Positions 1 through 64,000 of a stretch of 64,000 bases of DNA are shown piece by piece (position 1 is the first letter of the stretch; the number at the start of each line of letters is the position of its first letter). The DNA is from Akkermansia sp. (GTDB taxonomy: Bacteria > Verrucomicrobiota > Verrucomicrobiia > Verrucomicrobiales > Akkermansiaceae). The DNA is taken from contig JAKSOV010000002.1 in the NCBI GenBank assembly GCA_024405415.1, forward strand, positions 1 to 64,000. Reading direction: 5' to 3'. The notes under the pieces were generated by a model, which saw nothing but the letters and a program-made list of their open reading frames with translations, searched no databases and was not told the origin of the DNA. Position numbers and translations under genes: made by a program.

Positions 1-57
1 AAATAGTACATAGTACCTAGTACATAGTAAATCTACAAATCCTCATTTGTCCGCCAA
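1..57. repeat. right end of an intergenic heptamer-array element (copy A)
   Basis: Heptamers GTACATA, GTACCTA, GTACATA follow one another and lead into a short stem-loop, ACAAAT-CCTC-ATTTGT. The same text occurs at the right end of the complete copy at 18483-18698, which has two extra heptamers. The rest of this copy would lie to the left of the window. Confidence 0.8.
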
Positions 58-100
58 GTGAAGGTCTGATTATCAGGAGGTATTCAGGCGAAAATCGCGC

Positions 101-129
101 TTGAACTCTGTGGCGTGTGAGCGTATAAT
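101..129 (+). promoter_or_regulatory. sigma-70-type promoter of the exbB gene
   Basis: TTGAAC (101-106) and a perfect TATAAT (124-129) are 17 bp apart. The first ATG starts at 138, only 8 nt after the -10 box, so the predicted transcript begins almost at the start codon and has no room for a ribosome-binding site. Confidence 0.75.
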
Positions 130-137
130 ACCCGCGT

Positions 138-917
138 ATGATGATTGCCGACATGTCTGCCAACGTAGCCTCCGAAGCCGCGGAAGCGCTGAAAAACGTC
201 GATATCTCTTCCGCCGGCTGGGGCTTGCTGGAGCTTTTTGAGAAGGGCGGCCCCCTGATGTGGGCTTTGCTGTTCCTCTCCGTTATCGCGATGATGGTGT
301 TCATCATCTGCCTGTGGACTACGCGCCAGTCTGCGGTGTTGCCTCAGCGCATGGTGATGGCTGTGGAATCCTGCATCCGCCGCAAGGATTACGCCGTGCT
401 CATGAGCATGTGCGAGCGAGACGGCTCCAGCTTTGCGCTGACGGTGCATGTCATCGTTATGTTCCTGCAGCGCAACCCCCGCGCTTCCATGGAGGAAGTA
501 CGCGAGGTGGCCGGCGCGGAAGGCGCCCGCCAGGCGAATATCCTCACGCGCCAGATCAACTGGCTCTCCGACATCGGCGCCATTGCGCCCATGATCGGTT
601 TGCTCGGCACCGTGCTCGGCATGATGAAGACTTTCATGGAGATGGCTGCCGGCAATTTTGAGGGCGTCAAGCAGATGCAGATGGCCTCCGGTATTGCCGA
701 GGCCATGATTACCACGGCCGGCGGTCTGGTGCTGGCCATTCCCAGCATGGCGGCCTATGTGTTTTTCCGCAGCCGCGTGCAGAAGCGCATCACTGATATG
801 GAGGTGGCCGTCACGCACATCCTGTCCGTCATTGCGGTGCAGATGGACCGGGAGAAACGCCTGAGCAGCACCTACCAGCGCGGCACCGCCAGCGAGGTGA
901 TGGATGATGATCTGTAA
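138..917 (+). CDS. MotA/TolQ/ExbB-family proton channel protein
   Basis: Inner-membrane proton channel subunit that, with the ExbD/TolR protein encoded next, converts proton-motive force into work on the envelope. The 259-residue protein has three membrane segments at about 38-60, 145-165 and 190-210. The family motif GLLGTVLGMMKTF is at 154-166. The start has two ATG codons in a row (138 and 141) just after a strong promoter, with no Shine-Dalgarno sequence. The following genes (ExbD/TolR, a large TPR protein and a peptidoglycan polymerase) suggest a Tol-like envelope role more than iron uptake. The sequence alone does not separate TolQ from ExbB. Family assignment is secure. Confidence 0.93.
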   Translation: MMIADMSANVASEAAEALKNVDISSAGWGLLELFEKGGPLMWALLFLSVIAMMVFIICLWTTRQSAVLPQRMVMAVESCIRRKDYAVLMSMCERDGSSFALTVHVIVMFLQRNPRASMEEVREVAGAEGARQANILTRQINWLSDIGAIAPMIGLLGTVLGMMKTFMEMAAGNFEGVKQMQMASGIAEAMITTAGGLVLAIPSMAAYVFFRSRVQKRITDMEVAVTHILSVIAVQMDREKRLSSTYQRGTASEVMDDDL

Positions 918-950
918 AGCCCGGCCCGAACGGTAATTTTTCTTCGCCGC

Positions 951-1382
951 ATGAAGTTCAAAACGAAAGTCCCGGAGCCCATCGGCTTCCAGCTGGCCCC
1001 GATGCTGGATGTCGTGTTCCTGCTGCTCATCTTCTTTGTGGTGACGCAGAAGTTCATCCTCAATGAGCAGGATTTGAAGGTGAAGGTGCCCACCGCCCCC
1101 AAGAGCACGGAGGAAACCAGCCGCGCCATTGATGAGATTATCATCAATGCCCGAGAGGATAACGGCGAGCTGATTATCACGATTGACCGCGAGGTGTTCA
1201 CCCGGGAGGCTCTCTCCGCCATGTTGCAGCGCATGATTGCCGTCAACCCCAACCAGCCCGTGCGTATCCGCGGCGATGCGGAAATGAGCTGGCAGCGCAT
1301 GGCTGATGTCATCTCCACCTGCTCGCAGGCCGGGGTGTGGAACGTGTCTTTCTCCAAACAGATGCCGCAGGAGCAGAAATAA
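951..1382 (+). CDS. ExbD/TolR-family biopolymer transport protein
   Basis: Partner of the proton channel encoded just upstream. The 143-residue protein has a short cytoplasmic N-terminus, a single membrane helix at about 16-34 with the conserved in-membrane aspartate (Asp20, in APMLDVVFLLLIFF), and a periplasmic domain with the usual ExbD/TolR pattern. The gene follows the channel gene by 33 bp on the same strand and is probably co-transcribed. No Shine-Dalgarno sequence is visible. Whether the pair serves a TonB-like or a Tol-like system is not decided by the sequence. Confidence 0.92.
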   Translation: MKFKTKVPEPIGFQLAPMLDVVFLLLIFFVVTQKFILNEQDLKVKVPTAPKSTEETSRAIDEIIINAREDNGELIITIDREVFTREALSAMLQRMIAVNPNQPVRIRGDAEMSWQRMADVISTCSQAGVWNVSFSKQMPQEQK

Positions 1383-1436
1383 GCCTGTCCCGTGCAGCTG
1401 TCGTCTTACTCACTGTCCTCCTTCCTTAAATTCGAT

Positions 1437-3893
1437 ATGAACGTCCTTCTTCGTTTGCTCCCGGTGCTGGGCCTCATCCCCGCGCCGCTTGCTGCGCAGC
1501 AGCCTGCGGATAACCCGCTTGTTTCCAACCGGGAGTCCGATTCCTACGCTATTGCCGAGCAGCTCTACGTGCAGGCCCGCAACACGGCGGACCCCTCCAA
1601 CAAGGCTGTCGCCATGCACCGTGCTGCCGAACTCTTCCGCCGCTATACCGAGAATTTCCCCAAGGCGGCCAACCGCGACAAGGCGCTCTACCTGCTCGCC
1701 GTGTGCTTACAGGAATCCGGCGATGCCGCCGCTTCCAACGCCACGCTCGGCACGCTGGCCAACACCATGCATGGGGAGTACGCCGCCGCCGCCGCTTATA
1801 AACTGGCCACGCAAAGCTCGGAGCGCCGCCTGTGGGACAGCGCTATCGGCTACTACCGCATCGCCGCCAAAGAGACGAAGCGCAACGAACTGCGCAATGA
1901 TGCCCAGTACCGCCTGGCGCGCGCTTACCAGCAGGCCGGCAAGCGCAAGGAGGCAGAGGAGGCCTTCAGCGGTGTTCGCACGCTCCCCGGCGTCACGCCT
2001 GCCATTGCTCAGGCCTCGCTCTTCGCGCTGGCTCAGATGAAGACCGAGGACGGTGAGGATGCCGAGGCCTACGGCCTTTTCGGCAACCTGCTGCAACAGA
2101 ACGGCCTCGATGAGCAGATGAAGGGCACCGCCACCTTGCAGGCAGCGCGTTTGGCCGCCAAGCTCGGCAAGAGCACGGAGTCCCAGACCCTCTACAACAG
2201 ACTCGCAGCCATCCCCGGCATGGAGAAGTATGCAGGTGAGGCTATGTACGAAAGCCTTTTGGCGCTCTTTAATGAGAAGAAGTACATCGAGGTTGTGCGT
2301 GCGGCATCCTCCCGCAACACCACTTTGGATGATCCTGTGAAAGAGGCTCGCCGCGACCTGATTGTGGGGCAGTCCAACCTTGAAATCAAGCAGTATGAGG
2401 CCGCGGCCGAGTGGTTCCGCACGGCGGAGAGAACTCAGCCCGGCACCCCCGTCGCGGCTGATGCCGGGTATCGTCGTCTCATTTGCATTCAGCAGGTGCG
2501 TCGTTTGGACTTCGTCCGAGAGGCAGAGTCCTACCTCTCCGCCTATGGTGACGCGCCGGCTACGGCCAATCTTCCCTGCATCGATTTGGTGCGCCTCATG
2601 TATGCAGACCGCCTGATGGGGGCAGACCCCGCTGCCGCTGCCCGCCAGTTTGAGGCCATCAACATCGAGCAGTTGCCTGAGGCCGTTCGCCCCGATGCGC
2701 TCTACAAAAAAGCATGGTGCGCGTCTTCCGGAGACCAGTACGACCCCGTCCCCCCGCTGGATACCTTCATCTCCTCCTACGCCGAAGATAAGCGACTGCC
2801 GGAGGCGCTGGCCCTGCGCGGCTCCGCCCTCGTCAAACAGGGCAAACTCAGCGCCGCTCTGGCGGACTTCGACCGCGTGATTAACGATTTCTCCGATAGC
2901 GAGGCGGCGGCCGTCTGTTGGCAGCGCGCGGCCCAAGCCTGTGCTACGAGCGCGCCGGATAAGATGATTTCCTACTACGAAGGCCTGATTCACTACTACG
3001 AGGCGCTGGTGAAACGCGGCGGCAAGGATAAGCCCGCCGCCATAGCTGAGGCCCATTACAACATCGCCTGTGCGCTCTACGAAAAAGACCCCGCCGCCGC
3101 GGTACCTCACTTCCGCGAGGCTCGCACGCTCAATGCGGAGCAATATGCCTCTCTGGTGGATTTGCGCTTGGTGCAATGCTTCTTCAAGATGAAAGACGCC
3201 GAAAACCTGCGCGTGGCATTGCAGACGCTGGAGCAGACCAACCAAGGCTCCTACCGCGCTTTGCCCCCGGCTATTCTGCGTTGGTGCGGTTGGTCCTGCT
3301 TCCAAGTGCACGATTTTGCCGCCGCAGACAAATACCTCACGGATGCCTTGCTGCGCGAACCCCGCGAGAAATATCATGCCGCGGACGGCAGCGAGCAGGA
3401 GCGCCCCAAGGTGGAGCCCATCGTCTGGAAGACCCTCGCCCGAGCCCGACTGGAGTTGCAGCACTATGAGGACGGCCTGCAACCCGCGGAGTTCTACGTC
3501 TCCATGGAGAGCCAGCCCTACCGCAAGGCGGAAGGCATGCGCGATGAGGCGCTGCTTCTCATCGGCCTCAAGCGCACCAAGGAGGCACGAGATCTGTGCG
3601 AAAAGGCTATTGCCATGGGCATTGACGGTTTGATTAAGAGCTCCCTCTTCGTCACCTTGGGCGATGCCTGTTACGCGGAGCAACAGTACAGCGAGGCCGC
3701 CAAGTATTACGGGCGCACAGCCAACGTGGTGAGCGACCGCGAGCTGAAACCCGCCGCGCTCTACAAGATTGCCCGAGCTCTGCGCAAGTGCGAGAAGGAA
3801 GGTGAGGCTGCGCAGTATGAGCAGAGCCTGCGCAGCGAGTTCCCCGATTGGACCCCCGGACCCGCCATCCGCGCCTTGGTCGGGCAGGATTAA
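1437..3893 (+). CDS. large exported tetratricopeptide-repeat protein
   Basis: From the ATG at 1437 the product is about 818 residues. It has a signal peptide (MNVLLRLLPVLGLIPAPLAAQ) and then many TPR-like helical pairs through the whole chain (for example AEQLYVQARN, AQYRLARAYQQAGKRKEAEEAF, ALYKIARALRKCEKEGEAAQ). A GTG at 1392 would add 15 residues ahead of the signal peptide and is less likely. TPR proteins of this kind act as periplasmic scaffolds. CpoB/YbgF next to Tol genes, which coordinates Tol with PBP1B, is the obvious analogy because the neighbours here are ExbB/ExbD and a GT51 polymerase. That functional link is inference; the repeats and signal peptide are seen directly. Confidence 0.88.
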   Translation: MNVLLRLLPVLGLIPAPLAAQQPADNPLVSNRESDSYAIAEQLYVQARNTADPSNKAVAMHRAAELFRRYTENFPKAANRDKALYLLAVCLQESGDAAASNATLGTLANTMHGEYAAAAAYKLATQSSERRLWDSAIGYYRIAAKETKRNELRNDAQYRLARAYQQAGKRKEAEEAFSGVRTLPGVTPAIAQASLFALAQMKTEDGEDAEAYGLFGNLLQQNGLDEQMKGTATLQAARLAAKLGKSTESQTLYNRLAAIPGMEKYAGEAMYESLLALFNEKKYIEVVRAASSRNTTLDDPVKEARRDLIVGQSNLEIKQYEAAAEWFRTAERTQPGTPVAADAGYRRLICIQQVRRLDFVREAESYLSAYGDAPATANLPCIDLVRLMYADRLMGADPAAAARQFEAINIEQLPEAVRPDALYKKAWCASSGDQYDPVPPLDTFISSYAEDKRLPEALALRGSALVKQGKLSAALADFDRVINDFSDSEAAAVCWQRAAQACATSAPDKMISYYEGLIHYYEALVKRGGKDKPAAIAEAHYNIACALYEKDPAAAVPHFREARTLNAEQYASLVDLRLVQCFFKMKDAENLRVALQTLEQTNQGSYRALPPAILRWCGWSCFQVHDFAAADKYLTDALLREPREKYHAADGSEQERPKVEPIVWKTLARARLELQHYEDGLQPAEFYVSMESQPYRKAEGMRDEALLLIGLKRTKEARDLCEKAIAMGIDGLIKSSLFVTLGDACYAEQQYSEAAKYYGRTANVVSDRELKPAALYKIARALRKCEKEGEAAQYEQSLRSEFPDWTPGPAIRALVGQD

Positions 3894-3908
3894 CGACATT
3901 GCCGCCGT

Positions 3909-5816
3909 ATGTTTTATTCCAAGGGAGAGAATCGCCGCAAAAGTTGGTTTCGCCTGCTCACCATCGGGCAGAAGAAGCTCCTCGCGCTGAGCGTCGTCGT
4001 CGGTATTCTTGCGGCGTGCTTCCTCGGCACGTTGGTGTTCTACACGGCCCGCGCCGTGCAGTTTGACATCAATGCGGTGGTTGCGGCTCCCGGCAGCAGC
4101 ATGCTCTACGACGCGGATAACCGCCCGATTGCGTCTCTCTCCGGCGAAGATAACGCCCCGCTGACGTGGGCGGAGCTGCCGGAGCATCTGGTGAACGCCT
4201 TCGTGGCGCGCGAGGATGAGGGCTTTTTCGATCACAACGGCGTGGTGTTCAGCTCCGTCCTGCGTTCCGTTCTGCGCAATATGAGCTCCATGCGCTATGA
4301 GCAGGGAGCCTCCACCATCACCATGCAGCTCACCCGCAACGTCTACGAGCTGCATGACAAGAGCCTCGACCGCAAGTTGCTGGAGGCCATGCTGGCGCAG
4401 CGCATCGAGCGCCGATACGATAAGCAGACCATCCTTATGCAGTATCTGAGCCGTATCTACTTCGGCCAGAACTGCGACGGCATTCGCGCCGCCGCCCGCC
4501 GCTACTTCAATAAGGAGGTGCGCGAGCTCGACCTCGTGGAATGCGCCACGCTGGCGGGCTTGGTGCGAGGCCCCTCCATCTACAACCCCGAGAGAAGTAT
4601 GGAGCGCGCGATGCGCGTGAAGGCCGAAACGCTGGACCGCATGGAGGACTGCGGTTTCATCACCGCAGAGCAGTGCGCGGAAGCGAAGGCCGCCCCCATC
4701 GTGCTGCATCGGGAGGACGGCGCGCGCTTCGGTGTGAGCACCTATGCCTCCATGTGGGCGCAGAATGAGCTGGATGAGCTTACCGCCACCGTTACGAGTG
4801 AACAGGCAACCACGGGCGTCAGCGTTGTCACGAACCTGAATCTGGCCATTCAGCAGCTCATTGAGCAGGCATCCGAGCGCGCTCTCTGCGCCGTAGAAAA
4901 TCCCGCTCGTTATCCCGAAACGTGGGATGCCCTCGCCGGGGATGAAAGCGCTGCCGAGGAGCAGAAAAAGGCTTTCATGAAAATGCGCCGCCCCAAGGAG
5001 CTGAAGGTGCGCGGCGAGGATAACGATTTCAAGGACCTCTTGCAGGCCTGTGTGCTGGTGGTGGACACCCGCCGCAACTGCAAGGGCAATGTGCTGGCGC
5101 TCACGGCCGGGCGCAGCGCCGCAGACGGCGTGGACCGTTGGCAGGGAATGCTGCAACCCGGTCGTGCAGCGGCTCCCGTGCTGTTCTGCTGTGCCTGCAT
5201 GCCGGGGCGCGATGACCGCCATATCGTGGCACGCGATACAGAGGTAACGGGCCGCAGCCTCGGCTATGAGCCGGTGCGCTCTTTTTACGACTCTCTGCAA
5301 CTGGAGCATTGCACGCTGCCGGACAGCGAGCATGCCGATGCGCTCTACAACGGGCTTTTCCCCATGCGCCGCATCGATTTGGCTAACCTGCATTTCCGCT
5401 TGCAGAACCAGGGGCGCGGCTACCGTCTGAGCCTCGTCAACACCATCTGGAACCGCCACCAAATCCCCATCTATCGCTATGAGGCGGACAAGGCGCCTGA
5501 ATACATCCGCCGCGAAACGGCAGATGCCGTGGCAGGACTTTCTCCCTTTGTCGTGCAGGAGGGCGAGCCCGTCATCCTCAGCGAGCCCTTGGCGGGGTAT
5601 ACGGGGTACTGGGTGATGATTTACCGCCCCAAGGCTGTGTGTGTCTTTGTCTGGATGGGCATGGACAACCCGGAATCCGCCGTGGCGGCGGCGCCCGAGT
5701 GGCGCGCGCTGCTGCCCAAGGCCGCGGGAAATCTCGCCCGCGAGATTTTTAACGGTTCGCGTGCCATTCTCCGCGCGCAGAATAATTCTCCCACCCCTGA
5801 GCAGGCAAACAAGTGA
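3909..5816 (+). CDS. GT51 peptidoglycan glycosyltransferase (PBP1-like) with degenerate transpeptidase domain
   Basis: 635 residues with a membrane anchor at about 21-47. The GT51 domain keeps its motifs: EDEGFFDHNG (102-111, catalytic Glu), GASTITMQLTRN (133-144) and an intact RIERRYDKQTILMQYLSRIYFG stretch shortly after. The C-terminal half still looks like a class A PBP transpeptidase (ACVLVVDTRR, GNVLALTAGRS), but the SxxK nucleophile site reads LQPGRAAAPVLF (415-426) and the KTG site reads AGYTGYW (562-568). No catalytic Ser or Lys remains, so it should polymerise glycan without cross-linking. It overlaps the next gene by 4 bp (GTGA) and follows the TPR gene by 15 bp. Confidence 0.9.
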   Translation: MFYSKGENRRKSWFRLLTIGQKKLLALSVVVGILAACFLGTLVFYTARAVQFDINAVVAAPGSSMLYDADNRPIASLSGEDNAPLTWAELPEHLVNAFVAREDEGFFDHNGVVFSSVLRSVLRNMSSMRYEQGASTITMQLTRNVYELHDKSLDRKLLEAMLAQRIERRYDKQTILMQYLSRIYFGQNCDGIRAAARRYFNKEVRELDLVECATLAGLVRGPSIYNPERSMERAMRVKAETLDRMEDCGFITAEQCAEAKAAPIVLHREDGARFGVSTYASMWAQNELDELTATVTSEQATTGVSVVTNLNLAIQQLIEQASERALCAVENPARYPETWDALAGDESAAEEQKKAFMKMRRPKELKVRGEDNDFKDLLQACVLVVDTRRNCKGNVLALTAGRSAADGVDRWQGMLQPGRAAAPVLFCCACMPGRDDRHIVARDTEVTGRSLGYEPVRSFYDSLQLEHCTLPDSEHADALYNGLFPMRRIDLANLHFRLQNQGRGYRLSLVNTIWNRHQIPIYRYEADKAPEYIRRETADAVAGLSPFVVQEGEPVILSEPLAGYTGYWVMIYRPKAVCVFVWMGMDNPESAVAAAPEWRALLPKAAGNLAREIFNGSRAILRAQNNSPTPEQANK

Positions 5817-6586
5817 CGACGGATTACACAGCCTATCTCGATGTGGCGGAGCAAGCTGCGCGCAGGGCCGGAGCCTTTTTGAAGGCCGCCTTCCATGCTC
5901 AGAAAACCGTGGACGAGACCTTGGCTCACGACATCAAACTGCGCCTCGATAAGGAGACACAGGCCCTGATTGCCGCCGAACTGTTGGGGGCATTCCCCGA
6001 AACATCCCTCTTGGGGGAGGAAGGAAACGACGGCCGAGCGGACAGCGAGCTGCAATGGATTGTTGACCCGCTGGACGGTACCGTCAACTACTTCTACGGC
6101 ATCCCTATCTTCTGCACAGCCATTGCCCTGCGTGCCGCGGGAAAACTCGTCCTCGGCGTGGTGTACGACCCCATGCAGGATGAATGCTACCGTGCTCTCG
6201 CCGGCGGTGTCGCCACCTGCAACGGCGAGCCGATTCACGTCTCCTACCGTGAACGCATGGCCGAGGCCGTCGTCTTTATCGGCCACGGCACCCACGACGG
6301 CAGCGGCGAGGCCGGTATCCGCCGCTTTGCACACGTCTCCAAGCAGGTGCGCAAAATCCGCATCCTCGGGTCCGCCGCCGTTGCGCTCTGCTATATCGCG
6401 GCGGGGCGCTTCGATGCCTATGTGGAGGCTCGCATCTCGCTGTGGGATTTCGCCGCTGCTCGCGTGATTTTGGAGGCCGCGGGGGGTGTGTTGGAGTTCA
6501 CCCCCGCCGATGAAGCGGGAATCAAGGGCGCCGTCTGCGCGTGGAACGGCCGTCTCCCCCTGCACGAAGCTCTGAGCATGGAATAA
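5813..6586 (+). CDS. inositol monophosphatase family protein
   Basis: Mg-dependent phosphomonoesterase family (IMPase, SuhB and HisN-type enzymes). The 257-residue protein carries the metal-binding motifs LLGEEGN (67-72) and WIVDPLDGTVN (82-92), and the C-terminal LWDFAAA with the conserved Asp at about 212. The start is a GTG overlapping the TGA of the PBP gene, so the two are translationally coupled. The substrate cannot be told from sequence: inositol phosphate, histidinol phosphate and fructose bisphosphate are all known in the family. Confidence 0.9.
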   Translation: MTTDYTAYLDVAEQAARRAGAFLKAAFHAQKTVDETLAHDIKLRLDKETQALIAAELLGAFPETSLLGEEGNDGRADSELQWIVDPLDGTVNYFYGIPIFCTAIALRAAGKLVLGVVYDPMQDECYRALAGGVATCNGEPIHVSYRERMAEAVVFIGHGTHDGSGEAGIRRFAHVSKQVRKIRILGSAAVALCYIAAGRFDAYVEARISLWDFAAARVILEAAGGVLEFTPADEAGIKGAVCAWNGRLPLHEALSME

Positions 6587-6590
6587 GCGC

Positions 6591-7829
6591 ATGGAACACG
6601 AACAGCCCAGCGTGCGCCGCCTGGCGTGGAAAGCCCTCCTCCGTTGGAACAAGGGCGGCATCTTTGCGGAAACACTCGTAGCCCGCGCCGCCGCGGAGCA
6701 CAAGCTCTCCCCGTCTGATCGCGCCCTTCTGCAAGCGCTCGTTTACGACACTCTCCGCAACCTCTCGTGGTTGGACCACCTGCGCAAGGCCCTGCGCCCC
6801 GCGCCGCTGGAGAACGATATCCGCGTGCTGGTGCAGCTCGGTCTCTGCCAGCTCTTTGTGCTGAAACAGGCGGAGCACGCCGCCGTCTCGGAGACGGTGA
6901 AGCTTGCCCCCGCCCGCGCTCGCGGCGTGGTGAACGGCATGCTGCGCAACGCTGCGCGCCGTCGTGCGGCGTTTGAGGCGGAGCGCGAGACGCTGCCGCC
7001 CGCCATCCGCTTCTCCACGCCGAGCTGGCTCGTGCGCCGCTGGATGCTGCAGTTCGGCGAGGCCGACACGCTCGCCATGCTGGCGTGGAACACGCAGACC
7101 CCGCCGCTCTACGCACGCCTGAACCCGCTGCACCCCATGGACAGCGTGCCCGAGGCGTGGGAGCCGCTGGCGGAGGCCCCCCTCTGGTACCGCGTGCACG
7201 GCCCGTTGCCCGCGGCGGCGCTTCAGGCAGGGCAGGTGTACATGGCGGACCCCTCCACGCGCCACAGCGTGCGGCTGCTTGCCCCGAAGGCGGGGGAGCG
7301 TATCCTCGATGCCTGTGCCGCCCCCGGCGGTAAATCAGCCGCCATCATCGGCGCTACGGAAGGGCGCGTTTCGCTCCTCTCTACGGATGCGGAAGCTCAT
7401 CGCCTCCCTATGCTGGAAGAAAACCTGCGCCGGGCAGGGGGGCAGGATGTGCAGGTGGCGCAGCATGACTGGAGCACCCCTTGCCCCGAGGCGTGGCGCG
7501 GCGCTTTCGATGCCGTATTGCTCGATGTGCCGTGCAGCAACTCCGGCGTGTTGCAGCGCCGCGTGGATGCCCGCTGGCGCTTGCAGGAGGAGGAGATTGC
7601 CCGTCTTGCCGCCCTTCAGATGCAGATACTGGAGCAGGGGGCAGCTGCCGTGAAGGCGGGAGGCCGCCTCGTCTACTCCACCTGCTCCATCGACCGCGAG
7701 GAAGACCGCGCCCTTGTGGACGCTTTCCTCGCCGCGCACCCTGAGTTTGAACTTGCCGAGGACATCCTCGTCCTCCCCCACCGCGCCCAAGCAGACGGCG
7801 CCTACGCCGCGTTGCTGCGTCGGAAATAA
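6591..7829 (+). CDS. rsmB: 16S rRNA m5C967 methyltransferase RsmB
   Basis: S-adenosylmethionine-dependent rRNA methyltransferase of the RsmB/NOP2 family. The 412 residues include a NusB-like RNA-binding domain (about 1-130) and a Rossmann methyltransferase domain. SAM motif I is LDACAAPGGKSA (239-250). The two cysteines are in DVPCSNSG (312-319) and YSTCSID (362-368), the latter being the catalytic Cys of the family. The gene starts 4 bp after the upstream phosphatase. The last 17 codons (LPHRAQADGAYAALL...) occur again as a fragment at 9120-9176. Confidence 0.93.
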   Translation: MEHEQPSVRRLAWKALLRWNKGGIFAETLVARAAAEHKLSPSDRALLQALVYDTLRNLSWLDHLRKALRPAPLENDIRVLVQLGLCQLFVLKQAEHAAVSETVKLAPARARGVVNGMLRNAARRRAAFEAERETLPPAIRFSTPSWLVRRWMLQFGEADTLAMLAWNTQTPPLYARLNPLHPMDSVPEAWEPLAEAPLWYRVHGPLPAAALQAGQVYMADPSTRHSVRLLAPKAGERILDACAAPGGKSAAIIGATEGRVSLLSTDAEAHRLPMLEENLRRAGGQDVQVAQHDWSTPCPEAWRGAFDAVLLDVPCSNSGVLQRRVDARWRLQEEEIARLAALQMQILEQGAAAVKAGGRLVYSTCSIDREEDRALVDAFLAAHPEFELAEDILVLPHRAQADGAYAALLRRK

Positions 7830-7847
7830 TCCATTCCATCATTGAGC

Positions 7848-9095
7848 ATGAGCAGACAAAAGGTGCGTCAAATCGGTAGGTATATCGGGTACACGCTGGC
7901 AGGGCTGCTGGTGACGTTGCTGTTGGCAGCCGGGGGCGGCGCGCTGTGGTTGTGGGGATGGACGTGGAAATCCGCTCCGTGTTTTCACGAAAGCTGGTCG
8001 GTCGAGGAACGCTCCGCTATCACTGAATTCGATGCCTATCTGCGGGAGCAATATGCTGCGGATGTTGCGAAGGAAATGGTGTCCTTTGCTCGGGCGTTTC
8101 AGTCAATAGAGGGAGCCGCACCCTCTGGCTCCGGCTTGGGGGAGAGGCTTGCCGCTGCCTATGTCGTCCGTTTGGTGGCAGCCCCCGTTTCTGAATGGTT
8201 ACATGAATTTGCCGAAAGCGGCGACGCTTCCTCCTCCGCTTCCGTGCATTGTTTGGATGTTCACGGCCTGACGCCTGCCATTCTTGCGGCTCAAACCGCC
8301 CATCTGAAGGCTCTCGAGGCTCTTGTGCAGCATGGAGCTAATCCCGATGCCCTTGCTTTCAGAGAGCAGGAATATACCGATTCCATGGAGATTGAGACGG
8401 TGATATCGCCCCTGCTGAGCGGGCATTTTACCAATGGACGCCAGCTGCCGTGGGAAACGCGTCGGCAAACGGCTGAGTTTCTGCTGGCTCATGGGGCAGA
8501 CCTCAATGTCTCGCGCCGCATCAATCAATTGAGTTGTGATTTGTCTCTGGTCGCGTATTGCCCGGAAGGGGTAGTGCCATGGATGTGGGCTCTGAACCAC
8601 GGCATGAGGATGAACCCGGAAGACCTGATGACGATTGTATGTTACGCTGAAGCACGCCCCGCGTTGGAGCTGGCGGTGCGAGAGAAGCGGGTGGATGTCA
8701 ATGATGCTTCCTATCGACAGACGGTGCTGCAAAGCTTGATGAGTGTTCTGTTACGCCCCTATGATGAGGAGATGTGGCAGGAAGAGCAGCCTGACCGCTT
8801 TGTGGAGACTCATTTGGCTCTTTTGCTCGCAGCAGGGGCTGACCCCAACCTGATTCCGAAGGAGGCAGAGCCTCAGCGCACCGATGAAAGCGATGATGCC
8901 TACGAGGAGCGACTCTGGCGCTCCGATGCCCGCTCCGACACTCCGCTTGACATCGCAACCCAAGCATCGGAGCGAGCCACGCTGCCCGCTCACCGCGAGC
9001 TCTGCCGTCGCGTCATTGAAAAGCTGCGGCATGCGGGCGCAAAACTGAAGCAGCCCGAAAGCGGTGGAAAGAACGACGATGAGCTCGTTCCGTAA
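7848..9095 (+). CDS. membrane-anchored ankyrin-repeat-like protein
   Basis: The chosen ATG at 7848 gives about 415 residues; a TTG two codons earlier is less likely. A membrane helix at about 12-37 is followed by ankyrin-like repeats, visible as GLTPAILAAQTAHLKALEAL...GANPDA, TAEFLLAHGADLN and HLALLLAAGADPNL, with a last repeat near TPLDIATQASERA. Ankyrin proteins mediate protein-protein contacts; no partner is suggested. The gene sits between rsmB and a copied piece of the rsmB 3' end, which suggests it was inserted there. Codon use looks less biased than in its neighbours. Confidence 0.78.
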   Translation: MSRQKVRQIGRYIGYTLAGLLVTLLLAAGGGALWLWGWTWKSAPCFHESWSVEERSAITEFDAYLREQYAADVAKEMVSFARAFQSIEGAAPSGSGLGERLAAAYVVRLVAAPVSEWLHEFAESGDASSSASVHCLDVHGLTPAILAAQTAHLKALEALVQHGANPDALAFREQEYTDSMEIETVISPLLSGHFTNGRQLPWETRRQTAEFLLAHGADLNVSRRINQLSCDLSLVAYCPEGVVPWMWALNHGMRMNPEDLMTIVCYAEARPALELAVREKRVDVNDASYRQTVLQSLMSVLLRPYDEEMWQEEQPDRFVETHLALLLAAGADPNLIPKEAEPQRTDESDDAYEERLWRSDARSDTPLDIATQASERATLPAHRELCRRVIEKLRHAGAKLKQPESGGKNDDELVP

Positions 9096-9119
9096 AACGA
9101 AGGATGGGCATTTCAGCGG

Positions 9120-9176
9120 CTCCCCTGCCGCGCTCAAGCGGACGGCGCCTACGCCGCCCTTCTGCTGCACCGATAA
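9120..9176 (+). pseudogene. duplicated fragment of the rsmB 3' end
   Basis: In frame this stretch reads LP(C)RAQADGAYAALLLHR followed by a stop. The true rsmB end reads LP(H)RAQADGAYAALLRRK. About 17 codons match, including an identical 17-bp core, GACGGCGCCTACGCCGC. It has no start codon and is a remnant lying after the ankyrin gene. Confidence 0.8.
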
Positions 9177-9178
9177 CA

Positions 9179-9209
9179 AAAACGGTCTGACCATCGGTCA
9201 GACCGTTTT
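9179..9209. terminator. bidirectional terminator, core hairpin of element copy B
   Basis: AAAACGGTCTGACC, loop ATC, then GGTCAGACCGTTTT, with a T-run in both directions. It ends the ankyrin gene on the plus strand and argG on the minus strand. It occupies the same place as the TTCTGAC hairpins in the other element copies. Confidence 0.85.
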
Positions 9210-9260
9210 CCTTAGGAAGCGGCGTCAGCCGCCTAACTCCCTGATTTGTACATTGTACTC

Positions 9261-9263
<3 letters not shown>
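9179..9263. repeat. partial heptamer-array element (copy B)
   Basis: After the terminator hairpin comes GCGGC-GTCA-GCCGC (9219-9232), identical to the motif in the copy at 21.6 kb, and then TGATTTGTACATTGTACT, that is, heptamers TTGTACA and TTGTACT. The array runs into the stop codon of argG (9261-9263), so this copy has lost its outer right end and its left array. Confidence 0.7.
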
Positions 9264-10550
<1,287 letters not shown>

Positions 10551-10618
10551 TTCTGCGAAAAGGGCGGGCTGTTGAACCCACGCAGGCGAGAGTATACGCC
10601 CCTGTCCGTCGGGAGAAA

Positions 10619-10660
10619 AGAAAAAACTGCGGCAGGTAACGGAAAATCCGTTGCCTGCCG
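10619..10660 (-). terminator. terminator of the exported-protein operon
   Basis: On the minus strand GGCAGGCAACGGA and its complement (10631-10659) form a 13-bp stem with one G-U pair, followed by a run of six T (complement of 10620-10626). It lies just after the last gene of the 14223-10688 operon and before the argG promoter. Confidence 0.82.
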
Positions 10661-10687
10661 TTGAAAAACGGTGCCTGTCCGAGCGTG

Positions 10688-11968
10688 TTACTTGAACTCG
10701 GGCATGTCGCGGAGCGTCGGCGGCTGTTCCTCATCCGTCTTGGGCGTGGAACCCGGTTGGACAACGGGCGCTTCATCCTCCGTGCCGTCTTTGATGATGA
10801 TGGTGCCTTGCTTCTGCTCGGGGCTCGGACGCATGGCGGTTTCGAGCGCCGTTTGCAGCTTCATATCGGGGTAGCCGATGTAGAGAATGGTGCTGTTGGC
10901 GCCCAGCAGAACGGCCGTCGGGACAACGCTGATGCGATAATCCTGCCCGGCGCTGCCCTTTTCATTATCGGTGTAAACGGGGATTTCACCCGCGGCCTCG
11001 CGGATGGCGGCTTTATCTTCCTCCGACGCAGCGGGGCAGATGGGGCAAATCACCAGGTCCGGGTACTGTTTCTGCACCTGAGCCATGCGGGCAATGAGGT
11101 TGCTGCCCACGCTCTCCTGCGGGGACCAGAAGAAGAGCAGGTTCGCTTTCCCTGTCTCGGGAAAGGTGTGCTCTTTCCCCTGCAAATCACGCACGGTGAG
11201 CTGCGGCGGCACGCAGCCGGGGCTGAGGAAACGCAGGCGGTAGGCCTGCTCCTTGGCCACTTCCGTCAGGGGGGCGCCGCCGAAGGTGGTCTCATCCTTG
11301 GCGAGCAACAGCGCCTGCTTGAGATAGTAGATGCGCTTGGCGCGCGCCATGGCTTCGCTGCCCGCCACGCCCGAGACCATGGGGTTGCTGAGCATGAGGC
11401 TCATGCCCATGGCCGCACAGGCGCGGGCGTTGTTGTCCTGATTGCGGGTGTAAATCTTCTCCAAGGTGTCGTACTCATCCACGGATGTACCGGCGGAGAG
11501 CTGGTGGCAGACCTCCGCAGCGGCGGGGGAATTGTAATGGGTGTCGCGGAGGGCTTTTTTCAGCGCTTCGGTGAAGGCGGCAACCTGCTTCGGCTTGTCG
11601 CTGCCGATGGCGGCGGCGAGGGCGGCAGGGTGGCTGAGGAGCCGGGCCACGGCAGGCGCGGCCCACGGCTGCTCGAACTCATAGCTGCGCAGCGTGCGGA
11701 GCTGCTTGTCTCCCTTGCGGCCCTTGACCTCTTCCTGCCGAGTGGCGGTGACGCCGCAGACGGCTTGCCAGAGCGAGGGCGCAACATCCGTGCCGTCCGG
11801 GGCTTCGATAGCGGCTTTGGCCTCCTCGGTGGGGGCCTGTGTGAGAGCAGCCTGATATTCGGCCACACGGGCATCCCATGCGGAGAGCGCCTGTTTCATG
11901 GCCTCTTCCGTAGCGGTGGTAGGCAGGGCGGCAAGTGCCGCCAGCAAAAGAGCGTATCTTGTGTTCAT
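10688..11968 (-). CDS. exported thioredoxin-fold protein lacking the CxxC site
   Basis: 426 residues with a signal peptide ([20 protein letters not shown]). The N-terminal two thirds are helical and unrecognised. The C-terminal part has a TlpA/peroxiredoxin-like pattern: [13 protein letters not shown], then [14 protein letters not shown] where WCxxC is expected, and the cis-proline region [11 protein letters not shown]. Both active cysteines are missing, so a redox role is unlikely; a binding or structural role is inferred. It is the last gene of a four-gene minus-strand set, 16 bp after its upstream neighbour. Fold assignment is moderate. Confidence 0.72.
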
Positions 11969-11984
11969 GGGCGGGGAAAAGGGA

Positions 11985-12449
11985 TTACTGATTCAGCAGA
12001 GCCAGGTGCATAAGCGCTGCGGGCAGGTCGCGGGAGCCGTAATATTCCGCCGCGGCAATGCGTTCGCCTTGGCTGCGGATGCGGCCGTTGAGCTTCTTGA
12101 AGATGGGGATGTACTGCTCCTCATAGGCCTGCTGCTCCTGCTCCGAGAGAGGGGGCAGGGAGGTGAAGGAGGCGGCCCACTCCTGCAGGGCACTGCGCAG
12201 CCGCATCAGCGGGGCGACGGCAGCTTCCGCCGAATCTCGGTCGCGGATGCCGGACATGGTCTCGTGCAGGCTGTTGAGCAGGATGATGCCCGCGCGCACG
12301 CGCTGCTCCGCAGCAGGAAGCTCAGGCGCGGCAACGGGAGCGACTGTGTGGGGTTCGTTGCTCCCCGGCTCCGAAATGACTGCGACGTCCTGCGCCGAGG
12401 CTGTGAGACTGCAAACCAGCGCTGCCGTCAGGTAAAGACTGCCTTTCAT
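11985..12449 (-). CDS. small exported protein, paralogue of the upstream gene
   Basis: 154 residues with a clear signal peptide (MKGSLYLTAALVCSLTASA). The mature part is helical and acidic. The stretch DRDSAEAAVAPLMRLRSALQ aligns with DKATADAAAPKLHEQLDAV of the next gene upstream, as does LSEQEQQAYEEQYIPIFKKL with LSAEQSALVQKQYARRMREG, so the two are paralogues. The start codon overlaps the upstream stop (ATGA). No family is recognised. Confidence 0.75.
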   Translation of the reverse strand: MKGSLYLTAALVCSLTASAQDVAVISEPGSNEPHTVAPVAAPELPAAEQRVRAGIILLNSLHETMSGIRDRDSAEAAVAPLMRLRSALQEWAASFTSLPPLSEQEQQAYEEQYIPIFKKLNGRIRSQGERIAAAEYYGSRDLPAALMHLALLNQ

Positions 12450-12874
12450 TGGGCCAACATCATGTTAAGGTTGCCGAATTCCTTGGTGAAGGACTCCGAA
12501 TGGTAGCACTGCGCCTTCTGGATGCGGAAGATATGGGCGTAGACCTGGGCCCAGCCCTCGCGCATGCGGCGGGCATACTGCTTCTGCACCAGGGCGCTTT
12601 GTTCAGCACTCAGGGAGGGGATGCTTTGCAGGGCCTCGCGGCTGCGGTACACGGCGTCCAGCTGCTCGTGCAACTTGGGCGCGGCGGCATCGGCCGTTGC
12701 TTTATCCGTCACCCCGGCCAGTACGGGCTCGAGCGCCTCCGTTATGTCGATAAAGCGTTCGAAGGCCTGCGACATCTCCTGCGGCAAGGCTGTTTCCTGC
12801 GCAGCTGTGGGTGAGAGCAGGGCGGCCCAGCACCAGAGCGTCAGCAGACAGATGGGGGTGGAGAATCGGCTCAT
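12446..12874 (-). CDS. small exported protein, paralogue of the downstream gene
   Basis: 142 residues with a signal peptide (MSRFSTPICLLTLWCWAALLSPTAA) and a helical mature region. It shares spacing and residues with the 154-residue protein encoded downstream. It overlaps both neighbours by 4 bp (ATGA), which indicates coupled translation of the set. No function is assigned. Confidence 0.75.
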   Translation of the reverse strand: MSRFSTPICLLTLWCWAALLSPTAAQETALPQEMSQAFERFIDITEALEPVLAGVTDKATADAAAPKLHEQLDAVYRSREALQSIPSLSAEQSALVQKQYARRMREGWAQVYAHIFRIQKAQCYHSESFTKEFGNLNMMLAQ

Positions 12875-14223
12875 GCCTTCTCGTCGCTCGCTTCTTCGGC
12901 AGGAGCTTCAGCGCCGTCCTCAGCGGGAGCCTCGGTGGCCTCGCCATCCGCTTCGCCGTCCTTCTCCTCGTCGTCAGCGGTGTTGTCGATTTCCATCGTC
13001 TGCTCACCGGCGTCGTTGTCGCGCTCCTTCTCAATTTGGGCCAGCGCGTTATTCAGCTGGGCCTCATCACTGCTGATGGTGCGCTCCATGGTGGCGGTGC
13101 GGCGCTCCAGCGAGCCCTTGAGGCTCTTGTAGTCACGCAGGCGCTTCTGCACCTCCTTGGCCATGTCGCCGTGCTGCTCCACCAGCGGCTCGCGATACTC
13201 GCGGGGGAAGAGGTTGTTTTTGAGCTTGAGAATCAGCTTGAAGGAGGCATCCTCCTTCAGCAGCTTGTCCGCTTCTTCCAGATTGCCGGCAATCATGCAA
13301 TTGCGGGCGTTGTCCATCGTGGCCCAGCAATCCGCGAGCAGGGTGGGAATGGTGCCTACCTGCTTGTCCAGAGGCTCCTTTTCATTGCGGCGCAGGGCGT
13401 CCTCTACCTTGTTGATACAGTTGCGCAGCATAGACGCATTGCGGGGGGAGGGCGTGTACCAGACGGAGGCGATATCCTCGCCGTCGGCGCTGAACTTTTC
13501 TGCCAGTTTCGCCAGCTCCGCATCATCGGCCTCCTGCATGGCCTGACGCTTGGCGGGGAGCAGGTTCTTGCGCTTGGTCTGCTCGGCTTCGGACTGCTTC
13601 TTCCACGTCTTGTTCAGTTTCTTGAGCGTCTTGATGTACCAATCGTGAGCCTGCGTGTACTCGGGAATGCCCTGGTAGCGCTCACGCATGATTTCAAATT
13701 TGTCGAGGCCGCCGATTTTGCGCTTGCTCTTCTTTTCCTTCATGTCAATGAGCATCGCCTTGTAGGCCGCCTCACCGTCGCGCACATACTGCATGCGCTC
13801 ATCCATCGAGACTTTCTCAAACTGATAATCGCCGGAGCCGGCCTGATTGAACTTGTCCTGCAAATCGGCAATTTCGAGCGCCATCTTGTCGATGTTGGGC
13901 AGGTTGCGCTCCGCGCGGCTCGTGGCGGACTTGCAGGTGGTAAGCAGCGGACGGCTGGGGGAGGTCAGGTTGCCGAGCTGCTTGTCAATCTCTGCAATTT
14001 TCTTGCGGAGGCGCAGCGTGGCATCCGTGGCCTTGTCTTCGCCCTCGCGTCGGGCAATATTGCCGTCGGCGATTTTTTCTTCCTCCTCCTTCGCTTCGGG
14101 GGCGGCGGCATCCGCCGTGGCTGCTGCGGCGGGGGCTGCATCGGCCGCAGGAGCGGCTTCATCCTGCGCGTAGGTCGCCATGGAGAGCGCCATCAGGGGG
14201 AGCATGTAAAAAGAGCGTTTCAT
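12871..14223 (-). CDS. exported coiled-coil-rich protein
   Basis: 450 residues from the ATG at 14223, which places the signal peptide MKRSFYMLPLMALSMATYA at the N-terminus; an upstream in-frame start at 14283 would bury it. An Ala/Pro/Asp-rich linker (about 22-60) is followed by long charged helices (LRLRKKIAEIDKQLGNL, LEEADKLLKEDASFKLIL, KEVQKRLRDYKSLKGSLERR) and an acidic Ala/Glu tail. It is the first gene of the four-gene set; a promoter TTGCCA-17-TACGAT lies about 31 nt before the start. No family is recognised. Confidence 0.78.
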   Translation of the reverse strand: MKRSFYMLPLMALSMATYAQDEAAPAADAAPAAAATADAAAPEAKEEEEKIADGNIARREGEDKATDATLRLRKKIAEIDKQLGNLTSPSRPLLTTCKSATSRAERNLPNIDKMALEIADLQDKFNQAGSGDYQFEKVSMDERMQYVRDGEAAYKAMLIDMKEKKSKRKIGGLDKFEIMRERYQGIPEYTQAHDWYIKTLKKLNKTWKKQSEAEQTKRKNLLPAKRQAMQEADDAELAKLAEKFSADGEDIASVWYTPSPRNASMLRNCINKVEDALRRNEKEPLDKQVGTIPTLLADCWATMDNARNCMIAGNLEEADKLLKEDASFKLILKLKNNLFPREYREPLVEQHGDMAKEVQKRLRDYKSLKGSLERRTATMERTISSDEAQLNNALAQIEKERDNDAGEQTMEIDNTADDEEKDGEADGEATEAPAEDGAEAPAEEASDEKA

Positions 14224-14307
14224 ATGGAAGGAAAGGGTTATATCTGTGCGCGTTATCGTAACAGAAAAGGTGCGACTTGGCAAACATCAAATGCCTTACG
14301 GAGCGAA

Positions 14308-14344
14308 AAAACACGCAGGGCGACGCCGTGCTGCGTCGCCCTGC
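14308..14344 (-). terminator. terminator of pyrD
   Basis: A perfect 12-bp stem GCAGGGCGACGC / GCGTCGCCCTGC (14315-14344) is followed on the minus strand by GTGTTTTTT. It separates pyrD from the exported-protein operon. Confidence 0.85.
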
Positions 14345-14371
14345 ACATGAGAGAGAGGAAAGCGGCCCTTT

Positions 14372-15415
14372 TTACTCCGCTGCTGCTGCGGCTCGCAGGG
14401 CAGAGGCGCAATCGGTGACAAGCTGCGGGCCCTTGAAGATGAATCCGCTGTAGAGCTGCACCAGTGAGGCCCCGAGCTTCAGTTTGCCCACGGCATCCTC
14501 CGCCGAGGTGATACCGCCCACGCCGATGATGGGGATTTCGCCCTTCAGCTCCTTGGCAAAGGCCTCCAGCGTCTCGTTGGCGCGGTTGTAGAGCGGTTTG
14601 CCCGAGAGGCCGCCGCTCTCCTTGGCGGCGGGGTGATCCTCCACACCGTAGCGGGTGGTCGTGGTGTTGGTGCAGATGAGCCCGTCCAACTGGCAATCGA
14701 GGAAAACCTGCGCCAGCTCGTGAATCTGCGTCTCGCCCATGTCGGGGGACACCTTCATGACCAGCGGTACATAGCGGCCGCTCTCGCTGGCGAGATTCGC
14801 CTGTTCGCTCTTGAGCAGGGAGAGCAAATCCGCTGCGGAGTTGGCGCGGGCCAGCTCCTGCAGGTTCGGCACATTGGGGCAGGAGAAGTTGATGGTCACG
14901 TAGTCCGCCACATCCCACACGGCGCGAAGGCAGGTGAGGTAGTCCTTGTGGGCCTCCTCGTTGGGGGTGAACTCGTTCTTGCTGATGTTGACACCCAGCA
15001 CGCCGTTGAAGCGCTTCATGCGGCGGATGTTGGCCACGCCGCGTTCCACGCCGGGGTTGTTGATGCCCATGTGGTTGATGATGGCCTGCTGCGGGATGCA
15101 GCGGAACAGTCGCGGCTTGGGGTTGCCCGGCTGGGGCAGCGGGGTCAGGGTGCCGACCTCCACGAAACCGAAGCCGAGATGCCCGAAGGCAGCGGCGGTG
15201 TTGGCCTCCTTATCCATGCCCGCGGCGAGACCGACACGGTTGGGGAAGGTGAGGCCCATCATCTTCACGGGGTCCTCAATGCGGGGGCCGTTGATGAGGC
15301 CGGTGAGGCGGAGATGCTCTGCCGTGCGCAGTCCGGACAGGGTGAGCCCGTGCGCAACTTCGGGGTCGAGGCAGAAGAGGAATCGTTTGGCGAGCTGATA
15401 GAGCTGTGCGTTCAT
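14372..15415 (-). CDS. pyrD: dihydroorotate dehydrogenase (class 2 type)
   Basis: Oxidises dihydroorotate to orotate in pyrimidine synthesis. The 347 residues have the class 2 hallmarks: an N-terminal helical extension (LFCLDPEVAHGLTLSGL), then GLAAGMDKEA and the signature running VEVGTLTPLPQPGNPKPRLF. Class 2 enzymes are membrane-associated and reduce quinone. One feature is odd: the catalytic loop reads INFSCPNVPNL (175-185), so the residue before the conserved Pro-Asn (Cys179) is Cys as in class 1 enzymes, where class 2 enzymes have Ser. The rest of the active site, including GGLSGKPLYNRA, looks normal. Confidence 0.94.
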   Translation of the reverse strand: MNAQLYQLAKRFLFCLDPEVAHGLTLSGLRTAEHLRLTGLINGPRIEDPVKMMGLTFPNRVGLAAGMDKEANTAAAFGHLGFGFVEVGTLTPLPQPGNPKPRLFRCIPQQAIINHMGINNPGVERGVANIRRMKRFNGVLGVNISKNEFTPNEEAHKDYLTCLRAVWDVADYVTINFSCPNVPNLQELARANSAADLLSLLKSEQANLASESGRYVPLVMKVSPDMGETQIHELAQVFLDCQLDGLICTNTTTTRYGVEDHPAAKESGGLSGKPLYNRANETLEAFAKELKGEIPIIGVGGITSAEDAVGKLKLGASLVQLYSGFIFKGPQLVTDCASALRAAAAAE

Positions 15416-15438
15416 GTAGGCGTGGTGCGCGTTCGGGT

Positions 15439-16470
15439 TTACATGTCGAACGTCACCTTATAATTAGCGAGGTACCACTCCACGAACTGCGGCAGAGCCT
15501 CCTCGTATTCCCATTCGGGGGAGTAGGCCAGCACGCTTTCGAGCTTGGTGGTATCAGCGTAGATTTCGGGGGCTTCACCGATGGTGAGGGTGGGGTCGGG
15601 CAGCAGGGTGATGTTGGCGCTCTTGCCCAGCGCCGTGGCGACGGCTTGGATGAAGTTCGTCAGCGAAACGGGCTTGGAGCGGCCGATGTTGAAGATTTCG
15701 TAGGGAACGCCGTTGATGCCCTGGGGCATCTGGTGCAGGGCGGAGGTCATGGGATACACCACATCGTCCACATAGGTGAAGTCGCGGATGATGTAGCCAT
15801 TGTTGAGCAGCTTGATTTCGTTGCCGCTGAGCACATCCTTCACTGCGTGCATGGGGATGGAATCCTTGCGACCCCACTTGCCGTACACCGTGAAGAAGCG
15901 GAAGATGGTGACGGGAAGGTTGAACTGGCGAGAGTAGGCGTGGCAAATCAGCTCCGCGGATCGCTTGGCTGCGGCATAGGGGGAGAGGGGCGCGTCCGTG
16001 GGGGCCGTCTCGCTGATGGGGGAGGGCACGCCGTTGTTGTACACCGCCGCGGCCGAGGAATAGATGAAGTGCTTGACCCCGCAAAGTCGCGCGGCTTCCA
16101 GCATGTTGGTGGTGCCGTAGATGATGCAGTCGAACACGATGGCGGGGTCGCGGCGGGTGAAGTAGGAACCCGTCACGGCGGCAAGGTGGAAAATGGCCTC
16201 AAACTGCTCCTTTTGGCACAGCTCCAGCACACCGGCGCGGTCCATCACATCCAAGCGCACGAAGCGGAACCCGCGCTTGCCCTCCACCTCGTTGGTTTCG
16301 GCCAGCAGGTTGGTATCGACCCCCAGCTCCGCCATGCGGCTGCACTTGATATCGATGTCGTTGTTGTCAAAGAAATTGTCGATACCGACAATCTCATGAC
16401 CTTGGCTGAGAAGGTGCTCCGTGAGCTGCTCGCCGATGAAACCGGCGACACCTGTGACGAGGATTTTCAT
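15439..16470 (-). CDS. NAD-dependent sugar-nucleotide epimerase, UDP-glucuronate 4-epimerase-like
   Basis: Short-chain dehydrogenase of the extended type, 343 residues. The N-terminal Rossmann motif GVAGFIGEQL, the catalytic YxxxK in SPYAAAKRSAEL, and FFTVYGKWGRKDS place it near UDP-glucuronate or UDP-glucose 4-epimerases. The canonical form of the last motif is GPWGRPDM, so the substrate is uncertain. It would supply sugar nucleotides for surface polysaccharide. pyrD follows 23 bp downstream. A promoter TTGCAA-16-TACAAT is visible upstream on the minus strand. Confidence 0.88.
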   Translation of the reverse strand: MKILVTGVAGFIGEQLTEHLLSQGHEIVGIDNFFDNNDIDIKCSRMAELGVDTNLLAETNEVEGKRGFRFVRLDVMDRAGVLELCQKEQFEAIFHLAAVTGSYFTRRDPAIVFDCIIYGTTNMLEAARLCGVKHFIYSSAAAVYNNGVPSPISETAPTDAPLSPYAAAKRSAELICHAYSRQFNLPVTIFRFFTVYGKWGRKDSIPMHAVKDVLSGNEIKLLNNGYIIRDFTYVDDVVYPMTSALHQMPQGINGVPYEIFNIGRSKPVSLTNFIQAVATALGKSANITLLPDPTLTIGEAPEIYADTTKLESVLAYSPEWEYEEALPQFVEWYLANYKVTFDM

Positions 16471-16642
16471 AGATGAGGAGAGAAGGGGAAAGGTTGAAAG
16501 AATCGAACGCCTCTATTGTAAAGAAATTGCGGCGTGTTGCAACATTTTTTTTAGCTTTGCAGGGAAATAATGGGGGAATGACAAAGGACTGATCGCGGGG
16601 ATCAGGAAATGGCCTAAGAGTTTGGCTATGCCCTTTTCAGTC

Positions 16643-16672
16643 TTGCTTTCAAGTAACTTGAAGCATTACAAT
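16643..16672 (+). promoter_or_regulatory. merR promoter with MerR-type operator
   Basis: TTGCTT (16643-16648), an 18-bp spacer, TACAAT (16667-16672). The dyad TTCAAGTAACTTGAA (16648-16662) fills the spacer, the usual MerR-family arrangement. The ATG at 16679 is 6 nt after the -10 box, so the mRNA is probably leaderless. Confidence 0.82.
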
Positions 16673-16678
16673 GACTCC

Positions 16679-17098
16679 ATGAGCAAAACGATTGCCGAAG
16701 TCGCCGCTGAAACAGGATTTTCCACGCCTACGCTGCGCTATTATGAGCAGGAGGGGCTGTTACCTCGCGTGCCGCGCGACGGTGCGGGAAACCGCATCTA
16801 TGGAGAAGCCGAGATGGCGCATCTGAATGTCCTGCGCTGTCTGCGCAGCGCAGGCTTGTCGCTGGCGGAGGTGAAGCACTATTTCAAGCTGGTGGAGCAG
16901 GGCGAAGAAACCCTCCATGCCCGCCGCGAGCTGATGATTCAGGCGCAGGCCCGCATGCAGCAGCAGCTCGATGAAATCAAGGGCTGCCTGCGCTTCCTCG
17001 ACCACAAAATCCGTTACTACGACACCTGCTGCGCCGCCCAAGCCGCCGGCCGCCCCATCCCCGCGTACAGAGCGGAGGTAGGAAACGGCGATGTGTGA
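16679..17098 (+). CDS. MerR-family transcriptional regulator
   Basis: About 139 residues from the ATG at 16679. The N-terminal winged helix is typical: IAEVAAETGFSTPTLRYYEQEGLLPRV. A dimerisation helix follows (about 75-115), then a short C-terminus with a CC pair (YDTCCAAQ) that could sense an electrophile or metal. An almost identical dyad lies in its own promoter and in that of the next gene, so it should control both by the MerR spacer-untwisting mechanism. The resemblance is to MerR regulators of aldehyde or electrophile stress; the true inducer is unknown. Confidence 0.9.
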   Translation: MSKTIAEVAAETGFSTPTLRYYEQEGLLPRVPRDGAGNRIYGEAEMAHLNVLRCLRSAGLSLAEVKHYFKLVEQGEETLHARRELMIQAQARMQQQLDEIKGCLRFLDHKIRYYDTCCAAQAAGRPIPAYRAEVGNGDV

Positions 17099-17110
17099 GA
17101 CAATTTTTTC

Positions 17111-17140
17111 TTGTCCTCAAGTAACTTGAAGGACTACAAT
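17111..17140 (+). promoter_or_regulatory. second MerR-type promoter, upstream of the CMD-cupin gene
   Basis: TTGTCC (17111-17116), an 18-bp spacer holding TCAAGTAACTTGA (17117-17129), then TACAAT (17135-17140). Geometry and dyad match the merR promoter, which implies one regulon. The start codon at 17155 follows the -10 box by 14 nt. Confidence 0.82.
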
Positions 17141-17154
17141 CGAGCTTTCAGATA

Positions 17155-17997
17155 ATGAAAATTCTTCTTCCTTTCCTTTTCCTTATGGCCCCTCATCTGC
17201 TGATGGCGGGCGAAACAAACGATAACACCATGAACAAAATAGTCCAAACAGCGGGCAGAGATGCGCTGGGGGACTTCGCGCCCGACTTTGCCCATTACAA
17301 CGATGACGTCCTCTTCGGCGAGAACTGGAATAACACGGACATCGACCTCAAAACACGCAGTCTGCTCACCGTCACGGCGCTGGTGAGCATGGGCGTCACG
17401 GACAGCTCGCTGACCTACCACCTGCAGAACGCCAAGAACCACGGCGTGAGCAAGGCGGAAATCGCCGCTGCCATCACGCACATTGCCTTCTACGCCGGCT
17501 GGCCGAAAGCATGGGCTACTTTCCGTTTGGCCAAGGAGGTGTGGAAAGACGAGGAAACGGAAGAGACGGGCTTGGCGGCTCATGCCCGCACGCTGATGTT
17601 CCCCGTGGGCGCACCCAACACGGCCTATGCCCAATACTTCACGGGCAAGAGCTACCTCGCCCCCGTCTCTACAGAGCAGGTCAAATTCTTCAATGTGACC
17701 TTCGAGCCCGGCTGCCGCAACAACTGGCATATCCACCACGCGAGCAAGGGCGGCGGTCAGATGCTGGTCGGCATCGGCGGCAAGGGCTATTACCAGGAGT
17801 GGGGCAAGCCTGCGGTGGAAATCAACGAGGGTGATGTTATCCACATCCACGCGGGCGTGAAACACTGGCACGGGGCCGCCCCGGGGTGCTGGTTCTCCCA
17901 CCTTGCCTTTGAGATTGACGGGGACGACTGCTCCAACGAGTGGTTGGAACCCGTGAGCGACGCGGAATATCAGCACGCCACCGAGGGGGAGAGGTAA
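17155..17997 (+). CDS. exported carboxymuconolactone decarboxylase-like and cupin fusion protein
   Basis: 280 residues with a signal peptide (MKILLPFLFLMAPHLLMAG). Domain 1 (about 30-130) is CMD/AhpD-like: DLKTRSLLTVTALVSMG and AAITHIAFYAGWPKAW. No CxxC is present, so an AhpD-type peroxidase is unlikely. Domain 2 (about 165-265) is a cupin with the metal ligands NNWHIHH and VIHIHAGVKHWHG. This pairing is common next to MerR regulators. The exact reaction is unknown. It is controlled by the dyad promoter in front. Confidence 0.9.
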   Translation: MKILLPFLFLMAPHLLMAGETNDNTMNKIVQTAGRDALGDFAPDFAHYNDDVLFGENWNNTDIDLKTRSLLTVTALVSMGVTDSSLTYHLQNAKNHGVSKAEIAAAITHIAFYAGWPKAWATFRLAKEVWKDEETEETGLAAHARTLMFPVGAPNTAYAQYFTGKSYLAPVSTEQVKFFNVTFEPGCRNNWHIHHASKGGGQMLVGIGGKGYYQEWGKPAVEINEGDVIHIHAGVKHWHGAAPGCWFSHLAFEIDGDDCSNEWLEPVSDAEYQHATEGER

Positions 17998-18036
17998 GAC
18001 GATTAAAAGCCGGAGGTCGGACCTGTTTCTTTCCTC

Positions 18037-18464
18037 ATGAAAACGCTTGTCTCAACTGCGCTGCTGCTTGCATGGGGAGCCCTGTCCTCCGCGGCTCAGG
18101 TCGCGGATGTGCACAGCCACATCATTCCGAGTGCGTACACGGATTTTCTGCGGGCTCGATTCCGGAGACGTGGGTGTACAACCGGCTCTCCCGCAGCGAC
18201 ACCAACGCCGCTTTGCAGCAGCCCCTTTATTATTACAGGGACAGCAACGGCGCGGAGGTGGATTTTCTGATTATCCGCGATGGCACCATCCTCCCCCTCG
18301 AGGTGAAGAAAAGCGACAGCCCGAAAGCCGCCGACCTCTCCGCCGTGCGCTCCATCCCGACCGCCCCGACAGACACCGTCCTCCCCGGCATCGTGCTCTG
18401 CACGGCACAGACCGCGTTCCCTCTTTCGTCTGCCGCGCATGCATTCCCCATCTCCGCCCTGTGA
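18037..18464 (+). pseudogene. chimeric gene remnant: amidohydrolase start joined to a DUF4143 ATPase end
   Basis: The first part is a signal peptide and the start of an amidohydrolase (MKTLVSTALLLAWGALSSA, then VADVHSHIIPSAYTDFL). Near 18150 the reading frame shifts and the sequence becomes the C-terminal end of a DUF4143 AAA ATPase: ETWVYNRLSRS, PLYYYRDSNGAEVDFLI, LPLEVKKSDSPKAADL. Neither half is complete. The join looks like a deletion or recombination between two unrelated genes, next to an intergenic repeat element. Confidence 0.8.
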
Positions 18465-18482
18465 AGAGGATGGGGAAATGAA

Positions 18483-18698
18483 CGACAAAGGGGGATTTGT
18501 CGGGATTTACTAGGTACTATGTACTAGGTACTATTTATCAAGTTCGGCGGCTGACGCCGCGAGATAACGAAACTGTTCTGACGCTTGCGTCAGAACAGTT
18601 TTCCTGTCCTTGCGGCGGAGCCGCACTCTATTCAAAAATAGTACATAGTACCTAGTACATAGTACCTAGTACATAGTAAATCTACAAATCCTCATTTA
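18483..18698. repeat. complete heptamer-array element (copy C)
   Basis: The left end is the stem-loop CGACAAA-GGGGG-ATTTGTCG (18483-18502) and an array of three heptamers (TACTAGG, TACTATG, TACTAGG). The core has GCGGC-TGAC-GCCGC (18547-18560), a 15-bp-arm hairpin (18570-18601) and GCGGC-GGA-GCCGC (18612-18624). The right array has five heptamers in inverted orientation (GTACATA, GTACCTA alternating, 18635-18682), then ACAAATCCTCATTT. The element ends at the stop codon of the FAH-family gene. Confidence 0.85.
18570..18603. terminator. terminator-like core hairpin of element copy C
   Basis: AAACTGTTCTGACGC pairs perfectly with GCGTCAGAACAGTTT around a TT loop and is followed by TTCC. It reads as a terminator on both strands, but no intact gene on the plus side needs one. 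Confidence 0.7.
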
Positions 18699-19568
18699 TT
18701 ACTCCGCTTCCACCACCTGCTTCACGCTGCCGATGGCGGGGCAGGAGAACTCGACGATGTCGCCGGGCTTGAGGTAGCAGGGGGGATTCATCCCCATGCC
18801 GACGCCGCCGGGGGTGCCCGTGGAGACCACATCGCCGGGATTGAGCGTCAGGAAGCGGGAGACATAGGCCACCAGCTCCGCCACGGGCATGATTAAGTCC
18901 GCGGTCGAAGCCTTTTGGCGCAGCTCGCCGTTCACGCGCAGCTCCAGCTCGAGGTGGTCGGGGTCGTGAATCTCATCCTTAGTGACGAGCACGGGACCGA
19001 AGGGGGCGAAGGTGTCGTAGCTCTTGCCCTTGGTCCACTGCCCGCCGTGCTCCAGCTGGTAGGAGCGCTCGGAGTAGTCGCACATGAGCGTGTAGCCCGC
19101 GATGGCGCGCTTGGCCTCCGCGGCATCCGCGTTGTGCAGTGTATCACCGATGATGACTGCCAGCTCCACCTCGTAGTCCAGCTTGCTCGCGCCCGAGGGG
19201 TTGAGCACATAGGAGAGGTCGGACGCAATGGCGCTCACGGATTTCAGGAAAAGGGAGGGTTCGGTGGGCTCATCGCCGCTGAACTCCATGGCATGTGCCT
19301 TGTAGCACTTGCCGAGGCAGGCGATGGTGCCGGGCTGCATGTGCAGGGCGGAGGAAAGTACCAGCCCGCCCATGTCCACGGGCACGCCGTCCGCCGCGCC
19401 CTTGGCAATCCACGTCTCAATCTCCTTGCGGAGTTTCTTGCCCTCGGGGCACATGGCGGCCCACAGCTGCTCCTCCTGTGCGGTTACATCGATAAAGCAG
19501 TTGCGCTTGGGTACCCAGAGGCCGATGACGCTCTCGCCGTCCTCGTCCGCGTAATATTGAAGTCTCAT
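18699..19568 (-). CDS. fumarylacetoacetate hydrolase family protein
   Basis: 289 residues. The family core is clear: GDEPTEPSLFLKSVSAI, then KLDYEVELAVIIGDTLHN with the metal-binding acidic residues, YTLMCDYSERSYQ, and near the end GDVVSTGTPGGVGMG. Members include 2-hydroxyhepta-2,4-diene-1,7-dioate isomerases, acylpyruvases and oxaloacetate tautomerases, and the substrate cannot be chosen from sequence. It is preceded on the minus strand by a lipoprotein gene 15 bp upstream. Confidence 0.9.
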   Translation of the reverse strand: MRLQYYADEDGESVIGLWVPKRNCFIDVTAQEEQLWAAMCPEGKKLRKEIETWIAKGAADGVPVDMGGLVLSSALHMQPGTIACLGKCYKAHAMEFSGDEPTEPSLFLKSVSAIASDLSYVLNPSGASKLDYEVELAVIIGDTLHNADAAEAKRAIAGYTLMCDYSERSYQLEHGGQWTKGKSYDTFAPFGPVLVTKDEIHDPDHLELELRVNGELRQKASTADLIMPVAELVAYVSRFLTLNPGDVVSTGTPGGVGMGMNPPCYLKPGDIVEFSCPAIGSVKQVVEAE

Positions 19569-19583
19569 GGTCGTTGAAAAGGC

Positions 19584-20204
19584 TTAATAGTTGTTCCAGT
19601 CGTCAATGGTATCGGGCACGTCCTGAATGGAGGCGGGCACAGTGTCGGGGGCGGTCGGCTCGGGGATAGCGGGCGTCTCGCCCTCGGGCAGCACGGTGGT
19701 GTCCACCGCAGCGGGTGTTTCATCCGCCGTCGGCATCTCGGGCGCGGCAGGTTCTTCCTGCTCGGGGATGGTGTCGTCCGTGGTGGTCTCTTCGGTTGCC
19801 TCCTCGGTGACCACCTGCTCCTGCGCCTCGGGTGCGGCGATGTCGCGGTAGAGGAAGACGCGGTCGCCCTGCACAACCGTGCCGGAGCGGATGTCCGCCG
19901 CAATCATGTTGTTGCGCGAACCACCCGCGGCGGAGACGCAGAGGTTGCCTACTCGGTCATTGGAGCCGTCCGCAGGGTGGGTGATGAGCGTGGTTCCCGC
20001 GGGGGGGACGGGGCCGAGCATGCGGAGCAAGGCAAAGCCCTGCTCGGGGTACACCTGGTGCACGGCGCCGAGGTGCAGCGGCGGCGGAATGACCACCTTT
20101 TCGTCCTGCTGCTCCTTCTCCCCATCGCCATCCTGCTGTTGCAGCAGGTCGCAGCCCGTCAACAGGACGAGGGCAGAGAAACAAAGGAGCACGCGCATCT
20201 TCAT
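19584..20204 (-). CDS. lipoprotein of unknown function
   Basis: 206 residues from the ATG at 20204, with a lipoprotein signal (MKMRVLLCFSALVLLTGC). A small beta-rich domain (about 37-110: LHLGAVHQVYPEQGFALLRM, then TTLITHPADGSNDRVG) is followed by a long Pro/Glu/Thr-rich tail. The start is set by the lipobox and by a promoter that ends 7 nt before this ATG; an upstream in-frame start would add 17 residues that do not suit a signal peptide. No family is recognised. Confidence 0.82.
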   Translation of the reverse strand: MKMRVLLCFSALVLLTGCDLLQQQDGDGEKEQQDEKVVIPPPLHLGAVHQVYPEQGFALLRMLGPVPPAGTTLITHPADGSNDRVGNLCVSAAGGSRNNMIAADIRSGTVVQGDRVFLYRDIAAPEAQEQVVTEEATEETTTDDTIPEQEEPAAPEMPTADETPAAVDTTVLPEGETPAIPEPTAPDTVPASIQDVPDTIDDWNNY

Positions 20205-20211
20205 GAGGCCG

Positions 20212-20240
20212 AGCCTACACGATTTTTCCGCCGCCGTCAA
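20212..20240 (-). promoter_or_regulatory. promoter of the lipoprotein gene
   Basis: On the minus strand TTGACG (20240-20235), a 17-bp spacer, TAGGCT (20217-20212). The ATG at 20204 follows after 7 nt, so a leaderless mRNA is predicted. Confidence 0.7.
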
Positions 20241-20440
20241 GCGCGCAACGCGCATGCGGAAAGGTGCATGTTTGATGCCATATGTCGGATAAATGTGGAG
20301 TCGTAGGGATGAGTCAGATTTAAGATTTAGGATGTACTAAGCATGAAGATTGCGCAGCATAGCCGCGCGGGAGAGGAAGCGGTATTGTCAGATGAGCCTT
20401 TATTGAGCTGCAGTATGTGATGGCAAAGTCCCCAATACAT

Positions 20441-21337
20441 TCATTTGCGTACAATCAGCATAATCCCGCTCAAAATGAGTAGGACGCCGCAGATGATGCG
20501 CAGCGTCAGGGACTCCGCAAAGAAGGTGACGCCGAAGAAGATGGCCACCAGAGGCTCCGCCGAGCCGAGGATGGAGAGTCGCACCGCGCCGATGCGGTGC
20601 AGGGCGCGTGTAAAGGTCTCCAGCGAGACGATGGTGGGGATGAGTGCGATGCCCAGCATACAGCCCCAATGCAGCGGCGCGTGCGGCAGTTGGGCAGTGC
20701 CTTCCAAGAGCAAGCGGACGGTGAAAAGGCCCATGCTCATCAGCATGACATAAAAGGTCAGCACCTCGGCCCGCAGCGTGCGAACGGAGGGAATGTGGCG
20801 CACGCCGAGGATATAGAGCGCATAGAACGCTGCGGAGGCCAGAGCCCACGCAACGCCGCGCAGGTCGAGCACGGCTCCGTTGCCGCCGCGGTAGAGCAGG
20901 GCGATACCCACCGAGGAGGCAGCCAAGGCCGCCAGCAGCCGCCACGACAGTTTCTCGCCGAAGAAACACACCGAGAGCAGCGTCACCATGGCGGGGTACA
21001 CGTAGAGAATGGTACAGGCCAGCCCGCCGTCTATGTAGAGAAAGGCCGAGTAGAGCGCCAGCGAGGACGCGCCGAAAAGCAGCCCCAGCACAGCCACGGG
21101 CAGCCATGCCGCCCGCGGCAGGGCAAAAGGAAAGAGCTTTTTTACGCCCACGGCGAGCAGCACATACAGCGGCAGCGCCAGCAGATAGCGCCAGAACAGC
21201 ACGGAGCTCACGCCCACTCCCGCATGCAGCAGCGGCAGAGAGAAAAGCGGGTTGGTAGCATAGCAGACATTGGCCAACAGCCCCAGCGCATAGCCCGAGG
21301 CCAAGCAAATTCTCTCTTTTTCCGCCTGTTTTGGCAT
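20441..21337 (-). CDS. EamA/DMT-family transporter
   Basis: 298-residue inner-membrane protein with about ten hydrophobic helices and the two EamA halves of the drug/metabolite transporter superfamily (VLFWRYLLALPLYVLL in half one; RLSILGSAEPLVAIFFGVTFF in half two). The substrate is unknown; relatives export amino acids or other metabolites. The promoter TTGACA-16-TAGAAT lies on the minus strand, with 9 nt between the -10 box and the ATG. The 185 bp downstream (20256-20440) hold no recognisable gene. Confidence 0.9.
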   Translation of the reverse strand: MPKQAEKERICLASGYALGLLANVCYATNPLFSLPLLHAGVGVSSVLFWRYLLALPLYVLLAVGVKKLFPFALPRAAWLPVAVLGLLFGASSLALYSAFLYIDGGLACTILYVYPAMVTLLSVCFFGEKLSWRLLAALAASSVGIALLYRGGNGAVLDLRGVAWALASAAFYALYILGVRHIPSVRTLRAEVLTFYVMLMSMGLFTVRLLLEGTAQLPHAPLHWGCMLGIALIPTIVSLETFTRALHRIGAVRLSILGSAEPLVAIFFGVTFFAESLTLRIICGVLLILSGIMLIVRK

Positions 21338-21346
21338 GTCCGCGCC

Positions 21347-21374
21347 ATTCTATCACGCGAAAAAACGCTGTCAA
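21347..21374 (-). promoter_or_regulatory. promoter of the EamA transporter gene
   Basis: TTGACA (21374-21369), a 16-bp spacer, TAGAAT (21352-21347) on the minus strand. The start codon is 9 nt further on. Confidence 0.7.
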
Positions 21375-21452
21375 GTGGCAAGAAAACCGATTTTTTTACG
21401 AAAAATGCTTGCCTTTTCCTAAATAAAGGCGTACACTCTCGGCACACCACCT

Positions 21453-21540
21453 GGGCAGGTGTCTGAGTGGTCGAAAGAGCACGATTGGAAATCGTGTGTA
21501 CGTCAAAAGCGTACCGAGGGTTCGAATCCCTCCCTGTCCG
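21453..21540 (+). tRNA. tRNA-Ser (anticodon GGA)
   Basis: 88 nt with acceptor arms GGGCAGG and CCTGTCC (one G-U pair), discriminator G as in bacterial serine tRNAs, and a long variable arm (GTACGTC...GCGTAC). The T-arm is AGGGTTCGAATCCCT. The anticodon stem ACGAT/ATCGT encloses TTGGAAA, giving anticodon GGA. It is class II, as expected for serine. Confidence 0.96.
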
Positions 21541-21543
21541 TTG

Positions 21544-21577
21544 AACCCCGGCAAGTTGCAAAACTTGCCGGGGTTTT
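21544..21577 (+). terminator. terminator of the tRNA-Ser gene
   Basis: AACCCCGGCAAGTT, loop GCAA, AACTTGCCGGGGTT, then TTG. It is a 14-bp perfect stem starting 4 nt after the tRNA. Confidence 0.9.
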
Positions 21578-21601
21578 GCGTCGGGGAGGGGAGAAGAGGG
21601 G

Positions 21602-21832
21602 AAATGGGGATTTGTAAGTACAATGTACAAAGTACGAAGTACAAATCATTGAATAGAGTGCGGCTTCCGTCTTCGCCTACGGCTACGCCGAGACAAGCCG
21701 CCGCAAGGATTGGTAACTCGTTCTGACGCAAGCGTCAGAACGAGTTTTTATCCCGCGGCGTCAGCCGCCTAATTTTTTGATTTGTACATTGTACATTGTA
21801 CTTTGTACATCTCGACAAATCCCCATTTGTCG
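21602..21832. repeat. complete heptamer-array element (copy D)
   Basis: The left array has four 7-bp units (AAGTACA, ATGTACA, AAGTACG, AAGTACA). The core holds a large GCGGCTT...AAGCCGC hairpin (21660-21701), a 15-bp-arm hairpin (21715-21746) with TTT after it, and GCGGC-GTCA-GCCGC (21755-21768). The right array is in inverted orientation (TTGTACA, TTGTACA, TTGTACT, TTGTACA), then the stem-loop CGACAAATCCCCATTTGTCG (21813-21832). It has the plan of copy C with different sequence in almost every part. Confidence 0.85.
21715..21749. terminator. terminator-like core hairpin of element copy D
   Basis: AACTCGTTCTGACGC and GCGTCAGAACGAGTT form a perfect 15-bp stem with an AA loop and a T-run. Compared with copy C the stem bases differ on both sides, so pairing is kept. 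Confidence 0.7.
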
Positions 21833-21843
21833 CCCCCTCGCCA

Positions 21844-21885
21844 CAACAAAATCCCCTGCTCGCGGAGGAGCAGGGGATTTTGTTG
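21844..21885 (-). terminator. terminator of the DAHP synthase gene
   Basis: CAACAAAATCCCCTGCTC pairs with GAGCAGGGGATTTTGTTG around a 6-nt loop. It lies 20 bp after the stop codon on the minus strand. Confidence 0.85.
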
Positions 21886-21905
21886 AGAGTGAGCTGTTGA
21901 GACCC

Positions 21906-22976
21906 TTACGCCTGTGCCTTCTTGGCGCGGCGGGCGCGGACGCCCGCGGCGAGGGTGTCGAACATGGCGAGGGTGCCGTCCCAGTCGATGCAGGCATCGG
22001 TGATGCTGACGCCGTATTGCAGGGGCTTGACGCACTTCTGGTTGCCGGCGTTGATGTTGCTCTCAATCATGACGGCGCCGATGTGTTCCTCGCCCGCGGC
22101 AAGCTGGTCGGCGATATCCTGCGCCACGGCGGGCTGGTTCTGCCACTTCTTGTGGCTGTTGCCGTGGGAGCAGTCAATCATGATGCTGTTGGTGATGCCG
22201 GACTTATTCTGCAGTTCCCACGCGGCCTGCACGTGCTCACTGCTGTAGTTCGGGCCCTGAGAGGAGCCGCGGAGGATGAGGTGGCAGTTCTCGTTGCCCG
22301 CTGTGGAGACAATGGCTGAGACGCCCTCTTTTGTAACGGAGAGGAAGCAGTGCGGGTGGGCGGCGGAGATGATGCCGTCCACGGCGACCTGGACGTTACC
22401 GCCCGTGCCGTTCTTGAAGCCGATGGGCATGGAGAGGCCGCTGGCCAGCTCTCGGTGTACTTGGCTTTCTGTGGTGCGGGCGCCGATGGCTCCCCATGCA
22501 ATGAGGTCGCTGATGTACTGAGGCGTGATGACGTCGAGGAACTCCGTGGCGGCGGGCACGCCCATCTCCGCAAGGCGGAGGAGGAGGCCGCGGCTCATGC
22601 GCAGACCGCTGTTGATGTTGTAGGTCTCATCCATGAAGGGGTCGTTGATAAGCCCCTTCCAGCCCACGGTGGTGCGGGGCTTTTCAAAGTAGACGCGCAT
22701 GATGAGCAGCAGGTCATCCTCATACTTCTTGCGCGCGGCAGCCAGGCGGCCGGCGTAGTCGATGGCGGCACCCGTGTCGTGGATGGAGCAGGGACCCACC
22801 ATCACGGCGAGGCGGTCGTCCTCGCCCGTGAGAATTTTGCTGAACTCCTCGCGCGTCTCAAAGACGAGCTTGGCAGCGCCTTCGCTCGCAGGAAAATCCT
22901 GCATGAGGATGGCGGGGGAAATCAGCGGGCGGATGTTCGTGATGCGAACGTCGTCAGTCTTGAAGAAATCCATCAT
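21906..22976 (-). CDS. 3-deoxy-7-phosphoheptulonate synthase (DAHP synthase, AroF/G/H type)
   Basis: First step of the shikimate pathway, from phosphoenolpyruvate and erythrose 4-phosphate. The 356 residues show the class I motifs LAVMVGPCSIHD, RVYFEKPRTTVGWKG, GARTTESQVHRELASGLS, GFKNGTGG, and MIDCSHGNSHK with metal ligands. Start is one of two adjacent ATG codons (22976 or 22973). The gene lies 6 bp after a prepilin gene on the same strand and has no visible promoter of its own, so it is probably co-transcribed from the pilin promoter. Confidence 0.96.
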   Translation of the reverse strand: MMDFFKTDDVRITNIRPLISPAILMQDFPASEGAAKLVFETREEFSKILTGEDDRLAVMVGPCSIHDTGAAIDYAGRLAAARKKYEDDLLLIMRVYFEKPRTTVGWKGLINDPFMDETYNINSGLRMSRGLLLRLAEMGVPAATEFLDVITPQYISDLIAWGAIGARTTESQVHRELASGLSMPIGFKNGTGGNVQVAVDGIISAAHPHCFLSVTKEGVSAIVSTAGNENCHLILRGSSQGPNYSSEHVQAAWELQNKSGITNSIMIDCSHGNSHKKWQNQPAVAQDIADQLAAGEEHIGAVMIESNINAGNQKCVKPLQYGVSITDACIDWDGTLAMFDTLAAGVRARRAKKAQA

Positions 22977-22982
22977 GCCTCG

Positions 22983-23657
22983 TTACTTCGCGTTCTTCCA
23001 GGAGTAGATGTTGTCTTCAATCGACTCTTCCTCTGCCTCGGCGGCAGCGCCCTTGGCGGGCTTGCGGGTACCCGCGGTGGAGGAGGTCATGCCCATGCCT
23101 TCGCCGTCGGAGCCGAGGCTGTACACGAGGCACTTCTTACCGCGGAAGCGCTTCTTGGCGTTGAAGGGGTCAATGCAGCCCTTTTCTTCCTCACAGAGCA
23201 CCACCTGATAGGAGTGGCCCCATGGGTCGTAGAAGTTGATGCCGTCGGAGGAGTCAATGTAGAGGCCGTCGAAGGGCTTGTCCTGCTCATCGGAGCGGAG
23301 GTAGGTGTCGCGGGTGACGTTGAGGCGATTGTCGTCGTCCTCCTCGCGGTTGGTGAGAATCTGGATAAGGCGGGCATCCTTGCCGGCGCTGGTCTCAAGG
23401 TAAATCTGGTCCTTCTTGTCGGGCTCAACTTCCTTGGCATCGTAGGGCAGCATGCCGTTGTTGTCCTGAGCGTAGCGGGTGACGCCTTCCACAATGTCGA
23501 GACAGGCCTTCTTGGCGGCCGTGCCCTTGGCGTTGTCCTGAATGCTCATGTAGGTGGGGTAGGCGATGCTGGCGAGTGTGGCGAGAATCGCGATGACGAT
23601 AATCAGCTCAATCAGGGTGAAACCCTTGCGGCTGTGGGGGAGAAAGCTCTTTTTCAT
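22983..23657 (-). CDS. type II secretion/type IV pilin-like protein with N-methylation site
   Basis: 224 residues. The prepilin peptidase site and first helix are classical (KGFTLIELIIVIAILATLASIAY; Glu at +5). The rest resembles the pseudopilins of Planctomycetes and Verrucomicrobia: YDPWGHSYQVVL is close to the DPWGxPY pattern of PulG-like proteins, and YSLGSDGEGMG is the usual calcium-site region. The tail (about 195-224) is acidic. No secretion or pilus genes are adjacent, so it is an isolated minor pilin. It precedes DAHP synthase by 6 bp. Confidence 0.9.
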   Translation of the reverse strand: MKKSFLPHSRKGFTLIELIIVIAILATLASIAYPTYMSIQDNAKGTAAKKACLDIVEGVTRYAQDNNGMLPYDAKEVEPDKKDQIYLETSAGKDARLIQILTNREEDDDNRLNVTRDTYLRSDEQDKPFDGLYIDSSDGINFYDPWGHSYQVVLCEEEKGCIDPFNAKKRFRGKKCLVYSLGSDGEGMGMTSSTAGTRKPAKGAAAEAEEESIEDNIYSWKNAK

Positions 23658-23665
23658 ACAGCGCT

Positions 23666-23694
23666 ATCGTAGCAGATGGCGGATAGCGGCGCAA
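23666..23694 (-). promoter_or_regulatory. promoter of the prepilin-DAHP synthase pair
   Basis: On the minus strand TTGCGC (23694-23689), a 17-bp spacer, TACGAT (23671-23666), then 8 nt to the ATG at 23657. A leaderless mRNA is predicted. Confidence 0.68.
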
Positions 23695-23733
23695 GCAGAA
23701 AGAACGTTATATCGCGCTTCCTCCGTTCTTTTT

Positions 23734-24573
23734 TTATCGCTTGCGCAACACGCCGTATTTGGGGGAGAAGAGGTAGGCCAGCAGGAAGGCTGCTCCCAGC
23801 ACGAGGGCGATGCAGGCCCCGAGGTGCCAACCCAGGGGGTAGGAGAGGAAGAAGGCGAGCACGGAGCCGCCGCCGCCCAACAGACCGCTGCCCCAAAAGA
23901 TGGTATTCGTCCTGTCCGTGAGCAGGCAGAGCGTGGCGGCGGGAGCCACGAGCAGACCGATGGTGAGGAAGGCCCCCACGGCTTGCAGGGAGGAGACGAG
24001 TACCAGAATGATGAGCGCGAAGCCGCCGTAGTGGATGGCGCGCACAGGGATGCCCATGGTCTGCGCGGCGCGCGGGTCGAAAAGGGTCATCAGCAGCGGA
24101 CGACGGAAGGCGGTGAGCAGCAGCACGGCGAGCGCGGCGGTGGTGTAGGAGATGAGCAGCTCGCTGTCGCCCATGCTCATGATGCTGCCGAACAACCAGT
24201 CATCCACCTTCTGCTGCAGCCCGAGCTGCACGAGGATGATGTAGCCCACGGCAAAGGCCGTTGTATGGAGCACGGAGAGGGCGGTGTCCTGCGAGGTGCG
24301 CCCCGTGCGGGAGACGAAGAGCGAACCCAAGCCCACCATGAGCCCCGCGAACACCGCGCCGAGCAGCACGGAGAGCACGGAGAGCCCGAAGAGCAGGATG
24401 GCCAGCGCCATGCCCGGCAGCAGCGCGCAGGAGATGGTGCCGATTTGCAGCGCGGATTTGCGCAGGACAACGAGCGCGCTCACATAGCCGTTGGCGAAGC
24501 CGATGACGGCGCAGGTCCACAGGCTGCGCTGCGCGAGCGGTTCTTGCAGGAACTGGAGAAAATCGTGCATCAT
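23734..24573 (-). CDS. metal ABC transporter permease (ZnuB/MntB type)
   Basis: 279-residue inner-membrane protein with eight or nine helices and the ABC-3 family pattern (AVIGFANGYVSALVVLRKSALQ at the N-terminus, VVSSLQAVGAFLTIGLLVAPAATLCLLTDR in the middle). It forms the channel for Zn2+ or Mn2+ with the ATPase encoded upstream. The first codon overlaps the end of the ATPase gene by 4 bp, and it is the last gene of a four-gene operon. Zinc is favoured by the histidine-rich proteins of the operon, but manganese is not excluded. Confidence 0.92.
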   Translation of the reverse strand: MMHDFLQFLQEPLAQRSLWTCAVIGFANGYVSALVVLRKSALQIGTISCALLPGMALAILLFGLSVLSVLLGAVFAGLMVGLGSLFVSRTGRTSQDTALSVLHTTAFAVGYIILVQLGLQQKVDDWLFGSIMSMGDSELLISYTTAALAVLLLTAFRRPLLMTLFDPRAAQTMGIPVRAIHYGGFALIILVLVSSLQAVGAFLTIGLLVAPAATLCLLTDRTNTIFWGSGLLGGGGSVLAFFLSYPLGWHLGACIALVLGAAFLLAYLFSPKYGVLRKR

Positions 24574-25367
24574 CGGGCGGTGGGCAGGTGGGGGGTGGCG
24601 GCACCGAAGAGCGGTGTCAGCAGTTCGGGGGTGAGGACATCCTTCGTGTCACCGAAGGCGACGGCGCGGCGGTGCAGCAGCAGGGCTTTATCGAAGATAG
24701 CGGGAGCGGAGGTGAGGTCGTGGTGCCCCGCGATGAGGAGCCGCCCTTCCGCCGCCAGCTCGCGCAACAGACGGGCGAGAGCTTCCATGCCGGGCACATC
24801 CAGCCCTGTGAAGGGTTCGTCCAGCAGCAGGATGTGGGCTTCCTGCGCCAGCGCGCGGGCGAGGAACACGCGCTGCTGCTGCCCGCCCGAGAGCGCGCCG
24901 ATTTGGCGGTCGCAGAGCGCGGTGAGCTTCATGGCCTCCAAGGCGCGCTCCACAATCTCGCGGTCGTGAACGGAAAAAGCCTTCCACGCCCCCAGGGCGG
25001 GGTAACGCCCCATCTCCACGAGCTCGCGGACGGTGAGCGGGAAACGCCAGTCCACCTCGTTGCGCTGGGGAACGTAGGCGATTTCGTGCTTGTGCTCGCG
25101 TAAGGGCTTGCCGTTCCACAGAATCGTGCCCGCCATGGGGCGGATGAGCCCTGCCAAGGTGTTCAGCAGGGTGGATTTGCCCGCGCCGTTGGGACCGATG
25201 AGCGCCATCGTGTGCCCGCACGCGGCTTCAAAGGAGACGTTCTCGAGGGCGACCTGCGCGCCGTAGCCCGCGCTCAGCCCCTCCACACGCAGGGTGTGGG
25301 GCGCGTGCGGGTGGTGTTGCCCGCAGCCCCAGCAGATGTGGTCGTGTTCGGGGTGTTCGGTTACCAT
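24570..25367 (-). CDS. metal ABC transporter ATP-binding protein with His/Cys-rich N-terminus
   Basis: 265 residues. Walker A is GPNGAGKST, the signature is LSGGQQQRVFLARAL, and Walker B is ILLLDEPFTGLD. Before the ABC domain there is an unusual extension of about 28 residues rich in His and Cys, HDHICWGCGQHHPHAPH (9-25), which could bind zinc and is not part of the usual family. The gene overlaps the His-rich gene upstream by 7 bp and the permease downstream by 4 bp. Confidence 0.93.
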   Translation of the reverse strand: MVTEHPEHDHICWGCGQHHPHAPHTLRVEGLSAGYGAQVALENVSFEAACGHTMALIGPNGAGKSTLLNTLAGLIRPMAGTILWNGKPLREHKHEIAYVPQRNEVDWRFPLTVRELVEMGRYPALGAWKAFSVHDREIVERALEAMKLTALCDRQIGALSGGQQQRVFLARALAQEAHILLLDEPFTGLDVPGMEALARLLRELAAEGRLLIAGHHDLTSAPAIFDKALLLHRRAVAFGDTKDVLTPELLTPLFGAATPHLPTAR

Positions 25368-25804
25368 GAGAAGCGGAAAAGGGTGTGGAGGGTTTTCTCA
25401 CCCCAGTGCGTGACGGAGCGTGTTTCGCGGCGGGGAACGTCGAGGGTGAGGGAGAGCGCATGCGTCCCCTCATCCTCCCATACAGCGACAACCTCGATAT
25501 CGTAGGTTTCGGCGGCGGGTAGGGTGAGCGTGGGTTCCCAGAGCGTGCCGACGCTGTCTGTTGCCGCCAGCACACGGTCGCCCAGCATCAGCTTGAGGGA
25601 GATGGTTGGGTGGCTGCTGAGAATCGCGGCGGGGACGCGGTAGGTGTCCGCATGGTCCTCCTCGGCGTGGGTGTGGTGCTCATGCCCGCAGCAGCAGGCG
25701 TGGTGGTGCTCGCTTTCTTCATGCGTGTGCATGAGGAAGGGCAGCGGCACCCCGGCGGCGAGGAGCCCGAGAGCAGTCAGGAAAGTGGCGGTGCGGGGAC
25801 TCAT
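25361..25804 (-). CDS. exported histidine-rich protein in the metal-uptake operon
   Basis: 147 residues with an N-terminal hydrophobic segment (TATFLTALGLLAAGVPLPFLM). Immediately after comes a metal-binding cluster (HTHEESEHHHACCCGHEHHTHAEEDHAD, about 26-53), then a small beta domain without known relatives (SLKLMLGDRVLAATDS, YDIEVVAVWED). It overlaps its neighbours by 4 and 7 bp. The cluster resembles the His-rich loops of ZnuA, and the ZnuA-like protein of this operon lacks such a loop, so the metal buffer may have become a separate protein. That link is inference. Confidence 0.78.
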   Translation of the reverse strand: MSPRTATFLTALGLLAAGVPLPFLMHTHEESEHHHACCCGHEHHTHAEEDHADTYRVPAAILSSHPTISLKLMLGDRVLAATDSVGTLWEPTLTLPAAETYDIEVVAVWEDEGTHALSLTLDVPRRETRSVTHWGEKTLHTLFRFSW

Positions 25805-26682
25805 GGCAGGATATCGGTCGTCCGCTCAATGCCAAAGGCTTGGAGAATGTGGCGGATGTTGAAGCGGAAAACGGCTTTGTAGGTGGAGCAGTCGGGAGCG
25901 TAGCCGTCCATGATGAGCGGGTGAACCTTTGCGCCGACTTCCTTTGCCAGCACTTCCAAGGCGCGCGGACTTTCGTTGACTTCGGTGAAGATGGCGGGCA
26001 CCTTCGCGGCGCGCAACTCGCTGAGCAATCGAGCCATGGTGGCGGTGTCGCCTTCGCTCTCCTGTGCGATGCCGTTGACGGGCAGGGGCGTGAAGCCGAA
26101 CTCGCGGCAGAAGTGACAGAAGGCGGCGTGCTCCGTGACCAGCACGCGCTGTTCGGCGGGGATACGGCAGAGGAGCAGCGCGGCGTTTCGGGAGTGTGTC
26201 TCCATCTCGGCGGCATAGCAGCGGCGGAGCACGGTGTAGGTTCCGGCATGCTCGGGGTCGAGCTCCGCCAAGAGGTCGGAGAGCACGCGTGCGGCGCGCG
26301 CCATGTTGGCGGGGCTGTTCCACCAATGCGGGTCGGCGATATCCGTGCCCGGCAGGGTGACGCGGGGCAGGGTGTCGCCCAGCTCGACGACATGCACCGC
26401 GGCGGGCAGTGCCTCGCGCAGTTTGTTCAGGTAGGGCTCCGTGCCCTGACCGCAGGCGAGCAGCATATCCGCCTTCGATACGGCGGCGACGGCGGCGGGT
26501 TCAGGCGCAAAATCATGCAGCTCCCCGTTCGGAGGGAAGAGGCTGACGACCTCGACATGCTTCCCGCCGATGCGCTCTGCCATCTCCGTGAGCAGCGGGT
26601 GCAGGGTGTACACGCGCAGCGCCGCCTGTGCCGCTTGGCAACAGGCGCCCAAAAGCAGCAAACACAGCAAGAGACGGCGCAT
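25801..26682 (-). CDS. metal ABC transporter substrate-binding protein (ZnuA-like)
   Basis: 293 residues with a signal peptide (MRRLLLCLLLLGACCQAAQA). Cluster A-I family features are YTLHPLLTEMAERIGG, the ligand His in NGELHDFAPEP, a second His in DPHWWNSPANM, and a third in TEHAAFCHFCREFGF. The His-rich loop usual in zinc-specific ZnuA is missing. It heads the operon. A TATAAT box is 6 nt upstream of the ATG with no good -35, which fits a repressor-controlled promoter; no Zur operator was recognised with confidence. Confidence 0.92.
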   Translation of the reverse strand: MRRLLLCLLLLGACCQAAQAALRVYTLHPLLTEMAERIGGKHVEVVSLFPPNGELHDFAPEPAAVAAVSKADMLLACGQGTEPYLNKLREALPAAVHVVELGDTLPRVTLPGTDIADPHWWNSPANMARAARVLSDLLAELDPEHAGTYTVLRRCYAAEMETHSRNAALLLCRIPAEQRVLVTEHAAFCHFCREFGFTPLPVNGIAQESEGDTATMARLLSELRAAKVPAIFTEVNESPRALEVLAKEVGAKVHPLIMDGYAPDCSTYKAVFRFNIRHILQAFGIERTTDILP

Positions 26683-26721
26683 GAGTGCATTATAGCGGAG
26701 CTGTCAAGTGAGAGGAGGAGG

Positions 26722-26882
26722 ATAAATGGGAAATTGTCGAGGTAATTGAGAAAGGAAAAGCCCTGGCTCTCAATAAAAGCTACCGCAAACGCTTTGTGGT
26801 GCGTTTTGCCCTGCGGCGCAAGCCACACGAATTTCAATGCTCAATTCTCAATCCCCCATTTTTCTCCCCGACAAATCCTCCA
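26722..26882. repeat. divergent heptamer-array element (copy E)
   Basis: It lies between the metal operon and a lipoprotein gene. The outer ends resemble the other copies (GGGAAATTGTCG at the left, CGACAAATCCTCC at the right). The right array is a different heptamer, TCAATGC, TCAATTC, TCAATCC (26834-26854); the left shows AATTGAGAA, its inverted partner. The core has short hairpins but not the TTCTGAC stem. Confidence 0.55.
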
Positions 26883-26899
26883 TTGCTGCGCAATAATTC

Positions 26900-26927
26900 T
26901 TGATTTTGCGTAGCGTTGGCCTATAGT
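26900..26927 (+). promoter_or_regulatory. promoter of the small lipoprotein gene
   Basis: TTGATT (26900-26905), a 16-bp spacer, TATAGT (26922-26927). The ATG at 26935 follows after 7 nt, so the transcript is predicted to be leaderless. Confidence 0.7.
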
Positions 26928-26934
26928 GAAAGCG

Positions 26935-27408
26935 ATGAAGCGTTTTCCTTCCGTCCTGCTTTTGCCTCTTGTGCTGCTGACGTCCTGCAGCACCTGCTAT
27001 GACGCCCGCTTTTACAGCGACATGATCGGGCACAGCACGGAGGAGATTGTCGGTTGGCTCGGGCTGCCCTCCGAGGTGCGCTGCCGCTACGGTGTGGATG
27101 AGTATACGTGGTGTGCGGAGGAACCCTTCCACAGCACGGAGGGGTTGGAGAACCCCGTCCGCATCTTCACGGATGAGGAAGGGCTGCGCCATGTGCACTA
27201 TTATACGCCCGTGAGCGCGCAGGAGAAGGACCACGCCAAGCACGCCAGCCTCACCGTGCGCTTCTACAACGGTCAGGCCGTGGGCTTCTACACCGAGAAT
27301 GCGAAGGGCCTGTGCAATCGTTTTGTCCCGGAGTACCTGCAGGAGGCCTATGCCCACCACGACAAGACCGGGCACCCGCACCTGCGTTCGCAGGATAACG
27401 AGGAGTAA
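26935..27408 (+). CDS. small lipoprotein, possibly BamE/SmpA-like
   Basis: 157 residues from the ATG at 26935, with a lipoprotein signal (MKRFPSVLLLPLVLLTSC). The mature part has MIGHSTEEIVGWLGLPSEV and then DEYTWCAEE, which resembles the SmpA/BamE pattern of a helix with an LGxP turn followed by a strand pair, but no strong signature. A GTG at 26926 is also in frame but falls inside the promoter region. The gene converges on dnaA. Function is unknown. Confidence 0.78.
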   Translation: MKRFPSVLLLPLVLLTSCSTCYDARFYSDMIGHSTEEIVGWLGLPSEVRCRYGVDEYTWCAEEPFHSTEGLENPVRIFTDEEGLRHVHYYTPVSAQEKDHAKHASLTVRFYNGQAVGFYTENAKGLCNRFVPEYLQEAYAHHDKTGHPHLRSQDNEE

Positions 27409-27430
27409 AAATTCTCAGAGAAGCTTTTTC

Positions 27431-27457
27431 AGCTCGCCTCTCGGGGCGGGCTTTTTT
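27431..27457. terminator. terminator between the lipoprotein gene and dnaA
   Basis: AGCTCGCC and GGCGGGCT pair (one G-U pair) around TCTCGG and are followed by TTTTTTG. It serves the plus-strand gene; dnaA ends just beyond on the minus strand. Confidence 0.75.
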
Positions 27458-27477
27458 GTTGCCCTATAAGGCGCGTC

Positions 27478-28872
27478 TCAGGCAAGGGCGGCGGAGAGGC
27501 GGCTGATGCAGTCGCGCAGCTCGGCATCCTCGGCCATTTTAGCTTCGATGGTGCGCTCGGCGTGCAGCACGGTGCCGTGGTCACGACCGCCGAAGGCGGC
27601 GCCGACGTCTTGGAGTGAGCGTTCCGTGTGCTTGCGGGCCAGGTACATGGCAATCTGGCGCGGGTGGGCAATGGCAGCCGTGCGGCGGCGACCGTTGATG
27701 TCCGACACTTTCACCTTGAACTCTTCGGCGACGCGTTGCTGGATGACCTCGATGGAGATGCTCTCGCCGCGCTTCTGGCGCAGCAGGTCGCCGAGCTGAG
27801 CGCGAGCATCGGCCACACTCAGGCGGCGCCGGCAGAAGGTGGCAAAGGTTGTCAGGCGCACGAGCGCGCCCTCCAGCGCACGCACGGAATGTGTGATATT
27901 CTTGGCGAGGAAGTCCACCACCTCGGGGGAGATGAGGTCGCTCTTCCACTGCTTGAGCTTCTTGCGCAGGATAGCCACACGGGTTTCGTAGTCCGGCGGC
28001 AGGATGGAAACCGTCAGTCCCTGCTCAAAGCGGGAAATGAGGCGCTCATCCATGTTGGTGATGTTGCCGGCGGGGCAATCGGCGGAGAGCACAATCTGTT
28101 TGCCGCTCTCGAAGAGGGCGTTGAAGGTGTGGAAAAACTCCTCCTGCGTGCGGCCTGCACGGGCGAGGAACTGCACGTCATCAATAAGCAGCACGTCCGC
28201 GCGGCGGTATTTGCGGCGGAAGGCATTGAGCGCATCCCCGCGGCGGCTCAGTGCGTCGATGTAGTCGTTCACGAAGGTCTCGCTGGTGAGGTAGAGCACC
28301 TGCGTGTTGTCGTCCTCCTCGCGGATGGCGTTGCCGATGGCTTGCAGCAGGTGGGTTTTACCGAGACCGGATTCACCGTGAATAAAGAGGGGGTTGTAAA
28401 GCTCGCCTGCATGCCGGGCTACGGTGGTGGCAGCAGCGTAGGCAAAGTTGTTGGACGAGCCGACGATGAAGCTGTCGAAGCTGTAATCGGTGTTGAGGCC
28501 GCTGTTGAGGGGCTTCTTGCGGCGAGGGGCAGCCTGGCGGCGTGCCTTGGCGGCGCTCGGTCGGTTCTCTGCCTGTTCGGGGACGGCGGGTTCTGCCTGT
28601 TCGGGCGCGCTGCCTTCCTCGATGAACTCGATGCGGCGGGCAGCCTGCAGCACGCGGCTGGTGGCCATGGTCAGCACGTCGCCGTAGTTGATTTCCACCC
28701 ACTCAATCATCATCTCTGCGGGGTAGGTGAGCGTCAGCACCGTGCCGTTATCCGCCGTGAGCGAGAGCTGAGAGAAAATCGTCTCCATGGTGTCGGCACT
28801 CACGCCGCAGCGGGTGCGCAAATCCTCGAGGATTTGCTCCCAAATTGCGTTCATGTCTGCCGTGGTTGCCAT
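27478..28872 (-). CDS. dnaA: chromosomal replication initiator protein DnaA
   Basis: AAA+ initiator that melts the origin. The 464 residues start with the helicase-recruiting domain (MNAIWEQILEDL). An Ala/Pro/Arg linker (about 90-125) comes next. The AAA+ core has Walker A GESGLGKTHLLQAIGN and Walker B LLIDDVQFL. The C-terminal DNA-binding domain is intact (AIAHPRQIAMYLARKHTERS, FGGRDHGTVLHAERTIE). No dnaN follows; the downstream neighbour is a convergent lipoprotein gene. Confidence 0.97.
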   Translation of the reverse strand: MATTADMNAIWEQILEDLRTRCGVSADTMETIFSQLSLTADNGTVLTLTYPAEMMIEWVEINYGDVLTMATSRVLQAARRIEFIEEGSAPEQAEPAVPEQAENRPSAAKARRQAAPRRKKPLNSGLNTDYSFDSFIVGSSNNFAYAAATTVARHAGELYNPLFIHGESGLGKTHLLQAIGNAIREEDDNTQVLYLTSETFVNDYIDALSRRGDALNAFRRKYRRADVLLIDDVQFLARAGRTQEEFFHTFNALFESGKQIVLSADCPAGNITNMDERLISRFEQGLTVSILPPDYETRVAILRKKLKQWKSDLISPEVVDFLAKNITHSVRALEGALVRLTTFATFCRRRLSVADARAQLGDLLRQKRGESISIEVIQQRVAEEFKVKVSDINGRRRTAAIAHPRQIAMYLARKHTERSLQDVGAAFGGRDHGTVLHAERTIEAKMAEDAELRDCISRLSAALA

Positions 28873-29252
28873 ATGCGTTCGTTCTGCTCAGTGGTGTTCT
28901 CTCTCCGTCCTTCCGTCGGGAAGGGGTAGGGAGGTGTGTGGGGAGGAATATGCCACGCCTCTCCCCTTTGCGAAAGAATTTTTTGCGCCTGTTTCTGCTG
29001 CCCCCTCCCTCGCCCTTTGTTCCATGGGGGTTCCACACGATAAAAAAAATATGTTCGCCGCAGAGGTGATTAGTTAAGCTTTCTTGATAGTTATGTGGGT
29101 ATCGGGAGAGCGACAGGAAATTTCCGTGGAACATTTTTTAAACATTCGTAAAGCGTTTATTATAAGCATGTTGAACTATTTTTGAATAAAGGTTGAAGAA
29201 GTCAAAAAGAGTCGGGAGGTCTTGAAAATCAAGGAGGTGGGAGAGGCCGCAA
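28873..29252. other. dnaA-upstream intergenic region, possible replication origin
   Basis: A 380-bp stretch without a gene between thiL and dnaA. The part at about 29035-29220 is much richer in A and T than the rest of the window (runs GATAAAAAAAATATG and ACATTTTTTAAACATTCG) and could be an unwinding region. No clear TTATCCACA box was found; only loose matches such as TTCCACACG. An origin is therefore only a suggestion from location and composition. Confidence 0.3.
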
Positions 29253-30140
29253 TCAGGCCTTGAAGTGCTGCCAACCGCAGCGCAGCGACTCCCCTTGTGC
29301 GGGCGTTGTAAGCTCGCCGATGCAGTGCATGGCGACGGGCAGATTCAGCTCATGCAACGCGCGCTCCGCAGCGGCGGGTAGTGCCATCAACAGTTCATAA
29401 TCCTCCCCGTCGCTGATAGCTTGGGCGGGGGTGCAGCCCTCGCGGCAAGGCAAGGCTGATTCGTCAAGCCGGAACCCGCAGCGGGACGCCGCCGCCAGAC
29501 GCGGCAAATCCGTTCCGAGTCCGTCCGAGAGATCCATCATGGCCGAGGGGCGCGCCGCACTGCCCGCCAACAGACGGCCCAAACCGACCCTCGGTTCAAA
29601 GTTCAGGTGCCATTCCGAGGCGAAGGAGCCGCCCAGCAGCCCGCTGACGTAGAGTTTATCCCCCGGGCGGCCTCCGCTGCGCAAGACGGCCTTGCCGCGC
29701 TCTACGCGGCCCGTGAGCGCGATATTGAGCACCAGCCCGTCCTGCGGCAGGGCCGAGGTCTCTCCGCCCGCTACAGATACGCCGTAGCGCGTTGCCAGCT
29801 CGTTGAGCCCGCGGTAAATGCCCTCGATGAGCGAGACGGGGCGGGAGCGGTGCGCCAGCACCGTCACCAGCGCGTGCTCCGGGATGCCGCCCATGGCGGC
29901 GATGTCCGACAACGCGCGAGCGAGCGCTTTGCGGCCGATGCGCTCGGGCTCTGTGTCGGGGAGAAAGTGCATATTCTCCACCACGACGTCGGTCTTGAGC
30001 AGGGTGTCCCATTGCGCGTCGCGCGCCGTTACGGCGCAGTCGTCCCCCGGGCCGACCAGAAGAGCTTCATTAGTCGGCAAATTGCGGAGCAGGCGCGCCA
30101 GCAGCGCATCCTCTCCGAGCGCGGAGAGCGAATCGGGCAT
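29253..30140 (-). CDS. thiL: thiamine-phosphate kinase ThiL
   Basis: Phosphorylates thiamine monophosphate to thiamine diphosphate. The protein is 295 residues from the ATG at 30140. The family motifs are LLVGPGDDCAV, TDVVVENMHF (metal-binding Asp), ALSDIAAMGGIP, GGETSAL and MMDLSDGLGTDLPRLA. An upstream in-frame start (30332) lies within the CPBP gene and would add a low-complexity leader, so it is not used. The upstream gene ends 13 bp before, and the two are probably co-transcribed. Confidence 0.95.
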   Translation of the reverse strand: MPDSLSALGEDALLARLLRNLPTNEALLVGPGDDCAVTARDAQWDTLLKTDVVVENMHFLPDTEPERIGRKALARALSDIAAMGGIPEHALVTVLAHRSRPVSLIEGIYRGLNELATRYGVSVAGGETSALPQDGLVLNIALTGRVERGKAVLRSGGRPGDKLYVSGLLGGSFASEWHLNFEPRVGLGRLLAGSAARPSAMMDLSDGLGTDLPRLAAASRCGFRLDESALPCREGCTPAQAISDGEDYELLMALPAAAERALHELNLPVAMHCIGELTTPAQGESLRCGWQHFKA

Positions 30141-30153
30141 GAATAGCGGAAAA

Positions 30154-30981
30154 TCAGAGAGCGTGTTGCACGGTTTCGGGCAGGTAGGGCATGAGCAGGA
30201 TGAAAAGCACGCTGAGCGAGTTGAAGACGGCGTGCACGGCCATGGGCACCCACAGGGTCTTGCTGCGCTCGTAGATGATGCACTGCACAATCCCGAAGAA
30301 GGCCAGGGGCAGGAACTGCACGAGCGAGGCATGGATGGCGCCGAACAGCACGCCCGTGGTCAGCGTCGCTGCCCACACACCCGCGCGCTGGCGCAGGATG
30401 TTGTACACAAAGCCGCGGAAGCAGACTTCCTCCCCGATTGGGGCCATAATGATAGCCGCTGCGGCCAGCACGAGGCGCTGGGCTGTATTGCCGTCCATCA
30501 TGCTTTGCACGACGTCCTGCTGCTCGGGGCAGTTCGTGAGCTGCATGATGAGCGTATCGACATGCAGCGCCGTGAGCAGACAGCTGAAGAGCAAAATCAC
30601 CCCCACCGATGCAAGCACCATGCGGACACCGCGACCGAGGCCGATACCGGTCCCCTCCCGCTTAGGGAGCAGAGCAAAGCGCACGACCATGGGCACGTAG
30701 AGCAGCGTTTGCAGCAGCATGGAGAGCAGCAGACTGCGCGCGGAAAGGGTCTGCATCGGCCCCTCCTCCCCGGCGCTCATCGGCAGGGTGCTCGCCAGGC
30801 TGCCCACAAAAACGGTCACAAAGATGGCGGTGTAGAGCGCATCCCACACCGTCGGGAAGGGGTTGTTCGCCAAGAAGGGAACGGCCGGCTGTGAGCGGCG
30901 GCCGAAGGCATACACGCCGTAGCTGAGCAGCAGTGAGCCGGCGAGCAGTATCATGACCAGCTGGACGTAGAACGGGGGCAT
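30154..30981 (-). CDS. CPBP-family intramembrane metalloprotease
   Basis: 275-residue membrane protein with about eight helices. The CPBP/Abi motifs are present: GEEVCFRGF (the EExxxR motif), FGAIHASLVQF (FxxxH) and MAVHAVFN (HxxxN). These form the intramembrane metal active site of Rce1-type proteases; bacterial substrates are mostly unknown. TATCAT is 6 nt upstream of the ATG on the minus strand. The gene precedes thiL by 13 bp, with no obvious functional link. Confidence 0.9.
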   Translation of the reverse strand: MPPFYVQLVMILLAGSLLLSYGVYAFGRRSQPAVPFLANNPFPTVWDALYTAIFVTVFVGSLASTLPMSAGEEGPMQTLSARSLLLSMLLQTLLYVPMVVRFALLPKREGTGIGLGRGVRMVLASVGVILLFSCLLTALHVDTLIMQLTNCPEQQDVVQSMMDGNTAQRLVLAAAAIIMAPIGEEVCFRGFVYNILRQRAGVWAATLTTGVLFGAIHASLVQFLPLAFFGIVQCIIYERSKTLWVPMAVHAVFNSLSVLFILLMPYLPETVQHAL

Positions 30982-31027
30982 AGGTGTATGATAGCAGAAA
31001 ACGAACCGAGTGAAAAGGGCTTATCCG

Positions 31028-31597
31028 TCAGGAATAGGCAACGGCGCCCGAATAGCCCTCCGCCGGGCGGAAGAGTTGCACGTGCGGCGCTCCGTCAAAG
31101 AGGGGGCGGATGCGGCCGCTGTCGTAGATGAAGGGATAGCGGCGGGCGTTAAAAATGCTGTCGCCCGCCCATTTGACCAGCGCCTCTGCCGTGCACCAGC
31201 AGTCAAAGAACTCCTGAGGCGGGAAGCCGAAGAGCTCCAGCGCCGCCAGCTGCTCCTCGCTGAGGATGCGCTGCGCCACGCTGCGCAGGTGTGCTACGTT
31301 GCGGTGCTCCTGGATATCCACGCCCACCTCCGCGCCGTGGAAAGCTATGCAGAGCAGCTCGCCCGAGTGGCTGAGGTTGAAAAAATGCCCCTCGCACAAC
31401 GGCTTGCCCGATGCGCCGTAGGTGAAATGAATTTTTCCCGCGTCACAGCCCGCCCTCAGCGCCAGCTCGCGCTTGAGCCGGCAGCGCGCACGCAGATAGC
31501 TCTCACCGCGGGCGGCATAGGCTCGCCGCTCCTCGGCGTCGAGCAGCGACTCCTCGCCCGCGGGCAGCTCATCTGTACGGAAAAGCAGGTAATCCAT
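31028..31597 (-). CDS. 4'-phosphopantetheinyl transferase superfamily protein
   Basis: Transfers phosphopantetheine from CoA to carrier proteins. The protein is 189 residues from the ATG at 31597, an Sfp-like size. The two motifs are GVDIQEHRN (Mg-binding Asp) and WCTAEALVKWAG (WxxKEAxxK, with Ala at the first Lys). PhFNLSHSGELLC-type region FFNLSHSGELLCIAF is also typical. The promoter TTGACT-17-TAGGCT lies upstream on the minus strand. No polyketide or peptide synthase genes are nearby. Confidence 0.88.
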   Translation of the reverse strand: MDYLLFRTDELPAGEESLLDAEERRAYAARGESYLRARCRLKRELALRAGCDAGKIHFTYGASGKPLCEGHFFNLSHSGELLCIAFHGAEVGVDIQEHRNVAHLRSVAQRILSEEQLAALELFGFPPQEFFDCWCTAEALVKWAGDSIFNARRYPFIYDSGRIRPLFDGAPHVQLFRPAEGYSGAVAYS

Positions 31598-31666
31598 AGC
31601 CGTTGCCGCAAGCCTAGCAGAGTAGCGGGGCGGAGTCAAGGCCGCAGCGCGCCGCCGTTTTTGCTC

Positions 31667-31695
31667 TTGCCTGTCAGCGCAAAGCGCGCTAGAAT
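31667..31695 (+). promoter_or_regulatory. tatA promoter
   Basis: TTGCCT (31667-31672), a 17-bp spacer, TAGAAT (31690-31695), and the ATG at 31702 after 6 nt. A leaderless mRNA is predicted. Confidence 0.7.
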
Positions 31696-31701
31696 GCCGC
31701 C

Positions 31702-31905
31702 ATGATTTTCTCGCTCGCCTATCTCGGTTCTCCCGCGCAATGGATGGTGCTTATTTTGGCCTGTCTGGTGATTTTCGGTGCCAAGCGCCTCCCCGAGCTG
31801 GCCCGCACGCTCGGCAAGGCTGTCGGCGAGTTCGGCAAGGCCCGCCGCGAGTTCGAATCCGCCCTCAAAGAAGCCGCCGAGGAGAAGAAGGAAAATCGCG
31901 AATAA
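31702..31905 (+). CDS. tatA: Sec-independent protein translocase TatA/TatE
   Basis: 67 residues. A short N-terminus and one membrane helix (about 12-26) are followed by the amphipathic signature FGAKRLPELARTLGKAVGEFGKA and a charged C-terminal tail. The size and the FGxKRLPELxR motif are typical of TatA/E and too short for TatB. TatA multimers form the pore for folded proteins delivered by TatC, which is not in the window. Confidence 0.94.
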   Translation: MIFSLAYLGSPAQWMVLILACLVIFGAKRLPELARTLGKAVGEFGKARREFESALKEAAEEKKENRE

Positions 31906-32010
31906 TGGCGCGGCGCAGCTGCGCGGAATTTAAGGCGCTATTCTGACGGAACATCAGAATAGCAACGTGGGGATTACGCGGCAACGCCGCGCAGGGGCGA
32001 GAGCGTTTTT
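31906..32010. repeat. core-only relative of the heptamer-array elements (copy F)
   Basis: After tatA come GCGCAGCTGCGC (31913-31924), a hairpin GCTATTCTGA/TCAGAATAGC with loop CGGAACA (31935-31961), and GCGGC-AAC-GCCGC (31976-31988). The order of a GC-rich hairpin, a TTCTGA hairpin and a GC-rich hairpin equals the core of copies C and D. No heptamer array is present on either side. Confidence 0.55.
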
Positions 32011-32030
32011 CCGCGTATAGGGCGGCGGGG

Positions 32031-32471
32031 TCAGATGTAATCGCAGTAAACGCTGTCGCCGGGCTTGCCTTGGGCGAGATCAGCGAGGTTGGTGCGGGTG
32101 AGGTAGTCCCGAATCACGGTATTCAGACCGACCCACAGAGGGAGCGTGGCACATTGCGCGGCCAGCTCGCAGCCCGGTGGGTTTTGCGTGAGGCAGGCCA
32201 CGGGGGCCATGCTGCCCTCCGCCGCGTTGAGAATCTCGTAGACGCTGTACTCTGACGCTGCGCGGGCCAAGCGATAGCCGCCGGACTTGCCGCGAACACT
32301 CAACACCAGTTTTGCGCGCAGCAGGATGGACATGATGCTCTCCATGTATTTCTGCGTGATGTGCTGGCGTTCCGCAATATCGTGCAGGGAAACAGGCTCG
32401 CAGCCCTCCTGGCGCGCCAAATCCAGCATAATACGCAGCGCATAGCGTCCCTTGGTGGAAATCCTCATCAT
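32031..32471 (-). CDS. Rrf2-family transcriptional regulator
   Basis: 146 residues. The winged helix starts MRISTKGRYALRIMLDLA and continues SLHDIAERQHITQKYMESI, the family pattern. Three cysteines, Cys93, Cys101 and Cys107 (ACLTQNPPGCELAAQC), are spaced 7 and 5 apart, close to IscR-type iron-sulfur ligands (5 and 5), so cluster binding is likely but not certain. The promoter TTGACA-16-TAAAAT ends 9 nt before the first of two adjacent ATG codons. No isc or suf genes are near. Confidence 0.92.
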   Translation of the reverse strand: MMRISTKGRYALRIMLDLARQEGCEPVSLHDIAERQHITQKYMESIMSILLRAKLVLSVRGKSGGYRLARAASEYSVYEILNAAEGSMAPVACLTQNPPGCELAAQCATLPLWVGLNTVIRDYLTRTNLADLAQGKPGDSVYCDYI

Positions 32472-32480
32472 GTCGCTCTC

Positions 32481-32508
32481 ATTTTAGCAGGGGCGGCGGA
32501 CTTGTCAA
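32481..32508 (-). promoter_or_regulatory. promoter of the Rrf2 regulator
   Basis: On the minus strand TTGACA (32508-32503), a 16-bp spacer, TAAAAT (32486-32481), then 9 nt to the first ATG. No separate operator dyad was recognised. Confidence 0.7.
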
Positions 32509-32543
32509 CGCATTTCCTTGTGTGGTGGTAGGAAATAAATTCC

Positions 32544-32585
32544 GTACCCCACATTGTACCCCATTTTGTACCCCCCACTCGTACG
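32544..32585. repeat. 12-bp GTACCCC direct repeats downstream of tRNA-Leu
   Basis: GTACCCCACATT, GTACCCCATTTT and GTACCCCCCACT follow each other, then CGTACG. They sit about 12 bp beyond the tRNA-Leu terminator. Repeats of this kind occur at attachment sites of integrases that use tRNA 3' ends, but no integrase is present. Confidence 0.55.
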
Positions 32586-32596
32586 AACGGTAATGC

Positions 32597-32634
32597 AAAA
32601 GCCTTGGAAAATCTGCATTTTCCAAGGCTTTTTG
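32597..32634 (-). terminator. terminator of tRNA-Leu
   Basis: AAAGCCTTGGAAAA and TTTTCCAAGGCTTT pair around TCTGCA; on the minus strand the stem continues into a T-run. It is 24 nt after the tRNA. Confidence 0.85.
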
Positions 32635-32657
32635 ATGTGCACCGACGGTGCAGCTCC

Positions 32658-32740
32658 TACCACAGACGGGACTCGAACCCGTACAGCCCGAAAGCCGGGA
32701 GATTTTAAGTCTCCTGCGTCTACCATTCCGCCACTGTGGC
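32658..32740 (-). tRNA. tRNA-Leu (anticodon UAA)
   Basis: 83 nt on the minus strand. Acceptor arms GCCACAG and CTGTGGT, with A as discriminator. The anticodon stem GGAGA/TCTCC encloses CTTAAAA, giving UAA. The long variable arm CGGCTTTCGGGCTGT marks a class II tRNA, and the T-arm is CGGGTTCGAGTCCCG. The first acceptor pair is G-U, slightly unusual. Confidence 0.95.
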
Positions 32741-32788
32741 GTTGCGTGCGCTCATTCAAACATAGTTTGCGCGCGCACGCAAGGAAAA

Positions 32789-35038
32789 TTACATGTCCAG
32801 CATGTCACCGGCGAGCCCCTGCGCATCTTCAAAGTTGAGGATGAATAGCTCCCCGGTCTCCACCAGTCGGCCGTAGAAATAGGGCGTGTCGGAGTCGTAG
32901 TCCGAGGGGGAGATTTGCAGGGTGCGTGTCTCGGCATGCGTCCGGCGCTCGGCCAGCGCAAGGTCGCGCAGTCGTTGGTCCTCCGCATCGGCTGCGGAAA
33001 GCATGGACTCCGCATCGCTGCCCTCTGCGGCGGCGGACTCCTGCGCTTCGATAACGGTGGCTTCGGCGTCGGAGTAGTCCGTGATTTCCAGCTCCAGCTT
33101 CACCGCAAAGACGGGCTTCTCCAGCGCAGCGAGCGCATCGGGATCATCTGCCTCCAACCACTGAGCGACCTTGAGCTTTTGCAGACGGCGCAGGTAGTGT
33201 TCCGCGCGGTGCGGGTTGATGCGCGGTGTCACGTCCTCGTCCTTGAGCTTGCCGGTCCAGCTCTCGCCGATGTAGTCGTAGTCCAGCACGAGCGGGGCCT
33301 CTTGGTAATCCAGCGTGAGCCGGCGCACGGAAGAGATGGGGAAGTCCGCCAGCGAGCGGTTCTTCCACTTCTCGGCGCGCAGGGAGAGCAGGCGGGTAAA
33401 CTTGGGGCTGAGGCGGCAGACGGAGTCCGAACCCAGCTCGGCGCCGAACCAGGCAAGCTTGCCTGTAGCGGGGTTCTGCGCGCGAGAGACGGCAAAGGTG
33501 CGGGGGCGGCGATCCTTCACCAGCGGCAAATCCTGCCCGAAGATGGTGGCGCGCACAGCGCAGGGGTTGGGTTGCAGGAAAAGGAGATAGGTGGGGCGGT
33601 CCAGCCCGTAGAGCGCGCGCAGGGTGCGGATGTCTTCGCCGGGCAGGGCATCGGCCACGACTTCCTCCGCGGGGATGGAGGAGATAGATTTGAGGAAGTT
33701 GCGCACGGTAGCGTTCTCCGCTGTGCCGTGGCGGCGGCTCTGCTGCGGGGCGGAATAGAGCCATGTGTCCTCCACCTGATTGTCTGCATCGCCGGGGATG
33801 AGGCGCAGGCGCAGGGAGGCACCGTTCGCCGGCGAAACAAGGGCCACGCGGGAGATGTCCTTGGGGTCGATGTCCGCCAAACGCAGGGATCGCAGGGCAG
33901 GCAGCGTAAGGTCCAACTCGTCGGTGTAGATTGTGCTGCGGCTCATGCGAACCTGAGCGAGCGCTTTGTCAGGCAGCACGGGCAGTTCGGTGGCGGCGTT
34001 GAGCAGGGCTGCGTAGCTGCCCTTGCGGTGTACCTTGCGGGCTGCCTGCAGGGTGAAGACGACGGGGCGATTGTTGACGGTGGCGTAGCAGAGGCGCTGC
34101 TCGGCCTCAGCGTCCTCAAAGGCGGGGTAGAGGGTGATTTCCTGCGGCGTGTCGCTGCCTTCGCATTGCAGCTGAATGCGATACAGGGGGGCTGCGGGCA
34201 GAGTGATATCCGCTGCATCGTCGACACGAACGGCGGCGATATTCATGAGGTTTTGCACCAGCGTGTTCACTTTGTCTTCATCCGCCGCGGTGATGACGGG
34301 GGCGGTGATGGTCCAAGCGGCCTCGCTGCTGAGGCGGCGCAGATGCAGGGGCTTAGCGGATTCTTCTGCCGGAGTGATGGTAATATCCCGCAGGGAGTCG
34401 GGGTCGAAGAGCAGGGGATGCGGGTCGCGCAGGGCTTCCAGCCCGTCCTTGAAGAGCTTTTGGATATTGCCGCTGACGACGTGGATGCGCTTGTCGCGCC
34501 CGTAAAAGTCGGTGCGCAGGTAGGTGGTGGGGATGACGTCCTCTCCGTTGCCTGCGTCCGCGAGCCACGGGGAGGCATTGCCGAGAGTGTAGCGGGCCAC
34601 GGCGGTCAGTTCATCTTTGCCTTCGCCGTCCGGCACCTTGAGCGTGATGGTGACGGGATTAGTCTCCACGCCGTATTCGCGCATATTACGGCGCGTCGTT
34701 CTGTTGTTGGGCAGGGTTTCCAACACCTTGGCCTCTGCCGTGAAACGCAGAATCTCACGCACGGCGGCGGGGGACATGCGGTCGCGGAAGGGCTTGATAA
34801 TCCACCAATTGCCGGCATCATCGCGCTCACATTCAATGGTGTCGTGCAGGTCCGCGATGCGCATCCATGTCACGTCGTCCGGTCGGGCGGAGTTTTCGCG
34901 GCCGAAAAGCGGCATTCCTTCATCGAAATGATACCAGCCGGTGACGCGGGCCAGATTGCCGTCCGTGGCCAGAACGGCGCAGAGGCTGATGGCGCCCGCG
35001 GCCAGCAGGAACAGAACTATGGTGCGAAGAAGGCGCAT
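32789..35038 (-). CDS. DUF4340-domain protein of the Gld-like ABC system
   Basis: 749 residues with an N-terminal membrane helix (TIVLFLLAAGAISLCAVLATDG) and a large outside part. DUF4340 regions are seen at about 60-300 (DDVTWMRIADLHDTIECERDDAGNW-like segment) and again near 570-640, which suggests repeated beta domains. Such proteins are routinely encoded after GldA/GldF/GldG-type genes, and their role is unknown. It is the last gene of the operon, 21 bp after the GldG-like gene. The C-terminal third carries acidic low-complexity stretches. Confidence 0.85.
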   Translation of the reverse strand: MRLLRTIVLFLLAAGAISLCAVLATDGNLARVTGWYHFDEGMPLFGRENSARPDDVTWMRIADLHDTIECERDDAGNWWIIKPFRDRMSPAAVREILRFTAEAKVLETLPNNRTTRRNMREYGVETNPVTITLKVPDGEGKDELTAVARYTLGNASPWLADAGNGEDVIPTTYLRTDFYGRDKRIHVVSGNIQKLFKDGLEALRDPHPLLFDPDSLRDITITPAEESAKPLHLRRLSSEAAWTITAPVITAADEDKVNTLVQNLMNIAAVRVDDAADITLPAAPLYRIQLQCEGSDTPQEITLYPAFEDAEAEQRLCYATVNNRPVVFTLQAARKVHRKGSYAALLNAATELPVLPDKALAQVRMSRSTIYTDELDLTLPALRSLRLADIDPKDISRVALVSPANGASLRLRLIPGDADNQVEDTWLYSAPQQSRRHGTAENATVRNFLKSISSIPAEEVVADALPGEDIRTLRALYGLDRPTYLLFLQPNPCAVRATIFGQDLPLVKDRRPRTFAVSRAQNPATGKLAWFGAELGSDSVCRLSPKFTRLLSLRAEKWKNRSLADFPISSVRRLTLDYQEAPLVLDYDYIGESWTGKLKDEDVTPRINPHRAEHYLRRLQKLKVAQWLEADDPDALAALEKPVFAVKLELEITDYSDAEATVIEAQESAAAEGSDAESMLSAADAEDQRLRDLALAERRTHAETRTLQISPSDYDSDTPYFYGRLVETGELFILNFEDAQGLAGDMLDM

Positions 35039-35059
35039 GGCAGGGGTGGGTTGTCGGGC

Positions 35060-36583
35060 TTAGCGTCGGCGCATGTTCCAGAGCATGAAAGCCATGAGTA
35101 ACGCAAAACCGGGCATGATGAGCAGCGTGAGATATTCCACAGCGCGGCGGGTGTGGCGGTTGAGGTCAATCTTCATGGTGAGGTCCTGGCGGGCGCTCTT
35201 GCCGGCGTATTCGGGGCGGTGGCTCATCCAAGCCCAGAGGGTGTGCATGTAGTCGCGCTGCTCCGTGCGGGCGTTGTCCTCGCCGAGAATGTCCGTACTG
35301 CCGAGCACCACGAGAGTGGAGAGGTTGTTCGGGTCCTTGGGGTTGCCGCGGGTGACGGCAGCCTGAAGGCAGAGCGGGCCTGCGTAATCCTCCTGCGGGT
35401 TGAAGCTCGGCTCGAGCTCGCTGCGCGTTTCGCCGTAGTAGTCGGGCGTGGTCATGAGCAGCGGGTAGGCCGTGAGGCGGCGCAGAGCGGCCTCGTTCTC
35501 ATCACCGTGTTCAAGGGTGAGCGACATGCACTGGCCGTCCACGTGCGTGGAGCCGTTCCAGAAGCTCTTGGTGCAGTTGAGGCCCTTGGGGAAGACGGCC
35601 GAGATATCGTAGTAGGCACGTTTGCGGTCGCGCAGCAGCACGCGGTCGCTGTTGGGGCGCACACCTTGCTCGCGCAGGAAGCGGTAAAGGCGCGGCAGTT
35701 TCTCATTGGCGGGGTTGAGGGCCACGAAGAGGGCGTGGCGTCCGTCGCGTTCCCAGAATTCGCGGACGGTGCCCATCTCCTCCTCCGTGAAGTCGGTGGC
35801 GGGGGAGATGATGATGAGGCCCTCGGCATCCTCGGGCAGCAGCGCGCCGTCGGCAATATTGGCCCAGGCCAGCTGAATATTCAGCGAGGTGGTGATGCGG
35901 CCGATGGACTCCAGCAGGCTCTGGTCGTCTCGGGAGACGCCGCCCTTGCCCTCCACGACGTACATGCGGCGCATGTCGCCTTCAATGGCTTCCGTCAGCG
36001 CGCCGCAGACGACTTCGTCCATCATGAGCGCCACGGCGCGGCGGCTTTCATCCGGCAGCGTTTCGTATTTGACGAAGGATGTGCCGGGGCGCATGCGCAC
36101 GTGCTTGCGGTCGCTTTGGCTCTCTTCAAAGGTGTTGAGGGCTATGTTGGGGTTCTCGCGTGCGTCGACGACGCAGAGGTTCTGGTTGAAGTCCACGCCG
36201 TAAATCTGCGAGATTTCGCGGGCTCGGTTGGGTTGGCGCATGGGGTCGAAGCACTCCACCTCGATTTTGCCTTTGCCGTAGCGGGCGTATTCCTCCAACA
36301 GGGAGCGCATGCGGGAGTAGTTGGGCGTGCTGCGCTTGAAGGCGAAGATGATGCGCACGGGGGTGCGGCGCTGCTGCATGCGCTCGGATTGCAGGACGTG
36401 GACGGTGCGCTCGGAGATGGTGTAGCGCTGCTCTTCGGTCAGGTCGTGGCGAGCGTATTCGTGGCAGCCGATATAGTTGCAGGCGATGACGATGACGGCC
36501 AGCAGGATGAGGTTGACCCAGGCGAGAGGCTTGCCTTTGATGCGGCGCGCCTCGGGGTGTCCCTTGTAGGTGTTCTTACTCAT
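35060..36583 (-). CDS. GldG-like ABC transporter auxiliary protein
   Basis: 507 residues with a membrane helix at each end (WVNLILLAVIVIACNYIG near 22-39 and LTLLIMPGFALLMAFML near the C-terminus). The soluble middle has the GldG/ABC_transp_aux pattern: LTEEQRYTISERTVHVLQ, RSLLEEYARYGKGKIEVECFDP and AEGLIIISPATDFTEEEM. In gliding bacteria GldG is a membrane component of the GldA-GldF-GldG ABC complex; in non-gliders the same set has an unassigned envelope role. It follows the permease gene by 19 bp. Confidence 0.88.
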   Translation of the reverse strand: MSKNTYKGHPEARRIKGKPLAWVNLILLAVIVIACNYIGCHEYARHDLTEEQRYTISERTVHVLQSERMQQRRTPVRIIFAFKRSTPNYSRMRSLLEEYARYGKGKIEVECFDPMRQPNRAREISQIYGVDFNQNLCVVDARENPNIALNTFEESQSDRKHVRMRPGTSFVKYETLPDESRRAVALMMDEVVCGALTEAIEGDMRRMYVVEGKGGVSRDDQSLLESIGRITTSLNIQLAWANIADGALLPEDAEGLIIISPATDFTEEEMGTVREFWERDGRHALFVALNPANEKLPRLYRFLREQGVRPNSDRVLLRDRKRAYYDISAVFPKGLNCTKSFWNGSTHVDGQCMSLTLEHGDENEAALRRLTAYPLLMTTPDYYGETRSELEPSFNPQEDYAGPLCLQAAVTRGNPKDPNNLSTLVVLGSTDILGEDNARTEQRDYMHTLWAWMSHRPEYAGKSARQDLTMKIDLNRHTRRAVEYLTLLIMPGFALLMAFMLWNMRRR

Positions 36584-36602
36584 GGGGGAATGGGAGGAGG
36601 GG

Positions 36603-37427
36603 TTAGCGGTGCCAGCGGCGGTAGTCTACGATACGCACGGTGAGCGCGAGGGTAAAGACGGCCATGGAGAGGTAGAGCACGGCGGGACGCGTGTCCACCA
36701 GCCCGCGGGAGAAGGCGCTGATTTGCTCGCTGCAGGAGAGATAGTGGAAGGCGGGCGCCGCGGGGAACTCTCCCCACAGCTCTGTGGCTCGCCCCATGAA
36801 GTAGTACATAATCATGAAGCAGATGCAGATGATGCCGGCGATAATCTGGCTGCGCGTGAGCGAGGAACAGAGGATGCCCAGCGCGATGAAGAAGGTGCCG
36901 GAGAGCCCGAGGATGGTGATGGGGCCGAACCAGTCCGCCGGGTGGTATTCGATGATGCCCTCGGGCGCGATGCCGTAGCGCAGCTGGGTGTACCAGTTAC
37001 CCAGCTCGCTCATGGTGGGGTAGAGCAGCAACGGCAGCCAGAGCACGATGTAGAAGAGCAGGGCGGCAAAGTATTTACCGAGAACGATTTGCGTGGTGGT
37101 AACAGGGGCGGTGAGCAGCCCCTCCATGGTGCCGAGGCGCTCTTCCTCCGCCATGGAGCGCATGGTGATGAGCGGGAAGATGAAGATGAAGTAGAACCAG
37201 AAGTTGATGTTGTTGAGCAGGTAGTACATCACGCCTTCGCCGCTGGCTTTGCTCATGGTCTGGATGACCGCCTGCAGCCAGAAGCCCTGCAGGGCCATGG
37301 TGCAGGCGAGAATCACCCAGCCGAAGGGGGTGAGCAGGTAGCTGCGCAGCTCCTTGGCGAAGATGGTGCGCAGCGTGGCGAGCCAGTTGCGCGTGCGCTT
37401 GATGGGTTGAGGTTTGCTTTCTGCCAT
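36603..37427 (-). CDS. ABC-2 type permease (GldF-like)
   Basis: 274 residues with six hydrophobic segments. The N-terminal soluble start LRTIFAKELRSYLLTPFGWVI is typical of GldF-like permeases, as are MAEEERLGTMEGLLTAPVTTTQIVLGKY and VLGKYFAALLFYIVLWLPLLLY. It partners with the ATPase encoded 47 bp upstream. The transported substrate is not known for this type. A TATATATACTAATATA stretch lies in the 47-bp gap, which may contain an internal promoter. Confidence 0.9.
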   Translation of the reverse strand: MAESKPQPIKRTRNWLATLRTIFAKELRSYLLTPFGWVILACTMALQGFWLQAVIQTMSKASGEGVMYYLLNNINFWFYFIFIFPLITMRSMAEEERLGTMEGLLTAPVTTTQIVLGKYFAALLFYIVLWLPLLLYPTMSELGNWYTQLRYGIAPEGIIEYHPADWFGPITILGLSGTFFIALGILCSSLTRSQIIAGIICICFMIMYYFMGRATELWGEFPAAPAFHYLSCSEQISAFSRGLVDTRPAVLYLSMAVFTLALTVRIVDYRRWHR

Positions 37428-37474
37428 GGTGCGGAAGAATGAAAGGGCTTATATATACTAATATAGGTAAGGGG

Positions 37475-38419
37475 TCAGTCTCGGCGGGTCATCTCGACGA
37501 ACACGTCCTCAAGACTCGGGATGTGGCGGTAGATGTGGCGCATGGGATAGCCGTGGGCGGCAATGACGGCCGCGGCTTTCTCTCGTGTGTCGGTGCCGGG
37601 TTCGGCGCGCACGATGAGGCGCTGCCAGCCGCCGGGCAGGGTGCCTTCGACAATGACCTTCTTGACGGGAGCAAAGGCCTCCAGCTCCTGCACGACGGGC
37701 TCCAGCTCGCCCTTGTATTCGATGGAGACGCGGCCGGCGGCGCGCAGTCCGCGGGTGAGGTTAGCCGGGGTGTCGGCGGCCTTGATGTCGCCTTGGTCGA
37801 TGATGATTACCTTGCCGCAAATCATCTCGACTTCGCTGAGGATGTGTGTGGAGAGGATGACGGTGTGGTGCTCGGCCAGAGAGCGAATCAGCTCACGGAT
37901 TTGGCGAATTTGGTTGGGGTCCAGGCCGTTGGTCGGCTCATCGAGGATGAGCAGATCAGGCTCGCCGAGCAGGGCGTCGGCCAGGCCGCAGCGCTGGCGG
38001 TAGCCCTTGGAGAGGGTTGAAATCATGTGGCGGTGGCGTTCCTCCAGCCCGCAAAGTTCCATGGCGCGGCCGATTTGCTGCCGCACGGACTTGCCGCAGA
38101 TGCCTTTGAGGCGCGCGCGGTACTCCAGGTACTCGTACACGCGCATGTCTTCATACAGCGGCACGTTCTCGGGCATGTAGCCCATGTGGCGGCGAGCTTC
38201 CAGCGGGTTGTCAATGATGTCGTAGCCTGCAATACAGGCTGTGCCGGCCGTGGGGGGCAGGTAGCCCGTGAGCATTTTCATGGTCGTGGTCTTGCCCGCG
38301 CCGTTCGGCCCGAGAAAGCCGACGATTTCTCCTTTCTCGATGGTAAAGGAGGCGTCTTTCACCGCGGTGAAACGACCGAATGCTTTGTGCAGATGCTCAG
38401 CGACTACCATACTACTCAT
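37475..38419 (-). CDS. ABC transporter ATP-binding protein (GldA-like)
   Basis: 314 residues from the ATG at 38419; another ATG at 38410 is possible. Walker A is GPNGAGKTTT, the signature LSKGYRQRCGLADALLG, and Walker B LLILDEPTNGLD. The C-terminal extension beyond about residue 220 is normal for GldA/CcmA-type ATPases. It drives the permease and the GldG and DUF4340 proteins encoded downstream. The promoter TTGAAA-17-TAGAAT ends 11 nt before the ATG. Confidence 0.93.
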   Translation of the reverse strand: MSSMVVAEHLHKAFGRFTAVKDASFTIEKGEIVGFLGPNGAGKTTTMKMLTGYLPPTAGTACIAGYDIIDNPLEARRHMGYMPENVPLYEDMRVYEYLEYRARLKGICGKSVRQQIGRAMELCGLEERHRHMISTLSKGYRQRCGLADALLGEPDLLILDEPTNGLDPNQIRQIRELIRSLAEHHTVILSTHILSEVEMICGKVIIIDQGDIKAADTPANLTRGLRAAGRVSIEYKGELEPVVQELEAFAPVKKVIVEGTLPGGWQRLIVRAEPGTDTREKAAAVIAAHGYPMRHIYRHIPSLEDVFVEMTRRD

Positions 38420-38430
38420 ACGCGCCCGCC

Positions 38431-38459
38431 ATTCTAGCAACGCCTTCGTCGCGTTTCAA
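38431..38459 (-). promoter_or_regulatory. promoter of the Gld-like operon
   Basis: On the minus strand TTGAAA (38459-38454), a 17-bp spacer, TAGAAT (38436-38431). Confidence 0.7.
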
Positions 38460-38567
38460 GCTCATTCTCCGTGTGTGCGTCTTTTTGCCGCAGCAGGGGA
38501 TTATCCGTCCCCGCATCACGCCCCTTAGGAGTGGCGGTATTCCCGATATTTACAACTACGCATAATA

Positions 38568-38666
38568 TATGTAATGCAAAATCCGCTTTAGCGGATCTTT
38601 GCATTACATACCGCGGATTGAGAGCCGCCAGGAAAAAATCCGCGCAAGCGGATCTTTGCATTACAT
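38568..38666. repeat. long palindrome plus partial direct copy
   Basis: ATGTAATGCAAA, ATCCGC, loop TTTA, GCGGAT, then CTTTGCATTACAT form an almost perfect palindrome (38568-38610; one extra base on the right). From 38638 the sequence ATCCGC-GCAA-GCGGAT followed by CTTTGCATTACAT repeats the right half with a different loop. Confidence 0.7.
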
Positions 38667-38740
38667 TTTGTGAAATACGCCACGCTGCGACAATGGGCAC
38701 ACTTAAACGGCATTGCGTAAATCGCCTTCACGAAAACCAC

Positions 38741-38855
38741 GCGAGAATCGCACGGAGCGAATGCCGCGGGTATTTGTACGGCAATTTTTGATTCTCGCGA
38801 GAATCGCACGGAGTCATTCACCCGTACAGTTGCACACCGATTTTCGATTCTCGCG
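38741..38855. repeat. two tandem units bounded by inverted repeats
   Basis: Each unit of about 58 bp starts GCGAGAATCGCACGGAG and ends GATTCTCGC. Where the two meet there is the palindrome GATTCTCGCGAGAATC (38790-38805). The units differ in the middle apart from a shared GTAC(A/G). Confidence 0.7.
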
Positions 38856-39055
38856 CATCAAAAAAATCCCGCAACAAGATGGTAAGCGGTGGGCTTTTGG
38901 TGCCGACGACCGACCAAGGTGCTGCAGGATGTTTCGCAGATGCCGCATGCGTTGCCGATTCGCCGCGCAGGCGCTACGCATGGAGCGGCTTGCGCCGCCG
39001 CTCCACGGGTGCTGCGCATTCAATATACAAACAGCCGGGCCTCTCGTCAAGCCCC

Positions 39056-39112
39056 TTCGGACTTCTTCCTTCGGACTTGAACTTGACGGTGCAGGGGCCT
39101 ATATGGTAGAAA
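39056..39112 (+). promoter_or_regulatory. promoter with 14-bp direct repeats, transglutaminase-like gene
   Basis: TTCGGACTTC at 39056-39065 and TTCGGACTT at 39070-39078 are spaced 14 bp. Then come TTGACG (39083-39088), an 18-bp spacer and TAGAAA (39107-39112), 7 nt before the ATG at 39120. The same repeat pair with the same spacing precedes the osmC-like gene. Confidence 0.62.
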
Positions 39113-39119
39113 ATTCAGC

Positions 39120-40058
39120 ATGGCACCCCTGCTCTCCTCCATGCTGCTGCTTTTATGCGCCCTGCCCTTGGCGGCGGCGGAATTTCCGTGGTCGCAGGGG
39201 GTGCCGGCGGCCTTGGTGCAGGAGGCTGTGCAGCCTGACCGCGTGGCGCAGGAAGAGGCCTGTGATTGGCGGCCTGTCCTGACGCCTATCGCTGAGGCAC
39301 TTGTGAAGGACTGCGGCAGCGCCCGCGAGGCGGTGTTGGCCTTGGCGGGTGGCTTGCCCGAGGCGACGGGGGTACACTATTCCATTGAGCGCAGCAAGCC
39401 GGCCATGAATGTGCTCGAGGCTCTGGCAGAGCGCAAGGTGTCCTGCACGGGCCAGAGTATCCTGCTGGTTTGTGCGCTGCGTTCGGTGGGTATTCCGGCC
39501 CGCATGGTCGGGGTGCTGACGTGGAACCACATTCGCGGTAATCACTCATGGGCGGAGGCGTGGTTCGAGGGGGCGTGGCACATGATTGAGTACGCGGAGC
39601 ATGATTTTAATACGCCGTGGGTGATGGAGAATATAGGCATGCTCGACCCGCAGTCCCCGCAACAGCGCATTCAGGCGCTGACACCTGTGGGGACGGAGGT
39701 GTTTCTGCCGGCCTACGCGATGGATGAACGCTGCTTACCTGCAGAGGATGTTTCCGCTCGCTATGCCGAGCTGGCTCGGGATTGGTACGCACGCGCAGGC
39801 GCGGTGGCTGATCAGCAGCGTCTGATGGTGGACTGCGAAACGCGCCCGAGTGAGCCCTTGCCCGTGCGCGTGGAGACGGAGGACGAACAGCTTGTTTCGC
39901 AGGATTTTTTGCCCACGGAGCAGGATGACGTGCGTCGATTCGCACGCCTTGCCTTGCCGCGTTCGGGCCGCTTCTTTCTTCGCGTCGGCGCTTCTGCCGA
40001 GAGGCTCCCCCTGAAGGCGAGCCCTGCCCCCGTGCAGATTCTTCGCCTTTCTCTGTGA
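39120..40058 (+). CDS. exported transglutaminase-like protein
   Basis: 312 residues with a signal peptide (MAPLLSSMLLLLCALPLAAA). The transglutaminase core is visible: SCTGQSILLVCALRSVGIPARMVGV with the catalytic Cys (about 107), then GNHSWAEAWFEGAWHMIE with the His. The acidic third residue is probably in the following AEHDFN. These bacterial proteins are usually papain-fold hydrolases or cross-linkers in the envelope; the substrate is unknown. The C-terminal part (about 225-312) is a separate beta-like domain. An upstream direct-repeat promoter is shared with the osmC-like gene. Confidence 0.88.
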   Translation: MAPLLSSMLLLLCALPLAAAEFPWSQGVPAALVQEAVQPDRVAQEEACDWRPVLTPIAEALVKDCGSAREAVLALAGGLPEATGVHYSIERSKPAMNVLEALAERKVSCTGQSILLVCALRSVGIPARMVGVLTWNHIRGNHSWAEAWFEGAWHMIEYAEHDFNTPWVMENIGMLDPQSPQQRIQALTPVGTEVFLPAYAMDERCLPAEDVSARYAELARDWYARAGAVADQQRLMVDCETRPSEPLPVRVETEDEQLVSQDFLPTEQDDVRRFARLALPRSGRFFLRVGASAERLPLKASPAPVQILRLSL

Positions 40059-40070
40059 CATTTTCGCGTT

Positions 40071-40127
40071 TTCGGACTTCTGAATTCGGACTTCTCCCTT
40101 GACTCATCACGCGGCGGCGCGTAGGAT
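40071..40127 (+). promoter_or_regulatory. promoter with 14-bp direct repeats, osmC-like gene
   Basis: TTCGGACTTC at 40071-40080 and again at 40085-40094, then TTGACT (40099-40104), a 17-bp spacer and TAGGAT (40122-40127), 9 nt before the ATG at 40137. Confidence 0.68.
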
Positions 40128-40136
40128 AGCAGCATT

Positions 40137-40547
40137 ATGGCAGTTCAATGTAAGATGACCTATCAAGGCGGTCTGCACACCGAGTTGCAGCACGGTCCCT
40201 CGGGCGCTACCGTTTGCACCGATGCCCCCGTGGATAATCACGGCAAAGGAGAATCCTTTTCCCCGACGGACCTGATGTGCTCCGCCATGGCCGGCTGCAT
40301 GGCCACCATCATGGGCATTTATGCCGAGGAGCACGGCGTGGACATCACGGGTTTCACCATCACGGTGAGCAAGGTGATGAACGCGAATCCCCGCCGCATT
40401 GCCCGCATTGAGACGGAAATCACCGTCCCCCTGCCCGCCGATACTCCGCACAAGGAGGCCCTCATCCAATGCGCACTCGGCAGCCCTGCCATGCGAAGCC
40501 TGCACCCTGACATCGAGGTGCCGATTACCTGGAACTGGGTCGGCTGA
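40137..40547 (+). CDS. OsmC family protein
   Basis: 136 residues, the usual OsmC/Ohr size. The first cysteine lies in SAMAGCMATIMGIYAEEHG after the typical GESFSPTDLM loop, and the second in ALIQCALGSPAMRSL, so the peroxidatic and resolving pair of thiol peroxidases seems present. Members reduce organic hydroperoxides. The start is fixed by the promoter that ends 9 nt before the ATG, and a leaderless mRNA is predicted. Confidence 0.92.
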   Translation: MAVQCKMTYQGGLHTELQHGPSGATVCTDAPVDNHGKGESFSPTDLMCSAMAGCMATIMGIYAEEHGVDITGFTITVSKVMNANPRRIARIETEITVPLPADTPHKEALIQCALGSPAMRSLHPDIEVPITWNWVG

Positions 40548-40567
40548 GGCCGACATCTGAAGAAGGG

Positions 40568-41035
40568 ATGAAACGTCTGCACTATATCTACGCCTCCGCG
40601 CCTCTGGCGCTGGCGCTCAACAACGTGCCGCTGCTGCTCAGCGGGGCGTGTCAGCTCGCAGCCGCCGCTGCGCTGGCGCTGGGCTTGTGGGCTGTCGTGT
40701 GGATGCGTCTCTATACCAACCGCAAACTGCGCCCGGAGTTCTCCCTGCTCACCGTGTTGCCGCAGTCCGTCTTCTATGGTCTGCGCGCCCTGCAGGAGCA
40801 ATCTCCGGAGGCCGCAGCGCCCTTTGCGGCACCGTTCTGGTCCAACCTCTACTTCTTTCTGTGGTGCGCCGCCGCTTTCGTCGCGTTGCGCGCCCTGTTT
40901 GCCTCGCCTTCGGAGGAGAAGCTCCCCGCTAAGAGGGACCCGCTCTTCCTTTTCATGGCCATCCTGACCGTTGCTTTCTGTTTCGCCTCATGGGCGGGGT
41001 CAGTTACTTCTCTCTTTCCTCTCTCCACAACATGA
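40568..41035 (+). CDS. membrane protein of unknown function
   Basis: 155 residues with about four hydrophobic segments (ALALNNVPLLL, AAAALALGLWAVVWM, NLYFFLWCAAAFVALRALF, LFLFMAILTVAFCFASWAG). It starts 20 bp after the osmC-like gene and overlaps the next gene by 4 bp (ATGA), so the three may form one transcript. No family is recognised. Confidence 0.72.
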   Translation: MKRLHYIYASAPLALALNNVPLLLSGACQLAAAAALALGLWAVVWMRLYTNRKLRPEFSLLTVLPQSVFYGLRALQEQSPEAAAPFAAPFWSNLYFFLWCAAAFVALRALFASPSEEKLPAKRDPLFLFMAILTVAFCFASWAGSVTSLFPLSTT

Positions 41036-42051
41036 ATAAGACACATATTCTTGCCCTTGCCGCTACGGCGCTTACCTTCGTTTCCTGCGAAGAGGCTACG
41101 GACGTTGCTGACGGTCGTGCCCGCATCCAACGCTTTACTCCGCCTACTCCTGTCGCCGCTCCGGCACCCAAGCCTGCCCCTGTGGTTGATCAGCCCAAGC
41201 CCGAACCGGCCCAGGCTCCCGTCATCGAGAAGCCTGAACCCACGCCCGCTCCTGCGCCGGAGGTGAAGCTCCCCGAGCCGCCCCCTGCCCCCGCTCCCGA
41301 GGTGAAGAAGCCCGAAACCGCGCCTCTCATCTCTCAGAAACAGCCCGCGCTGCCGAAGCCGGAGACCAAGAAGCCCGAGCCCAAACCTGTGGTGGAACAG
41401 AAGCAGCCCGAACTGCCGAAACCTGAGGTGAAGGCCGAGGCCCCTGCCCCCAAGCCCGAGGTCAAGAAACCCGAGCCCAAACCCGTCGTGGCACAGAAGC
41501 AGCCCGAACTGCCGAAACCTGAGGTGAAAGCCGAGGCCCCTGCCCCCAAGCCTGAGGTCAAGAAGCCCGTGCCCAAACCTGTGGTGGAACAGAAGCAGCC
41601 CGAACTGCCGAAACCTGAGGTGAAGGCCGAGGCTCCCGCCCCCAAGCCTGAGGTCAAGAAACCCGAGCCCAAACCTGTGGTGGAACAGAAGCAGCCCGAG
41701 CTACCCAAGCCCGAAGTGAAGGCTGAGGTCCCCGCCCCCAAGCCTGAGGTCAAGAAGCCCGAGCCCAAGCCTGTGGTAGAACAGAAGCAGCCTGCGCTTT
41801 CCAAGCCTGAGGTGAAGGCTGTGGCTCCCGCCCCCAAGCCTGAGGTCAAGAAGCCCGAGCCCAAGCCCGTGGTGGCGCAGAAACAGCCTGCGAATCCGGC
41901 TCCGCAGCGCCGCTCTTTCTTCAAGCGGCAGCAGCCTGCCTATCTTCCCACGGAAGGCGCACCCTCAGATGACGTCCCCGCCCATCTGTTGGCCCCGGAT
42001 TCGGATTCCATTGTGATGCCCGGGCAACGCCGCGGCGCTCGCCGTCGTTAA
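41032..42051 (+). CDS. lipoprotein with tandem Pro/Lys/Glu repeats
   Basis: 339 residues from the ATG at 41032, with a lipoprotein signal (MNKTHILALAATALTFVSC). The body (about 60-290) consists of roughly five tandem 32-residue repeats built from PKPEVKK, PEPKPVVEQKQPE and LPKPEVKAEAPA, encoded by nearly identical 96-bp DNA repeats. Such rod-like PEPK segments resemble the periplasm-spanning part of TonB. The C-terminal tail is basic. The repeat DNA is likely to vary in copy number between strains. Confidence 0.85.
   Translation: MNKTHILALAATALTFVSCEEATDVADGRARIQRFTPPTPVAAPAPKPAPVVDQPKPEPAQAPVIEKPEPTPAPAPEVKLPEPPPAPAPEVKKPETAPLISQKQPALPKPETKKPEPKPVVEQKQPELPKPEVKAEAPAPKPEVKKPEPKPVVAQKQPELPKPEVKAEAPAPKPEVKKPVPKPVVEQKQPELPKPEVKAEAPAPKPEVKKPEPKPVVEQKQPELPKPEVKAEVPAPKPEVKKPEPKPVVEQKQPALSKPEVKAVAPAPKPEVKKPEPKPVVAQKQPANPAPQRRSFFKRQQPAYLPTEGAPSDDVPAHLLAPDSDSIVMPGQRRGARRR
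41340..41890 (+). repeat. 96-bp tandem coding repeats in the lipoprotein gene
   Basis: Units begin at CAGAAGCAGCCCGA-like text and repeat about every 96 bp (32 codons). Later units differ by a few silent or conservative changes, such as GAACTGCCG against GAGCTACCC. Confidence 0.8.
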
Positions 42052-42070
42052 TTAACTTTGCTGACAGCTC

Positions 42071-42799
42071 ATGCCGAAGCAGCGCTTAGACGTTCTGGTG
42101 GCCTCTCAGGGGCTTTGTGATTCGCGGGAACAGGCGCAGCGCCTCATCCTCGCGGGTGAGGTGCTGGTGAAGGGGCAACCCGTCACCAAGCCCGGCACCA
42201 AGGTGGATGATTCCCTGCCCATCACGGTCAAGAACAAGCCCAAGTACGTCAGCCGCGGCGGTTTGAAGCTGGAGGGCGCGCTCGCCGCCTTCCCCGTGAA
42301 AGCGGAGGGAAAAATCTGCCTCGACATCGGCTCGTCCACGGGCGGTTTCACGGACTGCCTGCTGCAAAACGGCGCGCTGCGCGTGCATGCGGTAGATGTC
42401 GGCACCAACCAGCTGGTCTGGAAGCTGCGTAACGACCCGCGCGTCATCGTCAAAGAGCAGTTTAACGCTCGCTACATGACCCCCGCCGACCTCGGCGAGA
42501 AGGTGCAGCTCATCGTGAGCGACGTCTCCTTTATCTCCCTCACCAAGATTCTCCCTGCGGCTTACGACTGTCTGGAGGATGGCGGCGATCTGCTGGTGCT
42601 CATCAAGCCCCAGTTCGAGCTTCAGCCCGAGGACATCGGCGCGGGCGGCATCGTCCGCGACCCTGCCCTCCACCAACGCGCCGTGGACAAAATCCACGAC
42701 TTCGTGGTGAACGAACTCCACCGCGAATGGATGGGGGTTGCAGACTCACCCATCAAAGGAATGGAGGGCAACAAGGAGTTTCTCGCGTGGCTGCGCTGA
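42071..42799 (+). CDS. tlyA: TlyA-family rRNA 2'-O-methyltransferase
   Basis: 242 residues. An S4 RNA-binding domain (RLDVLVASQGLCDSREQAQRLI) is followed by an FtsJ-type methyltransferase: SRGGLKLEGAL, SAM motif DIGSSTGGFTDCLLQ, DVSFISL and LIKPQFE, ending with the catalytic-tetrad Glu in GNKEFL. TlyA methylates 16S and 23S rRNA ribose in mycobacteria; in other bacteria the target is less certain. It follows the repeat lipoprotein by 19 bp. No separate promoter is obvious. Confidence 0.94.
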   Translation: MPKQRLDVLVASQGLCDSREQAQRLILAGEVLVKGQPVTKPGTKVDDSLPITVKNKPKYVSRGGLKLEGALAAFPVKAEGKICLDIGSSTGGFTDCLLQNGALRVHAVDVGTNQLVWKLRNDPRVIVKEQFNARYMTPADLGEKVQLIVSDVSFISLTKILPAAYDCLEDGGDLLVLIKPQFELQPEDIGAGGIVRDPALHQRAVDKIHDFVVNELHREWMGVADSPIKGMEGNKEFLAWLR

Positions 42800-42810
42800 G
42801 GTAAAGCTAA

Positions 42811-43926
42811 TTATCGGCGGCGGTTGGGGTGCAGGTCGCGGAGGTGGTCCTCGCGGTCGTCGCGGTTGCGCAGCACGTGGCGCTTCTCGCGCTTAGTGAC
42901 GCGCTCGAGGGTCATCTGGCGCTTCTCATTGCGGCGCTCCAGCTCGGCAATCTCGGCGTCGAGATTGAGAAAATGCTCGTAACGCTCGGCAGAGAGCGTG
43001 CCGTTCTCCAGCGCAGCGCGGATGGCGCAGCCCGCGTCCTTGCGGTGGGAGCAATCGGCAAAGCGGCATTGGGATGCCAACTCGGTGAGGTCGTTGAACT
43101 CCGCGCGCAGAGTGGCGGCGTCCGTCCACATGTGGATTTCGCGGATGCCGGGATTGTCGATGAGCACGCCTCCGCCCGGCAGCACCACCAGCTCGCGCGC
43201 CACGGTGGTGTGGCGACCCTTGCCCGTCACGGCATTGACATGCCCCGTCTCCAGCCATTCATCGCCGAGCAGGGAATTCACGAAAGTGCTCTTGCCTACG
43301 CCCGAGGAGCCGACCACGGTGATTGTTTTCCCCTTCGGCACGCGGCGGAGATACTTGGGATAGCCCTTTTTCCACTGCGCGGCAATGGGGTACACCTCGA
43401 TACCCTCCCCCAGCGCGCGGATTTCGCCGAGGATGCGCTGCATCGTCTCCGCATCGGCTTCGTCCTCCTTGTTGACAAGCACCACGGGCTGCGCGCCGCT
43501 CTTGCGGATGAGCGTCATGTAGCGTTCCATGCGGCGGAGGTTGTAGTCCTCCCCCGCATCGGTGATAACGACCACCATGTCCACGTTGGAGCCGATGACC
43601 TGCTCCGCGCAGGAGCGACCGGGGGCTTTGCGGGAAAAGCGGTTGCGGCGGGGCAGCATAGCGCGGATGACAGGCAGGTCCTTGCCCTCGCCGGGGTCCA
43701 CGACCACCCAGTCGCCCACGGTCGGCAGGTCAGCATCGGAGACAGCCTCGTGCCACACCTTGCCGGAGAGCACGACCTCATGGTCGCCCTTGCCTTTGGC
43801 GATGACGGTAAAATTGATTTTCGTCTCGCGGATGATGCGAGCGGGGTACCACTCAGGGTGGCCGAGGGCGGCGTAGGCGGAGGCGAAATCCTCGCCCCAG
43901 CCGAGCATTTCCATGGTGACGGTCAT
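42811..43926 (-). CDS. rsgA: ribosome small subunit-dependent GTPase RsgA
   Basis: Circularly permuted GTPase for late 30S assembly. The 371 residues have an OB domain (about 30-95), then G4 LVNKEDE, G1 VGSSGVGKSTFVNSLLG, G2 TTVARE and G3 DNPGIREI in the permuted order typical of the family. The Zn-binding motif is CRFADCSHRKDAGC. The C-terminal tail is strongly basic (RKRxx, DHLRDLHPNRRR) and longer than usual. The gene overlaps the upstream CoaB gene by 4 bp (ATGA). Confidence 0.95.
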   Translation of the reverse strand: MTVTMEMLGWGEDFASAYAALGHPEWYPARIIRETKINFTVIAKGKGDHEVVLSGKVWHEAVSDADLPTVGDWVVVDPGEGKDLPVIRAMLPRRNRFSRKAPGRSCAEQVIGSNVDMVVVITDAGEDYNLRRMERYMTLIRKSGAQPVVLVNKEDEADAETMQRILGEIRALGEGIEVYPIAAQWKKGYPKYLRRVPKGKTITVVGSSGVGKSTFVNSLLGDEWLETGHVNAVTGKGRHTTVARELVVLPGGGVLIDNPGIREIHMWTDAATLRAEFNDLTELASQCRFADCSHRKDAGCAIRAALENGTLSAERYEHFLNLDAEIAELERRNEKRQMTLERVTKREKRHVLRNRDDREDHLRDLHPNRRR

Positions 43927-44555
43927 CGGCGGATGATGGTAGCGTGTTCGATGATGTGCATGGCAATGTGCTCCTTCGTGTCCTTCTCCAAATACTCCGT
44001 GTGGTCGGGGAACACGAGGGCCACTTCGTTCTCGCGGGAGTCAAAGCCGATGTCCGAGCGCGACACATCGTTTGCCACGATGAAGTCGCACTTCTTGCGC
44101 TCCAGCTTGCCGCGGGCGTAATCCTCCACATTCTGCGTTTCGGCGGCGAAACCGATGAGCGTGCCGGTGAAGCCGAAGACATCGCGCATGCTGCCGAGGA
44201 TATCGGGCGTGCGCTCCAGCTCGATGATGAGACGCTCGCCGTCCTTCTTGATTTTCTGCTCGCTGTACGCCACGGGGCGGTAGTCCGCCACGGCGGCGCA
44301 GAGAATGGCCACATCGGCATACTTCACCATGTCGCGCACGGCTTCATACATCTCCTGCGCGCTTTCTACGTGAATGAAATCCACACCCGCAGGCACATCC
44401 AGCGCGGTGGGGCCGGAGATGAGAATCACCTCATGCCCGTCGTGCTTCGCCGCGCCCGCCAGTGCGTAGCCCATGCGCCCCGAGGAGCGGTTGGTGATAT
44501 AGCGGGCGGGGTCAAGCGCTTCACGCGTAGGACCGGCGGTGATGAGAAACTTCAT
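43923..44555 (-). CDS. coaB: stand-alone phosphopantothenate-cysteine ligase (CoaB domain)
   Basis: Joins phosphopantothenate and cysteine in CoA synthesis. The 210 residues from the ATG at 44555 contain only the CoaB half of the usual CoaBC fusion: TAGPTREALDPARYITNRSSGRMGYALA, LISGPTALDVP, ILCAAVADYRP, KIKK and LIGFAAET. No CoaC flavoprotein is seen next to it, so the decarboxylase must be encoded elsewhere. It is coupled to rsgA by a 4-bp overlap. Confidence 0.93.
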   Translation of the reverse strand: MKFLITAGPTREALDPARYITNRSSGRMGYALAGAAKHDGHEVILISGPTALDVPAGVDFIHVESAQEMYEAVRDMVKYADVAILCAAVADYRPVAYSEQKIKKDGERLIIELERTPDILGSMRDVFGFTGTLIGFAAETQNVEDYARGKLERKKCDFIVANDVSRSDIGFDSRENEVALVFPDHTEYLEKDTKEHIAMHIIEHATIIRR

Positions 44556-44689
44556 GCCCCGCATGATACCAAATAGACGCGCGCATGGCAAGCGCGGCAA
44601 AAGAGAACTTGCGAAATGGGGCTCATTGGTGTATCATCCCCGCGCCGCCGTTCGGGCGGTTCTTATCACACAACACCATATTGAATACC

Positions 44690-45157
44690 ATGTACAAGAC
44701 GCTGATGATTGCTTTCGTGTGCGCTGCGGGTGCACTTTCCGCCTCCGCCGCCCTGCCCAAGGTGAACCTCAAGAAGCCCGCCGTGACGGCAGATGCCACG
44801 GGTGTGAAGATCACGAAGCCCGCCGTGGAGGTGCAGAAGGCCGAAGGCCCTACCGCTGCTGACAAGATTGCCGAGGCTAAGAAGAGCGCCGAGGACACCG
44901 CCGCCGCTGCCAAGCAGGGCGTGCAGGACAAGGTGACGGCCGCGCAGGATGCCGCTGCCGCCAAGGTGGACGAGGTGACGGGTGCCGCTGCCGCCGCCAA
45001 GGACGGTGCTGCCGCCAAGGTGGGTGAGGCTAAGGCTGCCGTTGAGGCCGCTAAGAACGCCGCCACAGCCCCCTCCGTGGAGGTCACCAAGCCCGCCGCC
45101 ACGCTGGACGCCGAGGGTCTCAAGGTGACGAAGCCTGCTCTTCAGCTCAAGAAGTAA
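44690..45157 (+). CDS. exported Ala/Lys-rich helical protein
   Basis: 155 residues from the ATG at 44690, with a signal peptide (MYKTLMIAFVCAAGALSASA). The centre (about 55-120) is an Ala-rich amphipathic helix (AEAKKSAEDTAAAAKQGVQD, AKVDEVTGAAAAAKDGAAAK) like apolipoprotein or LEA proteins. It is flanked by two similar short modules, KKPAVTADATGVKITKPAVEV and TKPAATLDAEGLKVTKPALQL, an internal duplication. A promoter TTGCGA-17-TATCAT and a small 5' hairpin precede it, giving a leader of about 50 nt. Function is unknown. Confidence 0.78.
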   Translation: MYKTLMIAFVCAAGALSASAALPKVNLKKPAVTADATGVKITKPAVEVQKAEGPTAADKIAEAKKSAEDTAAAAKQGVQDKVTAAQDAAAAKVDEVTGAAAAAKDGAAAKVGEAKAAVEAAKNAATAPSVEVTKPAATLDAEGLKVTKPALQLKK

Positions 45158-45182
45158 GCTTCCCGTCATCCTTTTTTTCGAC

Positions 45183-45219
45183 ACAGCCTGATGCAGCACA
45201 GCATCAGGCTGTTTGATTT
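45183..45219 (+). terminator. terminator of the Ala-rich protein gene
   Basis: ACAGCCTGATGC and GCATCAGGCTGT form a 12-bp stem around AGCACA, then TTTGATTT. Confidence 0.88.
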
Positions 45220-45280
45220 CGCTTGCTTTTTAAGGGCCCTGCGGTTATAGTCTCGCCGCTGTTTAACCTCCGTTATATCC

Positions 45281-46366
45281 ATGACTCCTGATTCCGCTTA
45301 CGATTTAACGGTCATCACCGTGTGCATGAACGTGCTGCCTGACGTTCAACGTTCGGTGGAATCTGTCTTGGCTCAGAAAGCTTTAGGCAGTCTTAAAATT
45401 GAGCATTTGATTGTGGACGGAGCCTCCACGGACGGCACGCCGGAGTGGTTGGCGGAAGCCAAGGCAGCGGGCCGGATTGAGGCCTATATCTCTGAAAAGG
45501 ACGGCGGCATTTACCCTGCCATGAACAAGGGCATTGAGCTGGCCCGCGGTCGAGTGCTCGCATTCCTGAATGCAGGTGACCGATACGCAGAGCAGGATTT
45601 AGCCCCTCTGGTGCGGCCTATTTCGGAAGGCCGCGTAGCCGCCTCCTGCGGTGCGGCGCTCTGCCACACGGTAGAAGGCTCGCAATGGGTGTATCGCCCC
45701 ACGATGCTGCGCGCATGGTGGGACCAGCTCGGCTGCCACCAAGCCTACTTTGCCTCGGCGGAGGCTTATCATGCCGTGCACGGCTACGATGCAGCGGGGT
45801 TCCGCAGCGCGGCGGATTGCCAGATGATGAATGACATCATGCGTGCCTTCGGCGCACCGCTGATGCAGGATGATGTCGTGGTGCATTTTGAAGAGGGCGG
45901 CTTTTCAACCGGGTTTTGGAAAGTATACCGCCACGAGATTATTGAGATTCATGCCCGTGCATGGGACAAGCTCTCCGAACGCTGCCGCGAGGATGCGGAT
46001 TTTCACCGCATGATGGCGGCCATGTTGGCATGGCACTGTCTGGAGGTCATTCAGATGTCGCCGGAGAAACGCCGCAAAGCGGCCGCTCAGATTGAGAAGC
46101 TGGTGCGGATGTGCCGCGAGATACCCGGCATTTGCGGTGCTCTGCGCCTTGCGCTGAACGCCTGTGTGGGCTTTGTGAAGCGTGCGATGAAGCACGACAA
46201 GCCCGTTGCCAAGTGGCAATGGGCGCTCTTCCAACTGCCTCATTTCATCTGCGCCGTGCCGCACGCCAATCCTTACAAGCGCGTCTACATCGGGCCGAGC
46301 AAAAAACAAATCGTGGCCATGTTCCCCAAGCGCTTGGCCGCAGCGCTCGGCGGCCGCAAACGCTGA
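45281..46366 (+). CDS. family 2 glycosyltransferase
   Basis: 361 residues. The GT-A core is typical: LTVITVCMNVLPDVQRSVESV, LIVDGASTDGTPEWL, and ISEKDGGIYPAMNKGIELARG followed by LAFLNAGDRY, the WcaA-like EKDxGxYxAMNKG pattern. It transfers a sugar from a nucleotide donor, probably to a surface glycan; donor and acceptor are not known. The C-terminal part (about 240-361) is helical and specific to this protein. A promoter TTGCTT-17-TATAGT lies 29 nt before the ATG, so it has a leader. Confidence 0.92.
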   Translation: MTPDSAYDLTVITVCMNVLPDVQRSVESVLAQKALGSLKIEHLIVDGASTDGTPEWLAEAKAAGRIEAYISEKDGGIYPAMNKGIELARGRVLAFLNAGDRYAEQDLAPLVRPISEGRVAASCGAALCHTVEGSQWVYRPTMLRAWWDQLGCHQAYFASAEAYHAVHGYDAAGFRSAADCQMMNDIMRAFGAPLMQDDVVVHFEEGGFSTGFWKVYRHEIIEIHARAWDKLSERCREDADFHRMMAAMLAWHCLEVIQMSPEKRRKAAAQIEKLVRMCREIPGICGALRLALNACVGFVKRAMKHDKPVAKWQWALFQLPHFICAVPHANPYKRVYIGPSKKQIVAMFPKRLAAALGGRKR

Positions 46367-46386
46367 GCGCGGAACGAACTTTCGCT

Positions 46387-46415
46387 TTGACAGCTGCACG
46401 TCCATCCGCTAGACT
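46387..46415 (+). promoter_or_regulatory. promoter of khpA-priA
   Basis: A perfect TTGACA (46387-46392), a 17-bp spacer and TAGACT (46410-46415). The ATG at 46425 is 9 nt further on. Confidence 0.75.
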
Positions 46416-46424
46416 GAAAGCACG

Positions 46425-46694
46425 ATGCAACAGCTTATCGAATCTATCGGCAAATACCTGCTCGCCGTGGTGTCTCCCCTCATCGAGCACCCCGATACGG
46501 CGGAACTGCGCGTAGCGCAGACGGAGGACGGCGAGAGCGTGCGCTTCCGCCTGTTGCTCGACCAAGGAGATGTTGCCCGTGTCATCGGTCGCAACGGCAT
46601 GACGGCCTCCGCCATCCGCTCGCTGGCCAAGGCGGCGGGTGAAAAGCAGGGCATCAAGGTCGTTGTCCACATTCTTTCCCGAGAGGAAGCCTGA
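46425..46694 (+). CDS. khpA: KH-domain RNA-binding protein KhpA
   Basis: 89 residues, the usual KhpA/YlqC length. The single KH domain has the GxxG loop in ARVIGRNGMTASAIRSLA. KhpA with KhpB binds many RNAs and affects cell division and envelope growth in Gram-positive bacteria. Here it precedes priA by 23 bp; a normal neighbour in other phyla would be rpsP or rimM. Assignment is firm. Confidence 0.93.
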   Translation: MQQLIESIGKYLLAVVSPLIEHPDTAELRVAQTEDGESVRFRLLLDQGDVARVIGRNGMTASAIRSLAKAAGEKQGIKVVVHILSREEA

Positions 46695-46717
46695 TTTCTG
46701 AAAAAAATCCCTGCACC

Positions 46718-48973
46718 ATGCAACAGGGCCTGTTCAGCGATGCGGACATTCCGGGCGGCTTGCAGGCCGCCCGCGTGCTCGTGGACGGGCTCAACGACAT
46801 GGTCCTGGATTACGGCATTCCCGCGGGGATGGAGGGCGTAACGCGCGGCTCGCGCGTGGAGGTGCCGCTGCGCAACCGCAGCACCACAGGCACGGTGTTG
46901 CAGGTCAGCACGCCGGAGTTCGGCGGACGGCTGAAACCGCTCCTGCGCCTCATTCACGATGAACCCGTGGTGTCCCCTGCCCTCATGGACCTTGCGGAGT
47001 GGGCCGCGCGCTACTACGCCGTGCCCGTGGAGCAGATGATACGCTGCATCGTGCCCGAACCCGTGCGCCGCGAACGGCACGAGGAAAAGGTTAGGAAAGT
47101 CATCGTCCTGCAACAATGGCCCGATGACGACACGCTCAACAAGCTCAACAAGCGCGCTCCGCGCCAAGCGGGCATCCTGCGCTACCTGCACGCAAGCGAG
47201 ACGAAGCGCGAGCCGCTGGCCGACCTCGGCGGCAGCTCGGCGCTCACCCCCTGCCGCGCGTTGGAGAAAGCGGGCTATGTGCGCATCGAGGAGGAGCAGG
47301 TACACCGCGACCCCGCCGCAGGCGAGAGCTTTGCCCCCAGCGCCCCGCTCACCCTCAACGCCGAGCAGGAAAACGCGCTGAAAGCCGTGCTGACGGCGTG
47401 TACGACACACTCCCCCAAGCCCCTCGTGATGCAGGGCGTGACGGGCAGCGGCAAGACGGAGGTCTACCTGCAAGCCGCGCAGCATGTGCTGGACGAGGGC
47501 AAGGGCGTACTCATCCTCGTGCCGGAGATTTCCCTCACCCCGCAGACCATGGCGCGCTTCAAGAGCCGCTTTGCCGCGCTGGAGGGCGCGGTGGCCATTC
47601 TCCACAGCGCCATGAGCGACGGCGAACGCTTTGATGAGTGGCACGCCATTCACCGCGGGCGCGCCCGCATTGCCATCGGCCCGCGTTCCGCGGTGTTCGC
47701 CCCCGTGCAGAATCTCGGCCTCATCATCGTGGACGAGGAGCACGATTCCTCCTACAAGCAGGAGAATAGCCCCCGCTACCACGGCCGCGACCTCGCTGTG
47801 CTGCGCGCCAAGATGGAGGGGGCGACGGTCGTCCTCGGCAGCGCGACCCCCTCTCTGGAAACGATGTACAACGTGCAGACGGGCAAGTATGACTGCGTGC
47901 GCCTTGACCACCGCGCCGACGGCCAACGCCTGCCCCTCACCCGCGTGCTGGACATGCGTTCCGAACCCAAAGATAAGCGCAACCTCGGCATCCTGAGCGA
48001 GCGGCTGCGCGTGGCCATCGACGACCGCTTGCGCGAGGGGCAGCAGGTGATTCTGCTGCTCAACCGCCGCGGTTTCGCCCGCGCCCTGCAATGCCCCGAC
48101 TGCGGCTACACCGCTGACTGCCCCGACTGCGCCGTGCCCATGACCTTCCACGCCACGGAGAACCGCCTCATCTGCCACATCTGCGGACACCGCGAGGTGG
48201 TGCCCAAGCGTTGCCCCGAATGTCACAGCGCGGGTATTCTGCTGGAGGGTTACGGCACGCAGAAGGTGGAGATGGTGCTGCGGCGTTGTTTCCCGCAGGC
48301 ACGCCTGCAACGCGTGGATGCGGATGTCACCGCGCGCAAGAACGCGCTGCGCGACATTCTCGAGGATTTCCGCGCGCACCGCACGGACATTCTGCTGGGC
48401 ACGCAGATGATTTCCAAGGGGCTGGATTTCCCCGGTGTGACGCTGGTGGGCGTGCTCAACGCCGACCTCGGTCTCAGCGTGCCGGACCCGCGCGCCGCCG
48501 AACGCACCTTCCAGCTGCTGACGCAGGTAGCGGGGCGCGCCGGCCGCGGCGAGCTGGACGGCGAGGTCATCATCCAGACCTATAACCCGCAGGCGGACGC
48601 GATTCAGTTCGCCCGCCGCCACGATACGGACGGCTTTGCGGAAGCCGAACTGGCTCTGCGTCAGCAGATGCAGTTCCCGCCCTACTGCCACATGGCCGTG
48701 CTCACCGTCCGCGCAGAGCAGGAGGAGCTGGCGCAGCTCTCCGTCGGCACCCTCTACCGCCACTTGCAACAAGCCCTGCCGCCGCAGGTGCTCATGAGCG
48801 AGCCCCTGCCCGCCCCCATCGCCAAGGCCTACGGCAAGTTCCGCTACCAAATCACCTTCCGCTCCCCCTCCGCCCGCGTGGTGGCAGACATCTGCGCCCG
48901 AGTCATCGCCGAACAACACTTTGGTGAGGAAATAGCGGTATCTCTCGATATTGACGCCTACTCTTTCTTATGA
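46718..48973 (+). CDS. priA: primosomal protein N' (PriA helicase)
   Basis: Restarts stalled forks by 3'-5' helicase action. The 751 residues have the N-terminal 3'BD domain, Walker A GVTGSGKTEVYL, Walker B VDEEHDSSYKQ, and the zinc-binding cysteines in CPDCGYTADCPDCAVPM and CHICGHREVVPKRCPEC. The C-terminal helicase motifs GTQMISKGLDFPGVTLVGVLNAD and QVAGRAGRGE are intact. The start is the ATG at 46718, close after khpA. The end overlaps the next gene by 4 bp. Confidence 0.96.
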   Translation: MQQGLFSDADIPGGLQAARVLVDGLNDMVLDYGIPAGMEGVTRGSRVEVPLRNRSTTGTVLQVSTPEFGGRLKPLLRLIHDEPVVSPALMDLAEWAARYYAVPVEQMIRCIVPEPVRRERHEEKVRKVIVLQQWPDDDTLNKLNKRAPRQAGILRYLHASETKREPLADLGGSSALTPCRALEKAGYVRIEEEQVHRDPAAGESFAPSAPLTLNAEQENALKAVLTACTTHSPKPLVMQGVTGSGKTEVYLQAAQHVLDEGKGVLILVPEISLTPQTMARFKSRFAALEGAVAILHSAMSDGERFDEWHAIHRGRARIAIGPRSAVFAPVQNLGLIIVDEEHDSSYKQENSPRYHGRDLAVLRAKMEGATVVLGSATPSLETMYNVQTGKYDCVRLDHRADGQRLPLTRVLDMRSEPKDKRNLGILSERLRVAIDDRLREGQQVILLLNRRGFARALQCPDCGYTADCPDCAVPMTFHATENRLICHICGHREVVPKRCPECHSAGILLEGYGTQKVEMVLRRCFPQARLQRVDADVTARKNALRDILEDFRAHRTDILLGTQMISKGLDFPGVTLVGVLNADLGLSVPDPRAAERTFQLLTQVAGRAGRGELDGEVIIQTYNPQADAIQFARRHDTDGFAEAELALRQQMQFPPYCHMAVLTVRAEQEELAQLSVGTLYRHLQQALPPQVLMSEPLPAPIAKAYGKFRYQITFRSPSARVVADICARVIAEQHFGEEIAVSLDIDAYSFL

Positions 48974-49425
48974 ACACGCGTTCCGAACAGGCTCTTTCGT
49001 ACTTCTACCGCGGCTACAGTTGCGCGCAGTCCGTGCTGGCGCCCTTTGCCGCCGAGCTGCACCTGAGTGAAGCCGAGGCACTGCGGCTCGCCTCCGCCTT
49101 CGGCGCGGGGCTGGGGCGCATGCGCGGCACCTGCGGCGCGTTCTCTGCGCTCTGCATGATAGCGGGCTGGCGCCACGGCAACACGGAGGGTACCGCCGAG
49201 GGCAAGGAACGCATCTACACCCTGACGCGCTCGCTCGCCGAGCGTTTCCGCGCGGAGATGGGCGCGCTGGAGTGCCGCGAGTTGCTGCACCTTGCCCCCG
49301 AGCAGGAACCGGCCCGCCCCGAAGAGCGCACCGCGGCCTATTACGAAGGCCGCCCCTGCATGAAGTGCATCTCCACCGCCGCTGCATGGGCGGAGGACTT
49401 GTTAACAGCGCAAAAAAACGGCTAA
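48970..49425 (+). CDS. C_GCAxxG_C_C family protein
   Basis: 151 residues. The family pattern of spaced cysteines is present: GYSCAQSVLAPF (Cys18), MRGTCGAFSALCMIAG (Cys55, Cys62), LECRELL, and PCMKCIST near the C-terminus. Family members are small proteins thought to bind a metal or cluster; their function is not established. The start overlaps the priA stop (ATGA), so the two are coupled, although no link between them is known. Confidence 0.88.
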   Translation: MNTRSEQALSYFYRGYSCAQSVLAPFAAELHLSEAEALRLASAFGAGLGRMRGTCGAFSALCMIAGWRHGNTEGTAEGKERIYTLTRSLAERFRAEMGALECRELLHLAPEQEPARPEERTAAYYEGRPCMKCISTAAAWAEDLLTAQKNG

Positions 49426-49460
49426 AAAACCGCTTTTTTGCAAAATACCTGATTTTACGC

Positions 49461-49490
49461 TTGACGCTTCCCCTCTCGTCATGATAGATT
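49461..49490 (+). promoter_or_regulatory. promoter of the candidate ncRNA
   Basis: TTGACG (49461-49466), an 18-bp spacer, TAGATT (49485-49490). A start near 49497 is expected. Confidence 0.62.
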
Positions 49491-49496
49491 GCACCT

Positions 49497-49600
49497 GTCT
49501 TCGGGAGCGGACGTAAAATTGCTTCCCGGGCGCGCAAGCGTCCGATTCATAGGGTAGTTGGGCACCCACGGGCTTCGGCCCGTGGGTGACTTCCTTTTCA
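49497..49600 (+). ncRNA. candidate structured RNA upstream of dnaE
   Basis: A promoter, about 105 bp without a reading frame, and a strong terminator define a transcription unit between a C_GCAxxG gene and dnaE. CGGACG (49508-49513) can pair with CGTCCG (49539-49544). GGGAGC (49503-49508) can instead pair with GCTTCCC (49521-49527). The two share a base, so they may be alternatives, as in a riboswitch or attenuator. I recognise neither SRP RNA, tmRNA, 6S RNA nor a known riboswitch. Boundaries are estimated from promoter and terminator. Confidence 0.5.
49563..49598 (+). terminator. terminator of the candidate ncRNA
   Basis: CACCCACGGGC, loop TTCG, GCCCGTGGGTG, then ACTTCCTTTT. It is an 11-bp stem with a stable UUCG-type tetraloop. 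Confidence 0.85.
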
Positions 49601-49676
49601 GGGGATAAGAGCCTGTCAAAGGCGGACTTTTTTGCTGACATTCCGCGCGGTTTCGTGTATACTTTTCGCGTTAGCC

Positions 49677-52600
49677 ATGGCCTTTACCCACCTCCACGTT
49701 CACACCGAGTATTCCCTGCTCGATGGCATGATTCACACCAAGGACCTCATCAAGCGTTGCGCTGAGTTGGGGATGAGCTCCGTCGCCATCACGGACCACG
49801 GCAACGTGTTCGCGGCCATTGAGTTCATGGTGAACGTGAAGAAGCACAACAAGGGCATTCTGGAGTGGAACAAGGAGCACCCCGATGAGAAAAAGCCCGT
49901 TTTTAAGCCCATTCTCGGCTGCGAGGTGTATGTCTCCCCCACCCCGCTGGATGTGAAGAAGCAAATTCCCGGCCGCCAGAAGTACTGCCACCTCGTGCTG
50001 CTCTGCGAGAACAACATCGGCTGGGCGAACCTCATCAAAATCGTCTCCCGCGGGCATTTGGAAGGTTTTTACTACAAGCCCCGCATCGACTACGACACCC
50101 TGCGCGAGTTCAGCAAGGGGCTCATCTGCCTCACGGGCTGTATCTCCGGCCCCATGCAGGAGTGGATTCTCAAGGATGAGCCCGAGAAGGCCGAAGAGAT
50201 TCTGCTGCAACTGCGCGACATTTTCGGCAAAGACAACCTTTTCGTGGAGCTCCAGGACCACGAGCTGCCCGAGGAGCGCAAGTGTACGCCCGAGCTGGTG
50301 CGTCTCGCCCGCAAGCACGATGTGCCGCTGGTGGTGACGAACGATGCCCACTTCCTGAAGGAGGACGACTACGACGCGCATGACATCCTCATCTGCGTGG
50401 GCACGGGCAACAAGCGCATGGACGGCAAGCGCATGCGCTACCCCCGCAGCGTGTACTTCAAGAGCGAGGAGGAGATGCGCGCCCTCTTCCCCGAGTACCC
50501 CGATGCTTACGAGAACACGAACGTCATCGCGGAACGCTGCAACACCTCCATCAAGCTGGACTCCACCTCCACCGAACGTTACCCCGAGTTCGCCACGCCC
50601 GACGGTTCGCCCCGCGAGGAGTACCTCCGTAAAATCTGCTTCGAGGGTCTGAAGGAGCGCTACCCCGATGTCAGCCCCGAACGCTGGCAGGAGCTTTCCA
50701 CCCGCTTGGACTACGAGCTGAGCATCATCAACATGCTCCGCTTCCCGAGCTACTTCCTCATCACCGCCGACTTCATCAACTGGGCGAAGGACCACGACAT
50801 CCCCGTGGGACCCGGTCGTGGTTCGGCCGCCGGTTCGCTGGTGGCCTATGTGATGAAAATCACCAACATCGACCCCTTCAAGTTCAGCCTCATCTTCGAG
50901 CGATTCCTGAACCCCGAACGCGTCAGCCCGCCCGATATCGACATCGACTTCTGCCAGAGCCGCCGCCCCGAGGTGATTGAATACGTGCGCCAGAAGTACG
51001 GCGAACGCGCCGTGACGCACATCATCACCTACGGCACCATGGGCGCGAAATCCGTCATCAAGGACGTAGCGCGCGTGATGGACATGAGCTTTGCGGACTC
51101 CGATAAAATCGCCAAACTCATTGAAAGCGGCCCCGGTGTGACGCTGGACACCGCGTGGAAGGCCAGCGAAGACCTCCGCAACCTCGTGGAGGGCGACCCG
51201 ACCTACCGCGAAATCTGGGACTTCGGCAAGAAGCTGGAGGGCACCGTCCGCAACGTGGGCATGCATGCCGCCGGCGTGGTCATCGGTGACCGCGCACTGG
51301 ATGACTACGTGGCGCTCACGCGCGACGACCTCAGCAACCCCAAGGGCGAAGTGGTGGCCCAGTGCGACATGGGCGCCATTTACAACGCAGGTCTGCTGAA
51401 GATGGACTTCCTCGGCCTCAAGACCCTGACGGTGATGAAGGATGCGGAACGCTATGTGCGCTGGCGCGTGCCGAACTTCCGCTACGATTCCGTGGACATT
51501 CAGGACGCGGAGACGCTGGCGCTGCTCAACCGCGGCGAGACCATGGGCGTGTTCCAGCTGGAATCCGGCGGCATGGTGGACACCTGCAAACGCTACGGTA
51601 TCGACAACATCGAAGACATCATCGCCCTGCTTGCCCTCTACCGCCCCGGTGCCATGCAGTTCATGGACGACATGATTGCCGTGAAGAAGGGGCTCAAGGA
51701 AGCGGAGTACGAGCACCCGCTGCTGGAGACCGTCTCGGGCATTACCTACGGCGTGATGATTTATCAGGAGCAGGTGCAGGCCGCCGCCAAGCTGCTCGCG
51801 GGCTACACCCTCGGCGGTGCTGACTTGCTGCGCCGCGCCATGGGCCACAAGGACATGCAGGAAATGGCGGAGCAGCGCAAACGCTTCGTGAAGGGCTGCT
51901 GGGATGTCAACCAAATTGACGAAAAGACCGCCAACGCCATTTTCGATAAAATCCAAAAATTCGCAGGGTACGGTTTCAACAAGTCGCACTCCGCCTGCTA
52001 CGGCCACATCTCCTACTGGACGGCGTACCTGAAGGCGCACTACCCCGTGGAATTCTTCTGCGGCATCATGTCCAACGAATCCACGAACGAGAAAATCGGC
52101 GTGTACATTCAGGAGGTGAACCGTCTCGGCATCGAGGTGCTGGGGCCCTGCGTGAACCACTCCGCCGTGAAGTTCCAGCCCGAAACCATGCCCAACGGCA
52201 AGCTCGCCGTGCGCTTCGGGCTCGCCTCGGTGAAGAGTATGAGCTCGGAAACCGTGCGTGTCATCGTGGAGGAGCGCGAGAAGAACGGGCCCTACAAGAG
52301 CCTTGAAGATTTTTGTTATCGCATTCCCCCGCAGGCCGTGCGCCGCAACCAGATTGAAGTGCTGGTGCAGTGCGGTGCCTTCGACTGGATGCACGAGTGC
52401 CGCGCCCAGATGTTCGACAGCATTGAGCAGTGCCTCAACGGTGCCTCCACCGTCCACAAGGACAACGAAATCGGCCAGATGGCGCTCTTCGACATGACCA
52501 GCTCCGATGTCACCCCTGAGCGCGACAAGATTCTCCAAGAGTGGCCCAAGAGCGAGCGTCTGGACCAGGAAAAGTTCCTGACGGGTGCGTACTTCACGGG

Positions 52601-53192
52601 CAACCCGCTGGACAGCATGCGCGGCATCATCGACAACCCGAAGTTTGTCCGCATCGGTGCCATGCCCGACATGGACGCGGAGGAGCTGCGCGGCGTGCAG
52701 GATGTCGCGGGCATGCTCCGCGCCGTCTCCATCAAAGCCAGCAAGAGCAGCGGGCAAAAGTTCGCCGTCATCACGGTGGAAGATTTCACGGGCAGCTGTG
52801 AATGCCTCGTCTGGGGCAAGGCATACGATGAAGCCTCCAAAATCGAAGGCCTGCTGGAAGTCGGCAACTTCGTGCAGATTCGCGCCCGCATCTCAGACGA
52901 CGAGAAGACGGGCGGCAAGAAGGTGTCCGCCAACAAGGTGGAGCAGCTCGGCACGCGCCGCCACGGCGGGGCAGCCAAGAGCAATTTCTACGAAATCGTG
53001 CTCAACACGGCGCGCCACGATGCGGGCGACCTCGACCTCATCAAAACCGTGCTGCAGAAATACCCCGGCAAGACGCCCGTGCACCTCATCTTCCGCAACT
53101 CGCTGGGCAACCGCGCCACCGTGGAGCTGGGCGAGCGCTACTGCGTGGCCCCCTGCCCCAAGCTGGATGAAGAACTCTCCCTCTATTCCTGA
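49677..53192 (+). CDS. dnaE: DNA polymerase III alpha subunit DnaE
   Basis: Main replicative polymerase, 1171 residues from the ATG at 49677. The PHP domain (HLHVHTEYSLLDGM, AITDHGNVFA) starts the protein. The catalytic centre has VGPGRGSAAGSLVAYVM and PDIDIDFCQSRRPEVIEYV, then the fingers and a helix-hairpin region, and an OB fold near 1000-1080 (FAVITVEDFTGSCECLVWG). The promoter CTGACA-17-TATACT ends 13 nt before the start. An in-frame start at 49632 would lie ahead of this promoter and is rejected. The stop overlaps the next ATG (TGATG). Confidence 0.97.
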   Translation: MAFTHLHVHTEYSLLDGMIHTKDLIKRCAELGMSSVAITDHGNVFAAIEFMVNVKKHNKGILEWNKEHPDEKKPVFKPILGCEVYVSPTPLDVKKQIPGRQKYCHLVLLCENNIGWANLIKIVSRGHLEGFYYKPRIDYDTLREFSKGLICLTGCISGPMQEWILKDEPEKAEEILLQLRDIFGKDNLFVELQDHELPEERKCTPELVRLARKHDVPLVVTNDAHFLKEDDYDAHDILICVGTGNKRMDGKRMRYPRSVYFKSEEEMRALFPEYPDAYENTNVIAERCNTSIKLDSTSTERYPEFATPDGSPREEYLRKICFEGLKERYPDVSPERWQELSTRLDYELSIINMLRFPSYFLITADFINWAKDHDIPVGPGRGSAAGSLVAYVMKITNIDPFKFSLIFERFLNPERVSPPDIDIDFCQSRRPEVIEYVRQKYGERAVTHIITYGTMGAKSVIKDVARVMDMSFADSDKIAKLIESGPGVTLDTAWKASEDLRNLVEGDPTYREIWDFGKKLEGTVRNVGMHAAGVVIGDRALDDYVALTRDDLSNPKGEVVAQCDMGAIYNAGLLKMDFLGLKTLTVMKDAERYVRWRVPNFRYDSVDIQDAETLALLNRGETMGVFQLESGGMVDTCKRYGIDNIEDIIALLALYRPGAMQFMDDMIAVKKGLKEAEYEHPLLETVSGITYGVMIYQEQVQAAAKLLAGYTLGGADLLRRAMGHKDMQEMAEQRKRFVKGCWDVNQIDEKTANAIFDKIQKFAGYGFNKSHSACYGHISYWTAYLKAHYPVEFFCGIMSNESTNEKIGVYIQEVNRLGIEVLGPCVNHSAVKFQPETMPNGKLAVRFGLASVKSMSSETVRVIVEEREKNGPYKSLEDFCYRIPPQAVRRNQIEVLVQCGAFDWMHECRAQMFDSIEQCLNGASTVHKDNEIGQMALFDMTSSDVTPERDKILQEWPKSERLDQEKFLTGAYFTGNPLDSMRGIIDNPKFVRIGAMPDMDAEELRGVQDVAGMLRAVSIKASKSSGQKFAVITVEDFTGSCECLVWGKAYDEASKIEGLLEVGNFVQIRARISDDEKTGGKKVSANKVEQLGTRRHGGAAKSNFYEIVLNTARHDAGDLDLIKTVLQKYPGKTPVHLIFRNSLGNRATVELGERYCVAPCPKLDEELSLYS

Positions 53193-54331
53193 TGAACCGC
53201 CAAACGCTCAAGCTCGCCATCCTCACCCTGCTCCTCGGCTTTGCCGTGGGGATGCTGCTGCCGCAGCTGAAGAAGGGTGAGTGGAAAGAGTGGTTTGCCG
53301 AGGAAGAGCCTGCCATTACCCTGCCGGAGGGAGAACTGGTGAGCGATGCCTTCTCCATCAAGCTCCTGCAAACGGCACTGCAAACGCCGGAATACCCCGT
53401 GACCTACGTCTGCCCCGCCGCCATGACAGCAGCGTTGCATGAGATAGAAACGTTGAGCAAGGGGGCGGCTATCGAGCAGATTCAAGCGCTGGGACTTAGC
53501 TCGCAGAACAGCTCTACGGCAGAAATCTATCTCTTATCGGCTATGGACGCCGATTTGCCGAATTTTAACGGAAAAGGAACACTCTTGCCGCTTCCGTTCC
53601 GCAGCAACTATCCGGAAGCCGTCAGCACCTTTAACTCCTTCTTCGGCTTTTCTGCCGCCGATTCTGCCAACACATCCCCCGACACCCGTTTCTTCATGGC
53701 AACCCGTACCGTGGGAAACGCTGTTTTTCGCGTGCCGTTCTATGCAGCAGACAGTAAAACGGGCGATTTTGAGAACGCCGACGGCGGTATACCCGCCGTG
53801 CGCCTGATGCGCCGTTGCGGACAATTCCGCACCGCGGAGGCCGCGGACGGATCATGGAAAGCCGTCGCGCTGATGTTGGACAACAGCCGTGCCGATGCTG
53901 CCCTCGTTGCCGTGTTGCCGCAAGGCAATGTCCGCGACTTTGCGCTCTCCCTGAATCCCTCTATACTGAGTGACATCCGCCGCGCTCTGGCCGAAAGCAC
54001 CCCGCAGGAACTCACGGTGGAAATGCCGAAGCTACACCTCTCTGTCGGTGTCCGCGACAGCGCGTCCCTGTTGCAAGCCCTGGGCGTCACCGCGCCCTTT
54101 GATATCCGATTGGCTGACTTTTCCGTTATCACCTCGGAGAAGGTTGCGCTCAACGCCCTTGCGGAGAGCCTCAGTATCGTTCTGCCGGAGGAGGCGGACA
54201 GGCCCGCTGATATCCCCTCCCCCGACAGCGGGGCCCCCTTGTTCTCGCTGACACGCCCCTTCCTCTGGTTCGCAGGAGATTTGACCACCCCCGCCCCGCC
54301 CGCCGTGCTCGGCATCGTGGAAAATCTGTGA
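53192..54331 (+). CDS. divergent serpin-like protein
   Basis: 379 residues with an N-terminal membrane anchor or signal (LAILTLLLGFAVGMLLPQL). The serpin fold is suggested along the whole length: YVCPAAMTAALHEIETLSKGA (helix B region), PAVRLMRRCGQFRTAE, ALVAVLPQGNVRDFALSL, VEMPKLHLSVGVRDSASLLQALGV, and the C-terminal TRPFLWFAGDLTTPAPPAVLGIVENL, close to the serpin signature. The reactive-loop segment between LSIVLPEEA and TRPF is short and lacks the EEGTEAAA hinge, so inhibition of a protease is doubtful. It starts on the last base of the dnaE stop. Confidence 0.75.
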   Translation: MNRQTLKLAILTLLLGFAVGMLLPQLKKGEWKEWFAEEEPAITLPEGELVSDAFSIKLLQTALQTPEYPVTYVCPAAMTAALHEIETLSKGAAIEQIQALGLSSQNSSTAEIYLLSAMDADLPNFNGKGTLLPLPFRSNYPEAVSTFNSFFGFSAADSANTSPDTRFFMATRTVGNAVFRVPFYAADSKTGDFENADGGIPAVRLMRRCGQFRTAEAADGSWKAVALMLDNSRADAALVAVLPQGNVRDFALSLNPSILSDIRRALAESTPQELTVEMPKLHLSVGVRDSASLLQALGVTAPFDIRLADFSVITSEKVALNALAESLSIVLPEEADRPADIPSPDSGAPLFSLTRPFLWFAGDLTTPAPPAVLGIVENL

Positions 54332-54436
54332 GGTAGCAGGGATTTGTGCCGCCTTTCCCCCTTGTTTTTGTCATTTTTTTACAAAAAGCTCACATTTTTT
54401 CCGTCAAAAGGGGTAGACGCCTCGCGGGAGCTGTTG

Positions 54437-54442
54437 TAAGAT
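54437..54442 (+). promoter_or_regulatory. birA -10 box
   Basis: TAAGAT lies 6 nt before the GTG start at 54449; a weak -35, TAGACG, is 17 bp upstream. No Shine-Dalgarno sequence fits in the gap. Confidence 0.5.
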
Positions 54443-54448
54443 AAGAGC

Positions 54449-55174
54449 GTGAACATCCGTTGGAAAGTACAGGAACTGGCTGAGTGTGAATCTACGTTCA
54501 ATGTCGCGCGCAAACTCCCGGCGTGGAGCGTGGTGAGCTGCGACCACCAGACCAAGGGACGCGGCCGTTTCAACCGTGAGTGGTTCGGCACGACCGGCGG
54601 CCTGTGGGCTACCTACAATGTTCCCATCGACCCCAAGGCCACGCGACACTGGGGTCTCCTGCCCCTCGTCGCCGGCGCCGCCATCATGGACTCGCTGAAG
54701 GCATACAAGATTCCCGGCCTGCGCCTGCGCTGGCCGAATGACGTGCTGGTCGGCAAATCCAAGCTCGCGGGCATCCTGGTCGAGCGCCCCTCTGCCACCA
54801 TGGCTTCCATCGGCATCGGCCTCAACATGCACAATGACATCCGCCCGCTGGAGGGTGTCACGCTGGACCCCACCACGCGCCTCGCCGATCTCATCTCCCC
54901 CTGCCCCTCGGCCAAGAAGTTCCGCACCATCCTCGGCGACAGCATCGCCGAAATCTTCCACTACTTCGTGGACGGCGGTCTGGAGGCCATTACGCCCATG
55001 CTGGAGGCTGCATGGGGGGAACCCAAGCCTGTGGTTGCCATCACAGACACAGAGCGCATCTGTGGTCATTTCGCGGGAGTGGAGCAGGACGGCTCCCCCA
55101 TTCTCCGCAAGGCGGACGGCACCCTTATCACTGTGCCCGGCATCACCGTGAACCGCCTGAAAGAGCTGATTTGA
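54449..55174 (+). CDS. birA: biotin-[acetyl-CoA-carboxylase] ligase BirA
   Basis: Attaches biotin to the carrier protein of acetyl-CoA carboxylase. The 241 residues start with GTG. The biotinyl-AMP site GRGRFNREWF and RLRWPNDVLVGKSKLAGILVE are clear, and a C-terminal SH3-like part follows (GSPILRKADGTLITVPGITV). The N-terminal helix-turn-helix of regulatory BirA is absent, so it should be a ligase only. The terminator at 55196-55229 follows. Confidence 0.95.
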   Translation: MNIRWKVQELAECESTFNVARKLPAWSVVSCDHQTKGRGRFNREWFGTTGGLWATYNVPIDPKATRHWGLLPLVAGAAIMDSLKAYKIPGLRLRWPNDVLVGKSKLAGILVERPSATMASIGIGLNMHNDIRPLEGVTLDPTTRLADLISPCPSAKKFRTILGDSIAEIFHYFVDGGLEAITPMLEAAWGEPKPVVAITDTERICGHFAGVEQDGSPILRKADGTLITVPGITVNRLKELI

Positions 55175-55195
55175 CAGTCCCCTTATTCCCTTGAA

Positions 55196-55229
55196 AAAGC
55201 GGCACCCCGAGAAGGAGTGCCGCTTTTTT
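55196..55229 (+). terminator. terminator of birA
   Basis: AAAGCGGCAC and GTGCCGCTTT form a 10-bp stem around CCCGAGAAGGA, then TTT. It lies 21 bp after the stop. Confidence 0.88.
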
Positions 55230-55236
55230 CGCGCAC

Positions 55237-55272
55237 AAAAACGGTCTGCAACCCGAATCGGGTGCAGACCGT
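55237..55272 (-). terminator. terminator of the micro-protein gene
   Basis: ACGGTCTGCA and TGCAGACCGT form the outer stem, with CCCGA/TCGGG inside. On the minus strand TTTT follows. It stands back to back with the birA terminator. Confidence 0.82.
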
Positions 55273-55317
55273 GAGGAAAGACAGCGTCGCTTTGCGGACG
55301 TGGCCCAAGCGCGCAGC

Positions 55318-55422
55318 TTAGGACTTGTAACGCAAACGCTTCTTGTGGCGGTTCTGGCGCATGCGCTTGCTGCGCTTGTGCTTGTTGATCTTGGCCTTAC
55401 GTCTCTTCTTAAGCGATCCCAT
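55318..55422 (-). CDS. 34-residue AURKAIP1/COX24-domain ribosomal micro-protein
   Basis: Very short and strongly basic: begins MGSLKKRRKAKINKHK and continues with RSKRMRQNRHKKR. This is the AURKAIP1/COX24 (mS38) pattern, LKKRRxKxxKHKxxKRxRxxR, found in small-subunit proteins of mitochondria and in micro-proteins of mycobacterial (bS22) and other bacterial ribosomes. A ribosomal role is inferred from the family. It has its own terminator and starts about 100 bp from the HAD-family gene; 55423-55520 holds no other gene. The gene is easy to miss because of its length. Confidence 0.88.
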   Translation of the reverse strand: MGSLKKRRKAKINKHKRSKRMRQNRHKKRLRYKS

Positions 55423-55520
55423 AATGGTTTATGATTTCGGAGTTAAGTTCTCTTTGGGAGAATGATCGGCAACGCGGGGTGCGTTACGGCGGAATATATA
55501 AACCTTTTTTAACTAAAAAG

Positions 55521-56372
55521 TCAAGCCGAAACAGACATTTGCTGACATTTTATGCCCCTTTTCTCCTCCGCGGGCTGCACGCATTCCGCAAACCAGCGCT
55601 TCAGGAGTCCGCACACACCGGGTTCTGACGAGACATGACCGCCCTGCGCCCGCACCCAAGAGATGATTTCGGGATGCGCATCGGCAGGGCAACCGAAATA
55701 GGCCCCGGGGAAACGGCAAAAGACATCGAGGTCGTTGTGACCGTCCCCCATGGCAAAGAGATGTTCGGGGGATACCGCCCATTGCTCCATCACATAGGCC
55801 AGCGCCGTGGCCTTGTTGTAGCGGGCGTCCGACAGGCGCATGAAACGGCTCGCGCGCTGCATGGCTACTCCCGGCTGCGCATCCACAAAGGGTTGCAGCA
55901 ACGGCGCAATGCCGTCCATGGTAGCCGAGTCTACAGCTTGGACGGAAAGCGGGTCATTGGGGGCGAAACACCACTCCCACTCGGGGTGCAGCTGCGCGAC
56001 GCGCTCCATCTCCGCCGACAGCGCGGGCGAGAGCGTGCGGCGCAGAACGGCGTTGGCCTCATAACTCTCTCGGTTGAAATCAACAGCGGGACACACACGC
56101 CCCCGCGCATCCGCCAGATAGGCAAAGCGCTCGGTCGTGCAGATGAAGTCCGGCAAAGCTGATAGGCAGGGTAACAATTCCTCGCAAAGGTAGCCGAGGC
56201 TGCGCCCCGTGTTGATGCCCCAGCGGACGCCATAAGGGCGCCATGCCGCCATCAGCTCGAGAAATTCCGCGGAAACAGGTGCGCCGACCGGGCTGCGCAG
56301 CGTGCCGTCATAATCCAGTGCAATCAGCCAACGGCAGGGCCCGGGAAAAACGACGGATTGACCGGGCAACAT
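55521..56372 (-). CDS. HAD-family phosphatase
   Basis: 283 residues from the ATG at 56372, which leaves a 10-bp gap from the gene upstream; the alternative ATG at 56399 would overlap it. Motif I is LDYDGTL, and motif IV is GDGHNDLDVF with the sugar-phosphatase (Cof/SPP-like) form. A cap domain lies between. Substrates of this class are sugar phosphates. It is the last gene of the argJ-containing minus-strand operon. Confidence 0.88.
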   Translation of the reverse strand: MLPGQSVVFPGPCRWLIALDYDGTLRSPVGAPVSAEFLELMAAWRPYGVRWGINTGRSLGYLCEELLPCLSALPDFICTTERFAYLADARGRVCPAVDFNRESYEANAVLRRTLSPALSAEMERVAQLHPEWEWCFAPNDPLSVQAVDSATMDGIAPLLQPFVDAQPGVAMQRASRFMRLSDARYNKATALAYVMEQWAVSPEHLFAMGDGHNDLDVFCRFPGAYFGCPADAHPEIISWVRAQGGHVSSEPGVCGLLKRWFAECVQPAEEKRGIKCQQMSVSA

Positions 56373-56382
56373 GTCCCCTTCC

Positions 56383-57780
56383 TCAACGCTTCTTGCCATT
56401 TTTAGGGGCGGGCTTCTTGGCGTTATTCTTCATGCGCCGCAGCGCTGCGGCCCCTGCCTTGGATGTCGTCTTTGCCGCGGGCTTGGCAGCCGAAGAGGCC
56501 GCAGGCTTCTTAGCGGCATCGGCGGGCATGGAACCGGGAATTTCGGGAATGATGGCTTCCGTCTGTTTCAGCACGAAAGGCTCGGGCTTAGCAACCTCCT
56601 TCAGCATGACGGCGGCGGTTTGCGGAGCGCGCACGCCGCGGGAAAGCTGCGCAGCGACCGTCGAATTGAGGTCTACCTTGTAATTCTTATCCACGGCACC
56701 TTCGGGCATCTCTTCACCGCCCTTGCGCATGTGGATTTCCACGCGGCGGTTGAGTTCCTGTTGCTCCTTGGGCAGCGTCACATCGGCCAGCGGCTGGTGA
56801 CAGGCGCAGGAGCGGATGTAGACGTATTGCACGGGTATATTGTTGGCCAGCAGCCATTCGCGCACGGCAGCAGCGCGCTGCAAACCGAGCAAGGCATTGT
56901 AATCCTCGCCGCCGAGACTGTCCGTGTGACCTTCAATGAGGAAGTAGGTCTGCGGATTCTTCTGAATGAGCGCCGCGAGCTGCAGCATGGTGATACGCGC
57001 CGAGTTGCGCAGCTTGCTCTCGTTGAAACCGAAGAGCACATCCGCCCCCAGTCGGGCTACGCCGGATTTCGAGCCGGGGTCCTCCTCCCCCATCAGCTCA
57101 GAAAGGCTGCGGGTATCCGCAGGCATCTCCTGCCCGTGTGAGGCGGCGCTTTCGCGCAGCTCTCGTTCCACGGTGTCGGTAGCCTCGGCCAATTCCTCGG
57201 GCTGAGCATCAGCCTTGGCAATCACATCGTTGGCGTTCACGGGCATGGGTTCCGCAACGGCGAGTTCCTGTGGCGGCAACGGCTCGGTGTGGAAGGCGGA
57301 TGCGTCGAGCTGCGTCGGGGCCATGGCCTCCATATCCGCAGCGCTGTTGTCCTCTGTCACCACGGGTTTAGGCACGGCGATTTCCGTCTTACCCGGGGCC
57401 ATATCCAGCTCGTCCATCTGCACATCCAGAAGGTCGATTTCCGCGGGTTCATAGACGATTTCCTGCGGTTCGGGAGCGTCCTCGGGCGGCGCATCGGGGA
57501 CATTCTCCTCCATCTCGGGTTCCTCCTGACGCTTGACAACCACGCGAATTTCTTCGTCGTGTACCTTGGGCTTCAAATCATCGAGCGAAATCCCGGTGAG
57601 TGTAAAGACCACGGGGGCACAATACAGGAAGAGAAGATGCAGCACGCCGGCCCCCAGCGCCGCCCCCATGGCGATAGGGGTAATATCCCGCTGCCGCGCC
57701 AGTTCATAGCCGCGGCGGCGCCGGTTGCCGATTTTCGGCAAGGCGTGCATCTCAGGGTCGGTGAACTCAGCGTGTTTCAT
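56383..57780 (-). CDS. TonB-like membrane-anchored protein with OmpA peptidoglycan-binding domain
   Basis: 465 residues. A cytoplasmic basic start (RRRRGYELARQRD) leads to one membrane helix (about 36-60, PIAMGAALGAGVLHLLFLYC). A Pro/Glu-rich spacer of about 150 residues resembles TonB. The OmpA domain at 245-355 keeps the diaminopimelate-contact residues in EGHTDSLGGEDYNALLGLQRAAAVREWL. A basic Ala/Lys tail ends the protein. The layout suggests a tether between inner membrane and peptidoglycan. It follows the alpha/beta hydrolase-like gene by 21 bp. Confidence 0.85.
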   Translation of the reverse strand: MKHAEFTDPEMHALPKIGNRRRRGYELARQRDITPIAMGAALGAGVLHLLFLYCAPVVFTLTGISLDDLKPKVHDEEIRVVVKRQEEPEMEENVPDAPPEDAPEPQEIVYEPAEIDLLDVQMDELDMAPGKTEIAVPKPVVTEDNSAADMEAMAPTQLDASAFHTEPLPPQELAVAEPMPVNANDVIAKADAQPEELAEATDTVERELRESAASHGQEMPADTRSLSELMGEEDPGSKSGVARLGADVLFGFNESKLRNSARITMLQLAALIQKNPQTYFLIEGHTDSLGGEDYNALLGLQRAAAVREWLLANNIPVQYVYIRSCACHQPLADVTLPKEQQELNRRVEIHMRKGGEEMPEGAVDKNYKVDLNSTVAAQLSRGVRAPQTAAVMLKEVAKPEPFVLKQTEAIIPEIPGSMPADAAKKPAASSAAKPAAKTTSKAGAAALRRMKNNAKKPAPKNGKKR

Positions 57781-57801
57781 CTCTCGAAAAAAACAGGGAA
57801 C

Positions 57802-58914
57802 TTAAGGTGTAGCTCCTGCCGCCATGCGGGCAGGCATATTGCTGATACGCGGGGCTAAAACAGCATCCACCACGCAGGTGTCCAGCCAATGAATGACATC
57901 GACAATCGCGCTGTCCTCATCCTTGCACAGGGAGACCTCCACCTGCACCGTGCGGGCTTTCTCATCCGACCCTTCGCGGCGCACAACGGTGCGTGTATCG
58001 CAATCGGCGGCATCTCCGTCCGCGCGCAGCGTGCAAATTTCCTTATGCTCACAGGGCAAACGGCGGAAGAGCGTGATAGCGTCATCCAAATTGCTGATGG
58101 GGGAATCCTGCACCAGATTCAGCACCATGACGGGTACGTCCCGATTGATGGCCGAGGCGCTCTCCACGGGTGCCACGTCAAAGCTTTCGACACCCACCGT
58201 CTGGCTGATTTTGAGGTCCATGAGCAGTAGCGTGAGCGGCGCCAGCGGGGACTCCGGCATGCTGCGCTGCACGGAATGCCGCAGAGAGGCATAGGCATCG
58301 ATGGAGACCAAACCGCTGATGCGGGGCTCCGCCGCCGTCGCCTGCATGAGCAGCGAGGCTCCGTAACCCTGCCCCACGGCCACAATAACCGGGTCGGCTT
58401 TTTCGGACATGGCGCGCACGGCATCCAGCAGCGGCGCAACATCCTCGTGCTCGCGCAGACCATGGGTCGTGTAGGCGCGGCGGCTGTTGAGCCCGCGCGG
58501 CTCCCAAAGCACGCATTTCAGCCCCGCCGCCGTCAGCGATTCCGCCAGCGGCAGCGCCGAGAGAATACCGTGGTCCCAGTCCACGCAGACGAGCACGTAG
58601 TCAATTGCCTGTAGACGGGTAACCGGCTCAGCGGCTAAATGGCCCAACACCGAGAGCTGCCGGGAGGATTCCTCGCCGTCGCGCTCGGCCAGAACAGCTT
58701 GGACAGGCTGCCCGTCGTAGCCTTTAAAGATGAAGGGCTCCAGCCTGAGCCCGGCCGCCTTCTTCGGCAGCGTCGAGAAGCCGCGGTAGGAGGGGTTGGT
58801 GGGCACCAGAATAGGCTGCGCCAGCTCCTCCGCATAATTCCACAACGACACGCCGCCGTATCCTGCGGCAGCGAGCAGCAGGAGCAGCATGAGGTTGCGG
58901 AACAGGTGTTTCAT
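57802..58914 (-). CDS. alpha/beta-hydrolase-fold protein without catalytic serine
   Basis: 370 residues with an N-terminal membrane segment (LFRNLMLLLLLAAAGYGGVSLW). The fold is suggested by FIFKGYDGQPVQAVL, LKCVLWEPRGLNSRRAYTTHGLREHEDV and the nucleophile-elbow position, which reads VGQGYGASLL: a glycine replaces the usual serine. The chain continues with GLVSIDAYASLRHSV. A catalytic function is unlikely. It lies 8 bp after argJ. Confidence 0.72.
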   Translation of the reverse strand: MKHLFRNLMLLLLLAAAGYGGVSLWNYAEELAQPILVPTNPSYRGFSTLPKKAAGLRLEPFIFKGYDGQPVQAVLAERDGEESSRQLSVLGHLAAEPVTRLQAIDYVLVCVDWDHGILSALPLAESLTAAGLKCVLWEPRGLNSRRAYTTHGLREHEDVAPLLDAVRAMSEKADPVIVAVGQGYGASLLMQATAAEPRISGLVSIDAYASLRHSVQRSMPESPLAPLTLLLMDLKISQTVGVESFDVAPVESASAINRDVPVMVLNLVQDSPISNLDDAITLFRRLPCEHKEICTLRADGDAADCDTRTVVRREGSDEKARTVQVEVSLCKDEDSAIVDVIHWLDTCVVDAVLAPRISNMPARMAAGATP

Positions 58915-58922
58915 CGGGGCAA

Positions 58923-60179
58923 TCAGTGCGTAAGACCGTCCTGCTTTGCCTGGTTCCAGTAGGCGTACTCAGAGCGGTTGAAGTCCACATATTCGGGAGA
59001 GAGGTCGGTGGTATACACCGTGTGTTCCTCCGCACCCATGTTGAGGTTGATGAGAATCTCGAACTCGCGGGCCTGCACGCGTTCGCGCAGGTCGTCGCTC
59101 TTGGTGGTCGTCTGCGCGCCGCCGCGACAGGCGGGCAGCCCGGCAATGTCGATATCCACCTTCTCCTCGCGCACTCGGCGGCCGGAGTAGCCGACGGCGT
59201 GGATGATGCGGCCCCAGTTGGGGTCACCGCCGTTCCATGAGCTTTTCACAAGGTTGGACTTCGCCACGCCCTCCGCCACGCGCTTGGCCTCGGCATGGGT
59301 GGGTGCGCCCACCACGCGCACCGTCACGAACTTCGTGACGCGCTCGCCATCTTGGACGATGTGCTTCGCCTGCTCCAGCATCACGAACTTCAGTGCGGCG
59401 GCAAACTTCTCCCAATCCGCATCCCCGGGAGCTACAGACACACCGGCCGCACCGTTCGCCATGACGAGGCAGGTATCGTTGGTGCTCATGTCGCCGTCAA
59501 TGGTGATACTGTTGAAGGATTTTTCCACCCCCTCGTGTACCAAGGCATCGAGGTCCTCACGGGCTACGGCCACATCCGTGCAGATGAGGCAAATCATCGT
59601 CGCCATGCAGGGGGAAATCATGCCCGCCCCCTTGCAGCAGGAGCCGATGCGCACTTTCTTGCCCTTGATGGTCAGCTCCACGGCCACTTCCTTCTCGCGG
59701 GTGTCGCTGGTGATGATGGCGCTGGCCACGTTGTGGCCCTTGTCGGCGGAAAGATCAGCGCAAAGCTCGGGCAGACGCGGTTCAATGCGCATCATGGGCA
59801 TCGGCAGACCGATGACACCCGTCGAGCAGACGGCCACCTCGGCTGCTTTGAGGCCAAGGTGTTTGGCCACGACGGCGCACTCCTTACGGGCCACGGCGAC
59901 ACCCGCCGCGCCCGTGCAGGCGTTGGCGTTGCCGCTGTTGGCAATGATGGCGCGGATGTTGCCGCGGCGCAGGTGACTCTCACTCACGCGCACGCAGGCC
60001 GCGCGCACGCGATTGGTCGTAAAAGTGCCGGCCGAGGTGGTCGGCAGCTCCGAGTAAATCAGGGCGAGATCCAGACGCGTTGCTTCGGGCTTCTTAATGC
60101 CGCAGCTCAAGGCGTTGGCCACATAGCCGCTGGCAGCCGTCACGCCGCCGTCAATCATCCGAAAAGCAGGAGTACTCAT
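58923..60179 (-). CDS. argJ: bifunctional glutamate N-acetyltransferase/amino-acid acetyltransferase ArgJ
   Basis: Makes N-acetylglutamate by recycling the acetyl group of acetylornithine in arginine synthesis. The protein is 418 residues from the ATG at 60179. The self-cleavage site region is KGAGMISPCMATMICLI with the catalytic Thr before MIC; STNDTCLVMANGAAG and NANACTGAAG are also characteristic. An upstream in-frame start (60200) adds seven residues and is less likely. It heads a four-gene operon. Confidence 0.95.
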   Translation of the reverse strand: MSTPAFRMIDGGVTAASGYVANALSCGIKKPEATRLDLALIYSELPTTSAGTFTTNRVRAACVRVSESHLRRGNIRAIIANSGNANACTGAAGVAVARKECAVVAKHLGLKAAEVAVCSTGVIGLPMPMMRIEPRLPELCADLSADKGHNVASAIITSDTREKEVAVELTIKGKKVRIGSCCKGAGMISPCMATMICLICTDVAVAREDLDALVHEGVEKSFNSITIDGDMSTNDTCLVMANGAAGVSVAPGDADWEKFAAALKFVMLEQAKHIVQDGERVTKFVTVRVVGAPTHAEAKRVAEGVAKSNLVKSSWNGGDPNWGRIIHAVGYSGRRVREEKVDIDIAGLPACRGGAQTTTKSDDLRERVQAREFEILINLNMGAEEHTVYTTDLSPEYVDFNRSEYAYWNQAKQDGLTH

Positions 60180-60294
60180 ATCCGCCGAATGGTATGCCAC
60201 AAACAGGCATTTTCTTCAAGACTAAAGGATGACATTACCGAAAGTTGGAGATGGCAGGTTTTCAAACTTCCCGCTACCCTACAAACCTAAATCC

Positions 60295-60323
60295 TTGACA
60301 CCCCCCTACCCCTCGCGCATAAT
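60295..60323 (+). promoter_or_regulatory. promoter of the K/E-rich exported protein gene
   Basis: A perfect TTGACA (60295-60300), a 17-bp spacer, CATAAT (60318-60323), then 9 nt to the ATG at 60333. Confidence 0.75.
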
Positions 60324-60332
60324 AGAGGCGCT

Positions 60333-61019
60333 ATGAAGCATGCTTTTCTCTGTCTCACTCTGTTTGCAGCCGTGGCTGCATGGTCGCTCCCCGCAGCCTA
60401 CGCCGATTCCTCCGCCAAGATGACGAAGGAGGAGAAGCGCGCCGCCAAAGAGGCTAAAAAGGAAGAAAAGCGCGCCGCCAAGGAGGCCAAGAAAGCCGAG
60501 CGCGATGCCAAGAAGGCTGACCGCGAAGGCGACAAAGACGTGAAGGAGGCCGAAAAGGAGGAAGCCGAAGCAAAGAAAGTTGAGAAAAAGGCCGTGGTCA
60601 AGGCCGCAAAGAAGCTCAAGCTCATCCAGGCCGGCAAGATTTCGGGTTCTACGAAATATCTCTTCTACTATCACACCAACAGCGCTCTCTCCATCAGTGA
60701 GGAAAACCTTGACGTCTTGGTGGAGCAATCCAAGAAGATGAAAGCTGCCAAGATTGCTATCCTGCTCATCAGTCACGACGCCGACAACAGCAACGCCCTC
60801 AAGTTCTACAAAGATCACAAGGCCAACTTCCCCGCCGTCAAGGCCGGGGATGAGTCGCTGGAAGAAATGCCCGGCTATAGCGCCAACGGCTCCGCCCCCC
60901 ACGTCACGATTGTGGACAACACCGGCAAGCAGATTGCCGACGGCGACGGCACCCTCATCGAGAACTGGAAGGAATACACCGTCGACGCTGACAAGGACGA
61001 CGACAAGGATGAAGATTAA
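60333..61019 (+). CDS. exported Lys/Glu-rich protein with thioredoxin-like C-terminus
   Basis: 228 residues with a signal peptide (MKHAFLCLTLFAAVAAWSLPAAYA). Residues 30-95 are one long charged helix (repeats of KRAAKEAKKEE). The C-terminal part looks like a thioredoxin fold, TKYLFYYHTNSALS, KIAILLISHDADNS and APHVTIVDNTGKQIADGD, but no cysteine is present. The next gene is 32 bp away and also encodes an exported protein. A structural or binding role is inferred. Confidence 0.75.
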   Translation: MKHAFLCLTLFAAVAAWSLPAAYADSSAKMTKEEKRAAKEAKKEEKRAAKEAKKAERDAKKADREGDKDVKEAEKEEAEAKKVEKKAVVKAAKKLKLIQAGKISGSTKYLFYYHTNSALSISEENLDVLVEQSKKMKAAKIAILLISHDADNSNALKFYKDHKANFPAVKAGDESLEEMPGYSANGSAPHVTIVDNTGKQIADGDGTLIENWKEYTVDADKDDDKDED

Positions 61020-61051
61020 TTCCCGTCCCTAACCGGCACGCTTTTCCGTTT

Positions 61052-61717
61052 ATGAACCTGCGGCCCCTGCTTTTCTGCGCCTCGGCTCTGCTGCTGACGG
61101 CGGTGCCTGTTCCGGCCCGTTCCGTCGACAGCGGAGCGAAGAGCTTTGCCAAAGATAACAAGGACATCTACAAGAAGGAGATGCGCCTCTATCTGGACCA
61201 AAAGAAACAGCACGATGCCGAACACCAGGGGAGCGCCGCCCCCGCGCTGCCGACGGCGGAAGAAAACAAGCAGCGCGCCCTGCCGCAGATTTTGCAGAAA
61301 CTAACGTATCACGGCACGGTACGCCCCGATTACACTAAGCCGTACTACATCTTTATCCTGATAGGCAAGACACCGAGAGAGGACCAGGTGCTGGCAGCCG
61401 AATACTCCTACGCCCGAAGCATGCAGTTTTTGCCTCCTTTCTACAAGCAAATCAAGAAGGAAGGCAAGGCGGAGGTCGTGATGCTCTGGATGGGAGAGCT
61501 CAACACACTGCGCGATTTCAGAGCCAAATTCGGCAACAAGTTTGCCGCCACGCTTCTGACCCCGTCTCTCGAGCAACAACTCCCCGAGCTCCGCACGACT
61601 ACCATGCGGGAGTACGATAACGACATTTCGATTCAGTTGTTGGATGCCGACGGTAAATTCAAATGTGAAGTCGGCAATGCCCAGCTGATTACCACGCTGA
61701 TGCGCAAAACATGGTAA
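61052..61717 (+). CDS. exported protein of unknown function
   Basis: 221 residues with a signal peptide (MNLRPLLFCASALLLTAVPVPARS). A charged region (about 25-85) is followed by a domain with YYIFILIGKTPREDQ, KAEVVMLWMGELNTLRDFRAKFG and ISIQLLDADGKFKCEVG, an alternation of strands and helices that could be thioredoxin-like as in the gene before it. The two genes may share ancestry. It ends 7 bp before a nitroreductase gene. Confidence 0.7.
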   Translation: MNLRPLLFCASALLLTAVPVPARSVDSGAKSFAKDNKDIYKKEMRLYLDQKKQHDAEHQGSAAPALPTAEENKQRALPQILQKLTYHGTVRPDYTKPYYIFILIGKTPREDQVLAAEYSYARSMQFLPPFYKQIKKEGKAEVVMLWMGELNTLRDFRAKFGNKFAATLLTPSLEQQLPELRTTTMREYDNDISIQLLDADGKFKCEVGNAQLITTLMRKTW

Positions 61718-61724
61718 CCCACTT

Positions 61725-62246
61725 ATGAAGGAAACACTCATTGACCTCAAGAACCGCCGCAGCTGCCGCAAGTACACCGAGCAGCAGATTACGGAAGAAG
61801 AACTGGCCGCCGTGTTGGAGGCCGGCACCTATGCCCCTACGGGCCACGGCACACAGTCTCCCGTGATGGTCGTGGTGCAGGATAAGGCCCTGCGCGACCG
61901 CCTCTCGGAGATTAACGGCGCTATCATGGGCGCCAAGATTGATCCCTTCTACGGTGCGCCGACAGCCGTTATCGTCTTTGCGGATACCACGGCTGCCACG
62001 GGCCGGCAGGATGCCTGCCTCGTGCTCGGCAACCTGCTCAACGCCGCTCATGCTATCGGCCTGGGTTCCTGCTGGATTAACCGCGCCCGCGAAATGTTCG
62101 AAATGCCCGAGCTGGCTGACCTCCGCGCCAAGTGGGGGCTGAAGCCCGAGATGGAGGGCATGGGCATCTGCATCCTCGGCTACATTGATCCCGAAGCCAA
62201 AATGCCCTGCAAAGCCCGCAAGGAGGGTTACGTCATTCGAGACTGA
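61725..62246 (+). CDS. nitroreductase family protein
   Basis: FMN-dependent oxidoreductase, 173 residues. RRSCRKYTEQQITEEELAAVLEAG and YAPTGHGTQSPVMVVVQD are the FMN-binding start of the family, and LGSCWINRAREMFEM and LGYIDPEAK appear later. The natural substrate is unknown. It starts 7 bp after the preceding gene and is followed by a terminator. Confidence 0.93.
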   Translation: MKETLIDLKNRRSCRKYTEQQITEEELAAVLEAGTYAPTGHGTQSPVMVVVQDKALRDRLSEINGAIMGAKIDPFYGAPTAVIVFADTTAATGRQDACLVLGNLLNAAHAIGLGSCWINRAREMFEMPELADLRAKWGLKPEMEGMGICILGYIDPEAKMPCKARKEGYVIRD

Positions 62247-62267
62247 AACTGGCTCAAACTCTTATTT

Positions 62268-62299
62268 AACGGTCCGGCGGCAACGTCGGGCCGTTTTTT
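62268..62299 (+). terminator. terminator of the nitroreductase operon
   Basis: AACGGTCCGGCG and CGTCGGGCCGTT pair with two G-U pairs around GCAA, then TTTTT. The ClC gene ends within it on the other strand. Confidence 0.85.
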
Positions 62300-63953
62300 A
62301 TCGGCGTTTGGCCGCCAATTCGCGGCGGAAAAGCAGCGCCATCGTCTGGTACAGCTCCGTGCGGGAAAGCAAGCCCGCGACTCGCCCACCCTGCACCACG
62401 GCGAGATAGTCCTCCTGCGGCACGCAGGTGAATTGCCGCAGCGCCTCGCTCAGCGAGTCCGACGGGGCCACCGTAGGCAGCTTGCGCAGCGGCTCACCCG
62501 CAGAGCGCAGCCCGAGGTACTTTCCCTGTGCATCCACCACGGGAACAGGCAGATGGGGGTGATGCATCGCCGCATGGGCTAAGCGAGCTGCGTCAGCCCC
62601 CTCGTGCACCTGCACAGGGCATAGCACCATGATATCCCCCGCCGTGAGCTTGGGCAAGCCCCCGCTGTGGGCGGAATCATAGAGCGAGCGCCCCGGCAGG
62701 TAGCGGGAGAGGCCGTAGGCCACAGCTACAGCGGCCATCAGGGGGAAAATAAGAACCGCATTCATCGACAGCTCGACTGCCAGCAGCAGAGCCGTCACGG
62801 GCGTGCGCGCCGCTGCCGCAAAAAAAGCCGCCATGCCCACCAGCGCGAAAGCCGCAGGGGACTCCGCCCCGCACAACGAGCCGAACACCCAACCGCCGAA
62901 ACAGCCGAGCATGAGCGTGGGCGTGAGCACACCGCCCATGGTGCCGACGCCGAACACAATACCCACCAGCAGCGCCTTGAGCCCCCAGAGCGCTGCCGCC
63001 TCGGGCAGACATAGCTCATCGGTCAAAAGCGCGGCCATCGCCTCCTGCCCGTTGCCGACAATGGCGGGCTGATACACCGCCACGGCACCGACCAGCAGCC
63101 CGGCTGCCGCCATGCGCAGCACGAGCCATGCTGCGCTGCCGTTCAACGCGCGGCGGGCCAGGCCGAGCCACGCCACCCAGAGTTTGCCCAAGGGAGCCAG
63201 CAGCGCGGCAGCTGCGGCGCACAGGAGCAAATCCCGCGCCGTTATCACCCCTGCCGCGCAGGGCAGCAGCGCAGCGGAATCGCCCATGCACCAGACCAAG
63301 GCATAGGCCGCGCAGGACGCGACCAGCAAGGGAGCCAAATAGCCGATGCTCAGCGAGCCGACCACGACCTCCGACACAAAGAGACAAGCCGCCAAAGGGG
63401 TGTGAAACGCCGCCGTCATACCCGCCGCGGCACCGCAGCCTACCATGAGGCGCAGGCGGTGCGGCGACACGTGCAGCCAACGGCCCGCCGCAGAGGCCGC
63501 CACGGCGGCAATCTGCATGAGCGCGCCCTCCTTGCCGATGCACGCACCTGTGCCGAGACTCAGCACGGCGGAGAGACTGCGCAACACGCCCTGACGGCGG
63601 GGGAGCCGCCCGTTGCCCAGCGAAAAAGCCTCCATGTAGTCGGGGATGCGGCGCTTATCCACCCGACGAGCCCAGAGCAAAGGCAGCGCCGCTGCGACGG
63701 CGCCGAGACAGGGCAACAGCACACGCACCATCGGGGGCAAAGCCGCAAAACAGGCTACGCGGTTGTGCAGCCAATCGCCCGTGCACAGCCCCTGCACCGC
63801 CGTGGTGGCGGCCTCAAACAGCAGCGCGGCACAGGCACCCGCCAAACCCATGAGCACCGCCTGAATCAGCACGGCCTGCTGCTCCCCGATGCGTAGGAGG
63901 CGCATCAGCTCCAACTGGCGGCTCAACAGGCGGTAGTCGGCGCGGTGTTTCAT
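62298..63953 (-). CDS. ClC-family chloride channel/transporter with CBS domains
   Basis: 551 residues from the ATG at 63953. Ten or more hydrophobic helices (about 25-420) carry the ClC motifs GKEGALMQ (the GxxGP motif, with the gating Glu), FHTPLAACLFVSEVV and GTMGGVLTPTLMLG. The C-terminal part (about 440-540) has two CBS domains (ITAGDIMVLCPVQVHEGAD, PSDSLSEALRQFTCVPQ). The motif before the Glu helix departs from the usual GSGIP, so selectivity could differ from chloride. 63954-64000 shows no further gene. Confidence 0.92.
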   Translation of the reverse strand: MKHRADYRLLSRQLELMRLLRIGEQQAVLIQAVLMGLAGACAALLFEAATTAVQGLCTGDWLHNRVACFAALPPMVRVLLPCLGAVAAALPLLWARRVDKRRIPDYMEAFSLGNGRLPRRQGVLRSLSAVLSLGTGACIGKEGALMQIAAVAASAAGRWLHVSPHRLRLMVGCGAAAGMTAAFHTPLAACLFVSEVVVGSLSIGYLAPLLVASCAAYALVWCMGDSAALLPCAAGVITARDLLLCAAAAALLAPLGKLWVAWLGLARRALNGSAAWLVLRMAAAGLLVGAVAVYQPAIVGNGQEAMAALLTDELCLPEAAALWGLKALLVGIVFGVGTMGGVLTPTLMLGCFGGWVFGSLCGAESPAAFALVGMAAFFAAAARTPVTALLLAVELSMNAVLIFPLMAAVAVAYGLSRYLPGRSLYDSAHSGGLPKLTAGDIMVLCPVQVHEGADAARLAHAAMHHPHLPVPVVDAQGKYLGLRSAGEPLRKLPTVAPSDSLSEALRQFTCVPQEDYLAVVQGGRVAGLLSRTELYQTMALLFRRELAAKRR

Positions 63954-64000
63954 CTCCGCCGTTCGCAACAAAAAGAGTTCAGGAATCCGCCACCACGCCG

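Follow-up and report, generated by a model that had tools for sequence, protein, structure and literature searches.

The element at 18483-18698 of the window, as we call the whole 64,000-nt stretch of DNA analysed, is real, far beyond chance expectation, and belongs to a family of about 130 copies in the genome of this uncultured, Akkermansia-type gut bacterium. We assign a probability of roughly two-thirds to its being a non-autonomous mobile repeat of the REPIN/MITE type, moved in trans, with heptamer arrays as its subterminal repeats. An earlier note on this DNA had suggested a non-autonomous mobile or structural repeat, and that suggestion is supported by the many copies, the young and identical cores, the absence at the window locus in near relatives and the species-specific expansion.

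The element is ~115-250 bp long, with a heptamer array following a 20-bp palindrome at either end. The features of the copy at 18483-18698 and of its surroundings are listed in Table 1. The left-end consensus, based on 46 left ends, is CGACAAATGRGRATTTGTCG. The inverted arrays of three and five heptamers described at the ends of this copy are present as 3 and 5 GTAC units with period 7. An outer stem-loop had been assigned to each array; the left one (18483-18502) is as described, and the right one is present in degenerate form in the window copy. With up to three mismatches allowed, CGACAAATN4ATTTGTCG matches four times in the window versus 0.16 expected. The copy at 18483-18698 had been labelled the best; it proves to be a diverged member of the family. 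The ORF that precedes it, judged by the part of the DUF4143 domain that it retains, is probably a gene remnant. Elsewhere in the window, at 41356-41888, there are 5.6 copies of a 96-bp tandem repeat, with coding-type units rich in proline and lysine.

Table 1. Features of the copy at 18483-18698, other copies in the window and neighbouring genes.
Feature	Position	Strand	Remarks
Left terminal palindrome, CGACAAAGGGGGATTTGTCG	18483..18502	+	Pattern match; left-end consensus
Left heptamer array, GTACTAN, 3 GTAC units	18504..18537	+	Period 7
Local hairpin 1, GCGGC-TGAC-GCCGC	18547..18560	+	Joins rod in full fold
Central 15-bp hairpin, terminator-like	18570..18601	+	Compensatory changes
Local hairpin 3, GCGGC-GGA-GCCGC	18612..18624	+	
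Right heptamer array, 5 GTAC units, inverted relative to left array	18636..18681	-	Period 7
Right terminal palindrome, degenerate here (ACAAATCCTCATTTAT)	18682..18698	-	Adjoins stop codon of FAH-family gene
Outer arm of terminal palindrome, CGACAAATG			
Second copy, TTGTACA-type heptamer arrays (21614-21648 and 21773-21813)	21598..21832	-	Between tRNA-Ser and DAHP synthase gene
Third copy, right array and right end	1..52	-	Truncated by contig start
Neighbour gene, FAA hydrolase family	18699..19568	-	Pfam PF01557, E 8e-65
Neighbour ORF, last third of DUF4143 domain only	17940..18464	+	Pfam PF13635, profile positions 106-160 of 160

Across 122 contigs totalling 1.98 Mb, the left end was identified 131 times and the right end 126 times, and the reversed-pattern control gave 0. 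The outer palindrome pattern occurs at 214 sites with up to two mismatches, and at 0 when reversed. The search for further copies therefore found ~130 and favours the family idea. At ~0.2 kb each, ~130 copies are estimated to occupy ~1.4% of the genome, and they are a major cause of its fragmented assembly: the repeat broke the assembly, as no fewer than 72 of the 122 contigs start inside a copy. Fragmentation, with contigs ending in the repeat, is what an artefact of assembly or binning might also generate, but for more than 30 copies the assembly continues across the repeat into unique sequence on either side, and homologous arrays are present in independently assembled relatives, making such an artefact extremely improbable.

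The 31 copies that could be parsed have cores of three size classes, 35, about 100 and 132 bp. An identical 100-bp core, with zero differences, is present at twelve loci other than the window copy, and unchanged 132-bp and 35-bp cores are present at four and three loci, respectively. Because cores recur without change at so many loci, the spread is recent. The AT-rich tandem arrays have a period of 7, with practically none at the other periods tested, and those that flank the identical 100-bp cores range from 1 to 5 GTAC units; slippage presumably expands and contracts them. There are also internal-deletion forms that retain both ends (L067, L089, L099) and, rarely, solo CGACAAAT palindromes without arrays (G000 C26:3041, C30:21258 and C63:12434; L091, L092, L095) that are singlets or else remnants left by lost elements.

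Comparison with relatives documents empty as well as occupied sites. At the window locus in a near congener, G079, the FAH-family gene is followed by ~90 bp and then by an epimerase gene; the element is absent, as are about 2.2 kb of other genes, and in G080 the FAH-family gene similarly ends without an element. Relative to G079 contig 36, in which the flanking genes are adjacent, the ~2.2 kb (window 16471-18698) is present here only and comprises a MerR-type regulator, a carboxymuconolactone decarboxylase-cupin gene, the DUF4143 remnant and the element. A clean contrast is provided by a sister-lineage array located between two operon genes in G001, G003 and G074, as most of the other congeners read have only a few bases separating these genes. 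The comparison of occupied and empty sites proposed in the earlier note favours the family idea at the window locus and for the sister-lineage array; a clean two-flank empty site was obtained for 0 of 6 composite copies. Joined-flank queries for these six, directed at seven relatives, gave no match across the joint, because the flanks match different places or one flank alone matches.

In the 690 kb covered in G001, G077 and G079, the palindromes are missing, bar one site with 3 mismatches. Old resident palindromes were considered as targets for insertion and rejected, given this result and the rarity of solo palindromes here. Heptamer arrays are abundant in G001, G003, G044 and G074, without CGACAAAT palindromes where checked. 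None were found in the 168 kb of G079 and the 124 kb of G077 covered, and there are a few in G077 outside the 124 kb. In two cases (L011/L037 and L061/L113), another species has an array at the corresponding gene junction, and some copies must therefore be old; the shared-site copies L061 and L011 have diverged cores.

The most interesting feature is the variation of the outer arms of copies that have identical cores. The end consensus is RNNCGACAAATGRG. In 19 copies, the outer palindrome halves vary by 12% (left) and 22% (right) and the inner halves by 1.3-1.5%; these copies were picked for identical cores, so that zero core variation is by construction, whereas the inner-outer difference does not follow from that choice. 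Identity is level throughout the interior of the element and drops just at the outermost 11-12 bases. Either every insertion makes or selects its outer arms anew, or gene conversion homogenises the interiors. According to the latter explanation, the copies are old, fixed intergenic repeats with interiors kept identical by conversion and with outer arms that drift at the edge of homology. The shape of the identity profile and the two sites common to other species fit this, but conversion should blend the three invariant core size classes, which instead coexist, and the diverged cores of L061 and L011, the lack of palindromes in the relatives (one 3-mismatch site apart) and the empty window locus in near relatives all argue against it; we consider it rather unlikely. 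In the mobile repeat that we favour, the unfaithful copying of the outermost arms is itself a counter-argument, as it is not predicted by simple cut-and-paste or copying. It is conceivable, albeit unlikely, that the outer halves are not copied from the donor, and are instead made or chosen at insertion, with the invariant inner half either supporting fold-back synthesis or pairing with the target. If so, the transposition route would match neither DDE nor RAYT transposition, and the heptamer arrays would be part of the recognised ends.

Inverted ends, together with the internal-deletion forms that keep them, would also be consistent with a MITE moved by a DDE transposase acting on terminal inverted repeats. 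Such movement is, however, improbable, as target-site duplication is not evident (the longest flanking direct repeat averages 3.03 bp, versus 3.15 bp with shuffled partners) and no autonomous relative with the same ends was seen; among the end positions listed, there is no obvious kilobase-sized copy. Phage records have no match to the element, plasmid records have a single 37-bp array match, and the end-type pattern was not found in viral contigs. A profile search of 31 genomes for Y1_Tnp/RAYT (PF01797) established that this family is absent from the present 95%-complete assembly (G000). RAYT was rejected as the mover on this basis, and the RAYT loci of relatives adjoin other repeats, without heptamer arrays. 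Tandem series of short hairpins at L033 (G010) and L052 (G022), in which the linkers stay constant and the stems change, constitute another REP-like family, and the series at L052 adjoins a RAYT gene. That the PF01797 search tied no transposase to the element counts against the mobile reading, as do the failure to recover a clean two-flank empty site for the composite and the two junctions shared with other species. Tentatively, a protein supplied in trans might recognise the folded ends and copy or move the element via a single-stranded intermediate.

Such folding is predicted to be extensive, as the two inverted ends would allow the whole element, as single-stranded DNA or RNA, to form one long rod. 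The fold calculated for the window copy is a single rod (z = -14.6 as RNA and -14.3 as DNA), in which, at minimum energy, the outer and middle parts pair. The three central hairpins reported previously hold as local hairpins, and in the minimum-energy fold are in part alternatives to the rod. Nine different versions of the central stem were compared; both partners have changed in 5 of its 15 pairs and 99.3% of cells are paired, and for this reason the central hairpin matters as a structure. The element had also been credited with a terminator core, which is plausible as regards the hairpin but not the U-tract, which is not good. In the window copy, the core hairpin (18570-18601) has a poor T-tract and was not flagged in a terminator scan, and an Rfam covariance-model search gave no match at 18483-18698. 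Transcription termination by the central hairpin is possible.

The positions of 32 complete copies were surveyed relative to genes predicted with an ORF and codon-usage script, rather than taken from annotation. None (0/32) is inside a gene. The neighbouring gene ends are stop codons in 41 of 61 cases (median distance 11 bp) and starts in 20 (median 72 bp), and for some copies the stop codon of the preceding gene is provided by the element itself. The bias towards stop codons fits insertions being tolerated after genes, although a role at 3'-ends would match too. Insertions would persist chiefly just past stop codons because there they would do least harm. Alternatively, the copies could be host regulatory modules, bidirectional terminators or 3'-UTR stabilisers, that are kept by selection and are not selfish repeats. 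Their location after stop codons and the pairing constraint on the central hairpin are in line with such a function, and in sister species the arrays lie between a stop codon and locus-specific terminators. However, the second copy in the window sits between two transcription units that each have their own terminator-like hairpin, the core hairpin of the first copy was, as noted, passed over by the terminator scan, short forms that lack the central hairpin also recur, and the near relative G079 has zero arrays in 168 kb. Taken with these observations, a regulatory module seems quite improbable.

Arrays of heptamers are not confined to this family, and the heptanucleotide repeats of cyanobacteria are similar seven-base intergenic tandem arrays. 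Exact four-unit TAGTACN arrays are present at single or few loci in many phyla, which include Bacteroidota, Gammaproteobacteria and Patescibacteria, among the matches listed. Litoribacter and Photobacterium (within L284-L340) have several TAGTACN arrays beside terminator-like hairpins. In G001, a prophage-like region (L203; contig 12, 56001-76000) that encodes RecT-like, exonuclease VIII, helicase-loader and tail proteins contains six heptamer arrays, mostly positioned right before start codons. A literature text search for the TAGTACC array yielded a single paper, on Staphylococcus prophage regulation, in which one of three strings occurs once. Three-frame stops were rejected as a general function of the arrays, as TAGTACN provides these in one direction and TTGTACA is stop-free in both directions.

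The earlier view that no known family fits needs revision with respect to the ground plan, which is that of a REPIN or MITE, and to the arrays, as heptamer direct repeats are known; it holds for the combination, with no RAYT or target-site duplication and with variable outer arms. REPINs are REP doublets that form hairpins (PMC3116915). As in a REPIN (PMC3116915), an inverted palindrome pair, as found in 32 complete copies, and a spacer constitute one long hairpin; the spacer folds with compensatory changes, and the copies are extragenic and numerous, with rarer singlets. Unlike a REPIN, the element occurs in a genome in which RAYT (PF01797) was not found, has ends, with consensus as given above, that lack the GTAG/CGTC tag at the palindrome foot, and has heptamer arrays inside the palindromes, three core sizes and a variable outer palindrome half. 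Bacterial MITEs are similarly short and non-coding, with terminal inverted repeats, internal-deletion forms and many near-identical copies, but DDE-type MITEs differ in having target-site duplications, and no parent insertion sequence was recognised for the element. Membership of the REPINs therefore fails on RAYT and the tag, and membership of the DDE-type MITEs on the duplication. The type of repeat is already known, and the combination seems to be undescribed in the literature found. TAACTGA arrays are intergenic heptamer direct repeats for which no spreading mechanism was evident (PMC4679880). The arrays described here resemble them in being seven-base intergenic tandem arrays near start or stop codons, with 7-nt length steps, a distribution over scattered phyla and contigs that end in repeats (PMC4679880), and differ in that the units are TAGTACN, TTGTACA and others, arranged as inverted pairs in a defined repeated element. 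Here, heptamer repeats make up the subterminal region of an element that is defined, young and present in high copy number and, because near relatives are without it, the spread of heptamer repeats can be tested by strain comparison.

Follow-up and report, generated by a model that had tools for sequence, protein, structure and literature searches.

REPINs are formed by two inverted REPs that fold into a hairpin and are moved by RAYT (PMC3116915), and in TIRtrons (TIRYT) long terminal inverted repeats that are partly self-complementary enclose the genes of Y1 transposases (PMC3733652). In Xanthomonas, heptameric simple repeats occur as inverted pairs of GGGAATC arrays, and heptameric repeats are over-represented in bacteria (PMC4692102). 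Template switching at quasi-palindromes is a mutational mechanism rather than an element; it homogenises the arms of such sequences and inverts hairpin loops (PMC8604942, PMC8794818). In the literature searched, which included few subscription papers, dispersed elements with facing, co-changing heptamer arrays around a fixed three-hairpin core are not described, no TIR repeats of the TIRtron/TIRYT kind are reported in Akkermansia and nothing relevant on repeats of this genus was found. Here, such an element is analyzed at positions 21602-21832 of the first 64,000 nucleotides of contig JAKSOV010000002.1 (the window) from an Akkermansia sp. genome (GCA_024405415.1; 1.98 Mb, 122 contigs, assembly 95% complete). 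The original prediction correctly recognized two copies with the same plan in the window and missed that they belong to a dispersed, non-coding, high-copy and very probably mobile family.

The copy at 21602-21832 shows, on the plus strand, the predicted order of left end, array, GC hairpin, long hairpin, GC hairpin, inverted array and end stem-loop. The left terminal inverted repeat AAATGGGGATTTGT (21602-21615) is complementary at 14 of 14 positions to 21815-21828 and is followed by the left heptamer array GTACAAT, GTACAAA, GTACGAA, GTACAAA (21618-21645), which pairs with 21778-21808. Next, the left GC hairpin with its nested hairpin insert (TTCCGTCTTCGCCTACGGCTACGCCGAGACAA) spans 21660-21704; this insert, a hairpin of 32-39 nt, is absent from most copies and sits in the other GC hairpin in TA-type copies. 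The central long hairpin AACTCGTTCTGACGC-AA-GCGTCAGAACGAGTT (21715-21746) displays compensatory changes in 7 of its 14 pairs. It is followed by the right GC hairpin GCGGC-GTCA-GCCGC (21755-21768) with a T-run behind it, the inverted heptamer array GTACATT, GTACATT, GTACTTT, GTAC (21784-21808) and the right end hairpin CGACAAAT-CCCC-ATTTGTCG (21813-21832), which represents the family end motif. The element had been described as complete, which applies to the right end; at the left end the canonical CGACAAAT half, including the outer CGAC of the end hairpin, is missing and the sequence reads GGGGAAATGGGGATTTGT. The 231-nt stretch has a folding energy of -68 kcal/mol for DNA (z = -13.7) and of -113 kcal/mol for RNA (z = -14.7), values that no shuffle equals, and as single-stranded DNA it is predicted to form a single long imperfect hairpin. 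The array pattern GTACN3GTACN3GTAC (GTACNNNGTACNNNGTAC) is found nine times in the 64-kb window and in none of 100 shuffles. The element does not match any Rfam family above the gathering score, the window matches being tRNAs only, and no CRISPR-like spacer structure was seen in it, which gives no cause to read it as a CRISPR, an integron attC site or a riboswitch.

A sister copy with GTACTAK heptamers is located on the minus strand at 18483-18698 (cmsearch 213 bits, E = 4.5e-46). The heptamers of the two copies are different, as proposed, with base 5 (T to A) and the variable base 7 as the main sites of difference. In the cores of the two copies, an identity of 82% extends over ~135 bp, so that the statement that the plan is conserved more than the sequence is too strong for this pair; it gains its force once other copies and species are added. 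Further relatives in the window are a partial or decayed copy on the plus strand that shares the hairpins and has a short GTAC array (9097-9256, cmsearch E = 1.4e-7), a decayed copy on the minus strand (26702-26885, cmsearch E = 1.7e-4) and the right part of another copy on the plus strand, truncated by the contig end (1-52). Additionally, isolated hairpins at 31906-31996 (TTTAAGGCGCTATTCTGACGGAACATCAGAATAG and neighbours) are related to long elements in loci L074 and L096, and three imperfect repeats at 32540-32590 (GTACCCCACATT, GTACCCCATTTT and GTACCCCCC) adjoin a tRNA gene on the minus strand.

Throughout the host genome, the array pattern has 376 matches (0 for the reversed control) and the end motif ACAAANGNGNATTTGT is present in 162 exact copies (0 for the control), corresponding to at least 80 two-ended copies. 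The original prediction passes the covariance-model search that was proposed along with it: the model R1, built from 20 copies, scores both window copies at E ~1e-45, yields 215 matches (E up to 0.01, both strands counted) in 610 kb of the host genome and, over 39 genomes, detects the plan in 19 of the 24 other Akkermansia species and in none of the 14 genomes from other genera of the order. A search of a plasmid collection gave no match. The GTAC-type copies fall into three subfamilies, GTACTAK, GTACAAW and GTACGAW. Many of the listed contigs of this genome start or stop within a copy, and the family therefore also fragments the assembly. Solo end hairpins or end-to-end remnants that lack arrays are present at L068:2081, L095:8732 and L094:3369, as expected from deletion between direct repeats of CGACAAAT.

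In an alignment of 20 copies, 99.2% of the cells are paired, compared to 22-44% when slid, and double compensatory changes affect 12 of 49 pairs; values as high as these are reached in 0 of 500 shuffles, and no slide approaches them. Base 5 of each heptamer covaries between the arms, and so does half of the central hairpin (7 of its 14 pairs). Base 7 shows no covariation (17 of 56 paired, ~15 expected), which indicates that arm copying is at best partial. The suggested concerted change of the arrays is evident in that the left and right heptamer classes agree in 30 of 30 host-genome copies with a class on both sides; one chimera outside this set (L095:4608-4753) carries AA on the left and TA on the right. 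In other species, the left-right array match is 0.83 within copies versus 0.68 between copies (permutation p = 1e-4), a difference that is somewhat inflated because model R1 favours copies with pairing arms. The central loop reads CTTG (23) or CAAG (9), with both orientations in both subfamilies, and all 91 end loops are G-rich inward without a single flip, a pattern that fits constrained ends and a free centre. Such loop orientations and arm matching resemble the loop inversion and arm homogenization caused by template switching and suggest that this mechanism may act on the element. Pair counts alone do not distinguish selection from template switching, and slippage plus hairpin template switching explains matched arms equally well as structural selection does. 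The proposed selection on structure is not established, given that slippage plus template switching would produce covariation of this kind as well and that base 7 is free of it.

The period of the arrays is exactly seven: 674 kb of the host genome contain 154 arrays at lag 7 versus 0-4 at lags 5, 6, 8, 10, 11 and 13, and triple tetramers amount to 976 at period 7 versus at most 31 at periods 4, 5, 8, 10 and 11. As a period-7 tandem array, the element belongs to the heptameric tandem repeats (STRR or heptameric SSR). Similar to the Xanthomonas repeats, its arrays are intergenic, sometimes facing and often within 50 bp of stop codons, whereas it differs from them by its many heptamers, the fixed hairpin core between the arrays and its dispersed near-identical copies. 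The same plan, i.e. inverted period-7 arrays around a three-hairpin core, is also found in this genome with heptamers other than the GTAC type, among them AATTTAC, GTTGGAA and GATTTTT. In other species, period-7 arrays are present in 38 of 40 matches examined, versus 0-1 at other periods, and the heptamers include AATTTAC, GAATTAC, GTACCAT, GAAATAC and GAAGTAC. Across the genus Akkermansia, the folding plan is kept and the heptamer has been replaced many times. It is conceivable, if doubtful, that these quasi-palindromes form a genus-wide selfish class whose folding plan, and not whose sequence, is the target of selection or copying, the heptamers of both arms being replaced together; perhaps the period-7 arrays are needed for movement or recognition of the single-strand hairpin. 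Among the matches listed (L127-L239), intergenic arrays of four GTACWWW units occur in many phyla, mostly Bacteroidota, and often directly 3' of stop codons; GTAC arrays are also present in viral contigs. In a Candidatus Colimorpha MAG contig (L157), the array and the following stretch closely match a horse Akkermansia MAG (L178), which reflects either MAG contamination or recent transfer.

We consider the element to be a non-autonomous, non-coding mobile quasi-palindrome of the REPIN or RAYT-TIR-repeat kind, in effect a miniature inverted-repeat element, with a probability of about 0.6. Its single-stranded form would be one imperfect hairpin of ~100 bp, in which the ends and the heptamer arrays are paired and two GC hairpins surround the central hairpin. 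The element has spread to at least 80 intergenic sites of the host genome, mostly right behind stop codons and without target-site duplication. The end hairpin is most likely recognized by a RAYT/TIRYT-type Y1/HUH tyrosine transposase, or by a relative that was lost or is unassembled in this genome, and this enzyme would move the single-stranded hairpin, as proposed for REPINs. The arrays may lengthen and shorten by slippage, and template switching between the arms, together with the need for end pairing, could keep the left and right arrays complementary, allowing the heptamer to be replaced while the plan stays. Like REPINs, the element is non-autonomous, extragenic and of high copy number with no target duplication seen, and two inverted end palindromes plus a spacer form one hairpin in its many extragenic copies. 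In contrast to REPINs, its ends read CGACAAAT-GRGR-ATTTGTCG and lack GTAG, the outside bases beyond CG are variable, the element is longer and its arms contain tandem heptamers. A RAYT gene flanked by the repeat was not found in the host genome, the assembly of which breaks at these repeats.

Movement between sites is supported by the comparison of 21 full copies: in 31 pairs the identity is at least 97%, with a maximum of 99.6%, over 190-235 bp, and none of the flanks resembles another. Alternatively, the structures could have arisen independently at many sites through slippage of heptamers plus template switching, without transposition. This purely mutational origin would agree with the pervasive period-7 arrays of many sequences in the host genome, with the simple intergenic arrays of many phyla and with the inversion of the central loop, but it is improbable since an identity of 99.6% that includes ends and core at unrelated sites needs copying from site to site. 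The inverted terminal repeats and the high copy number would likewise suit a MITE derived from an insertion sequence of the DDE type whose terminal inverted repeats measure 20 bp; this is very unlikely given that the end repeats are themselves palindromic and that no constant target duplication is visible in 13 copies with both ends. An interpretation of the end hairpin as a target site that was duplicated during insertion was also dismissed, as the two end loops are mirror images and not direct copies. Neither an empty site at base resolution nor an excision product was seen, and no joined flank matched a contiguous place, as a paralogous empty site would, in the host-genome stretches examined.

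The location of the copies bears on a further explanation, according to which the structure is selected for a function as an RNA or DNA device at 3' ends, e.g. a transcription terminator, an mRNA stabilizer or a supercoiling site. With gene calls based on our own codon-usage heuristic, the elements lie at a median distance of 31 bp 3' of the stop codon, 22 of 57 occupy convergent gaps (about 21-25% expected) and few are positioned between divergent genes. Together with the terminator-like central hairpin and the strong covariation, this placement speaks for such a device. Even so, such locations are also tolerated by selfish repeats, REPs among them, and the presence of nearly identical copies at scattered sites indicates spread. 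Moreover, the copy at 21602-21832, which sits between tRNA-Ser and the DAHP synthase gene, is enclosed by two intact terminator-like hairpins, one after tRNA-Ser (21544-21575) and one after the DAHP synthase gene (21844-21885). At the 3' end of this gene (aroG), no element was seen in other species with a readable intergenic gap, and several related species keep simple terminators there. A functional device is therefore an unlikely, though not far-fetched, explanation.

For the mobile quasi-palindrome, the end hairpin provides an inferred link of moderate strength to a Y1 transposase. This hairpin is nearly confined to the host genome, with few copies in the genomes G005 and G011. In G005, G011 and G010 it caps multi-hairpin elements. 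The inner modules of these elements are abundant in G011, and at G010:C124 they flank a Y1 gene. The end hairpin is carried by short Y1-linked elements in these three genomes, but no intact Y1 gene with this hairpin on either side was seen. Two long elements of the host genome share the end hairpin and carry other hairpins: L096:9778-10355 on contig C59 (~580 nt, folding at -375 kcal/mol) and L074:7365-7688 on contig C39 (~325 nt). Both are devoid of GTAC arrays and contain nested hairpins (TCTGACGGAACGTCAGA) and a core resembling Y1 flanks; the core of L096 matches a Y1-gene flank of G003 with 81% identity over 57 nt (E = 7.5e-7). Family and protein searches detected no Y1_Tnp in the host genome, the assembly of which is 95% complete and breaks at these repeats. 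A linkage to Y1 genes through the arrays was rejected, since no GTAC arrays of the element's type lie near the Y1 genes examined in G001-G022. The Y1 genes of Akkermansia relatives (L326-L345) are found within symmetric stacks of several hairpins, and the inverted arms around six examined genes measure 117-164 nt with 79-86% identity. The likeness to TIRYT consists of a relationship of repeat families to the long inverted sequences beside Y1 genes and of an end hairpin that caps Y1-linked elements in related Akkermansia, while the host genome without a Y1 gene and the heptamer arrays in the arms of the element represent differences.

This family, present in about 20 species with dozens of copies in each genome, offers a natural system in which arm complementarity is kept and arm sequence changes. 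The long-standing question of whether paired arms result from selection or from template-switch copying can be tested by phylogeny with these elements. The family also explains the breaks of the host assembly at its sites and suggests that the medically important gut genus Akkermansia harbours a Y1/HUH-linked repeat system.
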